Shown here: piece after piece, positions 1 to 42,349 of the stretch
Layout: every line of letters starts with the position of its first letter
How positions within the stretch are numbered: the stretch's first letter is position 1
Virus record (IMG/VR): IMGVR_UViG_3300035670_000474
Coordinates: 1-42,349 of that record
Source: a virus
Direction: 5' to 3' (one strand)
DNA: 42,349 bases
Position numbers and translations under genes: made by a program
The notes under the pieces: model-generated
Told to the model about the DNA's origin: nothing
Seen by the model: the letters and a program-made list of their open reading frames with translations, nothing else
The model's database searches: none

Positions 1-109
1 GTCGATTGGGAGAAAAAGCCCCTGAGCATTTGTAACAAAAGCGCACAAAGTCGGGCGGGAATATGCGTAATTCCGCGCCTGGGCTTCGTGATTTCCCGTA
101 AGGGGGCTG
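1..109. other. Left genome end and terminase leader region
   Basis: This stretch precedes the terminase genes and holds no convincing gene. An inverted repeat with 5-bp arms GGAAT (58-62) and ATTCC (70-74) and a 7-base spacer lies inside it. A Shine-Dalgarno-like AAGGGGG at 100-106 serves the gene at 110. In cos-type phages the region just left of the small terminase gene usually carries terminase binding sites, so this is a candidate packaging or regulatory site. If the two window ends are joined, the junction reads GGGACGTCGATT and contains the palindrome GACGTC. That is compatible with a real genome end but does not prove one. Confidence 0.4.
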
Positions 110-523
110 ATGTTGGCTGGTCGTCCCACGAAATTAAGTCCTGAAGTCACCGAGCGGATCTGCTCGATGATCGTTGCGGGTAATGATAACGCAGTCGCGG
201 CGGAAGCGGCGGGGATTACCCGTATGACGTTTCATCGTTGGATTGAGCGCGGCAAAGCTGCGGAGCCTGGGGACGAGGCGTTCGTCGCGTTCTTGGAGAA
301 CGTGGAGGAGGCTCGCGCTATTGCGGAGGCCGCTCGCGTTGAGGCGATCGCGTCTTCTAAGTCGTGGCAGGCGCACGCTTGGATCTTGGAGCGTCAGTAC
401 CCGGAAAGATGGAGTAAGCCGAGTGAGCGCAACAAGGACGGCGAGGGTTCAGAGGGTGGAGGCTTCTTCGATGAACTCGCGGACCGCAGAGAACGACGGG
501 CCGGAGGGTCTTCAGGGGTTTAA
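110..523 (+). CDS. terS: Terminase small subunit
   Basis: This 137-residue protein is a probable terminase small subunit, which recognises packaging DNA and recruits the large subunit. The N-terminus opens GRPTKLSPEV, followed by a helix-turn-helix around residues 25-50 (NAVAAEAAGITRMTFHRWIE), the usual opening of this family. The rest is charged and helical, ending in a Gly/Arg-rich tail. The ATG has AAGGGGG upstream. Its 3' end overlaps the large-subunit gene by 53 bases in another frame, so the two are probably translationally coupled. Length is typical. The assignment rests on the HTH pattern and position, since small terminases diverge strongly. Confidence 0.85.
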   Translation: MLAGRPTKLSPEVTERICSMIVAGNDNAVAAEAAGITRMTFHRWIERGKAAEPGDEAFVAFLENVEEARAIAEAARVEAIASSKSWQAHAWILERQYPERWSKPSERNKDGEGSEGGGFFDELADRRERRAGGSSGV

Positions 524-1922
524 GCGCTTTTGTCAGGAGTTGACCATTGAGAACGGCAAACCGTTTGTGTTGGAGCCGTTCCAGGAGACGATGGTCAGGG
601 ATTACTTCGATGGGACTAGCGAGACGCTGATCATCGTTGGGAAGAAGAATGGGAAGTCAACGCTGCTCTCGGCGCTTGCTCTTCACCATTTGCTTGTGAC
701 GGCTAACGCGGAGTGCGTGATTGCTGCCGCTTCGCGAGATCAGGCAACGATTCTTTACAACCAAGCGGTTGGGTTTGTGACTCGTTCCCCGATGCTTCAG
801 TCATTGGTTGACGTCAAGCGCGGTTATCGCGAGATTCGGTCCCGGACCGATAACGGCAGGATCCGGGTTCTTGCCTCTGATGTTCAGACCGCCGATGGAG
901 TGATTCTGACGGCTTGCCTTGTGGACGAGCTTCACCGGCATTCAAGCGCGGAGCTTTACGGCGTCTTTCGTGACGGGTTGGGGCCGCGTGATGGCCGTAT
1001 GGTCACGATCTCGACGGCGGGCGATGATGATTCTTCGCCGCTGGGGGTGATGCGCTCTAACGCACACGCCCTGCCGGGTGCCAAGCGTGAGGGTGCTTAC
1101 ACGTACGCTCGCAGCGAGGACGGCGCGTTTGTGCTTCACGAGTGGAGCCTTACCGAAGAAGACAACCTGGACGATATGGAGGTTGTGAAGACCGCGAACC
1201 CCGCGTCCTGGCAGACCCCCGAAGCTCTCGCTCGCCGCTTTAACAGCCCGTCTATGACGAAATGGGCGTGGGCGCGGTTTGCGTGCGGTGTTTGGCTTCG
1301 CGGCGAGAGTTCCGCGATTTCCCCCGCTGAGTGGGACGGTCTTTGTGATCCGGGGGTCTCGATTCCTGCCGGGGCTGATGTTTACGTCGGTTTGGATCTT
1401 GGTTGGAAGCGGGACACAACCGCCCTGGTTCCGGTGATGTTTGAAAGCGAAGATCGCGTGTTGGTCAGCGACGCGATCGTGTTGGAGCCGCCGGAAGATG
1501 GTTTGCTCGATGATCGTTTGATCGTTGACGCGCTTGTGGAGCTTTGCGAGCGTTTTCACGTTCTCGGCGTGGTGTATGACCCGAACGCCGGGGGTCAGCA
1601 GATGGTTCAAACGTTGGAGCGCGATCACGCGATCCGGTTTGTTGAGCATTCGCAGTCGAACGCCCCGATTGCGCTTGCTGATGCTCGTTTTATGGAGGCC
1701 GTTAGACGAAAGTCGGTTGTTCACGACGGCGATCCCGTTCTTCGCGATCACGTTTTGAACGCGGTCGAAAAGCCGTTGGGTGGCGAGAAGTTCCGGTTTG
1801 ACCGGGCCAAAAAGGGTCCGCGTAAACCGATTGACGCTCTCCGGGCGCTTTCGATGGCGCATTCGGTAGCACTAGCCGCGAGCCTAGAGAGCGACAGGCC
1901 GCGTGCGCTCTATTCGTTCTAA
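471..1922 (+). CDS. terL: Terminase large subunit
   Basis: The 483-residue protein is the packaging motor ATPase and nuclease. Walker A reads GKKNGKST near residue 49, and Walker B is CLVDELH near residue 145. The C-terminal RNase H-like nuclease begins at VYVGLDLGWKRDTT (about residue 305), with a second acidic position in VVYDPNAGG. The open frame extends upstream to 243, but the ATG at 471 has GGAGG nine bases before it and gives the family's usual length. The upstream part is only the shadow of the small-subunit gene. It acts at the portal vertex during DNA packaging. Confidence 0.95.
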   Translation: MNSRTAENDGPEGLQGFKRFCQELTIENGKPFVLEPFQETMVRDYFDGTSETLIIVGKKNGKSTLLSALALHHLLVTANAECVIAAASRDQATILYNQAVGFVTRSPMLQSLVDVKRGYREIRSRTDNGRIRVLASDVQTADGVILTACLVDELHRHSSAELYGVFRDGLGPRDGRMVTISTAGDDDSSPLGVMRSNAHALPGAKREGAYTYARSEDGAFVLHEWSLTEEDNLDDMEVVKTANPASWQTPEALARRFNSPSMTKWAWARFACGVWLRGESSAISPAEWDGLCDPGVSIPAGADVYVGLDLGWKRDTTALVPVMFESEDRVLVSDAIVLEPPEDGLLDDRLIVDALVELCERFHVLGVVYDPNAGGQQMVQTLERDHAIRFVEHSQSNAPIALADARFMEAVRRKSVVHDGDPVLRDHVLNAVEKPLGGEKFRFDRAKKGPRKPIDALRALSMAHSVALAASLESDRPRALYSF

Positions 1923-1939
1923 CTCTTTCGAGGTTTCCT

Positions 1940-3463
1940 TTGAGTGTTTGGTCTGAAGAAGAACTGATCTTGCCGCCGAAGGCTCACGATCTGGACGCTT
2001 ACACCCCGGATTGGTGGCTTCAGCGGTTGGAGAGGCGTCTTGCGTATCGCCGCCCCGTTGTCGAGCTTTACAGCGACTACTACGAGGGCCGGTTCGAGCT
2101 TGCGTTCGCGACTTCTAAGTTCAGGGAAACGTTCGCGTCGATGCTCGCTGCGGTCTCTGATAACTGGCTTCCCCTGGTTATCAACGCGCCGATTGAGCGC
2201 CTAGTTGTTCAGGGTTTCCGGCTTGGTGAGTCTGATCAGCTAGAAGCTGATGCTGACGCTTGGAGGCTTTGGCAGCAATCGAACCTTGATCTCGATAGTC
2301 AAGTTCTTTTCACCGAAGCGTCGAAGATCGGTGAGGCGTACATAATGGTTTGGTGGGGCGAGGACGCTCCCGGTGTTTCCGGCCCGATGGTTTCGCGTCG
2401 TTCGGGGCCGCGTGCGGAGATCACGGTTGAACACCCCGCCCAGGTAATCGTTGAGCGCAAGGCCGGTAGCCGCGACACTATTTCCGCTGCCCTGAAGAAA
2501 TGGGTTGGTGAAGACGGCACTCTTTACGCAACGCTTTTCTTGCCGGACGCGATTTACCGCTATGAGCGCCTTCGTGCCTCCGGGTCTAAGTGGACTGCTC
2601 GCAGCGGCTCCCCGGCGATAGAGAACAATCCTTTGGGTGTTGTGCCGGTGATTCCGGTTGTCAACAACCCGGCGATGCTGCCGAGCTACCCGCCGGGAAG
2701 TCTTCTCGCTTCGCCGCATAATCTCCCCGAAGCTTCTATTGGCCTGGGACGCTCTGATCTGGCCGATGTGATCAGCACTCAGGATCAGATCAACAAGCTT
2801 CTTTGTGACCTGATGGTTGCGTCGGAGGTCAGCGCGTTTCGTCAGCGTTGGGCGACCGGCTTGGAGATCCCGTTTGACGAAGTTACGGGCGAGCCTATTC
2901 AGCCGTTCGAACACGCCGTTAACCGGCTTTGGGTAAGCCCTGACGTTGACACCAAGTTTGGCGAGTTTGCCGCGAACGATCTTTCGAATTACACGCGGGC
3001 GATTGAGTCGCGCATTCAGTCCCTTGCGGCCCGTACGCGCACCCCGCCGCATTACCTTCTTGGTTCGATCGTCAATGCTTCCGGTGATGCCCTGAAGGCC
3101 GCTGAGTCGGGTCTTGCGAACCGCGTCAGAGACAAACAGCGCAGCTACGGCGAGGCAATCGAACAGGCTATGCGGCTTGCTTTCGCGGTTGAGGGTGATT
3201 TTGAGAAGGCGAACTCTCCGATGGCTGAAGTTGAGTGGAAGAACCCGGAGACGCGCTCTGAGAGCGAGTACGTCGATTCGCTGGTTAAGAAGCTCGCGTT
3301 TGGGGTGCCGCAGGAACAGCTTTGGGCTGACGCTGGGTACTCGCCGCAGGAGATCAGCCGGTTTAAGTCGATGCTGCGTGAGCAGGCGCTTGAAATGGGC
3401 TTGTTTGATACCGGTCAGGGTCTCCCTCTCGATGTAACGCAGCCTGACGATGCCGGTCAATGA
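1940..3463 (+). CDS. Portal protein (SPP1 gp6-like)
   Basis: The 507-residue protein fits the phage portal family (gp6 type), the dodecameric ring through which DNA enters and leaves the head. Support comes from length, position directly after the large terminase, and recognisable features: WWLQRLERRL near the N-terminus, a central NNPLGVVPVIPVVN segment, and SRIQSLAARTRTPPHYLLG followed by SGDALKAAESGL, typical of portal crown/stem regions. The start is TTG at 1940 with CGAGG upstream. The C-terminus overlaps the next gene by 14 bases. Confidence 0.93.
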   Translation: MSVWSEEELILPPKAHDLDAYTPDWWLQRLERRLAYRRPVVELYSDYYEGRFELAFATSKFRETFASMLAAVSDNWLPLVINAPIERLVVQGFRLGESDQLEADADAWRLWQQSNLDLDSQVLFTEASKIGEAYIMVWWGEDAPGVSGPMVSRRSGPRAEITVEHPAQVIVERKAGSRDTISAALKKWVGEDGTLYATLFLPDAIYRYERLRASGSKWTARSGSPAIENNPLGVVPVIPVVNNPAMLPSYPPGSLLASPHNLPEASIGLGRSDLADVISTQDQINKLLCDLMVASEVSAFRQRWATGLEIPFDEVTGEPIQPFEHAVNRLWVSPDVDTKFGEFAANDLSNYTRAIESRIQSLAARTRTPPHYLLGSIVNASGDALKAAESGLANRVRDKQRSYGEAIEQAMRLAFAVEGDFEKANSPMAEVEWKNPETRSESEYVDSLVKKLAFGVPQEQLWADAGYSPQEISRFKSMLREQALEMGLFDTGQGLPLDVTQPDDAGQ

Positions 3464-4292
3464 GTCTTCGCTTTTCATAACTGATCAGTACCGCGACAGG
3501 GCAGGGCTGATTAGCGAGGAAGGCGGGGCGCAGATCGAGTCGGGCTTTGAAGAGCTTGTTTCCTGGACGGATATTGACGGCGGCTTTGACCGGTTCGCGA
3601 TTTTTGCTGCCGCTTCGATTGGTGGGTTCCAGGCCCAGCAAACGATTCTTGCTGACTCGTATCTCGCGTCGTACGTCACAAACGAGTTGGGGACTAGGGT
3701 TGCGCCGCAGGGGATCAGTACCGCGAACTATTCGCTGACTGATCAGTTCGGACGGTCGATTAGAAGGGCGCTTGAACCGGCGGTTTACACGTTCAAGCTG
3801 GGGATCTTGAAGAACGTCGCGGTTCCGATTGCTCAGAAGCTTGGTTCGGCTAGGGCGCGTCGGATCGCTACGACGATGATCGCGCACTCCGGACGCGAGG
3901 CGATGAAAGACCTGATGGTTGCCTCCCCCTATATCGAGGGTTGGATCAGGGTTCCTCGCGCTTCAGCTTGCGGGGCTTGCCTTGCGTTGTCAGATGGCCG
4001 CGTTCACGAGCCGGAAGAGGCGTTCCGGGGCCACCCTAACTGCCATTGTGTCCAAGAGCCGGTTCTTGTTGGTGATCGCGGCTCGATCAGTCGCCCGACC
4101 GGAAAAGAAATCTTCGATCAGAAGACAAAAGCGGAGCAGGACGCGCTTTTTGAGGGTCGCGGCGGGGAACGCAAAGCTGACCTGATTCGTGGCGGCCTTC
4201 CGCTTTCGGAGCTTGTCAACGAACTTCCTATGAAGCTTGGTGGCGCTCCGATGGTCAGCGAAAAGCCTTTGACGGATCTCATTTCGTCTTAA
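3450..4292 (+). CDS. MuF-like head morphogenesis protein
   Basis: This 280-residue protein matches the MuF-type minor capsid family encoded after the portal. The C-terminal half carries the hallmark cysteine/histidine pattern: ACGACLALSDGRV followed by GHPNCHC around residues 170-195, preceded by helices rich in Ala and Arg. MuF proteins are internal head proteins that assist assembly and sometimes carry effector domains. No extra toxin-like domain is seen after the MuF motif, only about 80 mostly polar residues. Start overlaps the portal gene by 14 bases. Confidence 0.85.
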   Translation: MPVNESSLFITDQYRDRAGLISEEGGAQIESGFEELVSWTDIDGGFDRFAIFAAASIGGFQAQQTILADSYLASYVTNELGTRVAPQGISTANYSLTDQFGRSIRRALEPAVYTFKLGILKNVAVPIAQKLGSARARRIATTMIAHSGREAMKDLMVASPYIEGWIRVPRASACGACLALSDGRVHEPEEAFRGHPNCHCVQEPVLVGDRGSISRPTGKEIFDQKTKAEQDALFEGRGGERKADLIRGGLPLSELVNELPMKLGGAPMVSEKPLTDLISS

Positions 4293-4351
4293 CGCAAACG
4301 TTCGGCGTTTAACGAGCGGTTATCACGCCCCCTGGGGTGGAAAGGGTACGT

Positions 4352-4924
4352 ATGGAAGAGAATACGGAGCAGGTTCAGGAAGCCGTCAGCGAGGAGACGG
4401 CCCCGGAGTCGAAGGTCTATATGACTCAGGAAGAGGTCGATCGGGTTGTGGCGCAGAGGCTCGCTCGTGACCGTAAGGAAGTAGAGCAGAAGCTTTCCGC
4501 TTTTGATGAAATGAAAGCGAAGGCCGAGCAGTTCGATGAACTTCAGGCCGAGCAGAAAACAGAGCTTGAAAAGCTGATTGAGCGCGCCGAGAAGGCCGAG
4601 CGTGAGCGCGAGGAGATCGCGAAGCGTGCTGATCAGCAGGCGATCAGAAGCGCTCTGGTTGCGGAGGCGTCTCGTCAGGGGGCGATTGACCCCGACGACG
4701 TTGTTGCGCTTCTTGCGTCTGAGAGTTTTACGATCGACCCGGAGACCGGGAAGGTTGAGGACGCAGACGAGCGAGTGAAAGCGCTTGTGGAGAGCAAGCC
4801 GCACCTGTTCGGTTCGCGGACTCCGCAACCGGCGGATCAGGGCGTTAGGGCGACTGCTCCGAACGAGTCGCTGGATCCCGCCGCCGAGCTTGGAGCGAAG
4901 ATTCTCAAAGCCGCCCGTAAGTAG
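4352..4924 (+). CDS. Capsid scaffold protein (Gp20/DUF4355-like)
   Basis: The 190-residue protein is highly charged, almost wholly helical and Glu/Lys-rich. YMTQEEVDRVVAQRLARDR (about residues 27-45) is the characteristic start of Gp20/DUF4355 scaffolds, followed by a coiled coil to about residue 100. Scaffolds guide capsid shell assembly and are then expelled or degraded. A GTG at 4337 is possible, but the ATG at 4352 with GGAAAGG upstream is preferred. Its position before the capsid gene is normal, although here two enzyme genes intervene. Confidence 0.85.
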   Translation: MEENTEQVQEAVSEETAPESKVYMTQEEVDRVVAQRLARDRKEVEQKLSAFDEMKAKAEQFDELQAEQKTELEKLIERAEKAEREREEIAKRADQQAIRSALVAEASRQGAIDPDDVVALLASESFTIDPETGKVEDADERVKALVESKPHLFGSRTPQPADQGVRATAPNESLDPAAELGAKILKAARK

Positions 4925-5916
4925 TGCGCGTTCTTGTCCTGGGCGCTGGGGGACCGGCTGGGATCAACTTCACGCGAGCGATCTACGAAATGGGTCACGA
5001 AACCGTTGCGGTTGACGTTGACCCGGTAGCTATTCAGGTAGCTAGGGGCAGGTTTCGCGAGCTTGTGGACCCGGATCGTCCGGTTGAGGTCTTGAATGAT
5101 CTGATCGACCGGTACGACGTTGGGTTTGTTCACGCGCAGCCCGACCCGGAGGTTCAGTACCTCTCCCGTCACGCGCACGAGTTGAACGCGCCGACAATGC
5201 TCCCGGATCGGGCCGCGTTGTTTGTGGCGCAGGACAAGTATCGAACCGCGATTGTTGCTGGGACTGACGCGCCGGAGACAAGGCTTGTCTCGGAAGATCA
5301 GCCGATTGGTGAGGTCATAGACGAGTTGGGCGGCGATTGTTGGCTTCGGTTGCGGTCAGGGGCGGGTTCCTCTGGCGCGCTTCCCGTTTCTGATGCTGGG
5401 ATCGCTCAGGCGTGGATTGACCACCATCGAGACCGGTTCGGAATTGAGCCGGAGGAGTGGGTTATCAGCGAGCGCCTGCCCGGTAAGGACTTGTCTTACA
5501 CGGGTGTTTGGCGCGACGGGAAACTGCTCGCGTTTGGAATGAAGGAGCGTTTGCGGCTTCACGGCGCTTCTCGTAACCCTGCGAGGGTCGCTTCGACTGC
5601 GAATCTTCAGGTAACGGTTGACCGGCTCGATGTTCGCAACGTTGTTTACCGGGTCGTTGAGGCTTTGCCTGGAAGCGCTAACGGCGTGCTGATGTTCGAT
5701 CTGCGCGAGGACCGCAACGGCGTTCCGAAGCTAACGGAGATCAACGCTGGCCGGTTTGGGACCACGAGTTATCACTTTGCGAGTACCGGCGTGAATCTTC
5801 CTGCGGTGCTAGTTGAGGCGGCTCGTGGGGAGCCTATGAGCGGGCCGCGAGTTGTGCCGAGTGATGTTGCTTGGTATCGCGAACTTGATTCGGGTTCACA
5901 AGTCGTTTCGCTATGA
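4924..5916 (+). CDS. ATP-grasp domain enzyme
   Basis: The 330-residue protein resembles the carbamoyl-phosphate-synthase-like branch of the ATP-grasp superfamily. It opens with a Rossmann-type strand and glycine loop (VLVLGAGGPAG, residues 3-13). A preATP-grasp region and a glycine-rich loop (LRSGAGSSGALPVSD, about 143-157) follow. The metal-binding end is FDLREDRNGVPKLTEINAGR (about 255-274), where the final Glu and Asn are the usual metal ligands. Such enzymes ligate a carboxylate to an amine or thiol using ATP, through an acyl phosphate. The substrate is unknown. The GTG overlaps the scaffold stop by one base, and the gene overlaps the following GT gene by four, so it belongs to the head operon. 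It is not a standard morphogenesis gene. Confidence 0.8.
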   Translation: MRVLVLGAGGPAGINFTRAIYEMGHETVAVDVDPVAIQVARGRFRELVDPDRPVEVLNDLIDRYDVGFVHAQPDPEVQYLSRHAHELNAPTMLPDRAALFVAQDKYRTAIVAGTDAPETRLVSEDQPIGEVIDELGGDCWLRLRSGAGSSGALPVSDAGIAQAWIDHHRDRFGIEPEEWVISERLPGKDLSYTGVWRDGKLLAFGMKERLRLHGASRNPARVASTANLQVTVDRLDVRNVVYRVVEALPGSANGVLMFDLREDRNGVPKLTEINAGRFGTTSYHFASTGVNLPAVLVEAARGEPMSGPRVVPSDVAWYRELDSGSQVVSL

Positions 5917-6647
5917 GGATTGTCGCCTTGCTCTCCTTTTACGACGAGGCAGACGAAATGCTCAGGGAGTCGATCGGCAGTCTTCAGGGGTTCGCTGACG
6001 CGCTCGTGGCGGTCGATGGTGCCTACAAGCTTTATCCCGGCGGCAAGCCCTCTAGCGGTGAGCGCAGTCACGACGTTATTCGCGACGTCTGTCAGGAAAT
6101 TGGGATTGAACTCAACCTTTACGTTCCGGAAACCGTTTGGGTTGGTGGGGAGGTTGAGAAGCGCGAGAAGATGTTTCGCTACGGCGAACGGCTCGCGTCC
6201 AACAAGGCGGGGGATTGGTTTTTCATTTTGGACGGTGACTTTGTTATTACCGACCATTTGGGCGCGAGAGACGCCCTGAAGGACGTTCGCGAAAGCGTCG
6301 CGTGCGTCACGCTGGACAATACGACGGGTATCAGCCTTCACCCGCTGCTATTTCGCGCCTACAGGGGCATTGAGGTTGGTCCGGCGCACCACCATTGGAA
6401 ACTTCGCGACGGGCGTTGGCTTTGGCACCCGCTACACGGAATGCCTAAAGCTGACCTTAGTCAGAAGATCATCGTTGAACACCGTCAGAAGGACCGGCCC
6501 CAGGGTCGGGCTGACGCTGCTCTCGCGTATTACGCGACCCGTGACCGGGCGGGAATCGAAGAACCGGGTCCACGTTCTCTCAGTAGGAAAGAGCGGCTGA
6601 ACAAACGCCGGGAACGGCGGCTACGAGCGCAAAAACGCTCAATTTAG
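5913..6647 (+). CDS. Family-2-like glycosyltransferase
   Basis: This 244-residue protein has a GT-A glycosyltransferase layout. The N-terminus MRIVALLSFYDEADEML resembles the family-2 opening (strand plus nucleotide-binding acidic residues), ALVAVDGAY follows, and FFILDGDFVI (about residues 107-116) supplies a DxD-type metal/nucleotide-sugar motif. A His-rich segment (AHHHWKLRDGRWLWHPLHG) follows near residue 155. The C-terminal 40 residues are strongly basic. It probably transfers a sugar from an activated donor to an unknown acceptor. Translation is coupled to the ATP-grasp gene through an ATGA overlap, and the capsid gene comes next. Confidence 0.75.
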   Translation: MRIVALLSFYDEADEMLRESIGSLQGFADALVAVDGAYKLYPGGKPSSGERSHDVIRDVCQEIGIELNLYVPETVWVGGEVEKREKMFRYGERLASNKAGDWFFILDGDFVITDHLGARDALKDVRESVACVTLDNTTGISLHPLLFRAYRGIEVGPAHHHWKLRDGRWLWHPLHGMPKADLSQKIIVEHRQKDRPQGRADAALAYYATRDRAGIEEPGPRSLSRKERLNKRRERRLRAQKRSI

Positions 6648-6681
6648 TTAACCGAAAACTGCTAAGGAGCAGATATTACCT

Positions 6682-7599
6682 ATGGCTAATCAGATCCCCT
6701 TCGCTGAAGGGACCGATGCCGCAGGCGGAATCCTCGTACCGGAAGAGTACGGGGCGACCCTCATTGACGGTCTTCGTCGTGAGTCCGCCGTCGCGTCTCT
6801 GGCGCGTGTTGAGCGGATCGGCTCAAATCAGCGTGTTTACTCGGTCTACTCTGGCCGCCCCGAAGTCGATTTTGTCGATGAAGCGGCAGAGAAGCCCGTT
6901 ACCGGCGCGGAGTTTGGCTCCCTGACGATTAACGTCAAGAAGCTGGCCGCGATTGTTCTCTACACGCAGGAGCTTCTAGAGGACGCTCAAGACGACCCGC
7001 GTCGTCTCGTTACCCCCGACGTTGTTGGCGCTTTTGCTGACAAGCTCGACGCTCATATGCTCGGATATGCCAACGGTACGGCGATCACCGGCAACTTTGA
7101 CGACGAGATCACCGATACGACCGCTGCTAACGAGCTTGGTTCGACCGGTGACGCCTTTGCTAAGGCCGTCTCGGAGTCGATGGAGGACGTCGAAGCGGGC
7201 GGCTACACGCCGAACGCGATCGTCGCCGCTTCGGACGTTCGCGCTCACCTGCGCGACGCCCGGAACACGGTTGAGACCGCTACGCCGGTCTATACCGCTG
7301 GGTTTAATCGCGAGCCGGACACTCTGTACGGTCTGCCGATTAATTACTCGTCTAACCTGGACGGGTTCCCGGCTGGCGCTGGCAAGGTTGCCGGTGTTGT
7401 TGGTGATTGGTCTCAGGCCGTGATCGCTATCCGTAGCGATATTACGGTGAAGACCTCAGATCAGGCTACCGTCTCGGTGGGTGGGACGCCTATAAATCTG
7501 TGGCAGACCAACCAGCTAGCGGTGCTTTGGGAGATGAGGGTCGGCTTCGCCGTCCACGATCTCAACAACGCGTTCGCGAAGATCACTAACGCTTCGTAA
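6682..7599 (+). CDS. Major capsid protein (HK97 fold)
   Basis: The 305-residue protein matches HK97-fold capsid subunits without a long N-terminal delta domain. It shows AGGILVPEEYGATLIDGLR (residues 14-32), the EFGSLTINVKKLAAIVLYTQELLED spine-helix/P-domain region (about 77-100), and a late DLNNAFAKI end. It forms the icosahedral shell. The strong AAGGAG at 6664-6669 upstream of the ATG fits high expression. A preceding scaffold and absence of a delta domain agree with a separately encoded scaffold. Downstream lies the structured 7600-7725 spacer. Confidence 0.93.
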   Translation: MANQIPFAEGTDAAGGILVPEEYGATLIDGLRRESAVASLARVERIGSNQRVYSVYSGRPEVDFVDEAAEKPVTGAEFGSLTINVKKLAAIVLYTQELLEDAQDDPRRLVTPDVVGAFADKLDAHMLGYANGTAITGNFDDEITDTTAANELGSTGDAFAKAVSESMEDVEAGGYTPNAIVAASDVRAHLRDARNTVETATPVYTAGFNREPDTLYGLPINYSSNLDGFPAGAGKVAGVVGDWSQAVIAIRSDITVKTSDQATVSVGGTPINLWQTNQLAVLWEMRVGFAVHDLNNAFAKITNAS

Positions 7600-7609
7600 G
7601 CACGTTTCA

Positions 7610-7676
7610 GCGACGCCCTGGCGAGTCCCCTTGTTGGGACTCCGGGTTTGGCGGGGTTCGATTCCCCGCCGTCGCC
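7610..7676 (+). ncRNA. tRNA-like three-way-junction RNA fold
   Basis: An outer stem GCGACG (7610-7615) / CGTCGC (7670-7675) encloses two perfect hairpins. The first is GAGTCCC-CTTGTT-GGGACTC (7623-7642), extendable by CCTG/CGGG. The second is GGCGGGG-TTCGATT-CCCCGCC (7650-7670), overlapping the outer stem by one base. The second is a canonical tRNA T-arm sequence (GGTTCGATTCC). No separate D-arm is present, so an ordinary elongator tRNA is unlikely. It may be a tRNA-like processing element, a barrier between capsid and fibre expression, or a relic of a host tRNA 3' end. The base pairing is directly visible; the function is inference. Confidence 0.5.
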
Positions 7677-7725
7677 TTCGCAGTACCCCTCCCTTCTCGT
7701 CCCCCTTCTTCGTTGAGGTAATTAG

Positions 7726-9411
<1,686 letters not shown>

Positions 9412-9414
9412 GAA

Positions 9415-9738
9415 ATGGCTGAGACGTTCAAGAAGCTGGCGCAGGCTCAGGCCGGTACGTCAGCGGCAACGCTCTATACGTCGCCTGCGACTGCGGGCAA
9501 TTCAACGATTATCAAGAGTATTCGTATTGTGAATACGGATACTTCGGCGCGTTGGGTGAAGCTCTATCAGGCCGGGACCGCTGACAGCAATCTGATTCTG
9601 CCGCAGACGACAATTCCTGCTGGGGGTTGGGCTGAGTTCAACGGGTCTATCGTTATGAGCAATAACGAGACTCTTTCCAGTCAGGCTGAGGTTGCGTCGA
9701 AGGTAACGATCACGGTTTCCGGGGTTGAGATTACCTGA
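9415..9738 (+). CDS. Small beta-rich head/fibre protein
   Basis: The 107-residue protein is Ser/Thr-rich and predicted mostly beta. A central strand series reads TIIKSIRIVNTDTSARWVKL, followed by LPQTTIPAGGWAEFNG, the style of small phage capsid-decoration or fibre-associated beta sandwiches. No catalytic motif is seen. ATG follows the collagen-like gene by three bases, and the stop shares a base with the next ATG. A virion structural role is inferred from location between fibre genes. Confidence 0.6.
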   Translation: MAETFKKLAQAQAGTSAATLYTSPATAGNSTIIKSIRIVNTDTSARWVKLYQAGTADSNLILPQTTIPAGGWAEFNGSIVMSNNETLSSQAEVASKVTITVSGVEIT

Positions 9739-10268
9739 TGGCTTGGATTCGTCGCGGGGGTACGGCTTACGTTACGTCTTTGCCTTCTAGCCCGGTGGAC
9801 GGGCAAGAAATCTACTTTCAAGCGGTCGCAGGCCAGCTTTGGCACCTTCGTTATCGCAGCGGCGCATCAGGTAGTTATAAGTGGGAGTTTTTAGGAGGCG
9901 GTTACGTAGGCGCTTCTGCCAATGGAGCCACCGGAGTTACGTCTAGTACCTATCAGACTACTGGACAGGCTTCTCTCACCCTGCCTGCTATCAGCGGTGA
10001 TTGGGAATTCACAATTTCAGGACTTGTTTCAAGTCAGGGTTCTGGTACAAACAATATGCGCATTGGGCTTCACGACGACGGCGCAGAAGTGATGTCGGCT
10101 TTGTTTACCGCAACTGCGCAGTATGGCGGCGCTGATTTAGAGCGGTCGGCGCAGCTTGACGGAATAGGCGCAAGCAGCGTAATGACGCTTAGGTACAAGA
10201 CAGAAAACAGCGTGTCTAGCAACTTTACGCAATTGCGGATTATAGCTAGACCCGTGAGGGTTGGTTGA
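9738..10268 (+). CDS. Fibre protein, copy 1 of three related proteins
   Basis: The 176-residue protein opens with a module TSLPSSPVDGQEIYF followed by LWHLRYRSG and GSYKWEFLGG (about residues 13-55). This module recurs in the next two genes. The remaining 120 residues form a beta-rich domain ending in RPVRVG. It is probably a short head or adsorption fibre subunit. Unlike copies 2 and 3, its module lies almost at the N-terminus. The stop overlaps the next ATG in a TGATG arrangement. No enzymatic motif is visible. Confidence 0.65.
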   Translation: MAWIRRGGTAYVTSLPSSPVDGQEIYFQAVAGQLWHLRYRSGASGSYKWEFLGGGYVGASANGATGVTSSTYQTTGQASLTLPAISGDWEFTISGLVSSQGSGTNNMRIGLHDDGAEVMSALFTATAQYGGADLERSAQLDGIGASSVMTLRYKTENSVSSNFTQLRIIARPVRVG

Positions 10269-11092
10269 TGGGTTGGACAACCTTTGACAGCGCGGGGGCG
10301 CAGCTAGAGCGGTCGTTTAGCGATACGCCGGTTGGCACGATTACGGGGTATGGCGGCGCTGCGGCCCCTAGTGGTTGGCTTCTGTGCGATGGTTCAGCGG
10401 TTAGCCGGACAGCGTACGCGGAGCTTTTCAGCGTGATCGGCACAACGTACGGGACTGGGAATGGTTCGACTACGTTTAACGTCCCGAATGGTGACGGCGA
10501 CATCATCTACGCGCAGAGCATTTCGTCGCGGGTTGCTACCGCTTCGCCGCCGCAGTATGTGACTTCGCTTCCTTCTAACCCGGTTGATGGTCAGACGGTG
10601 GTGTATGCGGCTGACGCGACTAATGGGGTTATGTGGACGCTGCGGTATCGAGCGGCTGCTACGGGAAGCTACAAGTGGGACGTACTTGGTGGGCCTCCGC
10701 TTACGGCGTTTGTCGCAACGCAGCAGTCGCGGGCAACTAACAGCTACGGCGACCTCACTACTAGCGGGCCTTCTGTGACCGTTCCCCTGGCCGGGGATTA
10801 TGACGTTCAGGTTGGGGCGGGAGTTCAGACCCCGGCGAACACAGGCGTCTTTGCGACTAGCCGGGTTTCGTATCAGGTTGGTTCAACTTCGGCCTCTAAC
10901 GATGATTCTGCTTACCAAGTCAATTTCAACTCGGGTGCGGGCGAGACTCACGAAGCCTCTGTTGTTAGCCCGCTTGCTCGCAAGACGGGCGTGGCCGTTT
11001 CAAGCGCGATTACCGCTAAGTACCTTGCCTACGGCGGGACTCACTATTTTGCGAACCGTTGGATTACCGTTACCCCCGTGAGGGTTGGCTGA
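10268..11092 (+). CDS. Fibre protein, copy 2, with tail-collar domain
   Basis: The 274-residue protein has a phage tail-collar-like domain at residues 20-80 (VGTITGYGGAAAPSGWLLCD, then YAELFSVIGTTYG and TFNVPNGDGD). The shared module (VTSLPSNPVDGQTVVYAADA, then MWTLRYRAA and GSYKWDVLGGPP) follows at about 95-140. A C-terminal beta domain ends in TPVRVG. Collar domains occur in receptor-binding fibres. A TTG at 10265 is possible, but ATG 10268 is preferred from its TGATG coupling to copy 1. Fusion of a collar with the shared module suggests modular exchange. Confidence 0.7.
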   Translation: MGWTTFDSAGAQLERSFSDTPVGTITGYGGAAAPSGWLLCDGSAVSRTAYAELFSVIGTTYGTGNGSTTFNVPNGDGDIIYAQSISSRVATASPPQYVTSLPSNPVDGQTVVYAADATNGVMWTLRYRAAATGSYKWDVLGGPPLTAFVATQQSRATNSYGDLTTSGPSVTVPLAGDYDVQVGAGVQTPANTGVFATSRVSYQVGSTSASNDDSAYQVNFNSGAGETHEASVVSPLARKTGVAVSSAITAKYLAYGGTHYFANRWITVTPVRVG

Positions 11093-11754
11093 TGGGTTTT
11101 CAGGTTTACGACAGCACCGGGCAGGAGCTTCAGAAGATCAGCGGTACGGCTGGTGGTGACCTGACGGGTACGTACCCGAACCCGACGTTAGCTAAGGGTC
11201 CGACCTATGAAACTACGCTGCCGTCCAGTCCTATTGACGGCCAAGAAATCTACTACGCCGCTGATGCGACTAACGGCGTGATCTGGCATTTGCGTTATCG
11301 GTCAGGGTCTAGCTCGTCTTATAAGTGGGAGTTTATTGGGGGTGCGCCGCTGACCGATTACGCAACTGTGTCAGGCACAACTACAGCGCCAGCTAGCACT
11401 TATACGGATTTTAGGAACGGCACTACGTATATCAACCGAACGGTGCCGCTTGCTGGTGAGTACCAAGTATGGGGTCAAGCATCGGTCTATAACTCGACGG
11501 TTACTGGTGCGGATATTCAACTTTATGCCGCCACTTACTCGTCCAGTAATGTATTTGAAAGCAGCACTTTGATCGGCTACGCAAGCGGTAGCTCTATTGG
11601 TGAAGCTAACCTAATGTCCGGTTACGCCTTAACTGACTTGACAATTACAAGTGCTAACAAGCGCATTTCACTTACTTTTCGAACTGGTATTGCTAGTGGA
11701 GTATTTTATCTAGAGTTTCAACGTGTGCGAATTTTGCCCATAAGGGTAGGCTAA
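11092..11754 (+). CDS. Fibre protein, copy 3 of three related proteins
   Basis: The 220-residue protein contains a GDLTGTYPNPTLA segment (about residues 20-32), a motif found where phage fibres attach or trimerise. The shared module then follows (TLPSSPIDGQEIYYAADA, then IWHLRYRSG and SSYKWEFIGGAP). A beta-rich C-terminal domain ends in LPIRVG. It is coupled to copy 2 by a TGATG overlap. The DNA around that junction (GTGAGGGTTGGCTGATGGGTT) nearly repeats the junction between copies 1 and 2, indicating tandem duplication. The second half is less GC-rich than its neighbours, possibly from recent domain exchange. Confidence 0.65.
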   Translation: MGFQVYDSTGQELQKISGTAGGDLTGTYPNPTLAKGPTYETTLPSSPIDGQEIYYAADATNGVIWHLRYRSGSSSSYKWEFIGGAPLTDYATVSGTTTAPASTYTDFRNGTTYINRTVPLAGEYQVWGQASVYNSTVTGADIQLYAATYSSSNVFESSTLIGYASGSSIGEANLMSGYALTDLTITSANKRISLTFRTGIASGVFYLEFQRVRILPIRVG

Positions 11755-11808
11755 GTGCGCTTTCACCTTGCCGCGCTTCCCGGTGAACCAGTAGGCGGGC
11801 TTAGTTGA
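11755..11808 (+). CDS. 17-residue coupling peptide before glycosyltransferase
   Basis: A GTG directly after the stop of fibre copy 3 opens a 17-codon frame (MRFHLAALPGEPVGGLS). Its TGA overlaps the TTG start of the glycosyltransferase gene as TTGA. The arrangement carries ribosomes across the gap to a start without a good Shine-Dalgarno sequence. The peptide itself may have no role. Only the spacing and overlap support it. Confidence 0.4.
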   Translation: MRFHLAALPGEPVGGLS

Positions 11809-12854
11809 TTTGTGTCTACGGGATTGCCAAGAACGAAGCAAAGCACGTAGAGCGTTGGGAGCAGGCAAGCCGCGACGCTGATAAGCGCGTCATTCTCGAT
11901 ACGGGAAGCGACGACGCGACCGTAGAGCTTGCCCGGTCTTTGGGAATTGAGGTTCACGAAACGGTCGTTAATCCCTGGGCGTTCGATAAAGCCCGAAACG
12001 AGGCGTTGGCGCTTGTCCCTGATGGTGCGTGGGCGGTTAACGTTGATCTGGACGAGGTTCTTCACCCCGGCTGGCGCAAAGCCCTAGAAGCTCTCCCGGA
12101 AGGCGTTACTAGGCCGCGCTACCGGTACATATTTGCTCCGGGTTACGAGTACGCCGGTCACGCAATCGGACTCAATGACGGCGGGTACGAGTGGCGCGGT
12201 TCGATTCACGAGTACCTAACCCGGCAAGAGGACGCTTCCCCTGAGATTCAAGCGCCTTGTGACTTGGTTATGGCTCACAAGCCGGACCGCTCTAAGTCGC
12301 GGGCGCAGTATCTCCCGATGCTTGAAGCGGCAGTTGAACGCGAGCCGGACAACAGTCGATACCGCTTCTATTTGGGTCGCGAGTACGCCTATGAGAGCCG
12401 TTGGGCGGAAGCGGTCCCGCACTTGCTCCGGCAGCTTGAACTTGAAACTTGGAAGCCTGAGCGAGCCGCTTCTATGCGCTATCTAGCCCAGGCGCAGCCC
12501 GAAGAAGCCGAAGGTTGGGTTTTGCGAGCTTGTGCGGAGATCCCGGAGCGTCGCGAGGGGTGGGTTGATCTAGCGGACGTTTACTACAAGCGTGAGGATT
12601 GGGCGGGCTGCTACTTCGCCGCTTTGAAAGCCCTTTCCATTACGGAACGTGACCTTACGTACTTCACGGAGCCGCGAGCGTGGGGCTACTTCCCGCACGA
12701 CCTAGCCGCCCTCGCTGCTTACAACCTGGGGCTTTTCGCGGAGGCTCTGCGTCACGGCACAAACGCCGTTGAGTTGGCCCCTACTGATGATCGTTTACGA
12801 AAGAACCTGGGCTGGTATCGCGACGCCTGCCGGGTGGATTTGGAGACTTCCTGA
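11805..12854 (+). CDS. Glycosyltransferase family 2 with TPR tail
   Basis: The 349-residue protein begins with a family-2 GT domain of the SunS-like type. Features are YGIAKNEAKHVERW (residues 5-18), LDTGSDDATVELA with its nucleotide-binding acidic residues, and VNVDLDEVLHPGW (about 78-90) carrying the DxD/DxDE motif. From about residue 165 to the end, Ala/Trp/Tyr-rich helical repeats (YRFYLGREYAYESRWAEAVP, then VDLADVYYKREDWAGCYFAAL) resemble tetratricopeptide repeats, often used to hold a protein acceptor. SunS-like GTs glycosylate peptides or proteins (family knowledge). Location directly after the fibre genes suggests those fibres as substrates, which is inference. Confidence 0.8.
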   Translation: MICVYGIAKNEAKHVERWEQASRDADKRVILDTGSDDATVELARSLGIEVHETVVNPWAFDKARNEALALVPDGAWAVNVDLDEVLHPGWRKALEALPEGVTRPRYRYIFAPGYEYAGHAIGLNDGGYEWRGSIHEYLTRQEDASPEIQAPCDLVMAHKPDRSKSRAQYLPMLEAAVEREPDNSRYRFYLGREYAYESRWAEAVPHLLRQLELETWKPERAASMRYLAQAQPEEAEGWVLRACAEIPERREGWVDLADVYYKREDWAGCYFAALKALSITERDLTYFTEPRAWGYFPHDLAALAAYNLGLFAEALRHGTNAVELAPTDDRLRKNLGWYRDACRVDLETS

Positions 12855-13561
12855 TGCCTAGTTCCGCGCCTTCGGTCAGTTTTGAGACGACCGCAAGCAA
12901 TTTCCCTAGTGGCCTAGTTGGCACGATTGGCGTCAGGGTGATGGACGGTACGGGCGGTACTACGATTACTCGCCGCACGACAAACGTTGTTGAGTCTCCG
13001 GCTAGCTCCGGGATTTATACGGCGGTTCTGACGGCTCCGGCGCTTGCTGGTCAGTACCTCATTGTTTGGGATTCGGGGGGCGCTACTCCTGAGTTTGCGA
13101 CGGAGGAACTTCTTGTCACGTATGACGAGCCTGAGCCTGCTCCTACCTTTTTGGAGTGTTCGGTTGAGGACGTCGCTTCCCTTCTTCGTGCGCGTACTAA
13201 GGACGACTCAGGTAATGAGGTTGGGAACTTCAACGCGGATACGCGACCGACTGATTCTGAGGTTGAGGATTTGATCGCTCAGGCGGCGGCGATGGTTGCG
13301 GCGGTCGCTAACGGTGATGTTCCTTCGCGGCTGGTTCCCTTTGGTCAAAACGTTGTTGCTTTGCGTACGGCGATGATGGTCGAACTGACTTATTGGCCGG
13401 AGCAAGTTCAGCGCGAAAACAGTCCGTATCAGCATTTGCGAGAAATGTTTGTTGACGCCCTAGAAGCGTTTAAGGTTGCGCTTGCGGATTCCGGCGGGGT
13501 TCGCGGCTACGGGCCTGTTTCGGTCAAGGTTAAGTCCACGATCGAGGAAGTAGCCGAGTAA
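12854..13561 (+). CDS. Head-tail connector with N-terminal Ig-like domain
   Basis: The 235-residue protein has two parts. Residues 1-95 form a beta sandwich (VGTIGVRVMDGTGG, then SGIYTAVLTAPALAGQYLIVW) resembling Ig-like domains of phage proteins. Residues 97-200 are helical (CSVEDVASLLRART, then DSEVEDLIAQAAAMVAA), the pattern of gp6-like head-tail adaptors that sit under the portal. Position between head and neck genes agrees. ATG overlaps the preceding stop. The fused Ig domain may be exposed on the neck. Confidence 0.65.
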   Translation: MPSSAPSVSFETTASNFPSGLVGTIGVRVMDGTGGTTITRRTTNVVESPASSGIYTAVLTAPALAGQYLIVWDSGGATPEFATEELLVTYDEPEPAPTFLECSVEDVASLLRARTKDDSGNEVGNFNADTRPTDSEVEDLIAQAAAMVAAVANGDVPSRLVPFGQNVVALRTAMMVELTYWPEQVQRENSPYQHLREMFVDALEAFKVALADSGGVRGYGPVSVKVKSTIEEVAE

Positions 13562-14062
13562 GTGCCGCCCGTTACGATTCAAGTTTCGGTCAAGGGCGCG
13601 AAAGAAGCCGCTGCGGTCATTGACCGTATGCGCAAGCGCCTAGAGGATCCCCAGGAGTTTTTCAAGCGCGACGTCGTAAAGATGCTCGCTGATGATTTCC
13701 GTACGGCGTTTGCCTCACAGGGCGCGTCGCAGGGGTCAGCTTGGAAGCCGCGCAAGGCTCAGACGCAAAGCCGGTATAGGCGAGAGAAGCGTTATTCGAC
13801 TAGTCCTCGCGTGTTGGAGGCTTCCGGTCGTATGCGGTCGCTTCTCGTCAATCCGCAGCCGCCGCAGACCAAGATTCGAACAACCCCGACGATGCTTCGT
13901 TACGGGATCAACACGACTAGGGGGCAGGCAAGCAGTAAGCGAAGTGGGGGCGCTGGTTATGCGTGGTACGTCTCTAAGTCTCGCCCGTTTGCTCGCGCTA
14001 ACGCTAACGCGCACGTTTTCCTTGCGGAGAAGATGCGCGACTACCTGATTACTGACGTATGA
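13562..14062 (+). CDS. Virion morphogenesis / neck protein
   Basis: The 166-residue protein resembles the HK97 gp10 / Mu gpG virion-morphogenesis group. It has an N-terminal strand and helix (VTIQVSVKGAKEAAAVIDRM), a DFRTAFASQGASQGSAWKPR segment, the residues RVLEASGRMRSLL, and a Gly/Tyr patch before HVFLAEKMRDYL. Such proteins shape the head-tail interface. GTG starts two bases after the previous stop codon. The C-terminus overlaps the next gene by four bases. Confidence 0.75.
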   Translation: MPPVTIQVSVKGAKEAAAVIDRMRKRLEDPQEFFKRDVVKMLADDFRTAFASQGASQGSAWKPRKAQTQSRYRREKRYSTSPRVLEASGRMRSLLVNPQPPQTKIRTTPTMLRYGINTTRGQASSKRSGGAGYAWYVSKSRPFARANANAHVFLAEKMRDYLITDV

Positions 14063-14730
14063 CGCTTTTCGGTCCGCTGGTTCACGGCGGCGTTGTTGAG
14101 AACGCCGTTAAGGACGCGCTAGTTGATTGGTTGCCGACCTATCTTCGTGAGGTTGAGCGTCAGCACGACCGCGCCCAGGGGTCGCTTCCTTCCCCACGCA
14201 GCTATCAGCTTGTTAGCGAAGCGGACGATCCGACTCGCTGGCCGGAGGATCAGATCCCGGCGATTGTGATTATGTGTCCTGGGTTCGCGGAAGAGCCGTA
14301 TCACGAAGGAACAGGTTTCTATCGCGCCCGTTACGGGGTGTCGGTTGCGGCGATGGTTTCGGCCAACACGCAGGGGGCTACTCGGCAGCTTGCCCGCTTG
14401 TACGGCACCGCCCTTGCCGCCGCCCTTCTTCAGCACCCGTCCCTAGACGGTTTCGCTTCGGGGCTGCGTTGGGTTGACGAGAGCTACGACGATATTCCTT
14501 CTGAGACGTCGCGTTCGCTCGCGTGCGTGATTGAAGGGTTCACCGTTGACGTTGATCGAGTGATCAGCACCAATGCTGGCCCGGTTGCGCCGGACGCTTC
14601 GGAAAGCGAGACGTCGCCTGAGTGGCCCGTTATTGAGGAAACGGAAGTCAACTTGGTTAGCGAAACCGGTCCGCTTCCGACTGGCCCGCTACCGACTGGC
14701 CCCGTTGATTGGAGTTTGGATAATGCCTAA
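14059..14730 (+). CDS. Tail terminator-like / neck protein
   Basis: The 223-residue protein occupies the tail-terminator slot between the morphogenesis protein and sheath. It has an N-terminal helix (VKDALVDWLPTYLREVERQH), the strand pair IPAIVIMCPGF and YGVSVAAMVSA, a helix TRQLARLYGTALAAALLQHP, and a late beta hairpin, as in U/gp17-like tail-completion proteins. The C-terminal 45 residues are acidic and Pro-rich with GPLPTGPLPTG, likely disordered. No catalytic motif is seen. Confidence 0.65.
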   Translation: MTLFGPLVHGGVVENAVKDALVDWLPTYLREVERQHDRAQGSLPSPRSYQLVSEADDPTRWPEDQIPAIVIMCPGFAEEPYHEGTGFYRARYGVSVAAMVSANTQGATRQLARLYGTALAAALLQHPSLDGFASGLRWVDESYDDIPSETSRSLACVIEGFTVDVDRVISTNAGPVAPDASESETSPEWPVIEETEVNLVSETGPLPTGPLPTGPVDWSLDNA

Positions 14731-14893
14731 GTTTCGCGTGCGTTCCCCGCACGCTATCGACCTTCCAGATGGTCGCACCGCTGCCCCGAAGGACGTTGTA
14801 ACGGTCAGCGAACGCGATCCTGAAGTGAAAGCCCTCGTTTCTGAAGGGCGTCTAGTTCGAGTCAAGCAATCAAAGCGAGGAGCTTCTAAGTGA
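14723..14893 (+). CDS. Small protein before the sheath
   Basis: This 56-residue protein (MPKFRVRSPHAIDLPDGRTA onward) has a short beta N-terminus and a very basic tail (RLVRVKQSKRGASK). It overlaps its upstream neighbour by eight bases and the sheath gene by four. Similar tiny proteins often precede sheath genes in myoviruses and may belong to the neck. The specific role is unknown. Confidence 0.65.
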   Translation: MPKFRVRSPHAIDLPDGRTAAPKDVVTVSERDPEVKALVSEGRLVRVKQSKRGASK

Positions 14894-16311
14894 CTCTCCC
14901 AGGCAGTTTGGTAATTAACCGTGATGCGCCGCCCGCTCGCACCGCGCCGACCGATACCGGAACTTGGTTCGCAGCCGGTTTCGCGGATTTCGGCCCGACC
15001 GACGAGGCGGTAAAGGTCCGGTCTCTCAAAGAGTTCAAGTCCGCGTTTGGCGGGCGCGTTAACTCCGGTTCGCTTTGCGATTCGGTAGAGACGTTCTTCC
15101 GTGAGGGTGGTTCGGTGTGTTACGTCGCCCGCGTTGTTGGTCCCGCTGCGGCTAACGCTTCGGTAACGATTGATTCAACGGTTGACGTTGAGGCGAAGTA
15201 TCCGGGTGCGTTCGGTAATGGCCTGAACGTTGAGGTTGAGGCGGGTTCGCAGTCCGGAACTTTCCGGTTTGTGGTCACGCACGACAGCGACGCTTCGGTG
15301 TCTGAGACAAGCCCTGATTACGCGACCGTTGCGGACGCGGAGGATTGGGATAGCGCTTACGTGACTATCACCGATAACGCCGGTTCCGCAAGCGATCCCA
15401 GCGTTGGGACTTACTCGCTTTCGGGTGGTAGCGATGATTACGCAAGCGCGACCGATTCGGATTGGCAGACCGCGCTTGATCTGTTTGTCGCTGATCTCGG
15501 CCCCGGTCAGGTCTCTTATCCGGGCCGGACGACCGCGACGGCGCACTCGCAGCTTCTACAGCACGCAGAAGATACGAACCGTATTGCTCTGCTCGATGCT
15601 GCGGATACCGCGACGGTTGCGACGCTGACCGCTGCGGCGGCTGCCGCTTCAATCCTTCCCGGTGCTTCGCGTGGCGCTCTGTTTGCGCCCTGGGCGAAGA
15701 TCGCTGGGGTTTCTGGCGGTAGCGTCAGGACGGTTCCTTACTCGGCGGTTCAGGCGGGGCTTGAAGCTCGCCGTGACGCTTCGGGTCTTAACCCGAACGT
15801 TCCCGCCGCTGGCGTAAACGGTCAGCCGGTTTCGGTGATCGAGCTTGCTCAGTCTTGGACTGACGATGATCGCGAGACGCTGAACGATGCCGGTGTCAAC
15901 GTCGCGAAGCTCGTCTACGGCGGGCCGCGCACGTACGGCTACCGCACGCTCGTTGATCCGGATACCGACCCGAACAACTGGCAGCTTGGTAACTCGCGTC
16001 TGCGTATGGCCGTGACCGCGAAGGCTTCTGAGATTGCCGAGCGTTACGTCCTCTCGCAGATTGACGGTAAGGGCCGCACGATCGCCGCTTTCGCTGGCGA
16101 CCTGTCGGGAATGCTTACCGGCTACTACGAGTCCGGCGGCCTGTACGGCGACAGTCCCGAAGAGGCGTTCCGCGTGGATACGTCGGTCAACACCCCCGAA
16201 ACGATCGAGGCCGGTCAGCTTCGGGCCGTTATCTCGATGCGAGTTTCGCCTATGGCTGAACTTGTGGTTATTGAGATTGTGAAGGTTCCGGTCAGTCAGG
16301 AGATCAACTAG
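14890..16311 (+). CDS. Contractile tail sheath protein
   Basis: The 473-residue protein is the tail sheath and identifies the virion as a contractile-tailed type. It opens PGSLVINRDAPPARTAPTDT, followed by WFAAGFADFGPTDEAVKVRS, EFKSAFGG and the FREGGSVCYVARVVG strand, the standard sheath N-terminal domain. The conserved C-terminal core includes RLRMAVTAKASEIAERYVLS and an EAGQLRAVISMRVSPMAELV strand. Sheath subunits stack around the tube and contract on attachment. GTG start overlaps the previous gene. Confidence 0.92.
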   Translation: MTLPGSLVINRDAPPARTAPTDTGTWFAAGFADFGPTDEAVKVRSLKEFKSAFGGRVNSGSLCDSVETFFREGGSVCYVARVVGPAAANASVTIDSTVDVEAKYPGAFGNGLNVEVEAGSQSGTFRFVVTHDSDASVSETSPDYATVADAEDWDSAYVTITDNAGSASDPSVGTYSLSGGSDDYASATDSDWQTALDLFVADLGPGQVSYPGRTTATAHSQLLQHAEDTNRIALLDAADTATVATLTAAAAAASILPGASRGALFAPWAKIAGVSGGSVRTVPYSAVQAGLEARRDASGLNPNVPAAGVNGQPVSVIELAQSWTDDDRETLNDAGVNVAKLVYGGPRTYGYRTLVDPDTDPNNWQLGNSRLRMAVTAKASEIAERYVLSQIDGKGRTIAAFAGDLSGMLTGYYESGGLYGDSPEEAFRVDTSVNTPETIEAGQLRAVISMRVSPMAELVVIEIVKVPVSQEIN

Positions 16312-16733
16312 TGCCTATTCCAAGTAGAGAAGATCAGTACGCCGTCACCGTTTCGGTTGCGGGCGTCTCCCTGGGGACGTTCGACAAACTGAGCGGCGGC
16401 GAGCTTGACTCAGAGGAGACCAAGTACCGCCCCGGTGGAATGGGTGCGGAAGTTGCTCTCGGCGGTCCGAAGACCGTCTCTAACGTGACTGTCTCGCGTA
16501 TCTATTCGCTTGACGGCGACCACGCGGCGAACCTTGCTTCGCTGAAGGCCGCTATCGGCAAGGGTGCGGTCACGATCACTAAACAGCCGCTCGATGCTGA
16601 CGGCAACGCTTACGGCTCGCCGGTTGTTTACAACGGCATTCTGAAGAACGTCAAGCTCCCGGATCACGATTCGCAGAGCAACGATCCTGGAATGCTGGAA
16701 CTGGAAGTATCGACTAACGCAACTGTTTCCTAG
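16311..16733 (+). CDS. Tail tube protein
   Basis: The 140-residue protein follows the sheath, as expected for the tail tube. It has DQYAVTVSVAGVSLGTFDKL at the N-terminus, KYRPGGMGAEVALGGPKTVS (about residues 39-58), VTVSRIYS, and a C-terminal strand YNGILKNVKLPDHDS, characteristic of T4 gp19-like tube subunits. It polymerises into the rigid channel inside the sheath. GTG overlaps the sheath stop. Length is normal. Confidence 0.9.
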   Translation: MPIPSREDQYAVTVSVAGVSLGTFDKLSGGELDSEETKYRPGGMGAEVALGGPKTVSNVTVSRIYSLDGDHAANLASLKAAIGKGAVTITKQPLDADGNAYGSPVVYNGILKNVKLPDHDSQSNDPGMLELEVSTNATVS

Positions 16734-16735
16734 TT

Positions 16736-17251
16736 ATGGAAGCCCAGGGGAACGAGGCGGTAGTTGATAGCGCGATTGTTCGGCTGCGTGAACAGCACGC
16801 CGAGCTTAGGCGCGAACGCACGCTCGATCTGCGCGTGCCGGGGTGGTCGGGAATGCTTGTTGCCCGTTACACCCCGGTTCGCGCAGGCGAGATGCGAAAG
16901 CTCGCGTCACGGGTTGATCGTTTGGAATCTCAGGCGACACCCGAAGCGGATTTGGCGGCTGCGGCTGACCTGATTATCACGACCTGTAAGGAGATCCTGG
17001 TCGTGGTCGATGGTGAGAAGCGCACGCTTCAGGACGAGGCCGGAAAAGATGCCCCGGTCCGGTTCGATAAGCAACTTGCGGAGATCCTGGGTTTTGAGGC
17101 CGAGAGCGCCCGCGAGGTTGTTTACGGGTGCTTTCCGCAGTTCCCGGACGGCTCCCCGATTGAAACCACGATCAACGCTCACGCTTTGGAAGTCGCGGAG
17201 TGGATTACGAACGTTGACGAGGAGGTTTCTTCTGATTTGGGGGAAGGCTAA
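16736..17251 (+). CDS. Tail assembly chaperone (short product)
   Basis: The 171-residue helical protein lies between tube and tape measure, the place of lambda G-like tail chaperones. It binds and keeps the tape-measure protein in solution during tail assembly (family role). Near its end the slippery heptamer TTTGGGG (17236-17242) is in the correct phase for a -1 slip into a downstream open frame. If no slip occurs, translation stops at 17251. Confidence 0.85.
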   Translation: MEAQGNEAVVDSAIVRLREQHAELRRERTLDLRVPGWSGMLVARYTPVRAGEMRKLASRVDRLESQATPEADLAAAADLIITTCKEILVVVDGEKRTLQDEAGKDAPVRFDKQLAEILGFEAESAREVVYGCFPQFPDGSPIETTINAHALEVAEWITNVDEEVSSDLGEG

Positions 17252-17454
17252 CTAGCGACCCCGCAGTTGAGGCGGCGGCGGTCGCGGCGAGCTTTGGGGT
17301 TGACCCGATGCTCGTTCTTGAAGCCTCTAGCGCTGATCTTCCGGTGATCACGGCGCTTATTGCGAAGGTTGTTGAGGTCGCGGAGCAAAGGGACGAAGCG
17401 CTCGCGATTCGGATTGCGAACGCAGTTGGACAGTTGTTCGGCGGAAAGGGCTAG
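16736..17454 (+). CDS. Tail assembly chaperone, -1 frameshift fusion
   Basis: A -1 slip on TTTGGGG at 17236-17242 joins the first 169 residues to 70 more encoded from 17242 to 17451, giving about 239 residues. The added segment (beginning GRLTSDPAVEAAAVAASF, ending AVGQLFGGKG) is open throughout and has no start of its own at the right place. It stops directly before the tape-measure ATG. This is the conserved G/GT organisation of long-tailed phages. The frame and heptamer are visible in the sequence; slippage itself is inferred. Confidence 0.82.
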
Positions 17455-18957
17455 ATGGCTCAGGGCAATATCGATATTGCGGTTCGCCTGAAGAACTCCC
17501 GTGAGTTCGTAGGTGATTCCAAGAAGGTTGCTACAAGCATTGACGGGATTGAGCGTTCGGCTGACAAGACCGATCGCACGACCCGCCGGACCGCTGGCGC
17601 AACCGGTCTTCTTGCTGGCGGCCTGAAGGGAATCGCTGGCGGGGCCGCTGCCGCTATCGGTGCCTATGTTGGGCTGGATACCGCCGTTCGCGTTCTTGGT
17701 GACTCAATCAACCTTTCGACGTCGGTTGGCGAGTCGCTTTCGAAGAACGAAGTTCTCTTTGGTCGTAGCGCGAAGGCGGTCAAAGCTTTTTCTGATTCGT
17801 CGGCGCTTTCGTTTGGTATTAGTCAGGCCGCTGCCCTGGAATACACGGGTGTCTTTGGAAACCTGTTTCGGGCCGTTGGTGTAGGTGAGGAAGCTTCCGC
17901 GAAGAGTTCGGTTGCTCTGACCAAGCTCGCTTCTGATCTTGCGTCGTTCAACAACACTTCGATCGAGGACGCTCTAGAGGCTCTGCGTTCCGGTCTTGTT
18001 GGTGAGACTGAGCCGCTTCGCCGCTTCGGTGTCAATATCAACGACGCGCAGCTTAGGACGGCTGCCCTCCGGCTGGGTCTGATCAAGACCACGAAGGACG
18101 CTCTAACGCCGCAGCAAAAGGCGCTTGCGGCCCAGGCGCTTATCTTCCGTCAGACAAGCAAGGCCCAGGGGGACTTTGCTCGCACAAGCGGCGGTCTCGC
18201 TAATCAGCAACGGATTCTCTCGGCGCAGATTTCCGATGCGAAGGTCAAGCTTGGAGATCAGCTTCGCCCCGCGATGCTTTCGGTCGTCAGGACGCTTACG
18301 CGGTTTATTCGTCAGATGCGAACCGGTAAGGGCGCGGGCGGCGAGTTCAGCCGCACAATGAAAGATGTTTGGAGCGTTGTTCGCGACGTCGGCGGCGTTC
18401 TTCGTTGGGTTGTTGGTCGCGTCAAGACTGCCATTTCAACGTTCAAGAAGATGCGCGTCCTTCGCGAAGTTTTCAAGCAGGTTTTTGATATGACGCCGCT
18501 TGGATCATTCATTGAGGCTTTAAGGGCAGCGAAAAGCGCGTTTGAAGACATAAAACAAGTTGTTCAAGATCCCGTTGGTGCGCTCAGGGGACTTCTTCCC
18601 GGCGGCTCTGACGGCATAGGCCGACGTCAGGGCGGACGTATTGGGTTCGCGGCGGGCGGCTACGTTCCAGGCGCGAGGGTGTCCGCTGACACCGTTCCCG
18701 CGATGCTTTCCCCAGGCGAGTTCGTCGTCACCGGTTCCGGCGAGCGAATCCTTGAACGTATGACCGGTGTTCCCGGCGTCCTGAACTTTGTTGGTCGGGC
18801 GCAGCGGGCGCATTTCGGCGGGGGTGGCCGCGTGAATCCCGTCCCGGTTATGGGCGGTGGCGCTGGCCGCCCGATTGTCACAAAGGTTTACTTGGATCGT
18901 CGTCAGATCGCGGAGGCGGTCGGCTCCGAGTTTGCGGATAGGCAGGCGCGGCGATGA
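17455..18957 (+). CDS. Tail tape-measure protein (short)
   Basis: The 500-residue protein has the usual tape-measure make-up. An N-terminal helical region opens IDIAVRLKNSREFVGDSKKV, a Gly/Ala hydrophobic segment (LLAGGLKGIAGGAAAAIGAY, about 51-70) may act as a fusion helix, and long Ala/Leu/Ser helices follow. The C-terminal GGY...VPAMLSPGEFVV motif (about 401-425) is typical of actinobacterial and other Gram-positive phages. Length sets the tail length. At about 0.15 nm per residue this predicts a tail of roughly 75 nm, short for a myovirus. ATG begins right after the frameshift stop. Confidence 0.88.
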   Translation: MAQGNIDIAVRLKNSREFVGDSKKVATSIDGIERSADKTDRTTRRTAGATGLLAGGLKGIAGGAAAAIGAYVGLDTAVRVLGDSINLSTSVGESLSKNEVLFGRSAKAVKAFSDSSALSFGISQAAALEYTGVFGNLFRAVGVGEEASAKSSVALTKLASDLASFNNTSIEDALEALRSGLVGETEPLRRFGVNINDAQLRTAALRLGLIKTTKDALTPQQKALAAQALIFRQTSKAQGDFARTSGGLANQQRILSAQISDAKVKLGDQLRPAMLSVVRTLTRFIRQMRTGKGAGGEFSRTMKDVWSVVRDVGGVLRWVVGRVKTAISTFKKMRVLREVFKQVFDMTPLGSFIEALRAAKSAFEDIKQVVQDPVGALRGLLPGGSDGIGRRQGGRIGFAAGGYVPGARVSADTVPAMLSPGEFVVTGSGERILERMTGVPGVLNFVGRAQRAHFGGGGRVNPVPVMGGGAGRPIVTKVYLDRRQIAEAVGSEFADRQARR

Positions 18958-19586
18958 ACGTTCGGATTTCGTGCGATAACCCGCAGGCTTCGGTTAATCT
19001 TCTGATGGGTGAGGATCCCCCGGTCTTTGGCGGCGGCTACGGAGGCTTTGAGGAAGTAGAGCGCCCGAAGCGTTCCCCGGTCGCTGAGTGGAAGTCGCCC
19101 CCTGCGCGCACCCTTGAAATCTCGCTACTTCTCGATGGGTTCGCTGACGATCGAGCGGTTGACGGCGAGCTTTTTCAGCTTGCGCGGCTGGCAAGCAACG
19201 ATGGACTGAATGCTCCCCCGAAGATCAAGGTTGCGGGGAACGGGGTTCCTGGTAACGGTTTGATCTTGTGGTACGTAACTGATCTTGTTTGGACACCGAC
19301 CGCGCTTAACGCAGCTGGTAAGCCTTGCCGCGTTGGGATCAACCTTTCTTTGATTGAGGCGGTCGCTGATGATGCGATCGAGCGAACGACCCGTGACAGG
19401 GTTCGGCTTTACGAGGTCAAGAAGGGGGACACCCTTTCGAAGATTGCTGGGAAAGTGCTGGGGTTTGGTGGGCGTTGGCGCGAGCTTCTGGCCGCTAACC
19501 CGAAGTTCACGAGAGGCAAGAAGAAGGGCAAGGCGCGGCGGTCTCCTAAAGACGTCGTTGAGGGCGAGAAGCTGCGTATTCCCTGA
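18954..19586 (+). CDS. LysM baseplate protein (XkdP/gp53-like)
   Basis: The 210-residue protein combines an N-terminal baseplate domain with a C-terminal LysM module. The LysM begins RVRLYEVKKGDTLSKIAGKV (about residues 144-163), continues WRELLAANP and ends in EGEKLRIP, all standard LysM positions. LysM binds GlcNAc-containing glycans such as peptidoglycan or stabilises baseplate contacts. Tail LysM proteins of this size link the tube end to the hub. It overlaps the tape-measure gene by four bases. Confidence 0.88.
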   Translation: MNVRISCDNPQASVNLLMGEDPPVFGGGYGGFEEVERPKRSPVAEWKSPPARTLEISLLLDGFADDRAVDGELFQLARLASNDGLNAPPKIKVAGNGVPGNGLILWYVTDLVWTPTALNAAGKPCRVGINLSLIEAVADDAIERTTRDRVRLYEVKKGDTLSKIAGKVLGFGGRWRELLAANPKFTRGKKKGKARRSPKDVVEGEKLRIP

Positions 19587-21505
19587 TGCCGAAAAAGAAG
19601 CTGCCGGGTCCGATTGCGAAGGTGGCGCTGCCGCCGAAGCTGATCGACTCGATGCGGGCTACCCGCAATATCTCGCCGGGTATGGACGCTGGTATCGAGA
19701 AGCTGGTTTTGGAGAACTTCAAGACCGGCGATTTCAACGTTGCGGGTGCGATCACGAGCGCGGATTTGGAGCGCACGATTGACGGCGCTTCGACGCTTTC
19801 GATTTCCCTTCACGACCCGGACCGCAAGCTTCTTCGTTCGGGGATCTTTGAAACCGCCGTTGATATTCAGCTTGACGGCTTGTATTTCCGTCTTGTTTCT
19901 GTCGGCAAGAACGACAATGAGCTACGGCTTACGTTTGAAGAGCGCGCAGTTGCTCTTTTGAGAAGAAAAGACAAGCCGCTGAAGGTCAGTCGCGACAAGA
20001 TCACGCGCTCTCAGTTTGTGAAGCGTCTTGTTGAGGAAGTCAAGACGTACCCGATTGACTTTTACGCCCCGGATCTCACGAGAGCCGGTCGCGTCAAGAA
20101 GACGCAGACTGAGCGGACGCAAACAAAGTCAAGTGGTATCGCGAAGAACGCGAGCGTGACTGTCAAAGGCGCTCGCGCTTCGGGTTCGCAGATCCGCGTT
20201 ATGAACGAGGTTTTGGACGCCGCGACGGGTGAGGGCGCGGCAGGCAAGGCGCTGACCGCACTTGTGGCGATGATCATTGTTGAGTGCGAGTTCAAGAACA
20301 TTCAGGGCAAGGGCGCAGACTCGATTTCCTTTGGGGTCATTCAGGCGATCCCTGGGCGCTCTAGCGGCATTGACGGAACGTTCACGAAGGCCCAGGCACT
20401 CAATATCGCCTATTCGGTCCGCTCGATCCTGAAGCACTCAACTACGAGCTTCGAAAACAGCAAGGGTGGCGGCCTGATTGGGGTTGCTCGCAGGCACCCT
20501 AGTTGGTCGATTGGAAAGATTGCGGCCCTGGTCAATAACGGGGTTGTGAATGGGGGTGAGGGTTCCCCGGATTACGTGAGCAAGGTCAACGCCCGCAAGG
20601 CGGAAGCCGAGAAGATCATTTCGGCTTACGGTACGGGTGGAGGCGCTGCCGCTGACGGCAAGTACGAGTTCAGTCGCGGTCAGGGCAAAGAGCGCGAAGA
20701 TTCCTGGACTTGTATTCAGCGGCTTGCTGAAGAGGTCAACTTCCGGGCGTTTTGTTCGGCTAACACGATCTATTTTCTCTCTGACGAGGATTTGATCAAG
20801 TCGCAGCCGCAGCTTGTAATTGCCGAGTTTGATCCGGGGGTTATGAGCTTGGAGTTCGAGTTTGACTCCGGCAAGCGCGTTCAAGAAGCAACGGTTGTGC
20901 TGCGAACTTCGCGTTGGCGAGTGAACCCCGGCGCGGTAGTTGAGATTCAGAAGGCCGGTCCCGCTGATGGCCGCTGGATAGTTCAAAGCTTCCGCCGGAG
21001 CCTTACGGATCTTGAAGCGACTGTTGAGTTGCGCAGGGCGTCTAAGCGTCTGCCGGAGCCGAAGGGTGAGAGCGAGAGCGACGGAGCTTCAGGTAGCGAC
21101 AGTACCGACAACGAGATTGTGAACAAGGCGATTGCTCGCGTAAACGCGATTGACGCAAAGAAACAGGCTTACGTTTGGGGCGGGGGTCACGGCGGTTTCA
21201 ATGATCCTCGCGGTTATGACTGCTCAGGGTTTGTTTCGTCGGTGCTTCACGCGGCAGGAATCTTGAAGGGTTCGCCGTTGACGACGGTTGGGTTGAACAG
21301 TTGGGGTAAGCGAGGCGAGGGCCGGATTATGACCGTTTGGGTTAAGGAAACCGGTAACGCTCGCGCTTCGCACACTTTTATTACTTTCAAGGTTGGCGGC
21401 AAGACTCGCTTTGCGGAAGCTGGCGGGGCTAACAAGGCCCGGACGGGTTGGCACTCGCCGCGCTCGACGGCTGGGTTTACGCCGCGTCATTGGCCGGGGA
21501 CGTAA
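19586..21505 (+). CDS. Tail hub with transglycosylase-like and NlpC/P60 domains
   Basis: The 639-residue protein is a baseplate hub (XkdQ/gpD type) with wall-degrading modules. Residues 1-190 and about 350-500 form the hub (FKTGDFNVAGAITSADLERT; QEATVVLRTSRWRVNPGAVV). Between them, about 205-350, lies an SLT-like segment with a candidate catalytic Glu in MIIVECEFKN and a downstream SFGVIQAIPG. The C-terminus (about 515-639) is NlpC/P60-like: YVWGGGHGGFNDPRGYDCSG with the nucleophile Cys, then RASHTFITF with the His. It probably digests peptidoglycan at infection. Two different lytic modules in one hub are uncommon. Confidence 0.85.
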   Translation: MPKKKLPGPIAKVALPPKLIDSMRATRNISPGMDAGIEKLVLENFKTGDFNVAGAITSADLERTIDGASTLSISLHDPDRKLLRSGIFETAVDIQLDGLYFRLVSVGKNDNELRLTFEERAVALLRRKDKPLKVSRDKITRSQFVKRLVEEVKTYPIDFYAPDLTRAGRVKKTQTERTQTKSSGIAKNASVTVKGARASGSQIRVMNEVLDAATGEGAAGKALTALVAMIIVECEFKNIQGKGADSISFGVIQAIPGRSSGIDGTFTKAQALNIAYSVRSILKHSTTSFENSKGGGLIGVARRHPSWSIGKIAALVNNGVVNGGEGSPDYVSKVNARKAEAEKIISAYGTGGGAAADGKYEFSRGQGKEREDSWTCIQRLAEEVNFRAFCSANTIYFLSDEDLIKSQPQLVIAEFDPGVMSLEFEFDSGKRVQEATVVLRTSRWRVNPGAVVEIQKAGPADGRWIVQSFRRSLTDLEATVELRRASKRLPEPKGESESDGASGSDSTDNEIVNKAIARVNAIDAKKQAYVWGGGHGGFNDPRGYDCSGFVSSVLHAAGILKGSPLTTVGLNSWGKRGEGRIMTVWVKETGNARASHTFITFKVGGKTRFAEAGGANKARTGWHSPRSTAGFTPRHWPGT

Positions 21506-21771
21506 TGACCGATCTTGCCGATGTGTTCACGACTCGCAAGGGCGAACCTGGGGTGTTGCTGGAAGCGGAGGTTGTGAACTCTCCCGCTGACGGCAACGAT
21601 GATCTTTACGTTGTTATTCCGTCCTTTGACGACTCGTTCAAGTGGGGTCCGGCCTTGTTTATGCCGAAGGCTGGCGAGCTTCCTTCCGCTGGGGACCGGG
21701 CGCTTGTGGGTTTCTCCAATGAGAACCAAGTTTGGGTTCTTGCTTGGTGGAACGGAAGCGCCGCTTACTAG
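21505..21771 (+). CDS. Baseplate OB-fold spike-like protein
   Basis: The 88-residue protein looks like an OB-fold domain of the gp5/gpV spike group: GVLLEAEVVNSPADGNDDLY, VIPSFDDSFKWGPALFMPKA, then GDRALVGFSNENQVWVLAWW. It contains essentially only the OB domain, without a long beta-helix. It may cap the hub or connect it to the wedge. ATG overlaps the hub stop as TAATG; an in-frame upstream ATG at 21448 lies inside the hub gene and is rejected. Confidence 0.7.
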   Translation: MTDLADVFTTRKGEPGVLLEAEVVNSPADGNDDLYVVIPSFDDSFKWGPALFMPKAGELPSAGDRALVGFSNENQVWVLAWWNGSAAY

Positions 21772-21782
21772 GAGACTTGTTT

Positions 21783-22073
21783 ATGGCTGAGATCCCGCAC
21801 TTCACGTTCCCGTTCAACTTCGACGCCTACAACGAGCAGGACTCGATCGAGGACGTAACCGCTTGCGTCGCAGCGATCTTGTCTTGCCCGGTTGGGTTTA
21901 GGGCTGAAGAGCCGCAGTTTGGAATTAGCGATCAGGCGTTCCGGCAAAACGGCGCTGACCTTTCAGAGCTTCGCGCTGCGGTTACGCGCTGGGAGCCGCG
22001 AGCGGACACAAGCATTGACCAAGTTATTGAGGACGCGACCGCGACGGTGACGGCGCGAGTGAAGGAGAGCTAG
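21783..22073 (+). CDS. Baseplate wedge protein gp25-like
   Basis: The 96-residue protein resembles GPW/gp25 wedge proteins, which start sheath polymerisation at the baseplate. It has HFTFPFNFDAYNEQDSIEDV at the N-terminus, the central ACVAAILSCPVGFRAEEPQF segment, and the TRWEPR element. The EPR-type motif (here WEPRAD) is the signature of the family. ATG 21783 is chosen over the upstream 21732 because the latter lies inside the OB gene. GGAG lies upstream. Confidence 0.85.
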   Translation: MAEIPHFTFPFNFDAYNEQDSIEDVTACVAAILSCPVGFRAEEPQFGISDQAFRQNGADLSELRAAVTRWEPRADTSIDQVIEDATATVTARVKES

Positions 22074-23224
22074 TGACTGACGTTCCCGCTACCGGATATA
22101 TCACCTACCCGCTCGATCAGGACACTTCTTCGCTGGCGCAGGCAGCCTACGACTACATTCAGTCTCAGATTCCGGGCTGGCAGCCGTCGCCGGGAAACCT
22201 TGACGTCCTGATCATTGAGGCGTTCGCGCAGCAAGCCGCTGAACTTGCCGAGATCACCGCGACGGTCCCGGAGTCAATCTTCCGCTACTTCGGCGCTTCC
22301 CTTCTTGGTTTCCAGCCCCAGGACGCGGTTTCCGCTTCGGCGTTCGCTACCTGGGTTATGGCCGATAACGCGGGCTATACGATTCCCGCCGGGACCGTTG
22401 TCGATGTTGAGGGAGTCGCATTCGCGAACGTAAACGCTTTCACTATCGCTAACGGCAGCACAACGCAGACGCTTGTTGAAATGGCGGCGGTTGAGCCTGG
22501 GGTTGACGGCAACAGTTTGACGGGTGCCGCAGAGCTTGTGGATCCTCTCGCGTTTATTTCGTCGGTCACGTTCACTACGACTTCTTCTGGCGGCGTTGAC
22601 GCTGAAACCGACGAGGACTATTTGAACCGGTTGTCGGCGCTTCTTCAAACCCTTGCGCCGCGTCCGATTATCCCGCGTGACTTTGCGCTTCTCGCGCAGC
22701 AAATCGAGGGTGTGGAGCGTGCGGTCGCGATTGATCTTCTGGACCCGATTACGCCGGATACTTCAGCGGAGCGTTCGGTTACGGTGGCAGCGGTCGATGC
22801 TGATGGTCAGCCGGTTAGCCCCACGATCAAGGGTGAGATCGAGGACGCTCTAGAGGGCGCTCGCGAAGTCAACTTCAATGTTTACGTCATTGACCCGGAG
22901 CTTTCCCCGGTCGATGTGTCGGTTGACTTTACGATCGTTGAGGGCTACGACCCGACCGATGTTGAGGACGCGGTAGAAGACGCGCTGAATACCTATCTGT
23001 CACCGGCTACCTGGGGTTTGCCCGCTGAAGGAGGCGAGGCGACAGGCTGGACCAACACAACGACCGTTCGGTTCTACGAGGTCGCGGCAGTCGTCAACAG
23101 CGTTCCCGGCGTTGACTACATAGACTATTTGGAGATTGACGGCAATCCTTACGGCTCTGAGATTGTGCTTTCGGGGTATGCCCCGCTGCCTGAGCCTGGA
23201 ACGATTGTCGCGACCGCGATCTGA
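22073..23224 (+). CDS. Baseplate J-like protein
   Basis: The 383-residue protein matches the baseplate J / gp6-like wedge family. It has QSQIPGWQPSPGNLDVLIIE and AQQAAELAEITATVPESIFR in the N-terminal third, then EPGVDGNSLTG, GVDAETDEDYLNRLSALLQT and PRPIIPRDFALLAQQIEGVE. The C-terminal third carries the usual VSVDFTIVEGYDPTDVEDAV segment. It forms wedge rings in the baseplate. GTG overlaps the gp25 stop by one base. Length is normal for the family. Confidence 0.92.
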   Translation: MTDVPATGYITYPLDQDTSSLAQAAYDYIQSQIPGWQPSPGNLDVLIIEAFAQQAAELAEITATVPESIFRYFGASLLGFQPQDAVSASAFATWVMADNAGYTIPAGTVVDVEGVAFANVNAFTIANGSTTQTLVEMAAVEPGVDGNSLTGAAELVDPLAFISSVTFTTTSSGGVDAETDEDYLNRLSALLQTLAPRPIIPRDFALLAQQIEGVERAVAIDLLDPITPDTSAERSVTVAAVDADGQPVSPTIKGEIEDALEGAREVNFNVYVIDPELSPVDVSVDFTIVEGYDPTDVEDAVEDALNTYLSPATWGLPAEGGEATGWTNTTTVRFYEVAAVVNSVPGVDYIDYLEIDGNPYGSEIVLSGYAPLPEPGTIVATAI

Positions 23225-23814
23225 TGGCTGGCACGTACGGCGCTGAGAAGTTTTCGGAGGACTCACGCGAGCGGCTAGAGCCTTTCCTTAGTCCTGATCT
23301 CGGCGTGTTGGTTGACGCTATCGGCGTGATGTTTGAGCAGGTTCAGGAGATTGTCATTGACGGCGATCAACCCGGCTGGACGGTGCCGGTGACGTTGAGC
23401 GAGTCCCCGGCGCTCGCGTGGTTGGGACAGTTTGTTGGGGTGCGTCCTCGCGCTGAATACATCGACGAGACGTTTCGGGTTGCGATCGGGGACGTTGACG
23501 GTTTCTCTCGCGGCACTCCGGCTTCTATGGCCGCTGCGGCAGCAAAGACCCTCACGGGCGATAAGACAGTTAACTTTTACGAGCGGGACGGTAGCGCCTA
23601 TCAGCTAACCGCCGTTACTTACACTTCTGAGACACCCGATGAAGCCGCAACTGAAGCGGCTTTAAACCTGTATAAGCCTGCCGGAATAATCCTGACGTAC
23701 GTTCGGGTCGATGGACAGGTTTACGCCGAGCTTGAATCAAGCTACGACGATTACGCAGACCTTGAATCAACGTTCGCGGACTATCTCGCCGTTCGCGACT
23801 ACCAAGCGCCCTAA
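23224..23814 (+). CDS. Tail protein I-like baseplate protein
   Basis: The 196-residue protein follows baseplate J, where P2 gpI-like proteins lie. It has an N-terminal helical segment (ERLEPFLSPDLGVLVDAIGV), the WLGQFVGVRPRAEYIDETFR pattern including a conserved W-LGQ, and FSRGTPASMAAAAAKTL. The C-terminus carries a tandem short repeat (AELESSYDDYADLESTFADY), a likely fibre attachment linker. The protein joins the wedge to the tail fibre. ATG overlaps the previous stop. Confidence 0.83.
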   Translation: MAGTYGAEKFSEDSRERLEPFLSPDLGVLVDAIGVMFEQVQEIVIDGDQPGWTVPVTLSESPALAWLGQFVGVRPRAEYIDETFRVAIGDVDGFSRGTPASMAAAAAKTLTGDKTVNFYERDGSAYQLTAVTYTSETPDEAATEAALNLYKPAGIILTYVRVDGQVYAELESSYDDYADLESTFADYLAVRDYQAP

Positions 23815-23828
23815 ATAGGAGGGGAAAA

Positions 23829-24602
23829 TTGGCTACTACTGCGCGTCTTGCGCTTCGCTACCCGACGTCTGCTGATACCGCAGATGTTCCGCGTGATATT
23901 GGCAACCTTGCCTCCGATATAGACAATGCTGCGGTTTTCAGCAAGGGCTTGTTCGCTAGTCGCCCGACTTCTACGGTTGGTTCTCCTGGTATCGACGGGC
24001 GCTACTACTTTGCTACTGATACCTCACGGCTTTATCTCGATACCGGGACGGGTTGGATTGAGGTCGCAACTAACGGAACGATTGATAACGCGATTCCGAT
24101 TGGTTCGATTCAGTCGTACGCGGGTTCAAGCGCACCGACTAATTGGCTGATTTGTGACGGGACAGAGCAGGCCGTTAGCTCGTATCCGACTCTCGATTCG
24201 GTTCTTGGAACGACTTACGGCTCGCGGACCAATGGTTCGGGTGGCGCTGGTTCCTCGCACTTTCGGCTTCCGAATCTGAAGGGGCGCGTCCCGGTTGGTC
24301 GTGATGCTGCTCAGTCTGAGTTTGACGCATTGGCTGAGACTGGCGGCGCTAAGGCCGTAACTTTGACTTCTGCTCAGTCCGGGGTTCCCGCGCATAGTCA
24401 CGGAATAAATGAGGCAAGCACAAACTTTCTCGTGATTACTGGACGCGGCGTCGGGGCAGGCAATCTTTCAGCGAGCGGAACGACAGTCAACCGTGACACT
24501 AGCGGACTTAGCATTCAGAACAACACAGCGCAAAACGCCGCGTCGTCGCACGAGAATATGCCGCCGTTTTTGGTGGTCAACTACATAATCCGGGCGCTAT
24601 GA
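23829..24602 (+). CDS. Tail fibre with collar domain
   Basis: The 257-residue protein is a receptor-binding fibre candidate. The N-terminal third (LALRYPTSADTADVPRDIGN) is typical of baseplate-attached fibres. A tail-collar domain follows at about 94-170 (IGSIQSYAGSSAPTNWLICD, then LDSVLGTTYGS and FRLPNLKGRVPVG). The end carries GVPAHSHGINE and ENMPPFLVVNYIIRAL, as in short collar fibres. TTG has AGGAGGGG upstream. It is related in domain type, not full sequence, to the fibre at 10268. Confidence 0.85.
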   Translation: MATTARLALRYPTSADTADVPRDIGNLASDIDNAAVFSKGLFASRPTSTVGSPGIDGRYYFATDTSRLYLDTGTGWIEVATNGTIDNAIPIGSIQSYAGSSAPTNWLICDGTEQAVSSYPTLDSVLGTTYGSRTNGSGGAGSSHFRLPNLKGRVPVGRDAAQSEFDALAETGGAKAVTLTSAQSGVPAHSHGINEASTNFLVITGRGVGAGNLSASGTTVNRDTSGLSIQNNTAQNAASSHENMPPFLVVNYIIRAL

Positions 24603-24808
24603 CCGCGACTGAAGTCGCTTTGCTCAAACAGGAACTAGAGCAGGCAAACAAGAAGCTAGACGCGATTCTCAGTCAAGCCCAGGAAACAAACGGTCGCGTC
24701 AAAGAGCTAGAGAAGTTTCGTGAACGAGTGATGGGCGCTCTTATTCCCCTGTCGGTCCTTTCCCCGATTGCTACGGGTTTGATCGTCGGGTTCATTCTCA
24801 CCGGCTGA
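24599..24808 (+). CDS. XhlA-like coiled-coil membrane protein
   Basis: The 69-residue protein has an N-terminal coiled coil (ALLKQELEQANKKLDAILSQ) and a C-terminal membrane span (ALIPLSVLSPIATGLIVGFI). This layout resembles XhlA/haemolysin-XhlA proteins that accompany holins in Gram-positive phages. It begins four bases inside the fibre gene and lies before the endolysin, so a role in lysis timing is likely. Confidence 0.7.
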   Translation: MTATEVALLKQELEQANKKLDAILSQAQETNGRVKELEKFRERVMGALIPLSVLSPIATGLIVGFILTG

Positions 24809-24856
24809 CGCGCCGTTTATCGACTTGTTGGGCCGCTTTGTGCGGAGGGTTTAACG

Positions 24857-24889
24857 ATGCCGTTTTCGGCGGGGGTAACTAGTGAGTAA
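24857..24889 (+). CDS. Ten-residue coupling peptide before endolysin
   Basis: A good Shine-Dalgarno sequence (CGGAGGG, just upstream) precedes an ATG that opens only ten codons (MPFSAGVTSE). It ends after the endolysin GTG at 24882. It may pass ribosomes to that start or limit its expression. Only the overlap and ribosome site support it. Confidence 0.35.
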   Translation: MPFSAGVTSE

Positions 24890-25493
24890 AGCGAAGAGGT
24901 ATCTGCGGGTTTGGGAGTGGCGGCTTGCGCATAGGCGTCGCGCTCTCGCTCGTGCGAAGAAGGCTCATAACGGGAAGCGCGTTGAGTATCTGCGCCGCAA
25001 GGTTCGTTACGCGCAGAAGCGCGTTGGTTTCTGGCGCAAGCGTGCGTTGCCGATGCGGCTTCGTGCGCTCGATGTTGCCGAGTCGTTGGTTGGGGTGATG
25101 GAGATTGGCGGCAACAATCAGGGGCCGATGGTCTCGAAGATCATTCGCGCTAATGGCGGCACCGGGCCTGAACCCTGGTGCGGAGACTTTGTTGCGTACT
25201 GCTATCAGCGGGCCGGGAGTAAAGCCGTGACTCGCTCGTGGGCTGCCGTTCGGCTTCTTGGAAGCGTTGTGGGTGTGAAGCGTGTTCAGAAGCCGCTTGC
25301 CGGTGATCTTGTGCGGTTCACGTTTGATCACGTCGGAATGTTTGTCAGGGACCAGGGGGCTTTCATCGAGACGATCGAAGGCAACACGGGTGCTTCTGGC
25401 GCGGTCTCGGATTCTGCGACGGGTGGCGATGGTGTCTACAGGAAGCGTCGCCCTAAGTCGCAGGTAAACGACTATCTCCGCGTTACGCGGTAG
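24882..25493 (+). CDS. CHAP-domain endolysin with cationic N-terminus
   Basis: The 203-residue endolysin has a C-terminal CHAP domain. The Cys nucleophile sits in GPEPWCGDFVAYCYQ (about residues 105-119), the His in VRFTFDHVGMFV, and a late acidic position in ETIEGNTG. CHAP enzymes cleave peptidoglycan amide bonds. The first 62 residues are helical and unusually basic, with about 24 Lys/Arg (RRRALARAKKAHNGKR and neighbours). This region is not a known wall-binding repeat and may act on anionic envelope polymers. No signal peptide is seen. GTG is used; the adjacent holin supports export. Confidence 0.88.
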   Translation: MSKAKRYLRVWEWRLAHRRRALARAKKAHNGKRVEYLRRKVRYAQKRVGFWRKRALPMRLRALDVAESLVGVMEIGGNNQGPMVSKIIRANGGTGPEPWCGDFVAYCYQRAGSKAVTRSWAAVRLLGSVVGVKRVQKPLAGDLVRFTFDHVGMFVRDQGAFIETIEGNTGASGAVSDSATGGDGVYRKRRPKSQVNDYLRVTR

Positions 25494-25505
25494 AGGAGGG
25501 GAAGT

Positions 25506-25664
25506 ATGAAGCCTGTTCCTAAAGTGGCCGCTGGCGGTATTGCTGGGGCTGTAAGCGTTGTGGTCATTTTCGCCGCGCAGCAAGTCGGCGTTGAGATCCC
25601 CGGTGACGTCGGGGCCGCTATCGGCGTGCTGGTTGCTTTCGCCGCTTCGTATCTGAAGCCGTGA
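25506..25664 (+). CDS. Small holin
   Basis: This 52-residue protein (MKPVPKVAAGGIAGAVSVVV onward) has two hydrophobic stretches: residues 8-26 and 37-49. A short GVEIPGDVG turn separates them, and the C-terminus is SYLKP. This size and layout fits a class II-type holin, forming membrane lesions at lysis. A strong AGGAGGGG precedes the ATG. It lies directly after the endolysin and overlaps the next GTG by four bases. Confidence 0.8.
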   Translation: MKPVPKVAAGGIAGAVSVVVIFAAQQVGVEIPGDVGAAIGVLVAFAASYLKP

Positions 25665-26881
25665 GCGATCGCGCTCCTTTGAGCGCCGACGAGATTCGCG
25701 AGCTAGGCCGTAGGTATGGATCGTGGACGGCTGCGGCTAAGGCGACCGGGCGTTCGGTAAGTCAGATCAAAACTAGGGCTAGTTCGTTTGGGATCAAGAT
25801 TGCGGACGTCGCCAATAGTGATCCGGCTAGTTCAGCGAAGGTAACTAGTGATGATCCCGCCGAGTGGGGGGATATTCGCGAGCTTTTGAAGCGCCGCAAC
25901 CTGAACCCTGATGATTTCCTGATCACGCGGGTTCGCGTTAATGAGTGGGCGGACGAGCGTCAGCTTCGCGTTGATTTGGAGCCGGTGTCTTCGGTTGTTA
26001 TGCCCGCTAGGGCTGATGGCTGGAAGGCTCCTAAGCCTCGCAAGCGGGCGAGCAAGAACGGCGAGCTTGTCGCGTTTCTGAGCGATCAGCACGCGCCGTA
26101 TCACGACCGCGATCTTCACGAGTTGGTCTGTCAATGGCTTAGGGACGAGAAGCCCGACCGCGTTTATTGCCTGGGTGACTTGCTTGATTTTGCGAGTGTG
26201 TCGCGTTGGCAACCAAACCCCGAAAACGTAAGTCCCGACGGTGGGACTGGATCGGTTCAGGAATGTATCGACGCCGGGTACGAGATCCTTCGCGCTTACC
26301 GTGAGGCCGCCCCTGACGCCGAGATTTTCTATATGGCCGGTAATCACGAGGACCGGCTAAGGGACGCGATTTTCAGGCAGGGCTTTGGAGCGATTTACGG
26401 GCTTCACCGGGCGGGGGACGAGGAGAGCGTTCTTTCCCCAGCGTTCTTGCTTCGCTTGGACGAGCTTCGCGTTGAGTACGTCCGTTCGGAGGCCGGGGGT
26501 TATCAGCACGCCGCAGCCCGCGTCTCTTCGGAGCTACAGGCTATTCACGGCTGGATTGCTCGTAAGGGTTCGGCTTCGTCGGCTGCGGCGACGCTTGACC
26601 ATATGCGGGTGTCCACGATTCAGGGGCATACGCACCGCAACGGTCTTCATTACAAAACTGAGTGGACGATCGACAATGAGCCTCGCACCCTGGTTGCTGC
26701 GGAGACGGGGACGTTGGCGATGATTCGTAATGGCCTTACGCACGCTGCCCGCCCTGATTGGCAGCAAGGCTTCTGTACCGCTCAGGTGTGGGACGACTTG
26801 TTTTCGCTTGATCTCGCGGTTTATGTGAAGGACAGCGAGCAGGACGGAGCGTTGCTTTGGCGGGGCAAGCGCTGGTCGTGA
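25661..26881 (+). CDS. Calcineurin-like metallophosphoesterase with HTH
   Basis: The 406-residue protein starts with an HTH-like region (WTAAAKATGRSVSQIKTRAS, about 22-41). From about 140 it has the complete calcineurin-like metal-binding set: FLSDQHAPYHD, CLGDLLDF, AGNHEDRL and QGHTHRNG. Such enzymes hydrolyse phosphoesters of nucleotides, DNA or other substrates. The DNA-binding-like N-terminus suggests a nucleic-acid substrate, but this is unproven. It is coupled to the holin gene by GTGA, an unusual place for a metallophosphoesterase. C-terminus includes a basic end. Confidence 0.85.
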   Translation: MSDRAPLSADEIRELGRRYGSWTAAAKATGRSVSQIKTRASSFGIKIADVANSDPASSAKVTSDDPAEWGDIRELLKRRNLNPDDFLITRVRVNEWADERQLRVDLEPVSSVVMPARADGWKAPKPRKRASKNGELVAFLSDQHAPYHDRDLHELVCQWLRDEKPDRVYCLGDLLDFASVSRWQPNPENVSPDGGTGSVQECIDAGYEILRAYREAAPDAEIFYMAGNHEDRLRDAIFRQGFGAIYGLHRAGDEESVLSPAFLLRLDELRVEYVRSEAGGYQHAAARVSSELQAIHGWIARKGSASSAAATLDHMRVSTIQGHTHRNGLHYKTEWTIDNEPRTLVAAETGTLAMIRNGLTHAARPDWQQGFCTAQVWDDLFSLDLAVYVKDSEQDGALLWRGKRWS

Positions 26882-27112
26882 ATGGACCGGCTGACAGTTC
26901 TTCGCACGCTTCATAGCTGCGGTTACAAGTACGCAAGCCTTCACGGGATCCGTTTCGAGGGACGGCAAACGGTCGCGTTGTTTTCGGTGCCGCATTGTCT
27001 CGGACACCGCAGGGCTTTTACGGCGTTTATCGAGCAGGAATCAGAGAGGGACCGGCCCCGTTTGGAAGTGGAGCCGGGATTCGTTATCGAGCCGATAAGG
27101 GGGAAAGTATGA
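26882..27112 (+). CDS. Hypothetical small protein
   Basis: The 76-residue protein starts MDRLTVLRTLHSCGYKYASL immediately after the phosphoesterase stop. It is mixed alpha/beta with no signal or span, and a late FVIEPIRGKV strand. No family is recognised. The coupled start and the ATGA overlap at its end support translation. Confidence 0.6.
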   Translation: MDRLTVLRTLHSCGYKYASLHGIRFEGRQTVALFSVPHCLGHRRAFTAFIEQESERDRPRLEVEPGFVIEPIRGKV

Positions 27113-27579
27113 CTAGTTCAACAATGACACCGTATGACGAGTGTCTTCAGTCGGGCCATATTCCGACTGCTATCGCTAATCCGCGTCTACAGAATCTTTG
27201 TGGGCGTTGCGGCAGGCTTCGCGAGCCGGACGAAATGGCGCGTGACTTGGATCAGGAACGCCGTTGGGTTGCGGAGGCCGCTCAGTACGCGCAGTACGTA
27301 ACTGAGCCGGACGGGATCGCGGAGGCGTTTAGCACGTATCGCGAGCTTCGCACGAACACGGACGCGCCCTGGCGGGACGTCAAGCAACGCAATTTTGCGG
27401 TTGAGGCGATGGAAGAAGCCGTTGATCTTTCGGCTTACGTAATGGCGCTTCTTCAGATGATCGACGCTGACCGCGACGACGAGGACGCGGGTAAGGCGAT
27501 AATGCTTTTGAAGATGGCCCTTGCGGCGTCGGTTACGGCGTACGCGAGCCTGTCGGAATATATGCGCGTCGATCTTTGA
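27109..27579 (+). CDS. Hypothetical protein with Cys pair and MazG-like helix
   Basis: The 156-residue protein has an N-terminal probable zinc element (DECLQSGH, then LCGRCGRL). Helices follow; EAMEEAVDLSAYVMALLQMI (about 100-119) faintly resembles the EExxD helix of MazG-type nucleotide pyrophosphatases. Only one such motif is seen, so that activity is not assigned. ATG 27109 has GGGGGAAAG upstream and overlaps the previous stop. The neighbouring RusA suggests a nucleic-acid setting. Confidence 0.6.
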   Translation: MTSSTMTPYDECLQSGHIPTAIANPRLQNLCGRCGRLREPDEMARDLDQERRWVAEAAQYAQYVTEPDGIAEAFSTYRELRTNTDAPWRDVKQRNFAVEAMEEAVDLSAYVMALLQMIDADRDDEDAGKAIMLLKMALAASVTAYASLSEYMRVDL

Positions 27580-27992
27580 GTCCGCGCCGTAGGGTTTCGT
27601 TGACGATTGAGGGCAAGCCTGTTCCGAAGGGCAGCCGCGTTACTCACCGGTTGCCTAATGGAAAGATCGTGAACCGGGAGGCGTCGAAGCGTTGGCCTTC
27701 CTGGTCGCGGTCGGCTTTGGAGCAGATCGAGGCTCAGTTCGATGGGGTGACGCTTCAGCCGCCGTACCGGCTCACGGCTGATTTCTTTTTCGCTGCCCCG
27801 CAGAAGCCGACTTATCCGCGTTCGGGGGACTTGGATAAGTACCTTCGGGCGGTTGGGGATTTGCTTCAGATGAAGGCTGGGGCCGCGTCGGTAATTACCG
27901 ATGATCGCGGGATCTTGGAGATTGGGTCCGCGAAGCGTTATGGGGATCCTGAGCGGGTGGAGATTGTCGTTGAGGAGATCGACGGGCTTTAG
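27576..27992 (+). CDS. rusA: RusA-like Holliday junction resolvase
   Basis: The 138-residue protein matches RusA. It has LTIEGKPVPKGSRVTHRLPN at the N-terminus, then DLDKYLRAVGDLLQ (about residues 83-96), with the two Asp residues that bind metal, and VITDDRGILEI with the conserved Asp pair. RusA cleaves four-way DNA junctions, here likely resolving recombination intermediates or packaging-blocking branches. TTG overlaps the previous stop as TTGA. It is the last rightward gene before the leftward operon, converging with it by four bases. Confidence 0.9.
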   Translation: MSPRRRVSLTIEGKPVPKGSRVTHRLPNGKIVNREASKRWPSWSRSALEQIEAQFDGVTLQPPYRLTADFFFAAPQKPTYPRSGDLDKYLRAVGDLLQMKAGAASVITDDRGILEIGSAKRYGDPERVEIVVEEIDGL

Positions 27993-28159
27993 CGCGGGAA
28001 GCGGGCTTCTTGGAGTCTGCGCATAGCTTCCGCGAAGGCGCGTTGTTTTGCGGGCTTGACGGCTGCTCTCCCGGCGATCGCGGCGTCTGCTAGGGCTTCG
28101 GCTTGTTGTGGCCCTAGCGTCACGGTGACGGGTCGTATGGGTTTTACGATGGGGCGCAC
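27989..28159 (-). CDS. Small leftward protein, end of six-gene operon
   Basis: A GTG one base after the HTH gene stop opens a 56-residue frame beginning MRPIVKPIRPVTVTLGPQQA. A beta-like start (PVTVTLGP) followed by Ala-rich helices to EAMRRLQEARF resembles short ribbon-helix-helix proteins, but no family is certain. Its stop overlaps the RusA stop region. Immediate spacing to the upstream gene supports it. Confidence 0.55.
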   Translation of the reverse strand: MRPIVKPIRPVTVTLGPQQAEALADAAIAGRAAVKPAKQRAFAEAMRRLQEARFPR

Positions 28160-28160
28160 G

Positions 28161-28349
28161 TTATTTGGTTAGGTGGTTGATTCTTCCGGGTGTGAGGTTG
28201 AGTGCGCGGGCGAGGTCGGCTTCGCTGACTCCGGCTTGGACGGCTGCCTTGATTGCTTGGTTTCGTTTTTCGCGTAGCTCGTCGCTTCGGCTTGCGGCTC
28301 GTTGGTAGTCGCGGTTTGCTTTGACGGCGGCTTTGAGTGGTTCAGTCAT
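28161..28349 (-). CDS. Small HTH protein
   Basis: The 62-residue protein ends with a clear helix-turn-helix (AGVSEADLARALNLTPGRIN, about residues 39-58), like the DNA-binding part of resolvases. The N-terminal half is a basic helix. It overlaps its upstream gene by eight bases. It probably binds DNA and regulates this operon or another phage promoter. Confidence 0.7.
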   Translation of the reverse strand: MTEPLKAAVKANRDYQRAASRSDELREKRNQAIKAAVQAGVSEADLARALNLTPGRINHLTK

Positions 28350-28536
28350 TGTCTTGCTGGCGCTTGACTTCTTGCCAGTCGATACCGGCGGCTTCTAGGG
28401 CGTCGCGGAGTTTTTCGATTCGCCACCAACTAACCCCGGCTTTGGTTGCGTATTTGTTCTTTTGGGCGGGTGCTGATGCTGCGCACTCGATCGCCCATAT
28501 GAACACTTCGCGTTGTTTGTCGGTGAGTTGATTCAT
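28342..28536 (-). CDS. Small HTH-like protein
   Basis: The 64-residue protein begins MNQLTDKQREVFIWAIECAA. A possible helix-turn-helix spans KYATKAGVSWWRIEKLRDAL. The open frame extends upstream to 28581, but the chosen ATG gives a four-base overlap with the upstream gene. No enzyme motif is seen; a regulatory role is inferred from fold and neighbours. Confidence 0.6.
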   Translation of the reverse strand: MNQLTDKQREVFIWAIECAASAPAQKNKYATKAGVSWWRIEKLRDALEAAGIDWQEVKRQQDND

Positions 28537-28727
28537 CGTGCTTCCAACGCCTTGTGGAAGGCTCGTTCGATTCGCGCCCATAGCTCTATCTCGGCTGGGG
28601 CTTGTTCGCGCTCGCTGATCCCCGATGTTTCTTTTTCAAGGACTCGTTGCGCCTTCCACTTGCGGAAGTTGGCGATACGAGCGAGTTCTTTTGCGTCGTC
28701 TTCGTTGAGAGTGACGGAAATGTTCAT
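28533..28727 (-). CDS. Small helical protein
   Basis: The 64-residue protein begins with a short strand (MNISVTLNEDDAKELARIAN), the pattern of ribbon-helix-helix or antitoxin-like proteins. A charged helix follows. No partner toxin is recognised nearby, so no toxin-antitoxin system is claimed. It overlaps both neighbours by four bases. Confidence 0.55.
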   Translation of the reverse strand: MNISVTLNEDDAKELARIANFRKWKAQRVLEKETSGISEREQAPAEIELWARIERAFHKALEAR

Positions 28728-29491
28728 CGTGCCTCCAATTCGGCAAGCTGGACCGCTGCCGCTTCGGCGTACTCGCGGTCCTCGTCGGTCTCCGCCTTGC
28801 GGCGCAGTTCCTCTACCTGCCAGCGCAACCGCTGGATCTCGTGCTTGCGCTTGTTCTGCGCAATCTTGTAATCACGGAACGAGGGCTTGTGGAGTGCGTC
28901 AATCTCCGCGTCGATTGCGTCCTCTTCCTTTTCAGCCTTTGCCTTGTTGGCTGCGGCTTCGTCGCGGAGCTTGTTCAGCGCCGTAAGAGTTGTCTCTTTG
29001 AGTTCGGCGGCGTCGCTGCCGGTCAGAAACTCGGCGGTCAGCTTGCGCAGCTTGTCCCTGGATTCGGGGTCAAGCATTGAGACCCGAAGGGCGACAATCG
29101 GAAGTTCCGCGTCCTGGTCGTCTTCGTTGACGTAGCGGATCTTCCATTCAAGGTCGCTAAGGGTTGAGTCCAACTCGCGAATCTCGTCGCGCTTTGCCGA
29201 CCGCTTCGCGGATAGCTCGTTTAGTTGCTGCTCGTAAGCGACGTTGATCCCGGTCGCGGTTTCGTACGCGGCTTGTTCTTTGAGGTAGCGAACGCCGTCG
29301 TAGCCTTCACCGAAGTACCGGTCCCCTGCGGCTTCGGCAGCTTCGCGGCGTTTCAGATCGACTAGTTCGTGAGTTGCGTCCCTCTGGCGGCCTTGCTTGT
29401 AAAGGCGGATCTCCCAGCGCCCGTCAAGGCTACGGTAGGTGCCTTCTTCGTCTTTCTTAGTCCACTTCAGGGGCTTAACGTTGGTGGTCAT
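28724..29491 (-). CDS. Coiled-coil protein, largest leftward gene
   Basis: The 255-residue soluble protein is Glu/Lys/Ala-rich. It has a compact N-terminal domain (WTKKDEEGTYRSLDGRWEIR) and two long coiled coils: about residues 80-125 (LSAKRSAKRDEIRELDSTLS) and 175-255. No catalytic motif is visible. The ATG at 29491 is chosen because AAAGGAA lies upstream; the frame extends further to 29530. The preceding 15 bases recur before the first gene of the operon. Function unknown. Confidence 0.7.
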   Translation of the reverse strand: MTTNVKPLKWTKKDEEGTYRSLDGRWEIRLYKQGRQRDATHELVDLKRREAAEAAGDRYFGEGYDGVRYLKEQAAYETATGINVAYEQQLNELSAKRSAKRDEIRELDSTLSDLEWKIRYVNEDDQDAELPIVALRVSMLDPESRDKLRKLTAEFLTGSDAAELKETTLTALNKLRDEAAANKAKAEKEEDAIDAEIDALHKPSFRDYKIAQNKRKHEIQRLRWQVEELRRKAETDEDREYAEAAAVQLAELEAR

Positions 29492-29498
29492 TGGTCGG

Positions 29499-29513
29499 TT
29501 CCTTTCTCTCGTT
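29499..29513 (-). repeat. 15-bp repeat carrying ribosome site, copy 1
   Basis: TTCCTTTCTCTCGTT on the + strand reads AACGAGAGAAAGGAA leftward and includes the AAAGGAA ribosome site of the gene starting at 29491. An identical 15-mer lies at 29804-29818, and its TTTCTCTCGT core recurs at 29965-29974. Conservation beyond the Shine-Dalgarno sequence suggests a protein- or RNA-binding site. Confidence 0.6.
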
Positions 29514-29522
29514 AGTTGACGG

Positions 29523-29798
29523 TTACGCAAGGCGACGCTGCTCGGCTGCGTACTGAAAAGCCTCGTAGCGGTTGCGTTCTTCGTTGGTCAGTACCGGCGT
29601 GAGTTCGGCTTCGCGTCGCTCTCTGTATTCGTGGCACTTGACGCAGCCGCAGGTTTGACGGCCCAGGTCCGGGTTGTGGGCGGGGCGCTCACCGTGATAG
29701 GGGCAAGGGTCTGCCCCTGAGATTGCTTCTTCGAAGCACCAGCGGCACTCGCCGGGGTCGGTGTCTTGTGTGGGCCGTTCTTCGATCTGGCGTTCCAT
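29523..29798 (-). CDS. Cysteine-rich probable zinc protein
   Basis: The 91-residue protein is the first gene of the leftward operon. Its Cys/His pattern is ECRWCFEEA (about 17-25), DPCPYHGE (about 30-37) and TCGCVKCHEYR (about 49-59). These can form one or two zinc-binding clusters. No DNA-binding helix is evident beyond them. ATG has AGAAAGGAA upstream, inside a duplicated 15-mer. Confidence 0.65.
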   Translation of the reverse strand: MERQIEERPTQDTDPGECRWCFEEAISGADPCPYHGERPAHNPDLGRQTCGCVKCHEYRERREAELTPVLTNEERNRYEAFQYAAEQRRLA

Positions 29799-29803
29799 CG
29801 TGA

Positions 29804-29818
29804 TTCCTTTCTCTCGTT
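29804..29818 (-). repeat. 15-bp repeat carrying ribosome site, copy 2
   Basis: This copy lies directly upstream of the gene starting at 29798. It is identical to the 15-mer at 29499-29513. Together they may coordinate translation or regulation of two genes in the leftward operon. Confidence 0.6.
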
Positions 29819-29832
29819 TGCCACGAGAAGCA

Positions 29833-29898
29833 CTATAGGGGGCTATAGAACAGAATCTTTACCCCCCTAAACACATAGTTTAGACCCCTATTTGGGTC
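29833..29898. promoter_or_regulatory. Palindrome-rich, AT-richer control region
   Basis: Two CTATAG palindromes (29833-29838 and 29843-29848) are spaced ten bases apart. Next come an inverted repeat CTAAAC-ACATA-GTTTAG (29867-29883) and a hairpin GACCC-CTATTT-GGGTC (29883-29898). The stretch is locally poorer in GC than its surroundings. It lies upstream of the leftward operon and could be its promoter/operator or a replication origin. A TATAGT-like element reads leftward, but no convincing -35 element was found. Confidence 0.45.
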
Positions 29899-29953
29899 GC
29901 CAACTGTCCGGCAACACAGAGCGAGTATTCCCCTGCTCCTCTCGCCGGTCAAT

Positions 29954-29987
29954 GTGCGCGGCGTTTTCTCTCGTACGCAACGCGCAC
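29954..29987 (+). other. Strong bulged hairpin
   Basis: GTGCGCG (29954-29960) pairs with CGCGCAC (29981-29987); an inner GCGT/ACGC adds four base pairs with a two-base bulge. The TTTCTCTCGT core of the 15-bp repeat forms most of the loop. It is immediately followed by the hairpin at 29991-30035, so the two could form one structured RNA. Confidence 0.5.
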
Positions 29988-29990
29988 CCG

Positions 29991-30036
29991 AAGCCCCTCA
30001 CTCGATCAGCCTTCGGGCTGGCGGGTGGGGGGCTTT
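29991..30036 (+). terminator. Long UUCG-capped hairpin, probable terminator
   Basis: A 14-base arm from 29991 to 30004 pairs with 30022-30035 using two G-U pairs. An inner CAGCC-TTCG-GGCTG hairpin (30007-30020) has a stable UUCG tetraloop. A short T-run follows (CTTTC). It may end an unknown rightward transcript, or act leftward on the repressor transcript, although the leftward side lacks a T-run. Confidence 0.6.
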
Positions 30037-30129
30037 CGTCGTTCCTGAGGACGTCTTCGCGGTCGTAACGGTTTGCGATACGGGAATCCGCTTATTGCGG
30101 AAAGACTGTTATTACGAAAGGCTGCCGTG

Positions 30130-30303
30130 ATGCCTGCCGTTACTTCAGCGATCACAAGCACCGAAACTCTGGCGATTGTCTCTGCGGTTCTTACCGCGTC
30201 GCTCGCAAAGATTCCGAAAGACGATCCGCTACGCGAAAAGGTCGCGGAGCTTGCTAGCTGCCTTCGCCATTTTGAGGAGACAGTCGGTTTGCCGCGTCGA
30301 TAG
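30130..30303 (+). CDS. Hypothetical small protein
   Basis: The 57-residue protein starts MPAVTSAITSTETLAIVSAV. A weakly hydrophobic N-terminal half is followed by a charged helix. AAAGG precedes ATG 30130. It converges with the repressor gene, overlapping it by 50 bases, so this is a less certain gene. The hairpins at 29954-30036 lie upstream. Confidence 0.45.
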   Translation: MPAVTSAITSTETLAIVSAVLTASLAKIPKDDPLREKVAELASCLRHFEETVGLPRR

Positions 30304-30628
30304 CTGCCTGTAACCGTTCGCCGTCTGATTTGAGCAGGGCGTCGATTTGGCGCTCTAGCTGATCTACGCGCTCGCGCAGTTCGGTTAGGTCCGTTGGGGG
30401 AGGCGTGACTTGCTGGCCGGTTAGCAGGTACTCAACGCTGGTATCGAGGTAGCGGGCGAGCTTTTCGACAGTTGGGTAGCGCGGCTTCCAGTCGTCGTCC
30501 TCTAGTAGCCGTTTGAGGGTTTGGCGATCGATGCCGGTGTCTCGGCATATCTGCGCCTGAGATTTCCCTACGGCGCGAGCTTCCAGGAGGCCGGTCAGGC
30601 GCTCCCGGAGCGTTTCCCCTTGCTCCAT
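30254..30628 (-). CDS. HTH repressor (Cro/CI type)
   Basis: The 124-residue protein has an XRE/CI helix-turn-helix in residues 5-65: SQAQICRDTGIDRQTLKRLL, then RYPTVEKLARYLDTSVEYLL, the standard final helices. A short coiled coil (LTELRERVDQLERQIDALLK, about 78-97) probably dimerises it. There is no cleavable LexA-like C-terminal domain. It is leftward and faces an operator-rich region before the early operon, so it is the likely lysogeny repressor. ATG 30628 is preferred; GTG 30634 is possible. A TAGAGT element lies about eight bases upstream, consistent with a leaderless message. Confidence 0.8.
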   Translation of the reverse strand: MEQGETLRERLTGLLEARAVGKSQAQICRDTGIDRQTLKRLLEDDDWKPRYPTVEKLARYLDTSVEYLLTGQQVTPPPTDLTELRERVDQLERQIDALLKSDGERLQAAIDAANRLSPQNGEGS

Positions 30629-30634
30629 TAGCAC

Positions 30635-30803
30635 CGACTCTACTGGCGATCGCGGGCAGAATTACGCTATTTGGCGGAAGTTCCGCAGTTCTTCCCGGTA
30701 TTCCGCCGGGACGTGTGCTTAGATACCGCGCTATTCCCGAGAGGACTTCGGGAATATACCGCGAACTAGGCAGGGGTAAGCCGCTGCGAAAGGGGGTCGG
30801 GAA
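30635..30803. promoter_or_regulatory. Early operator/promoter region
   Basis: Several symmetric sites lie between the divergent repressor and early genes. They are GCGGAA-G-TTCCGC (30674-30686), CCCGG-7-CCGGG (30694-30710) and a perfect nine-base palindrome TATTCCCGA-7-TCGGGAATA (30732-30756). Direct repeats ATACCGCG flank the last (30723-30730 and 30756-30763), starting 33 bases apart. These are strong operator candidates for the adjacent repressor. TAGATA and TATACC resemble -10 boxes, but clear -35 boxes were not found. Confidence 0.6.
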
Positions 30804-31043
30804 GTGATAGGGGAGTTGAAAGATGTTGAGCCGGTTACGGACCTGGGCTACCGGGTCGAACGGCACCGGTACTGCTCGGAGAAGCTGATTGAGACCGCCG
30901 ACCGCGTTCTTGATCATTACGGCAACGATGAAGCGAGCGCTCTTCTTGCGTTCGCGGTCCGTCAGATTCTTTTCGATGTAGCGCAGGCCGAACTTGCGCT
31001 TTCGGTTGCTCTTTTGGAGAGCGCCGTTGAGAAGGCGTCGTGA
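30804..31043 (+). CDS. First early-operon protein, unknown
   Basis: The 79-residue protein is helical (LLAFAVRQILFDVAQAELAL near the middle/end), with no recognised family. It begins at GTG 30804 after an AAAGGGGG-type ribosome site, immediately downstream of the operator region. The position is that often occupied by an early regulator, but no clear HTH is seen. It overlaps the next gene by four bases. Confidence 0.65.
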   Translation: MIGELKDVEPVTDLGYRVERHRYCSEKLIETADRVLDHYGNDEASALLAFAVRQILFDVAQAELALSVALLESAVEKAS

Positions 31044-31180
31044 CGGTTGTTGACGCCTGCGCGGCGTACTTGGTGATGCTCGGCTGGGTTGCGGGCGTCG
31101 TTTTCGTCGTGCTGGTCGGAAAGACGCTTCTGGATTACTTCGGGGAGCGGATCTATGGGCGTATGGAAGATCGCGACTGA
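31040..31180 (+). CDS. 46-residue membrane protein
   Basis: A GTG overlapping the previous stop opens MTVVDACAAYLVMLGWVAGV..., with one membrane span (AAYLVMLGWVAGVVFVVLVG, residues 8-27). A charged cytoplasmic-like tail ends MEDRD. Early one-span proteins may alter host membrane functions or exclude other phages, but no function can be assigned. The GTGA overlap supports it. Confidence 0.6.
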   Translation: MTVVDACAAYLVMLGWVAGVVFVVLVGKTLLDYFGERIYGRMEDRD

Positions 31181-31193
31181 GAGGAGCAGGGGA

Positions 31194-31460
31194 ATGCTCG
31201 ATACGAACACCGATGTTGCCGAACTTGGAAGAAGGATCTCTGAGTTGGGCGTAATGCTCACCCGGACCGCGCTTGACGAGAGCGAGCCGGTCGCTGACCG
31301 CGAGACGGAGGTTCTTCGTCTTGTTCATTTGATCAGGCGAAGGCTCGATGATTGCTCGGCAATTACGGAGCTTCGCCCGGACGAGGCGGACGCGGACTTT
31401 GACGAGTTTGTGTCGCGGGTAATGGAGCCGTACGAAGTTGAGTTGCGGGTGGCGGCGTGA
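31194..31460 (+). CDS. Hypothetical early protein
   Basis: The 88-residue protein starts MLDTNTDVAELGRRISELGV, with GAGGAG upstream. It is acidic and helical, with several Asp/Glu clusters near the C-terminus. An alternative upstream frame reaches 31089 but crosses the membrane-protein gene. It overlaps the Sak4-like gene by four bases. Function unknown. Confidence 0.6.
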   Translation: MLDTNTDVAELGRRISELGVMLTRTALDESEPVADRETEVLRLVHLIRRRLDDCSAITELRPDEADADFDEFVSRVMEPYEVELRVAA

Positions 31461-32263
31461 CCGTCCCTCCGACGATCAAGGGACCGAAGCCGACAACCCC
31501 GAAGTGGGTCGATTCAGCGCCGGTTTTTGCGCCAACGGGGGTCAATGTTTGTCTCTATGGCCCTGCCGGTACGGGGAAATCAAGCGCTGCGGCGACGATC
31601 GCGCCGGAGGGCGGGCGCATTGTTTGGGTCAATATGGACGGCCCTAACTCGCTGTTCTTTGCGCGGAAGCTCGCTGCCGAACGGGACGTTGAGATCCTGG
31701 AAGTGCGTATGGGTCACGACGAAGATCCTCGCCCCCGCTTGCGGGAAGCGCTGGACTTCTGCCGGGTTGGAGACGTCGATGCCCTCGTAATCGATGGGGT
31801 AGGCAAGCTTCGCGAAAGTCTCGCGACCGCGATTGGGGGACCGAACCCTCAGGTTGCCGATTGGGGGCAGGTTGCCCGCTACCTGAAGGACTTGTTTCGC
31901 GAGGGGCGCGACCTTCGCTGCTCAACGGTTTGGGTCTGTCACGAGCAGATCACCGAAGACGACGGGAAGCTGGTCGTTAGGCCGGAGATAGACGCGAAGG
32001 GTAAGGCAGCGGAGCTTCTTCTTGGAGAGGTTGACGTTTGCGCTTACACGGCGGTTCACGACGACGACGGCAATCAGCGTTTCGTTGGTCAGATCGTCCC
32101 GGATAAGGGCCGCAGAGCGAAGGACCGTTCGGGGGCTTTGGGGGCGTGGCGCGATCTCGTGCCGATGGCTGAGTGGGTTCAGGTTTTCCGCTCGGCTCTG
32201 GCCCCTGATCTTTCAGACGTTCCGTTCATTAACCAGGAAAGCGAGGGAGACAATGAAGATTGA
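31457..32263 (+). CDS. Sak4-like recombination ATPase
   Basis: The 268-residue protein is a RecA-core P-loop ATPase of the phage Sak4/AAA_24 type. Walker A is YGPAGTGKSS (about residues 34-43), and Walker B DALVIDGV (about 109-116). WVCHEQ follows, the sensor region. Sak4 proteins promote annealing or strand exchange with a phage SSB (family knowledge). The following SSB-like gene overlaps it by 11 bases, a common Sak4-SSB arrangement. Confidence 0.85.
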   Translation: MTVPPTIKGPKPTTPKWVDSAPVFAPTGVNVCLYGPAGTGKSSAAATIAPEGGRIVWVNMDGPNSLFFARKLAAERDVEILEVRMGHDEDPRPRLREALDFCRVGDVDALVIDGVGKLRESLATAIGGPNPQVADWGQVARYLKDLFREGRDLRCSTVWVCHEQITEDDGKLVVRPEIDAKGKAAELLLGEVDVCAYTAVHDDDGNQRFVGQIVPDKGRRAKDRSGALGAWRDLVPMAEWVQVFRSALAPDLSDVPFINQESEGDNED

Positions 32264-32684
32264 CCTGTCCGAAGCTGAGGATCCGACGCTCGTTGGTCCC
32301 GGCACCTACACCGTCGTCGTAACTGACGCGAAGGAAGGGCGCAGTTCAAAGAAACAAACGCCGCAGATCGAGCTTGATCTAGAGATTCAGGGCGGCGAAT
32401 ACAACGGCAGGGGACTTAGAGAGTTCCTGTACCTGACCCCGAAGGCTCTTTGGCGCGTTGGTCTTGCGCTGAAGGCGCTTGGTGTGCCGGTGCCGGAGGA
32501 GGGCGAGTTTCAGCTTGACCCTTCGACGCTGATTGGCCGCAAGTGTCAGGTTTCGGTTAAACACGAGGTTTGGGAGTCAAACGTTCAGACTCGCGTCGAT
32601 ACGTTCTCTCCCATTGAAAACGGCGGCGGCTCCGACGTTGGGGACGCTAGCGGGGCAAGCGCTGACGACGGGGTTCCGTTCTAA
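32253..32684 (+). CDS. SSB-like DNA-binding protein (DUF669 type)
   Basis: The 143-residue protein resembles DUF669-type phage SSB partners: MKIDLSEAEDPTLVGPGTYT, IELDLEIQGGEYNGRGLREF, LYLTPKALWRVGLALKALG and the late GRKCQVSVKHEVW strand. It ends ASADDGVPF, close to the acidic DDDIPF tail by which bacterial SSBs recruit partners. It probably coats single-stranded DNA and assists the adjacent Sak4-like protein. ATG overlaps that gene. Confidence 0.82.
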   Translation: MKIDLSEAEDPTLVGPGTYTVVVTDAKEGRSSKKQTPQIELDLEIQGGEYNGRGLREFLYLTPKALWRVGLALKALGVPVPEEGEFQLDPSTLIGRKCQVSVKHEVWESNVQTRVDTFSPIENGGGSDVGDASGASADDGVPF

Positions 32685-32689
32685 GCGCT

Positions 32690-33415
32690 ATGCCGCCGGT
32701 CGAACGAGAGCCTTCGCTTCAGGACGTACTTCGTTACGCCCACGAACTCAGGGTCAACCGCGAGAGGTTTCGCAACCCTTCGCCTAGTAACCCTGATTTC
32801 AGGCCGTACGAACACGTTTGGGTTCCAACTGACGAGTACGTGAGGTACTACGTGCGCAAGGTTGGACCGGCGAAGGCTCTCGCTCAGATCGAACACCGCG
32901 CACAAACGTCGATCGAGCATTTGGAGCGCCGCGAGCAGATCGAGGCCGACCGTCTGGAAGCTGAGAGGCGCAGGCGCGAAATGGAACGCCGCGACGCCGA
33001 AGAGTTGCGCGGCACCCGCAGCCTGGGCTACCGGGTTAACGCGGCGATCGCGGAGCTTGCCCTAGCCGCCGATGGCAAGTCGCAGTCTTTCGGGGACGTA
33101 ATCAAGGGCAAGGAGGGCGGGTCGATCGTCCCGGAGGACGACGGCTTCGATGATGTGCGCAAGGCAACGAATATCGCGTTGCGGACGGTGCGCCGGTTGG
33201 AGGCGATGGTTGAGCGTCAGAAGCGCTCGCCGTTGAAGCCCGCGACGGTTTCTAATCGTGATGATCAGCTTCGACAGTACCGGGGGTATTCGCCGGAGCA
33301 GGTAGCGGTTATGAGTCAGGGTTCCGCTGGCCTGCCCCGGCAGATTCGGGAGAACCGCGAGAAGCTGGGTCTTGACCCGGAGACGGGTTATGAGTTGGAG
33401 CAGGAGGCGGCGTGA
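32690..33415 (+). CDS. Charged coiled-coil protein, unknown
   Basis: The 241-residue protein has an N-terminal helical domain (LQDVLRYAHELRVNRERFRN). A strongly charged coiled coil is centred on ERREQIEADRLEAERRRREM (about 78-97), followed by Arg-rich helices. It contains no clear catalytic motif. Location after Sak4 and SSB points to DNA recombination or replication support, which is inference. ATG follows the SSB stop by five bases. Confidence 0.65.
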   Translation: MPPVEREPSLQDVLRYAHELRVNRERFRNPSPSNPDFRPYEHVWVPTDEYVRYYVRKVGPAKALAQIEHRAQTSIEHLERREQIEADRLEAERRRREMERRDAEELRGTRSLGYRVNAAIAELALAADGKSQSFGDVIKGKEGGSIVPEDDGFDDVRKATNIALRTVRRLEAMVERQKRSPLKPATVSNRDDQLRQYRGYSPEQVAVMSQGSAGLPRQIRENREKLGLDPETGYELEQEAA

Positions 33416-33615
33416 TCCGTCTTGACTTCAGTACGGAGGCGTCACGGCGACGGGCTGCCGCGCCTTACCTGAACTACGTTGCGGACCGGGCTTGTGAGGT
33501 AGTTCCCGCAATCGTTTCGTGGCGGGAGAGCGAGAAGGCCGAGTATCGCCTTCACCTTGCTTCCCGGCTCGCGGAACTTGAACACGCCGCGAGGTTGGCG
33601 AGGGAGGCGTTGTGA
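33412..33615 (+). CDS. Small helical protein
   Basis: The 67-residue protein begins MIRLDFSTEASRRRAAAPYL and continues as Arg/Ala/Glu-rich helices. GTG and its stop both form four-base overlaps with neighbours. No family recognised. Confidence 0.6.
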   Translation: MIRLDFSTEASRRRAAAPYLNYVADRACEVVPAIVSWRESEKAEYRLHLASRLAELEHAARLAREAL

Positions 33616-33812
33616 AGAAGTGTGGGTGTAGAGCCGAGATCGAGCGGCTGCGCGGCGATCTTGCCGATGCCCTAGACGCGAAGGCTCAGGCAGAGGCGCA
33701 GATCCTCGTTTTGATCGCGTTGGACGAGCGTCGCCGCGAGGCCGACAAAAGCTTTGGGAAACAGCTTGTGGAAGCTCGCGGGCTGGTCTCTGACCGCAAG
33801 GCGGATCTATGA
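33612..33812 (+). CDS. Small coiled-coil protein
   Basis: The 66-residue protein has a CGC pair near its N-terminus followed by a coiled coil (EIERLRGDLADALDAKAQAE). Four-base overlaps at both ends tie it into the early operon. No family recognised. Confidence 0.6.
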   Translation: MKKCGCRAEIERLRGDLADALDAKAQAEAQILVLIALDERRREADKSFGKQLVEARGLVSDRKADL

Positions 33813-34735
33813 GTGATCGTTTGGTTGCTCAGTTGGCGGCGACTAGTGAGGGTGCTTTGCCGGAAGGCGAGCATTTGGCGCGGCTGGTTGAGGTTCGCTG
33901 GTTTGAGAAGAAGAAGGGTGGTTGGTGCCTTCGTTTGATTTCGCAGCTTCACGAGAACGGCAGGAGTGCGGTTGAGATCCGCAATTTGGCGAAGTCGGGT
34001 GATGATCCGTTCGCGTTGACTGATGCGCAGAAGCGCGGGCTTGTGGATTTTGCGTCGCGGTTGAATGTTCACGGGGACGCGCAGGATCCCCAGGCGACTT
34101 GTGTCGCGCTTGCTTCTCAAGTGGGCGCGGAAGTTACGGCGGTTGTGAAGCGCACGCCGCACCAAACGATCGTTAAGCACTATGGCCCGAAGGGGATTCG
34201 TTTTTCGTCGGGGGCGGGGACGCTTACGACGGCGGGGGAGATTGTCGATTATGAGCCTGCGAAGGCGTCGTTTGACAAGTTGATTCAGGGGTTGACGGGT
34301 GCGCGTTTGGCGCTTGCCCTGGTCGCGGAGGCTTGCTACGAAATATCGAGGGACAGGGCTTACGTGAGCCTGTCTTATGAAACGCTTGCGGAGTTCCTAG
34401 CCGACCCCAGGGTGTCTTTGAGCCGGTCGGAGTTCTTCCGGTTCGCGGCGATTTGGGAGCGGCTGGTTATCGAGGGCGGCGTTGACCCGGCGAGGCTTTC
34501 GGTTGCCGGTCCTTCAAAGCTGGACGTAACTCTTCCTGCGGTTAGGGAGGGGCGCGTTAGTGCGGAGGAGGCCGTTACCGACGCGGAGGTTTTGGGGATT
34601 CGGGATCTGCGCGAGAAGTACGGGAAGGGGTCGGGTAACTCAGGCGAGCAGGAGTCCCAGCGTCGGGACTGCCCGCGTTGTGAGGGGATCCCTGAAGAAG
34701 TGCTGGACGATCTGCGCGAGAGGTATCGGTCGTGA
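33809..34735 (+). CDS. Two-part early protein with Cys motif
   Basis: The 308-residue protein has an N-terminal beta domain (LPEGEHLARLVEVRWFEKKK, then GGWCLRLISQL) that may be another DUF669-like ssDNA-binding fold. The middle/C-terminal part is helical (LSYETLAEFLADPRVSLSRS, then FAAIWERLVIEGG), resembling DNA-binding helical domains. A late CPRCEG pair may bind zinc. No full-family assignment is justified. It probably participates in early DNA processing. It overlaps both neighbours by four bases. Confidence 0.6.
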   Translation: MSDRLVAQLAATSEGALPEGEHLARLVEVRWFEKKKGGWCLRLISQLHENGRSAVEIRNLAKSGDDPFALTDAQKRGLVDFASRLNVHGDAQDPQATCVALASQVGAEVTAVVKRTPHQTIVKHYGPKGIRFSSGAGTLTTAGEIVDYEPAKASFDKLIQGLTGARLALALVAEACYEISRDRAYVSLSYETLAEFLADPRVSLSRSEFFRFAAIWERLVIEGGVDPARLSVAGPSKLDVTLPAVREGRVSAEEAVTDAEVLGIRDLREKYGKGSGNSGEQESQRRDCPRCEGIPEEVLDDLRERYRS

Positions 34736-34941
34736 GCGAGGTAACGAACCTTGACGACTACCGCGAGCGGGCGCTTATCGACCGGATCTGCGACGACGAA
34801 GCCGTAGACGTTTTTATGACCGCGTTTTGGGTTCAGTCACCGTACGGCGAGCTTCTGGACTCACCGAACCTGCGACGCCGGACAACGATCGCGCTCGCGG
34901 AGGTTCGCGACTACTTGAAGGGCAGGGACGAGGCGGCGTGA
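34732..34941 (+). CDS. Small early protein
   Basis: The 69-residue acidic helical protein begins MSEVTNLDDYRERALIDRIC. No family is recognised. GTGA overlaps at both ends support translation. Confidence 0.6.
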   Translation: MSEVTNLDDYRERALIDRICDDEAVDVFMTAFWVQSPYGELLDSPNLRRRTTIALAEVRDYLKGRDEAA

Positions 34942-35168
34942 GTCACGTTCAAAATGCCCTTGACGTCTTCGCTCGCATTATGGGCGAGCTAGAGCCGCAA
35001 AACTCGTGGGTCGGTTTCATCGAGGAAGACGATCGGCTTAATGGGCCTGGGGACGCCGCCGCCCCTGTAGGCGTGGACGATTCCGGCCCCGTGAGCGACA
35101 ACTTGGATTCGATCATCGATTGGTTTTCGTCCCGGCGTGACCAAGACGACTTCCAGAAGGCCGCGTAG
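34938..35168 (+). CDS. Last early protein, overlapping integrase
   Basis: The 76-residue acidic protein begins MSHVQNALDVFARIMGELEP and ends IIDWFSSRRDQDDFQKAA. The GTG is coupled to its upstream neighbour by GTGA. It overlaps the oppositely directed integrase gene by 180 bases, an unusually long overlap. Either both frames are used or one is extended by chance. Function unknown. Confidence 0.5.
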   Translation: MSHVQNALDVFARIMGELEPQNSWVGFIEEDDRLNGPGDAAAPVGVDDSGPVSDNLDSIIDWFSSRRDQDDFQKAA

Positions 35169-36410
35169 AAGAGCGTTTTTATGGTTTGCGCTCAGTTTCG
35201 GCCATTCAGTTACAAGGCGCTTGGTTTCGGTGCGGTCGGTTCCGGCGAGCGCGTTAAGTTCGGCGCGGGCTTTATCGACGGCTTGCCTTCTGATAGTTGC
35301 GCCTTCGTTGAATCGGTCGGCTCCGACGTCGGCTGCGCTGACGGCTTGGAGGTAGGTTCCGAGTTCGGTTTCGGCGTGAGCGAGTGTTTCGCGGGCGGCG
35401 TTGACGGTTTGGGTGTTGTTGGTTGGTTGGGCGGCGAATCGTCGCATTTCGTTGAGCGCGATTTCTTCTACGAGGGCGTCGGTTTTGGCGAGGTCGATTG
35501 CGGCGGGTGCTTCGCAGGTTCCCGCAGAGTGTCGTTTGCGGCACCGGTAGTAGACGTACCTGCCTTTTTCGCTGGTTGCCTTGATCATTACGTGGCCGCA
35601 CCCGGCGCACCTAATGATTCCGGCGAGGAGGCTTGGTGGCCGGTTGGGGCGGGGTTTGCTGGTTCCTTCGCGGGTTTGGGCGGCGTTGAACTCGGCTTCG
35701 GTGACGATGGGGGGGTGCGCTTCGGGGTTGGTGTGTTTGCCGACGCTGAGTTCTCCGAGATAGACGCGGTTGCGGAGGAGGTTTCGTACGCCGCTGGGGG
35801 TCATTTGGAGGCGTTCGCTGAGTGTGCCGGTTGCGGCTCCGTTGGCGAAGTCTCGGAAGGTTTGGCGGATCAGTTCGGCGTCTTGGTTGGGGGTGAGGCG
35901 TCGGGTTTGGGGGTCGCGGTCGTAGCCCCTGGGGGTTTGGCGGCGTTGCCAGATTCCGCGTTGGGTGGCGGAAGCTCTGAGTTCGTCGAAGCGTTCCCGG
36001 TAGAGATCGAGTTCGTGTTCGGCTATGGCGGCGAGCATTGTTCGGGTGAGGCGTCCGGCGGGTGTCGATGTGTCGATGTTTTCGTTGACGGCGACGACTT
36101 GCCCTCCGGCTTGTTCGATGCGGTCCCACGTTTTGAGAAGGTGGCTGACGCTGCGGCTTGCTCGGCTGAGGTAGGCGACGACCAAGCCCCGGTATTGGCC
36201 TTGTTCGATGCCTTCGATGGCTTGGTTGAGGATTGGGCGGTTGGTGTCCCCGCCGCTTCGATCGAGTTCGGGGGTGAGGATCTGGACGGGTTCGTTACGG
36301 GCGTTCGCCCACGCCTGTATCGTCGCGGCTTGATCTTCGGGGCTGCGGAAACTGTCCCCGCCGCGCTCTCCGACGAACGAGACTCTTACGTAACCGGCCC
36401 AGGGTTTCAC
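34989..36410 (-). CDS. int: Large serine integrase
   Basis: The 473-residue serine recombinase starts MKPWAGYVRVSFVGERGG, with probable catalytic Ser11 in YVRVS. The resolvase core includes FRSPEDQAATIQAWA, then VVAYLSRASRS and TPAGRLTRTMLAAIAEHE. The recombinase domain has RQTPRGYDRDPQTRRLTPNQ. A zinc ribbon follows (IRCAGCGHVMI, then YYRCRKRHSAGTCEAP), with a coiled-coil region after it. It integrates phage DNA by attP x attB. GTG 36410 is preferred over TTG 36473 because the putative attP lies at 36431-36472, immediately upstream. No strong ribosome site precedes either. Confidence 0.92.
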   Translation of the reverse strand: MKPWAGYVRVSFVGERGGDSFRSPEDQAATIQAWANARNEPVQILTPELDRSGGDTNRPILNQAIEGIEQGQYRGLVVAYLSRASRSVSHLLKTWDRIEQAGGQVVAVNENIDTSTPAGRLTRTMLAAIAEHELDLYRERFDELRASATQRGIWQRRQTPRGYDRDPQTRRLTPNQDAELIRQTFRDFANGAATGTLSERLQMTPSGVRNLLRNRVYLGELSVGKHTNPEAHPPIVTEAEFNAAQTREGTSKPRPNRPPSLLAGIIRCAGCGHVMIKATSEKGRYVYYRCRKRHSAGTCEAPAAIDLAKTDALVEEIALNEMRRFAAQPTNNTQTVNAARETLAHAETELGTYLQAVSAADVGADRFNEGATIRRQAVDKARAELNALAGTDRTETKRLVTEWPKLSANHKNALLRGLLEVVLVTPGRKPIDDRIQVVAHGAGIVHAYRGGGVPRPIKPIVFLDETDPRVLRL

Positions 36411-36430
36411 GCTGGGGAAGATAACGACTA

Positions 36431-36472
36431 TGCGCAATCGAATCTCAAAACACCACGAGACGCGATTGCGCA
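36431..36472. repeat. attP: Putative attP of the serine integrase
   Basis: Perfect ten-base arms TGCGCAATCG (36431-36440) and CGATTGCGCA (36463-36472) face each other across 22 bases. Inner TCTC (36443-36446) and GAGA (36457-36460) share the same centre. The centre is CA at 36451-36452, inside AAAACACCAC. PhiC31 attP has the same arrangement of inverted arms around an asymmetric core next to the integrase gene (established knowledge). A third direct copy lies at 36490-36499. Position and symmetry make this the best attP candidate. Confidence 0.75.
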
Positions 36473-36487
36473 AGAAGGGGAGATCAG

Positions 36488-36781
36488 GTGCGCAATCGCA
36501 AGGTAGAGCGCAAAGAGAAGGCGGTCCGTGAGAAGTATCTTCCGGTCCGCTCTGATAACGCGCTGGTTGGCAAGTACGGGTTCGTTCCGGGCGCGGAGGG
36601 ATTCGATTTAGAACACGCCCAGGCGCTTTGTGCGCCGGTCTCAGGCGATCAGCCGGTGTTTGTTCCGGTTCCGGTTGCGGTCAGGCGTTGGGTTGTTGAG
36701 AACGAGGTTGAAGCGACCGCTTCTGAAGCGCAGGTTGCGTTTCAGCTTTGGCTTCAGGATCAGGAGGGGGCGGCGGCGTGA
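36488..36781 (+). CDS. Hypothetical protein starting in third att-like repeat
   Basis: The 97-residue protein starts MRNRKVERKEKAVREKYLPV, with a basic N-terminus and mixed C-terminal half including PVFVPVPVAVRRWVVENE. GTG and its first codons coincide with the third TGCGCAATCG repeat. Thus an attP or integrase-binding motif also encodes its N-terminus. It could be an integration regulator, but this is only suggested by position. No family recognised. Confidence 0.55.
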   Translation: MRNRKVERKEKAVREKYLPVRSDNALVGKYGFVPGAEGFDLEHAQALCAPVSGDQPVFVPVPVAVRRWVVENEVEATASEAQVAFQLWLQDQEGAAA

Positions 36782-36951
36782 GCGAGTTTGCGTGGCCGTT
36801 TGGGAAGGCAACTCGTGAGCAGAGGCTTGCGATCACGAGGCTTCGGGAGGAGTTGGATCAGTTCCCGGAGCCTGCGGATAGGGATATGACGCGGGTTCAG
36901 GCTTCGCGTGAGATTGCGAGGTTGAAAGCGCTTCGGGAGAAGGCGTCGTGA
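36778..36951 (+). CDS. Small DUF3072-like protein
   Basis: The 57-residue protein begins MSEFAWPFGKATREQRLAIT; the late MTRVQASREIARLKALREKA resembles the short DUF3072-like helical motif of actinobacterial proteins. GTGA overlaps tie it to both neighbours. The role is unknown. Confidence 0.6.
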   Translation: MSEFAWPFGKATREQRLAITRLREELDQFPEPADRDMTRVQASREIARLKALREKAS

Positions 36952-37340
36952 TTGCTACCGCTTTTGCTGCCGCTGCTCTCGTTACCGGCTCGTCAACGAT
37001 GTATCACTCGTGCGACGGGTCTACGACTATGACGGCGAGCGGCAGGACCGTTCAGGTTGGTTACGCGGCGAATAATTGGCTGCCGTTTGGAACGTGGGTC
37101 GAAATGAAGCGTCCTTCGCGTGTTCAGGGCTTGCGTTATTACCGAATTTTCGACCGGGGAGGCCCAGGTTTTGAACTTGATTTTTGGGCGCGTGACTGCG
37201 GAACGATGGGGGCGTGGGGTCGCCGCACCGTCACGTTCCGCGTCCTGAGCAAGCGGGATCTGTTTCGGGGTAAGCCGATTGGTGGTTGGCGGGTTGTGTC
37301 GGCTCGTCGGGGCGGAAAGCTCGTATGGCGGAACCGATGA
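36948..37340 (+). CDS. Secreted 3D/double-psi barrel protein
   Basis: The 130-residue protein has a hydrophobic N-terminus resembling a short signal peptide (MIATAFAAAALVTGSSTMYH). A 3D/RlpA-like double-psi barrel follows: TASGRTVQVGYAANNWLPFG, YYRIFDRGGPG and LDFWARDCGTMGAWGRR, with the ordered Asp residues of the 3D motif. Such domains occur in peptidoglycan-active proteins. Because it lies beside the integrase instead of the lysis genes, it may be an infection or lysogenic-conversion factor. GTG overlaps the previous stop. Confidence 0.75.
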   Translation: MIATAFAAAALVTGSSTMYHSCDGSTTMTASGRTVQVGYAANNWLPFGTWVEMKRPSRVQGLRYYRIFDRGGPGFELDFWARDCGTMGAWGRRTVTFRVLSKRDLFRGKPIGGWRVVSARRGGKLVWRNR

Positions 37341-37888
37341 ATAATTCCGACGTCCGTTGCGTCTACGTGATTGGCACGCTTGACGGAAGCGCCGTAAAAA
37401 TTGGGGTCGCTAACGATCCTGAAAAACGGCTCCGAGAGCTTCAGGTTGGCAATCACGAAGAACTTGTCCTTGTCGAAACAATGTGGGGCAAGGGGGATCC
37501 CAGGCCGTTAGAGGCCGGGATTCACGAGCGACTTTCCGATTTTCATATTCGCGGCGAATGGTTCGCGGCATACCCGACCCTTCCGCTGCTCGGCATTGGG
37601 ACGAACTTTCCTTTTATGGAGCGAGCGTTCGGAAAGCAAACGACGCAGAACGTTGATCCCGTCGCTGCCAAAGTTGCCTATGAAAAATCAGAACGGCGGC
37701 GTATAAACGATAAGCGCCAGTTGGCGCGGGCGAAGAACCATATTTGGAAGCTTGCTCGCAAGGTTCGATTTTTGACGAAAGAGGTTGAAGCTTTGCGTCA
37801 GGTTTCCGAACCCTGGCAGGAAGTTTCAACAGAGGCCGAACTTGACGCTTTAGAAGTCAGTCTCATTCCTGATTGGTTGAACTCGTGA
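37337..37888 (+). CDS. GIY-YIG-like (T5orf172) protein
   Basis: The 183-residue protein begins with a T5orf172/GIY-YIG-like fold: CVYVIGTLDGSAVKIGVAND (about residues 8-27), PEKRLRELQVGN and PRPLEAGIHERLSDFHIRGE with WF following. These positions match the nuclease superfamily, although catalytic activity is not established. A C-terminal coiled coil follows. It may cut or bind DNA. ATG overlaps the preceding stop as ATGA. Confidence 0.75.
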   Translation: MNNSDVRCVYVIGTLDGSAVKIGVANDPEKRLRELQVGNHEELVLVETMWGKGDPRPLEAGIHERLSDFHIRGEWFAAYPTLPLLGIGTNFPFMERAFGKQTTQNVDPVAAKVAYEKSERRRINDKRQLARAKNHIWKLARKVRFLTKEVEALRQVSEPWQEVSTEAELDALEVSLIPDWLNS

Positions 37889-38136
37889 AGCGGTACGAGT
37901 TGGTTCCTGACGGGGACGGTGTAGCGCCCGTTGAGCGCTCCGATGGGGAGTGGGTGCGTTTTGCTGACGTTGTTCGGTACGTCGCTTCGTCCGCTTTGGT
38001 GGCGATGGAGCGGGACGAACTAGAGCGTTCAGCTAACCGCTACAGGAAGGCGCTTGTGACAATCGCTGGGGTGCCTCTGACGCTCCCGAACGCTGCGGCT
38101 GGGGTTAGGGAGGCGCAAAGGGTGATTTCGTCGTGA
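37885..38136 (+). CDS. Hypothetical protein
   Basis: The 83-residue protein begins MKRYELVPDGDGVAPVERSD. A central helix (VRYVASSALVAMERDELERS) is Ala-rich. GTGA overlaps connect it to the GIY-YIG-like and next genes. No family recognised. Confidence 0.6.
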   Translation: MKRYELVPDGDGVAPVERSDGEWVRFADVVRYVASSALVAMERDELERSANRYRKALVTIAGVPLTLPNAAAGVREAQRVISS

Positions 38137-38633
38137 GCGTCCGCGTGCGGTTGGAGTGGTACGAGGTCCGTCACGCCGCCCAGGTGGGGATCGAGCGCAA
38201 CGTTCAGGCAATCAAAGACGATCGAGCGCCTTCGGCTGCCTTCTCGCAAACACGCGATGGGGCGTGGGAGATTCACGTTCAGGGAGCGTGCGGCGAGCTT
38301 GCTTTTGCGAAGGCCGCAAACCTATTTTGGAACGGGTCGATCAACACGTTCGCGGAGGGCGGCGATGTTGGCCGGATCGAGGTCAGGACGCGCTCAAAGC
38401 CGCATTACGACCTAATTGTGCGTCCGCACGACTCCGACGAGGCGGCGTGGGTGCTGGTTACGGGTGTCGCTCCTGAGTTTGAGATTCACGGGTGGATCAG
38501 GGGCCGGGACGCGAAGCGCCCGGAGTTCCTTCAGAGGTATGGGGGCCGCACTCCTGCGTTCTTTGTGCCGCAGAGCGAGCTTTTGCCGCTGGACGAGTTG
38601 GGCCGGAAGGTTGCGTATGCCGAAGCGGCGTGA
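38133..38633 (+). CDS. PD-(D/E)XK-like phage protein
   Basis: The 166-residue protein has ACGELAFAKAANLFWNG, then GGDVGRIEVRTRSKPHYDLI (about residues 75-94) and a downstream VLVTG strand. This order of Glu, Asp and E-x-R followed by strands resembles PD-(D/E)XK nucleases, with Arg in place of the usual Lys. It may be a resolvase or restriction-like nuclease, but activity is uncertain. The next gene is an HNH protein and overlaps it by 17 bases. Confidence 0.65.
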   Translation: MSVRVRLEWYEVRHAAQVGIERNVQAIKDDRAPSAAFSQTRDGAWEIHVQGACGELAFAKAANLFWNGSINTFAEGGDVGRIEVRTRSKPHYDLIVRPHDSDEAAWVLVTGVAPEFEIHGWIRGRDAKRPEFLQRYGGRTPAFFVPQSELLPLDELGRKVAYAEAA

Positions 38634-38937
38634 TTGGTCAGAGCCGCACCGGAAGATCGTTGACGAGGGTGGTCGGTGCCGTCGTTGCCGCTCCGCTCAG
38701 GGTCCGATTGACGCGGCTCACGTTATCCCGCGTTCTTTGGCCCCTGGGGTTGACCGCAATCAGGGTTACGAGTCCACGATTCCTTTGTGTCGTCGTTGCC
38801 ACGATCGCCTAGACGGTCACGAGAGCGGCTTTTCGATTTTGGAGGTTTTGACGTTGGAGGAGCAGGTCGCGGCGGTTAGGGAGGCTGGGGGTATCGCGGC
38901 GGCTTACAGGATCACTACGAACCGGAGGGATTTCTAG
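38617..38937 (+). CDS. HNH endonuclease
   Basis: The 106-residue protein has a compact HNH domain: CRRCRSAQGPIDAAHVIPRS (about residues 21-40), then NQGYESTIPLCRRCHDRLDG (about 47-66). Two Cys pairs probably bind zinc, and the AAHV histidine and later Asn/His form the active site. Its role could be packaging, recombination or mobility. ATG 38617 is chosen because it gives the complete short domain and lies in the end of the upstream gene. Confidence 0.85.
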   Translation: MPKRRDWSEPHRKIVDEGGRCRRCRSAQGPIDAAHVIPRSLAPGVDRNQGYESTIPLCRRCHDRLDGHESGFSILEVLTLEEQVAAVREAGGIAAAYRITTNRRDF

Positions 38938-39180
38938 GTGAAGCGATTTGATCTGAAGATCGAGAGAACGAGGTTTGGTAAGCCGAGTCTTTGTCATAGG
39001 GAGTCTGAGTCGGGGCATTACGTTTACGCGTTTCAGGCTTTGGAGGCGATCGCGCAGGCTCGCCGTGACGGGTATGAGCGGGCGCTGGTTCACGCCGGAT
39101 ATACGGAGGGTTCCAGGCTTCAGGCGATCTACAAGGAGTTCGACTGGATTAACGAGGGGGTGCTTGGTGGGTTCCGTTGA
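38938..39180 (+). CDS. Hypothetical small protein
   Basis: The 80-residue protein begins MKRFDLKIERTRFGKPSLCH, with a mixed alpha/beta N-terminal half and a helical C-terminal half. GTG follows the HNH stop directly, and its end overlaps the next gene. No family recognised. Confidence 0.6.
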   Translation: MKRFDLKIERTRFGKPSLCHRESESGHYVYAFQALEAIAQARRDGYERALVHAGYTEGSRLQAIYKEFDWINEGVLGGFR

Positions 39181-39400
39181 GCAGGTTCTTCGTGATGGTC
39201 AGATCACCCCGACGATTGACGCTTGTTCGGCTTACAGGCTTGGTCAGGCTCACGCGGTAGCTGAGTTTGCGATTCGTCCTGCGGAGGAGGAGTTAGCGCA
39301 GGCTCAGGCAACGATCGAGGAGTTGGAGGAGGAGATCAGCGGTCTTCGCCGCCGGTTGGGTGAGATTGGGCTTCTTGCGTCTCGTAGAAGGGTTGCGTGA
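39167..39400 (+). CDS. Small coiled-coil protein
   Basis: The 77-residue protein begins MGSVEQVLRDGQITPTIDAC and has a Glu-rich coiled coil (QAQATIEELEEEISGLRRRL). GTG overlaps its upstream neighbour by 14 bases. The frame extends upstream to 38975 but would be a shadow of that gene. Confidence 0.6.
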   Translation: MGSVEQVLRDGQITPTIDACSAYRLGQAHAVAEFAIRPAEEELAQAQATIEELEEEISGLRRRLGEIGLLASRRRVA

Positions 39401-39403
39401 CGG

Positions 39404-39718
39404 GTGTCTGATCTTGTGGCGAACCGTAAGGCGTTGCGGTTGGCGATCACAGACACTTTGCGGGGCCGTTTGTTGACTGCGGAGGAGATCGCGGCTGAGT
39501 TGGTCGATGTTGCGCCCAGGAACCGCGTTGAGACTGAAGTCTTGCGTTTGGTGGGTTCGATGGTGGTTTGCGGGGTTTATCAGCGCGGGGCAGACAGGGC
39601 GCAGAGGTACGAGCTTTTCGACGACGTTGTGGCGCGTTTGAAGAAACGTGCGGAGGAGGAGAGGGGGTCGCGTAGGGCTGCTCGCCCGTCGCTTAGGCGC
39701 GCTGAGCGCGTCGCGTAA
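39404..39718 (+). CDS. Winged-helix-like DNA-binding protein
   Basis: The 104-residue protein has a possible winged helix: LRLAITDTLRGRLLTAEEIA, then DVAPRNRVETEVLRLVGSMV and a wing-like VCGVYQRGADRAQRYEL. An Arg-rich C-terminal tail follows. It could regulate the adjacent long non-coding segment or right-arm operon. GTG follows the previous stop by three bases. No family is certain. Confidence 0.6.
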   Translation: MSDLVANRKALRLAITDTLRGRLLTAEEIAAELVDVAPRNRVETEVLRLVGSMVVCGVYQRGADRAQRYELFDDVVARLKKRAEEERGSRRAARPSLRRAERVA

Positions 39719-40073
39719 CTGAAGACCCGTTTTGGGCGGTCGCTGACTCGTTGCTCCTACTTGCGGCGCGAGGGTAAGGCGATGCTTCACCCGTTCTCAG
39801 GTTGTGTGCCTGGGCGTCGTTGTTCCTGGTAGGGGGAGACGAGAGGGGTTGGTCTGCGCGTACCCGCGTTGCGGGGCGCTGGAAGCGAGGGCCAAAGTGT
39901 GTTTTTGGTAGGGGCCGGGTTAGGGCTACTTGTCTTCGCTACAAAGACACATTGGGCTTCGGAAGGGGGTTGGTGGTGCTTCGGGTTGCGGTGTGTTTCT
40001 TATGCGTTTGGTCCCGTCGTTGGGACTCACGTTTATGGGTGTAACTATCTGTCCGATTGTGCGTTTATAGTTT
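39719..40073. other. Non-coding stretch before right-arm promoter
   Basis: Two modest rightward open frames cross this stretch. Their composition is unlike neighbouring genes and neither has a convincing ribosome site, so both are rejected. No tRNA, CRISPR array or clear inverted repeat was found. GT-rich segments and many TGTG/TTGG words are present. It may be a leader, a DNA structural region or an origin. Confidence 0.4.
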
Positions 40074-40104
40074 TTGACCTTCCCCCCCGCTGCGGGCGTA
40101 GCCT
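40074..40104 (+). promoter_or_regulatory. Candidate right-arm promoter
   Basis: TTGACC (40074-40079) and TAGCCT (40099-40104) form a possible -35/-10 pair with a 19-base spacer, longer than the 17-base ideal. The spacer contains CCCGC-T-GCGGG (40086-40096), a possible operator. The position before the structured leader supports initiation around 40110. Confidence 0.4.
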
Positions 40105-40231
40105 GCTCGGAAGGGAAACAATGGATCGACGGCGACTCCCCGATCCTCTATAGACCCGGCGTTCGCCCAGGGTGGAATTGAACGTCGGGCATATCTTCTA
40201 ATTACCGGCAAGGGGAGCCGGTTTCTTTTTT
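40105..40231 (+). ncRNA. Structured leader RNA or small RNA
   Basis: Three hairpins lie in series. The first is GGATCG/CGATCC (40123-40146) with a 12-base loop. The second is CCCGGCGTTC/GAACGTCGGG (40155-40189), ten pairs including one G-U. The third is the terminator at 40204-40222. CTCCCC of hairpin 1 (40136-40141) is complementary to GGGGAG in the terminator (40212-40217), allowing an alternative or loop-loop interaction. The order fits an attenuator or terminated small RNA ahead of the gene at 40243. Function is inferred. Confidence 0.55.
40204..40231 (+). terminator. Intrinsic terminator just before ribosome site
   Basis: ACCGGC (40204-40209) pairs with GCCGGT (40217-40222) around AAGGGGA, followed by TTTCTTTTTT through 40231. 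The GGAGG ribosome site begins one base later, so full termination would silence the following operon. Confidence 0.75.
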
Positions 40232-40242
40232 GGAGGCGTCTT

Positions 40243-40392
40243 GTGCGCTTGCTCGATATTGACGCTGAGAAGCGCCGAGTCCACGTTTTGGGACTGCGCG
40301 TTCATCACGGTCTCGTTGGTGTTGGCGCGGTTCTTGTGGGTGCGGTGCTGATTGTTCACGACCGCGCCGATTTCCCCTGGTCGCTGCGGTGA
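40243..40392 (+). CDS. 49-residue membrane protein
   Basis: The protein begins MRLLDIDAEKRRVHVLGLRV and has one likely membrane span (GLVGVGAVLVGAVLIV, about residues 24-39). It ends RADFPWSLR. GGAGG at 40232-40236 has good spacing to GTG, and GTGA overlaps the next gene. It is the first gene after the leader RNA. Function unknown. Confidence 0.7.
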   Translation: MRLLDIDAEKRRVHVLGLRVHHGLVGVGAVLVGAVLIVHDRADFPWSLR

Positions 40393-40649
40393 TTTACGAC
40401 GCTGACGCTTACGAGCTTGCTTGTTCGTTTGCTGATCGTGGTCACGTTCCGACTTGTATCCCGGTGATTGACGAGGACGCCTGGGAGCAAGTGGCGGTTG
40501 TGTCCCTTGACCCGAATCCGATTGCGCGGATTGCTCTTACGCATTCCGATAGAAGCGTTCGCGCTCGCGCTTTGGTTGCGGTTGCGATGAAAGCGCACGA
40601 CTTACTTCCTGACCGGGGGCTGACTTTCGATGCCCGTTATTTACCTTGA
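40389..40649 (+). CDS. Hypothetical small protein
   Basis: The 86-residue protein begins MIYDADAYELACSFADRGHV. It is mixed alpha/beta with a later RARALVAVAMKAHDLL helix. GTGA coupling to the membrane protein supports it. No family recognised. Confidence 0.6.
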   Translation: MIYDADAYELACSFADRGHVPTCIPVIDEDAWEQVAVVSLDPNPIARIALTHSDRSVRARALVAVAMKAHDLLPDRGLTFDARYLP

Positions 40650-40833
40650 CGAGCGGGAGCGTCGCTGGTTGCTCAATCTTGCGGTTGATCGTGAGATTGC
40701 GTGGTTGGCGGTCAAGCTTCAGCGTGAGGATCCCGAACGTGGCGGCCTTCCGATAACTCATTGGCAAGGAAGGCTTGCGATCGATGAATCCGCTTCTTGT
40801 GATCCTGAACCCCAGGAAGATTCAGATTGTTGA
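40630..40833 (+). CDS. Hypothetical small protein
   Basis: The 67-residue protein begins MPVIYLDERERRWLLNLAVD and ends in an acidic tail. It overlaps the upstream gene by 20 bases and the following glycosyltransferase by 50, so boundaries are less certain. No family recognised. Confidence 0.5.
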   Translation: MPVIYLDERERRWLLNLAVDREIAWLAVKLQREDPERGGLPITHWQGRLAIDESASCDPEPQEDSDC

Positions 40834-41449
40834 GGAAGCGTTCGGCAAGCTCGATGTTGCGAAGTGCCGGATCAGGGGTTACACCGAAGCGCAGATCGCT
40901 AACGGGGTTTGGTCGCAGGTAACGCAGGGTGCGCGGGAGCGCGGCTTTACGCACTTGACGTTGATTAGTGACGACGCGGTTGTGCCTGCCCGCAGCTTGC
41001 GTCTTGTGCTGGATCACGCGGCACTTAACGAGGATCGCGTCACGACGGGCTGGTGTAACGTAAACGAGCTTGATCAGACGGTGAATCTCAGTACGGAGCC
41101 GCTTACTTCTCCTTACCCGTACGAGACTTCTTATGCGCTGCCTTTGTGGCGCGATGTTCTTGTTGGACCCCCGGTTCAGCGCACCTACTTTACGGGCTTC
41201 GCTCTAACTACCGCGAGCCTAGAGATATGGGAGCGGTTCCCTTACCAAGTTTACGGTGAGGGCTTCGCCGCTGACTACTCAATGAGCCGGAGGCTTTGGG
41301 GCGCGGGAATCAAGATCGATGCTTTGCGTGACGCCTTCGTTCTTCATTTGAAAGCCTCGCAGGCTGGCAGCCCCGATATTGAGGAGCGTCGTCTTCTCAT
41401 TGGGGAGATAGAGCCGGGGCTGGTTTGGGAACTCCCGCACGATGCCTGA
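40784..41449 (+). CDS. Glycosyltransferase-like protein, third copy
   Basis: The 221-residue protein resembles a compact GT-A glycosyltransferase. It starts MNPLLVILNPRKIQIVEEAF, has FTHLTLISDDAVVPA (about residues 55-69) with an acidic pair in the DxD position, and later YFTGFALTTASLEIWERFPY and EGFAADYSMSRRLW. The last matches acceptor-site acidic/aromatic patterns in related enzymes. The donor and acceptor are unknown. ATG 40784 has AAGGAAGG upstream; TTG 40775 is possible. It is far from the other two GT genes but may act on the same virion proteins or host surface. Confidence 0.65.
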   Translation: MNPLLVILNPRKIQIVEEAFGKLDVAKCRIRGYTEAQIANGVWSQVTQGARERGFTHLTLISDDAVVPARSLRLVLDHAALNEDRVTTGWCNVNELDQTVNLSTEPLTSPYPYETSYALPLWRDVLVGPPVQRTYFTGFALTTASLEIWERFPYQVYGEGFAADYSMSRRLWGAGIKIDALRDAFVLHLKASQAGSPDIEERRLLIGEIEPGLVWELPHDA

Positions 41450-41786
41450 GTTCGCTTGCGTTGGTTGCGGGCGAATATCGAAGGGCCGCTATTGCGAAAG
41501 CTGCGCTGCTCAGATCGCTAACCGACGTCAACGTTCAGAGCGTGAGAGGGGCAGCGCTGCGGCCAGAGGTTACGGCCATCGCTGGCGACGCACCCGCGCT
41601 CGCTTCCTCGCCGCCCACCCCGTTTGTTCAATCGACGGTTGCTCGGAGCTTGCGACCGACGCTCACCATTTAGACGGCCTGGGTCCGCTTGGTCCCGATG
41701 GTCATAACGAAGCGAACTTACAGGCGCTTTGTCACTCGCACCATTCAGCGATCACGGCTGGGGGAATGAATGCCGCTCGGAGTTGA
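41442..41786 (+). CDS. Packaging-type HNH endonuclease
   Basis: The 114-residue protein has an N-terminal zinc-like pair (CVGCGRISKGRYCESC) and a canonical phage HNH region: RGYGHRWRRTRARFLAAHP, CSIDGCSELATDAHHLDGL and NEANLQALCHSHHS. HNH proteins next to terminase genes help cut cos DNA in many phages (family knowledge). Across the circular junction this gene lies next to the small terminase. It overlaps the GT-like gene by eight bases. Confidence 0.9.
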   Translation: MPEFACVGCGRISKGRYCESCAAQIANRRQRSERERGSAAARGYGHRWRRTRARFLAAHPVCSIDGCSELATDAHHLDGLGPLGPDGHNEANLQALCHSHHSAITAGGMNAARS

Positions 41787-41853
41787 AGTGCTGATCATTT
41801 CCGGTTTGCTGCTCGCGTTGTTTCTTGGAATCGTGCTGACCGTTGATCCGTGA
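41770..41853 (+). CDS. 27-residue membrane peptide
   Basis: The frame encodes MPLGVEVLIISGLLLALFLG and seven further residues, almost wholly a single membrane span. CTGGGGG upstream supports initiation. It overlaps the HNH gene by 17 bases and the next GTG by four as GTGA. Continuous coupling makes it likely, despite its length; function is unknown. Confidence 0.5.
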   Translation: MPLGVEVLIISGLLLALFLGIVLTVDP

Positions 41854-42284
41854 TCCTTCTGTACGGCAGGCCAGCTTCAGGTAAGAGCAGGCTCGCAGAA
41901 GAACTCTTCCGGGTTATGAACCTGGACTGGATCACGGTTGACGACTTCCGCGTTGATACCGCTACCGCTGAAGCTGCTCAGGCGAAACTCATTCACGCCG
42001 CCCGCTCTAAACGCGGTGAGGGCTTGATCGTTGAGTGCTGCCACCCGCACCCCCGGCTTCTCGATGAAGCAACCCTGGTCGTTGAGGTTCAAGCCTCCGA
42101 TCAGATGGTTGGTCGCAGGCTTTACGCGAGGGGCTGGACGCGTGACCATATTCGCCGCGCTCTCGCTGAACGCTACGACGTTGAGCCTGATCTGATCGTG
42201 GTTCCTGAGAACCCCGACCCCGTTGCCACCATCGAGAACGCTTACGCGAACAAACGTTCGACAACAAGTACGGCAACCACGTAA
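41850..42284 (+). CDS. P-loop kinase-like protein
   Basis: The 144-residue protein has Walker A GRPASGKS (residues 6-13), followed by DWITVDDFRVD, VECCHPHP and RRLYARGWTRDHIRRALAER, the layout of AAA_33/zeta-like small kinases and polynucleotide kinases. It may phosphorylate a nucleotide, nucleic acid or sugar. No toxin partner is seen. The GTG overlaps the membrane peptide. It is the last gene before the genome end. Confidence 0.75.
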   Translation: MILLYGRPASGKSRLAEELFRVMNLDWITVDDFRVDTATAEAAQAKLIHAARSKRGEGLIVECCHPHPRLLDEATLVVEVQASDQMVGRRLYARGWTRDHIRRALAERYDVEPDLIVVPENPDPVATIENAYANKRSTTSTATT

Positions 42285-42349
42285 CGACCTAACGCAAACA
42301 ACCCCCAACTACGTAGGGGGGCGTACCCCTAAGCCGCTGGGGGCGGGAC
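42285..42349. other. Right genome end with alternative hairpins
   Basis: CCCCC (42302-42306) pairs with GGGGG (42316-42320), with an eight-base palindrome CTACGTAG across the loop and stem edge. An alternative AGGGG/CCCCT hairpin uses 42315-42319 and 42326-42330. The last bases are GGGGGCGGGAC. These may end transcription or lie near cos, but no clear T-run follows. Confidence 0.45.

Follow-up and report, generated by a model that had tools for sequence, protein, structure and literature searches.

Evidence for the probable attP site of an uncultivated phage, a 42-bp dyad upstream of its large serine integrase gene

Three copies of a ten-base word lie immediately upstream of an integrase gene in the genome of an environmental phage, and the question raised by this locus was whether they mark the attachment site (attP) of the phage or belong to some other regulatory element. 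The window, that is, the whole stretch of DNA that was analysed, was the 42,349-bp virus record IMGVR_UViG_3300035670_000474. Terminase, portal, capsid, tail sheath and baseplate genes were all present in it, and this gene complement, the tail sheath and baseplate genes included, indicated a contractile-tailed phage; the top matches of its portal protein were phages of actinobacteria (34–39%). A collagen-like, repetitive tail fibre gene was observed at 7726–9411, directly after the major head protein, and matched many PHROG tail-fibre families. A single near-identical record was found in IMG/VR (G001, its integrase locus being L002), which is listed there as linear. The ends of G001 comprise a 135-bp direct repeat (C1:1–135 and 40931–41065; one mismatch, 99% identical), as expected of a complete circular-mapping genome, and its first bases link one end of the window to the other across approximately 18 nt. 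Therefore, the phage genome was considered to be circular-mapping, and the window to be essentially complete and unintegrated.

The principal features of the locus were as follows:

34989–36410, minus strand: large serine integrase gene, 473 aa, GTG start (Pfam PF00239, PF07508 and PF13408; PHROG 95 integrase)

36431–36472, no strand assigned: probable attP core, a 42-bp imperfect dyad recognised by its symmetry, its rank in the genome and the controls, and identical in G001

36451–36452, plus strand: predicted 2-bp crossover dinucleotide, CA (TG on the integrase strand), placed at the centre of symmetry following the 2-bp rule of known serine integrases (PMC3556126)

36488–36781, plus strand: divergent 97-aa ORF with a GTG start at 36488, on the far side of the putative attP, in a phiJoe-like gene order

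The catalytic, recombinase and zinc-ribbon domains identified by Pfam placed the integrase among the large serine integrases, and both Ser11 and the zinc cysteines (C268, C271, C290 and C299) were invariant across seven aligned relatives. Its best matches in the phage collection had only 23–26% identity, approximately, over the full length, and no match there exceeded 60%, so that by sequence similarity it was not a phiC31-type enzyme; nor was a close relative found among GTDB contigs, plasmids and phages. The integrase frame (34992–36680, minus strand) continued without a stop through the putative attP as far as 36680, a feature shared with several relatives, and an upstream TTG (36473) would give a 494-aa form reading through the attachment site. 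On the opposite strand, an open frame of 441 aa (35181–36506, plus strand) overlapped both the integrase gene and the putative attP without a Pfam match; this was probably a by-product of high G+C codon use. A protein with a MUG113/T5orf172 (GIY-YIG-like) domain was encoded close to the integrase module, at 37286–37888.

The three exact repeats reported by the initial annotation, in +, - and + orientations, were confirmed: TGCGCAATCG occurred at 36431–36440 (+), 36463–36472 (-) and 36489–36498 (+) and nowhere else in the 42,349-bp genome. By chance, 0.18 copies were expected, and three were reached in no shuffle. Copies 1 and 2 formed the outer arms of the dyad, at positions 12–21 from its centre and with a 22-bp spacer between them, while the TCTC/GAGA inner arms occupied positions 6–9; the centre of the dyad fell on the CA dinucleotide, between 36451 and 36452, again as originally described. 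Taken together, the arms at 36431–36446 and 36457–36472 were 88% complementary around the 10-nt AAAACACCAC. The element was thereby an imperfect inverted repeat within the 40–50 bp range, approximately, with a non-palindromic 2-bp core (CA), and it stood beside the integrase gene of a complete, unintegrated phage genome; its edge was 20 nt upstream of the integrase GTG start and its centre at -41. The functional site probably extends a further 2–5 bp on each side. Exact 10-bp inverted arms with a spacer of 12–30 nt were expected 1.35 times per 42 kb in shuffled sequence, and the only cases in the window were those at this locus. When all 42,299 even-centred positions in the genome were ranked by a run-weighted dyad score, the dyad of copies 1 and 2 was first and that of copies 2 and 3 was second; the score of the former was equalled by one of 5,000 local shuffles. 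No terminator was found at the dyad site. Copies 1 and 2 were unchanged in G001; the identity of the element in that genome was rejected as proof of function, because the integrase gene itself contained a longer identical run (215 versus 117 nt).

These details fitted published descriptions, and were counted toward an attP reading accordingly. The attP sites of serine integrases are 45–50 bp long, their inverted repeats flank a spacer of approximately 20 bp, and they lie beside the integrase gene (PMC5311408); that of A118 is a 50-bp imperfect palindrome with a 2-bp crossover (PMC3556126), and in the LI integrase structure the recombinase domain corresponds to the inner half-site and the zinc domain to its outer part (PMC3783163).

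As a control, the regions upstream of integrases whose attP is known (phiC31, phiJoe, phiBT1 and Bxb1) were scanned for dyads in the same way, as was A118. The known attP was the best dyad for phiC31 (centre at -59), phiJoe (-43, the annotated position) and phiBT1 (-80, which falls within the annotated site), while the Bxb1 attP (-25) was the second-best, a stronger dyad being present at -112. The dyad in the window (-41) outscored the sites of all four phages. In the A118 record, no significant dyad was detected upstream of the integrase gene; the Listeria A118/LI integrase has its enzyme class in common with that of the window. The closest layout was that of phiJoe (a Streptomyces phage, KX815338), where attP is 18 bp upstream of the serine integrase gene, compared with 20 bp for the dyad edge here, where the dyad centres likewise differ by little (-43 versus -41), and where a small divergent gene beyond attP encodes the direction factor, in the same gene order as the 97-aa ORF of the window (PMC5311408). 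However, the site sequence, the phage and the direction-factor candidate were unrelated to those of phiJoe, and only the window had an extra repeat copy inside the divergent gene. The attP sites of phiC31 and phiBT1 resembled the dyad in having inverted outer arms of 9–10 bp, a spacer of approximately 20 bp and a position upstream of the integrase gene, but differed in sequence and centre; a phiC31-type RDF gene was not noticed in the window. Bxb1 attP shared the concentric inner and outer arms, the 2-bp centre and a location just upstream of the integrase gene, although its outer arms were at positions 18–24 rather than 12–21. The initial description of the site as phiC31-like was therefore apt for its anatomy, but not for the integrase sequence.

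Related integrases were encoded at 28 IMG/VR loci, and their maps fell into two classes. In the first (the window, G001, G002, G006, G009 and G012), attP was interior and the 5' side of the integrase gene continued into phage genes toward the terminase. In the second, the contig ended 0–380 bp beyond the integrase 5' end, and TerL was 6.7–10 kb from the opposite contig end; this was the case for G008 (55% integrase identity), G010 (36–37%) and G011 (approximately 30%), and a prophage opened at attP would show this gene order. In G008 and G011 the contig ends coincided with gene boundaries, and trimming by the provirus caller may account for them. At L046 (IMGVR_UViG_3300012940_001326, 1–160), the integrase gene (29%) started approximately 12 bp from the start of a divergently read efp (elongation factor P), placing a host junction at the integrase 5' end; the 5' end of efp is probably where a prophage joins host DNA. 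In G010 (C1:37700–38095, L055), the integrase gene abutted an open frame (NEHYWTYYADSATFRGIPIAGEAGYH...) that had no match in the Pfam, phage or plasmid collections, and which is probably a host gene at attL; when the two ends of G010 were compared for matching attL and attR, only chance words of 9–11 bp were returned. G014 was rejected as a lysogen, since its ends overlap and it is circular. The relatives opened at the integrase 5' end did not include this phage, and yielded no attL/attR pairs; similarly, GTDB contigs, plasmids, phages and IMG/VR produced no lysogen or host attB for it.

Dyads were also seen upstream of some of the related integrase genes. The intact genome of G009 (55% integrase identity) contained an interior imperfect dyad, which had its centre near -36 and CACGGCGA/TCGCCGTG and CCCGT/ACGGG as its arms; it was read by eye, and its outer arms were offset by 1 nt. 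The dyads of L042, L043, L047 and L048 lay at -41 to -44 and had a conserved core, CTGAACTGATT, in common. Several distant relatives (L007–L010 and G006) had no significant upstream dyad and, given the same result for A118, an upstream dyad is not universal; following shuffle tests, the proposition of clear dyads in all distant relatives was abandoned.

Based on its position, its symmetry, the positive controls and the map of relatives, the 42-bp dyad at 36431–36472 is very probably the attP of the phage's own large serine integrase, which upholds the candidate put forward initially. The arrangement of integrase gene and attP is ordinary for the serine integrase class; the site itself is a new example. 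By analogy with known serine integrases, two integrase subunits would bind the two inverted half-sites of attP, with the recombinase domain on the inner arms and the linker and zinc ribbon on the outer arms. The attP-bound subunits would then form a complex with a dimer bound at a host attB, which would have little beyond the central 2 bp in common with attP. Cutting at CA/TG, rotation and joining would leave the integrase gene beside attL or attR. The attB, the CA/TG crossover position, and binding and cutting by the integrase are accordingly putative elements of this model. A direction factor would be required for excision; the divergent 97-aa ORF is a candidate for this role, by position only. 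This ORF displayed no similarity to phiJoe gp52 or TP901-1 Xis that would place it among the small direction factors, and no family match in Pfam or PHROG; its predicted structure was discarded because the confidence was too low (mean pLDDT 64).

Two further features concern the start of the 97-aa ORF:

36489–36498, plus strand: third copy of TGCGCAATCG, overlapping the GTG start and codons 2–4 of the 97-aa ORF

36462–36499, plus strand: possible RNA hairpin of copies 2 and 3, with an 11-bp perfect stem and a 16-nt loop holding a ribosome-binding-like stretch, AAGGGGAG

The third copy is probably real, rather than a product of chance, and it does encode the beginning of the adjacent protein, as had been noted. 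In G001 it contained one mismatch (AAT to AAA), resulting in N3K, the only amino-acid change in the first 23 residues of the ORF; its polarity was opposite to that of the attP half-site pair. The initial annotation had suggested that this copy may bind the integrase or its direction factor, as an extra site next to attP. Chance would seldom place a third exact copy this near the dyad (within 17 bp; approximately 1e-3 for ±100 bp), but its polarity is the reverse of that of an attP half-site partner, and it is mutated in G001. Accessory sites are not required by known serine integrases, whose direction factors have the integrase itself as their binding partner (PMC5311408); the suggestion was unsupported, and such a site is unlikely. 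It is more doubtful that the third copy is a control site, through which attP-bound integrase or the hairpin of copies 2 and 3 would silence the neighbouring gene until integration splits attP.

Slightly less credible again was the interpretation of the dyad as a repressor or activator operator for divergent promoters of the integrase and 97-aa genes, with attP located elsewhere. The dyad does sit between two divergent genes, and its half-site word occurs in three copies and includes an internal TGCGCA palindrome. However, no further exact copy was present in the genome, and one-mismatch copies were dispersed and did not cluster at other promoters; in its length, 2-bp centre and inner and outer arms the dyad fits serine attP sites, and the map of relatives places recombination at the dyad. 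The least probable explanation was an RNA element in which hairpins of copies 1 and 2 and of copies 2 and 3 alternate, switching translation of the 97-aa ORF: both folds are stable and mutually exclusive, and the 11 perfect pairs of the latter stem enclose the ORF start, but an RNA fold is to be expected of any DNA dyad, so that energy is not independent evidence, G001 loses one pair of that stem, uncompensated, through an amino-acid-changing substitution, and no promoter-like site was found upstream. RNA fold z-scores were likewise rejected as independent evidence, since they follow from the dyad itself. A translational hairpin formed by copies 2 and 3 is possible.

With the dyad as attP, the locus provides a ready integrase-attP pair from an uncultivated phage, whose integrase shares only approximately 25% identity with those of phage databases. 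Such a pair could be used for orthogonal recombination as soon as its attB has been identified. The locus also offers, in the 97-aa ORF, a testable candidate for a direction factor, proteins of this class being difficult to recognise from sequence. If the third copy were indeed a control site, then the attachment site itself would sense the lysogenic state, and the gene that it silenced would possibly be the direction factor.
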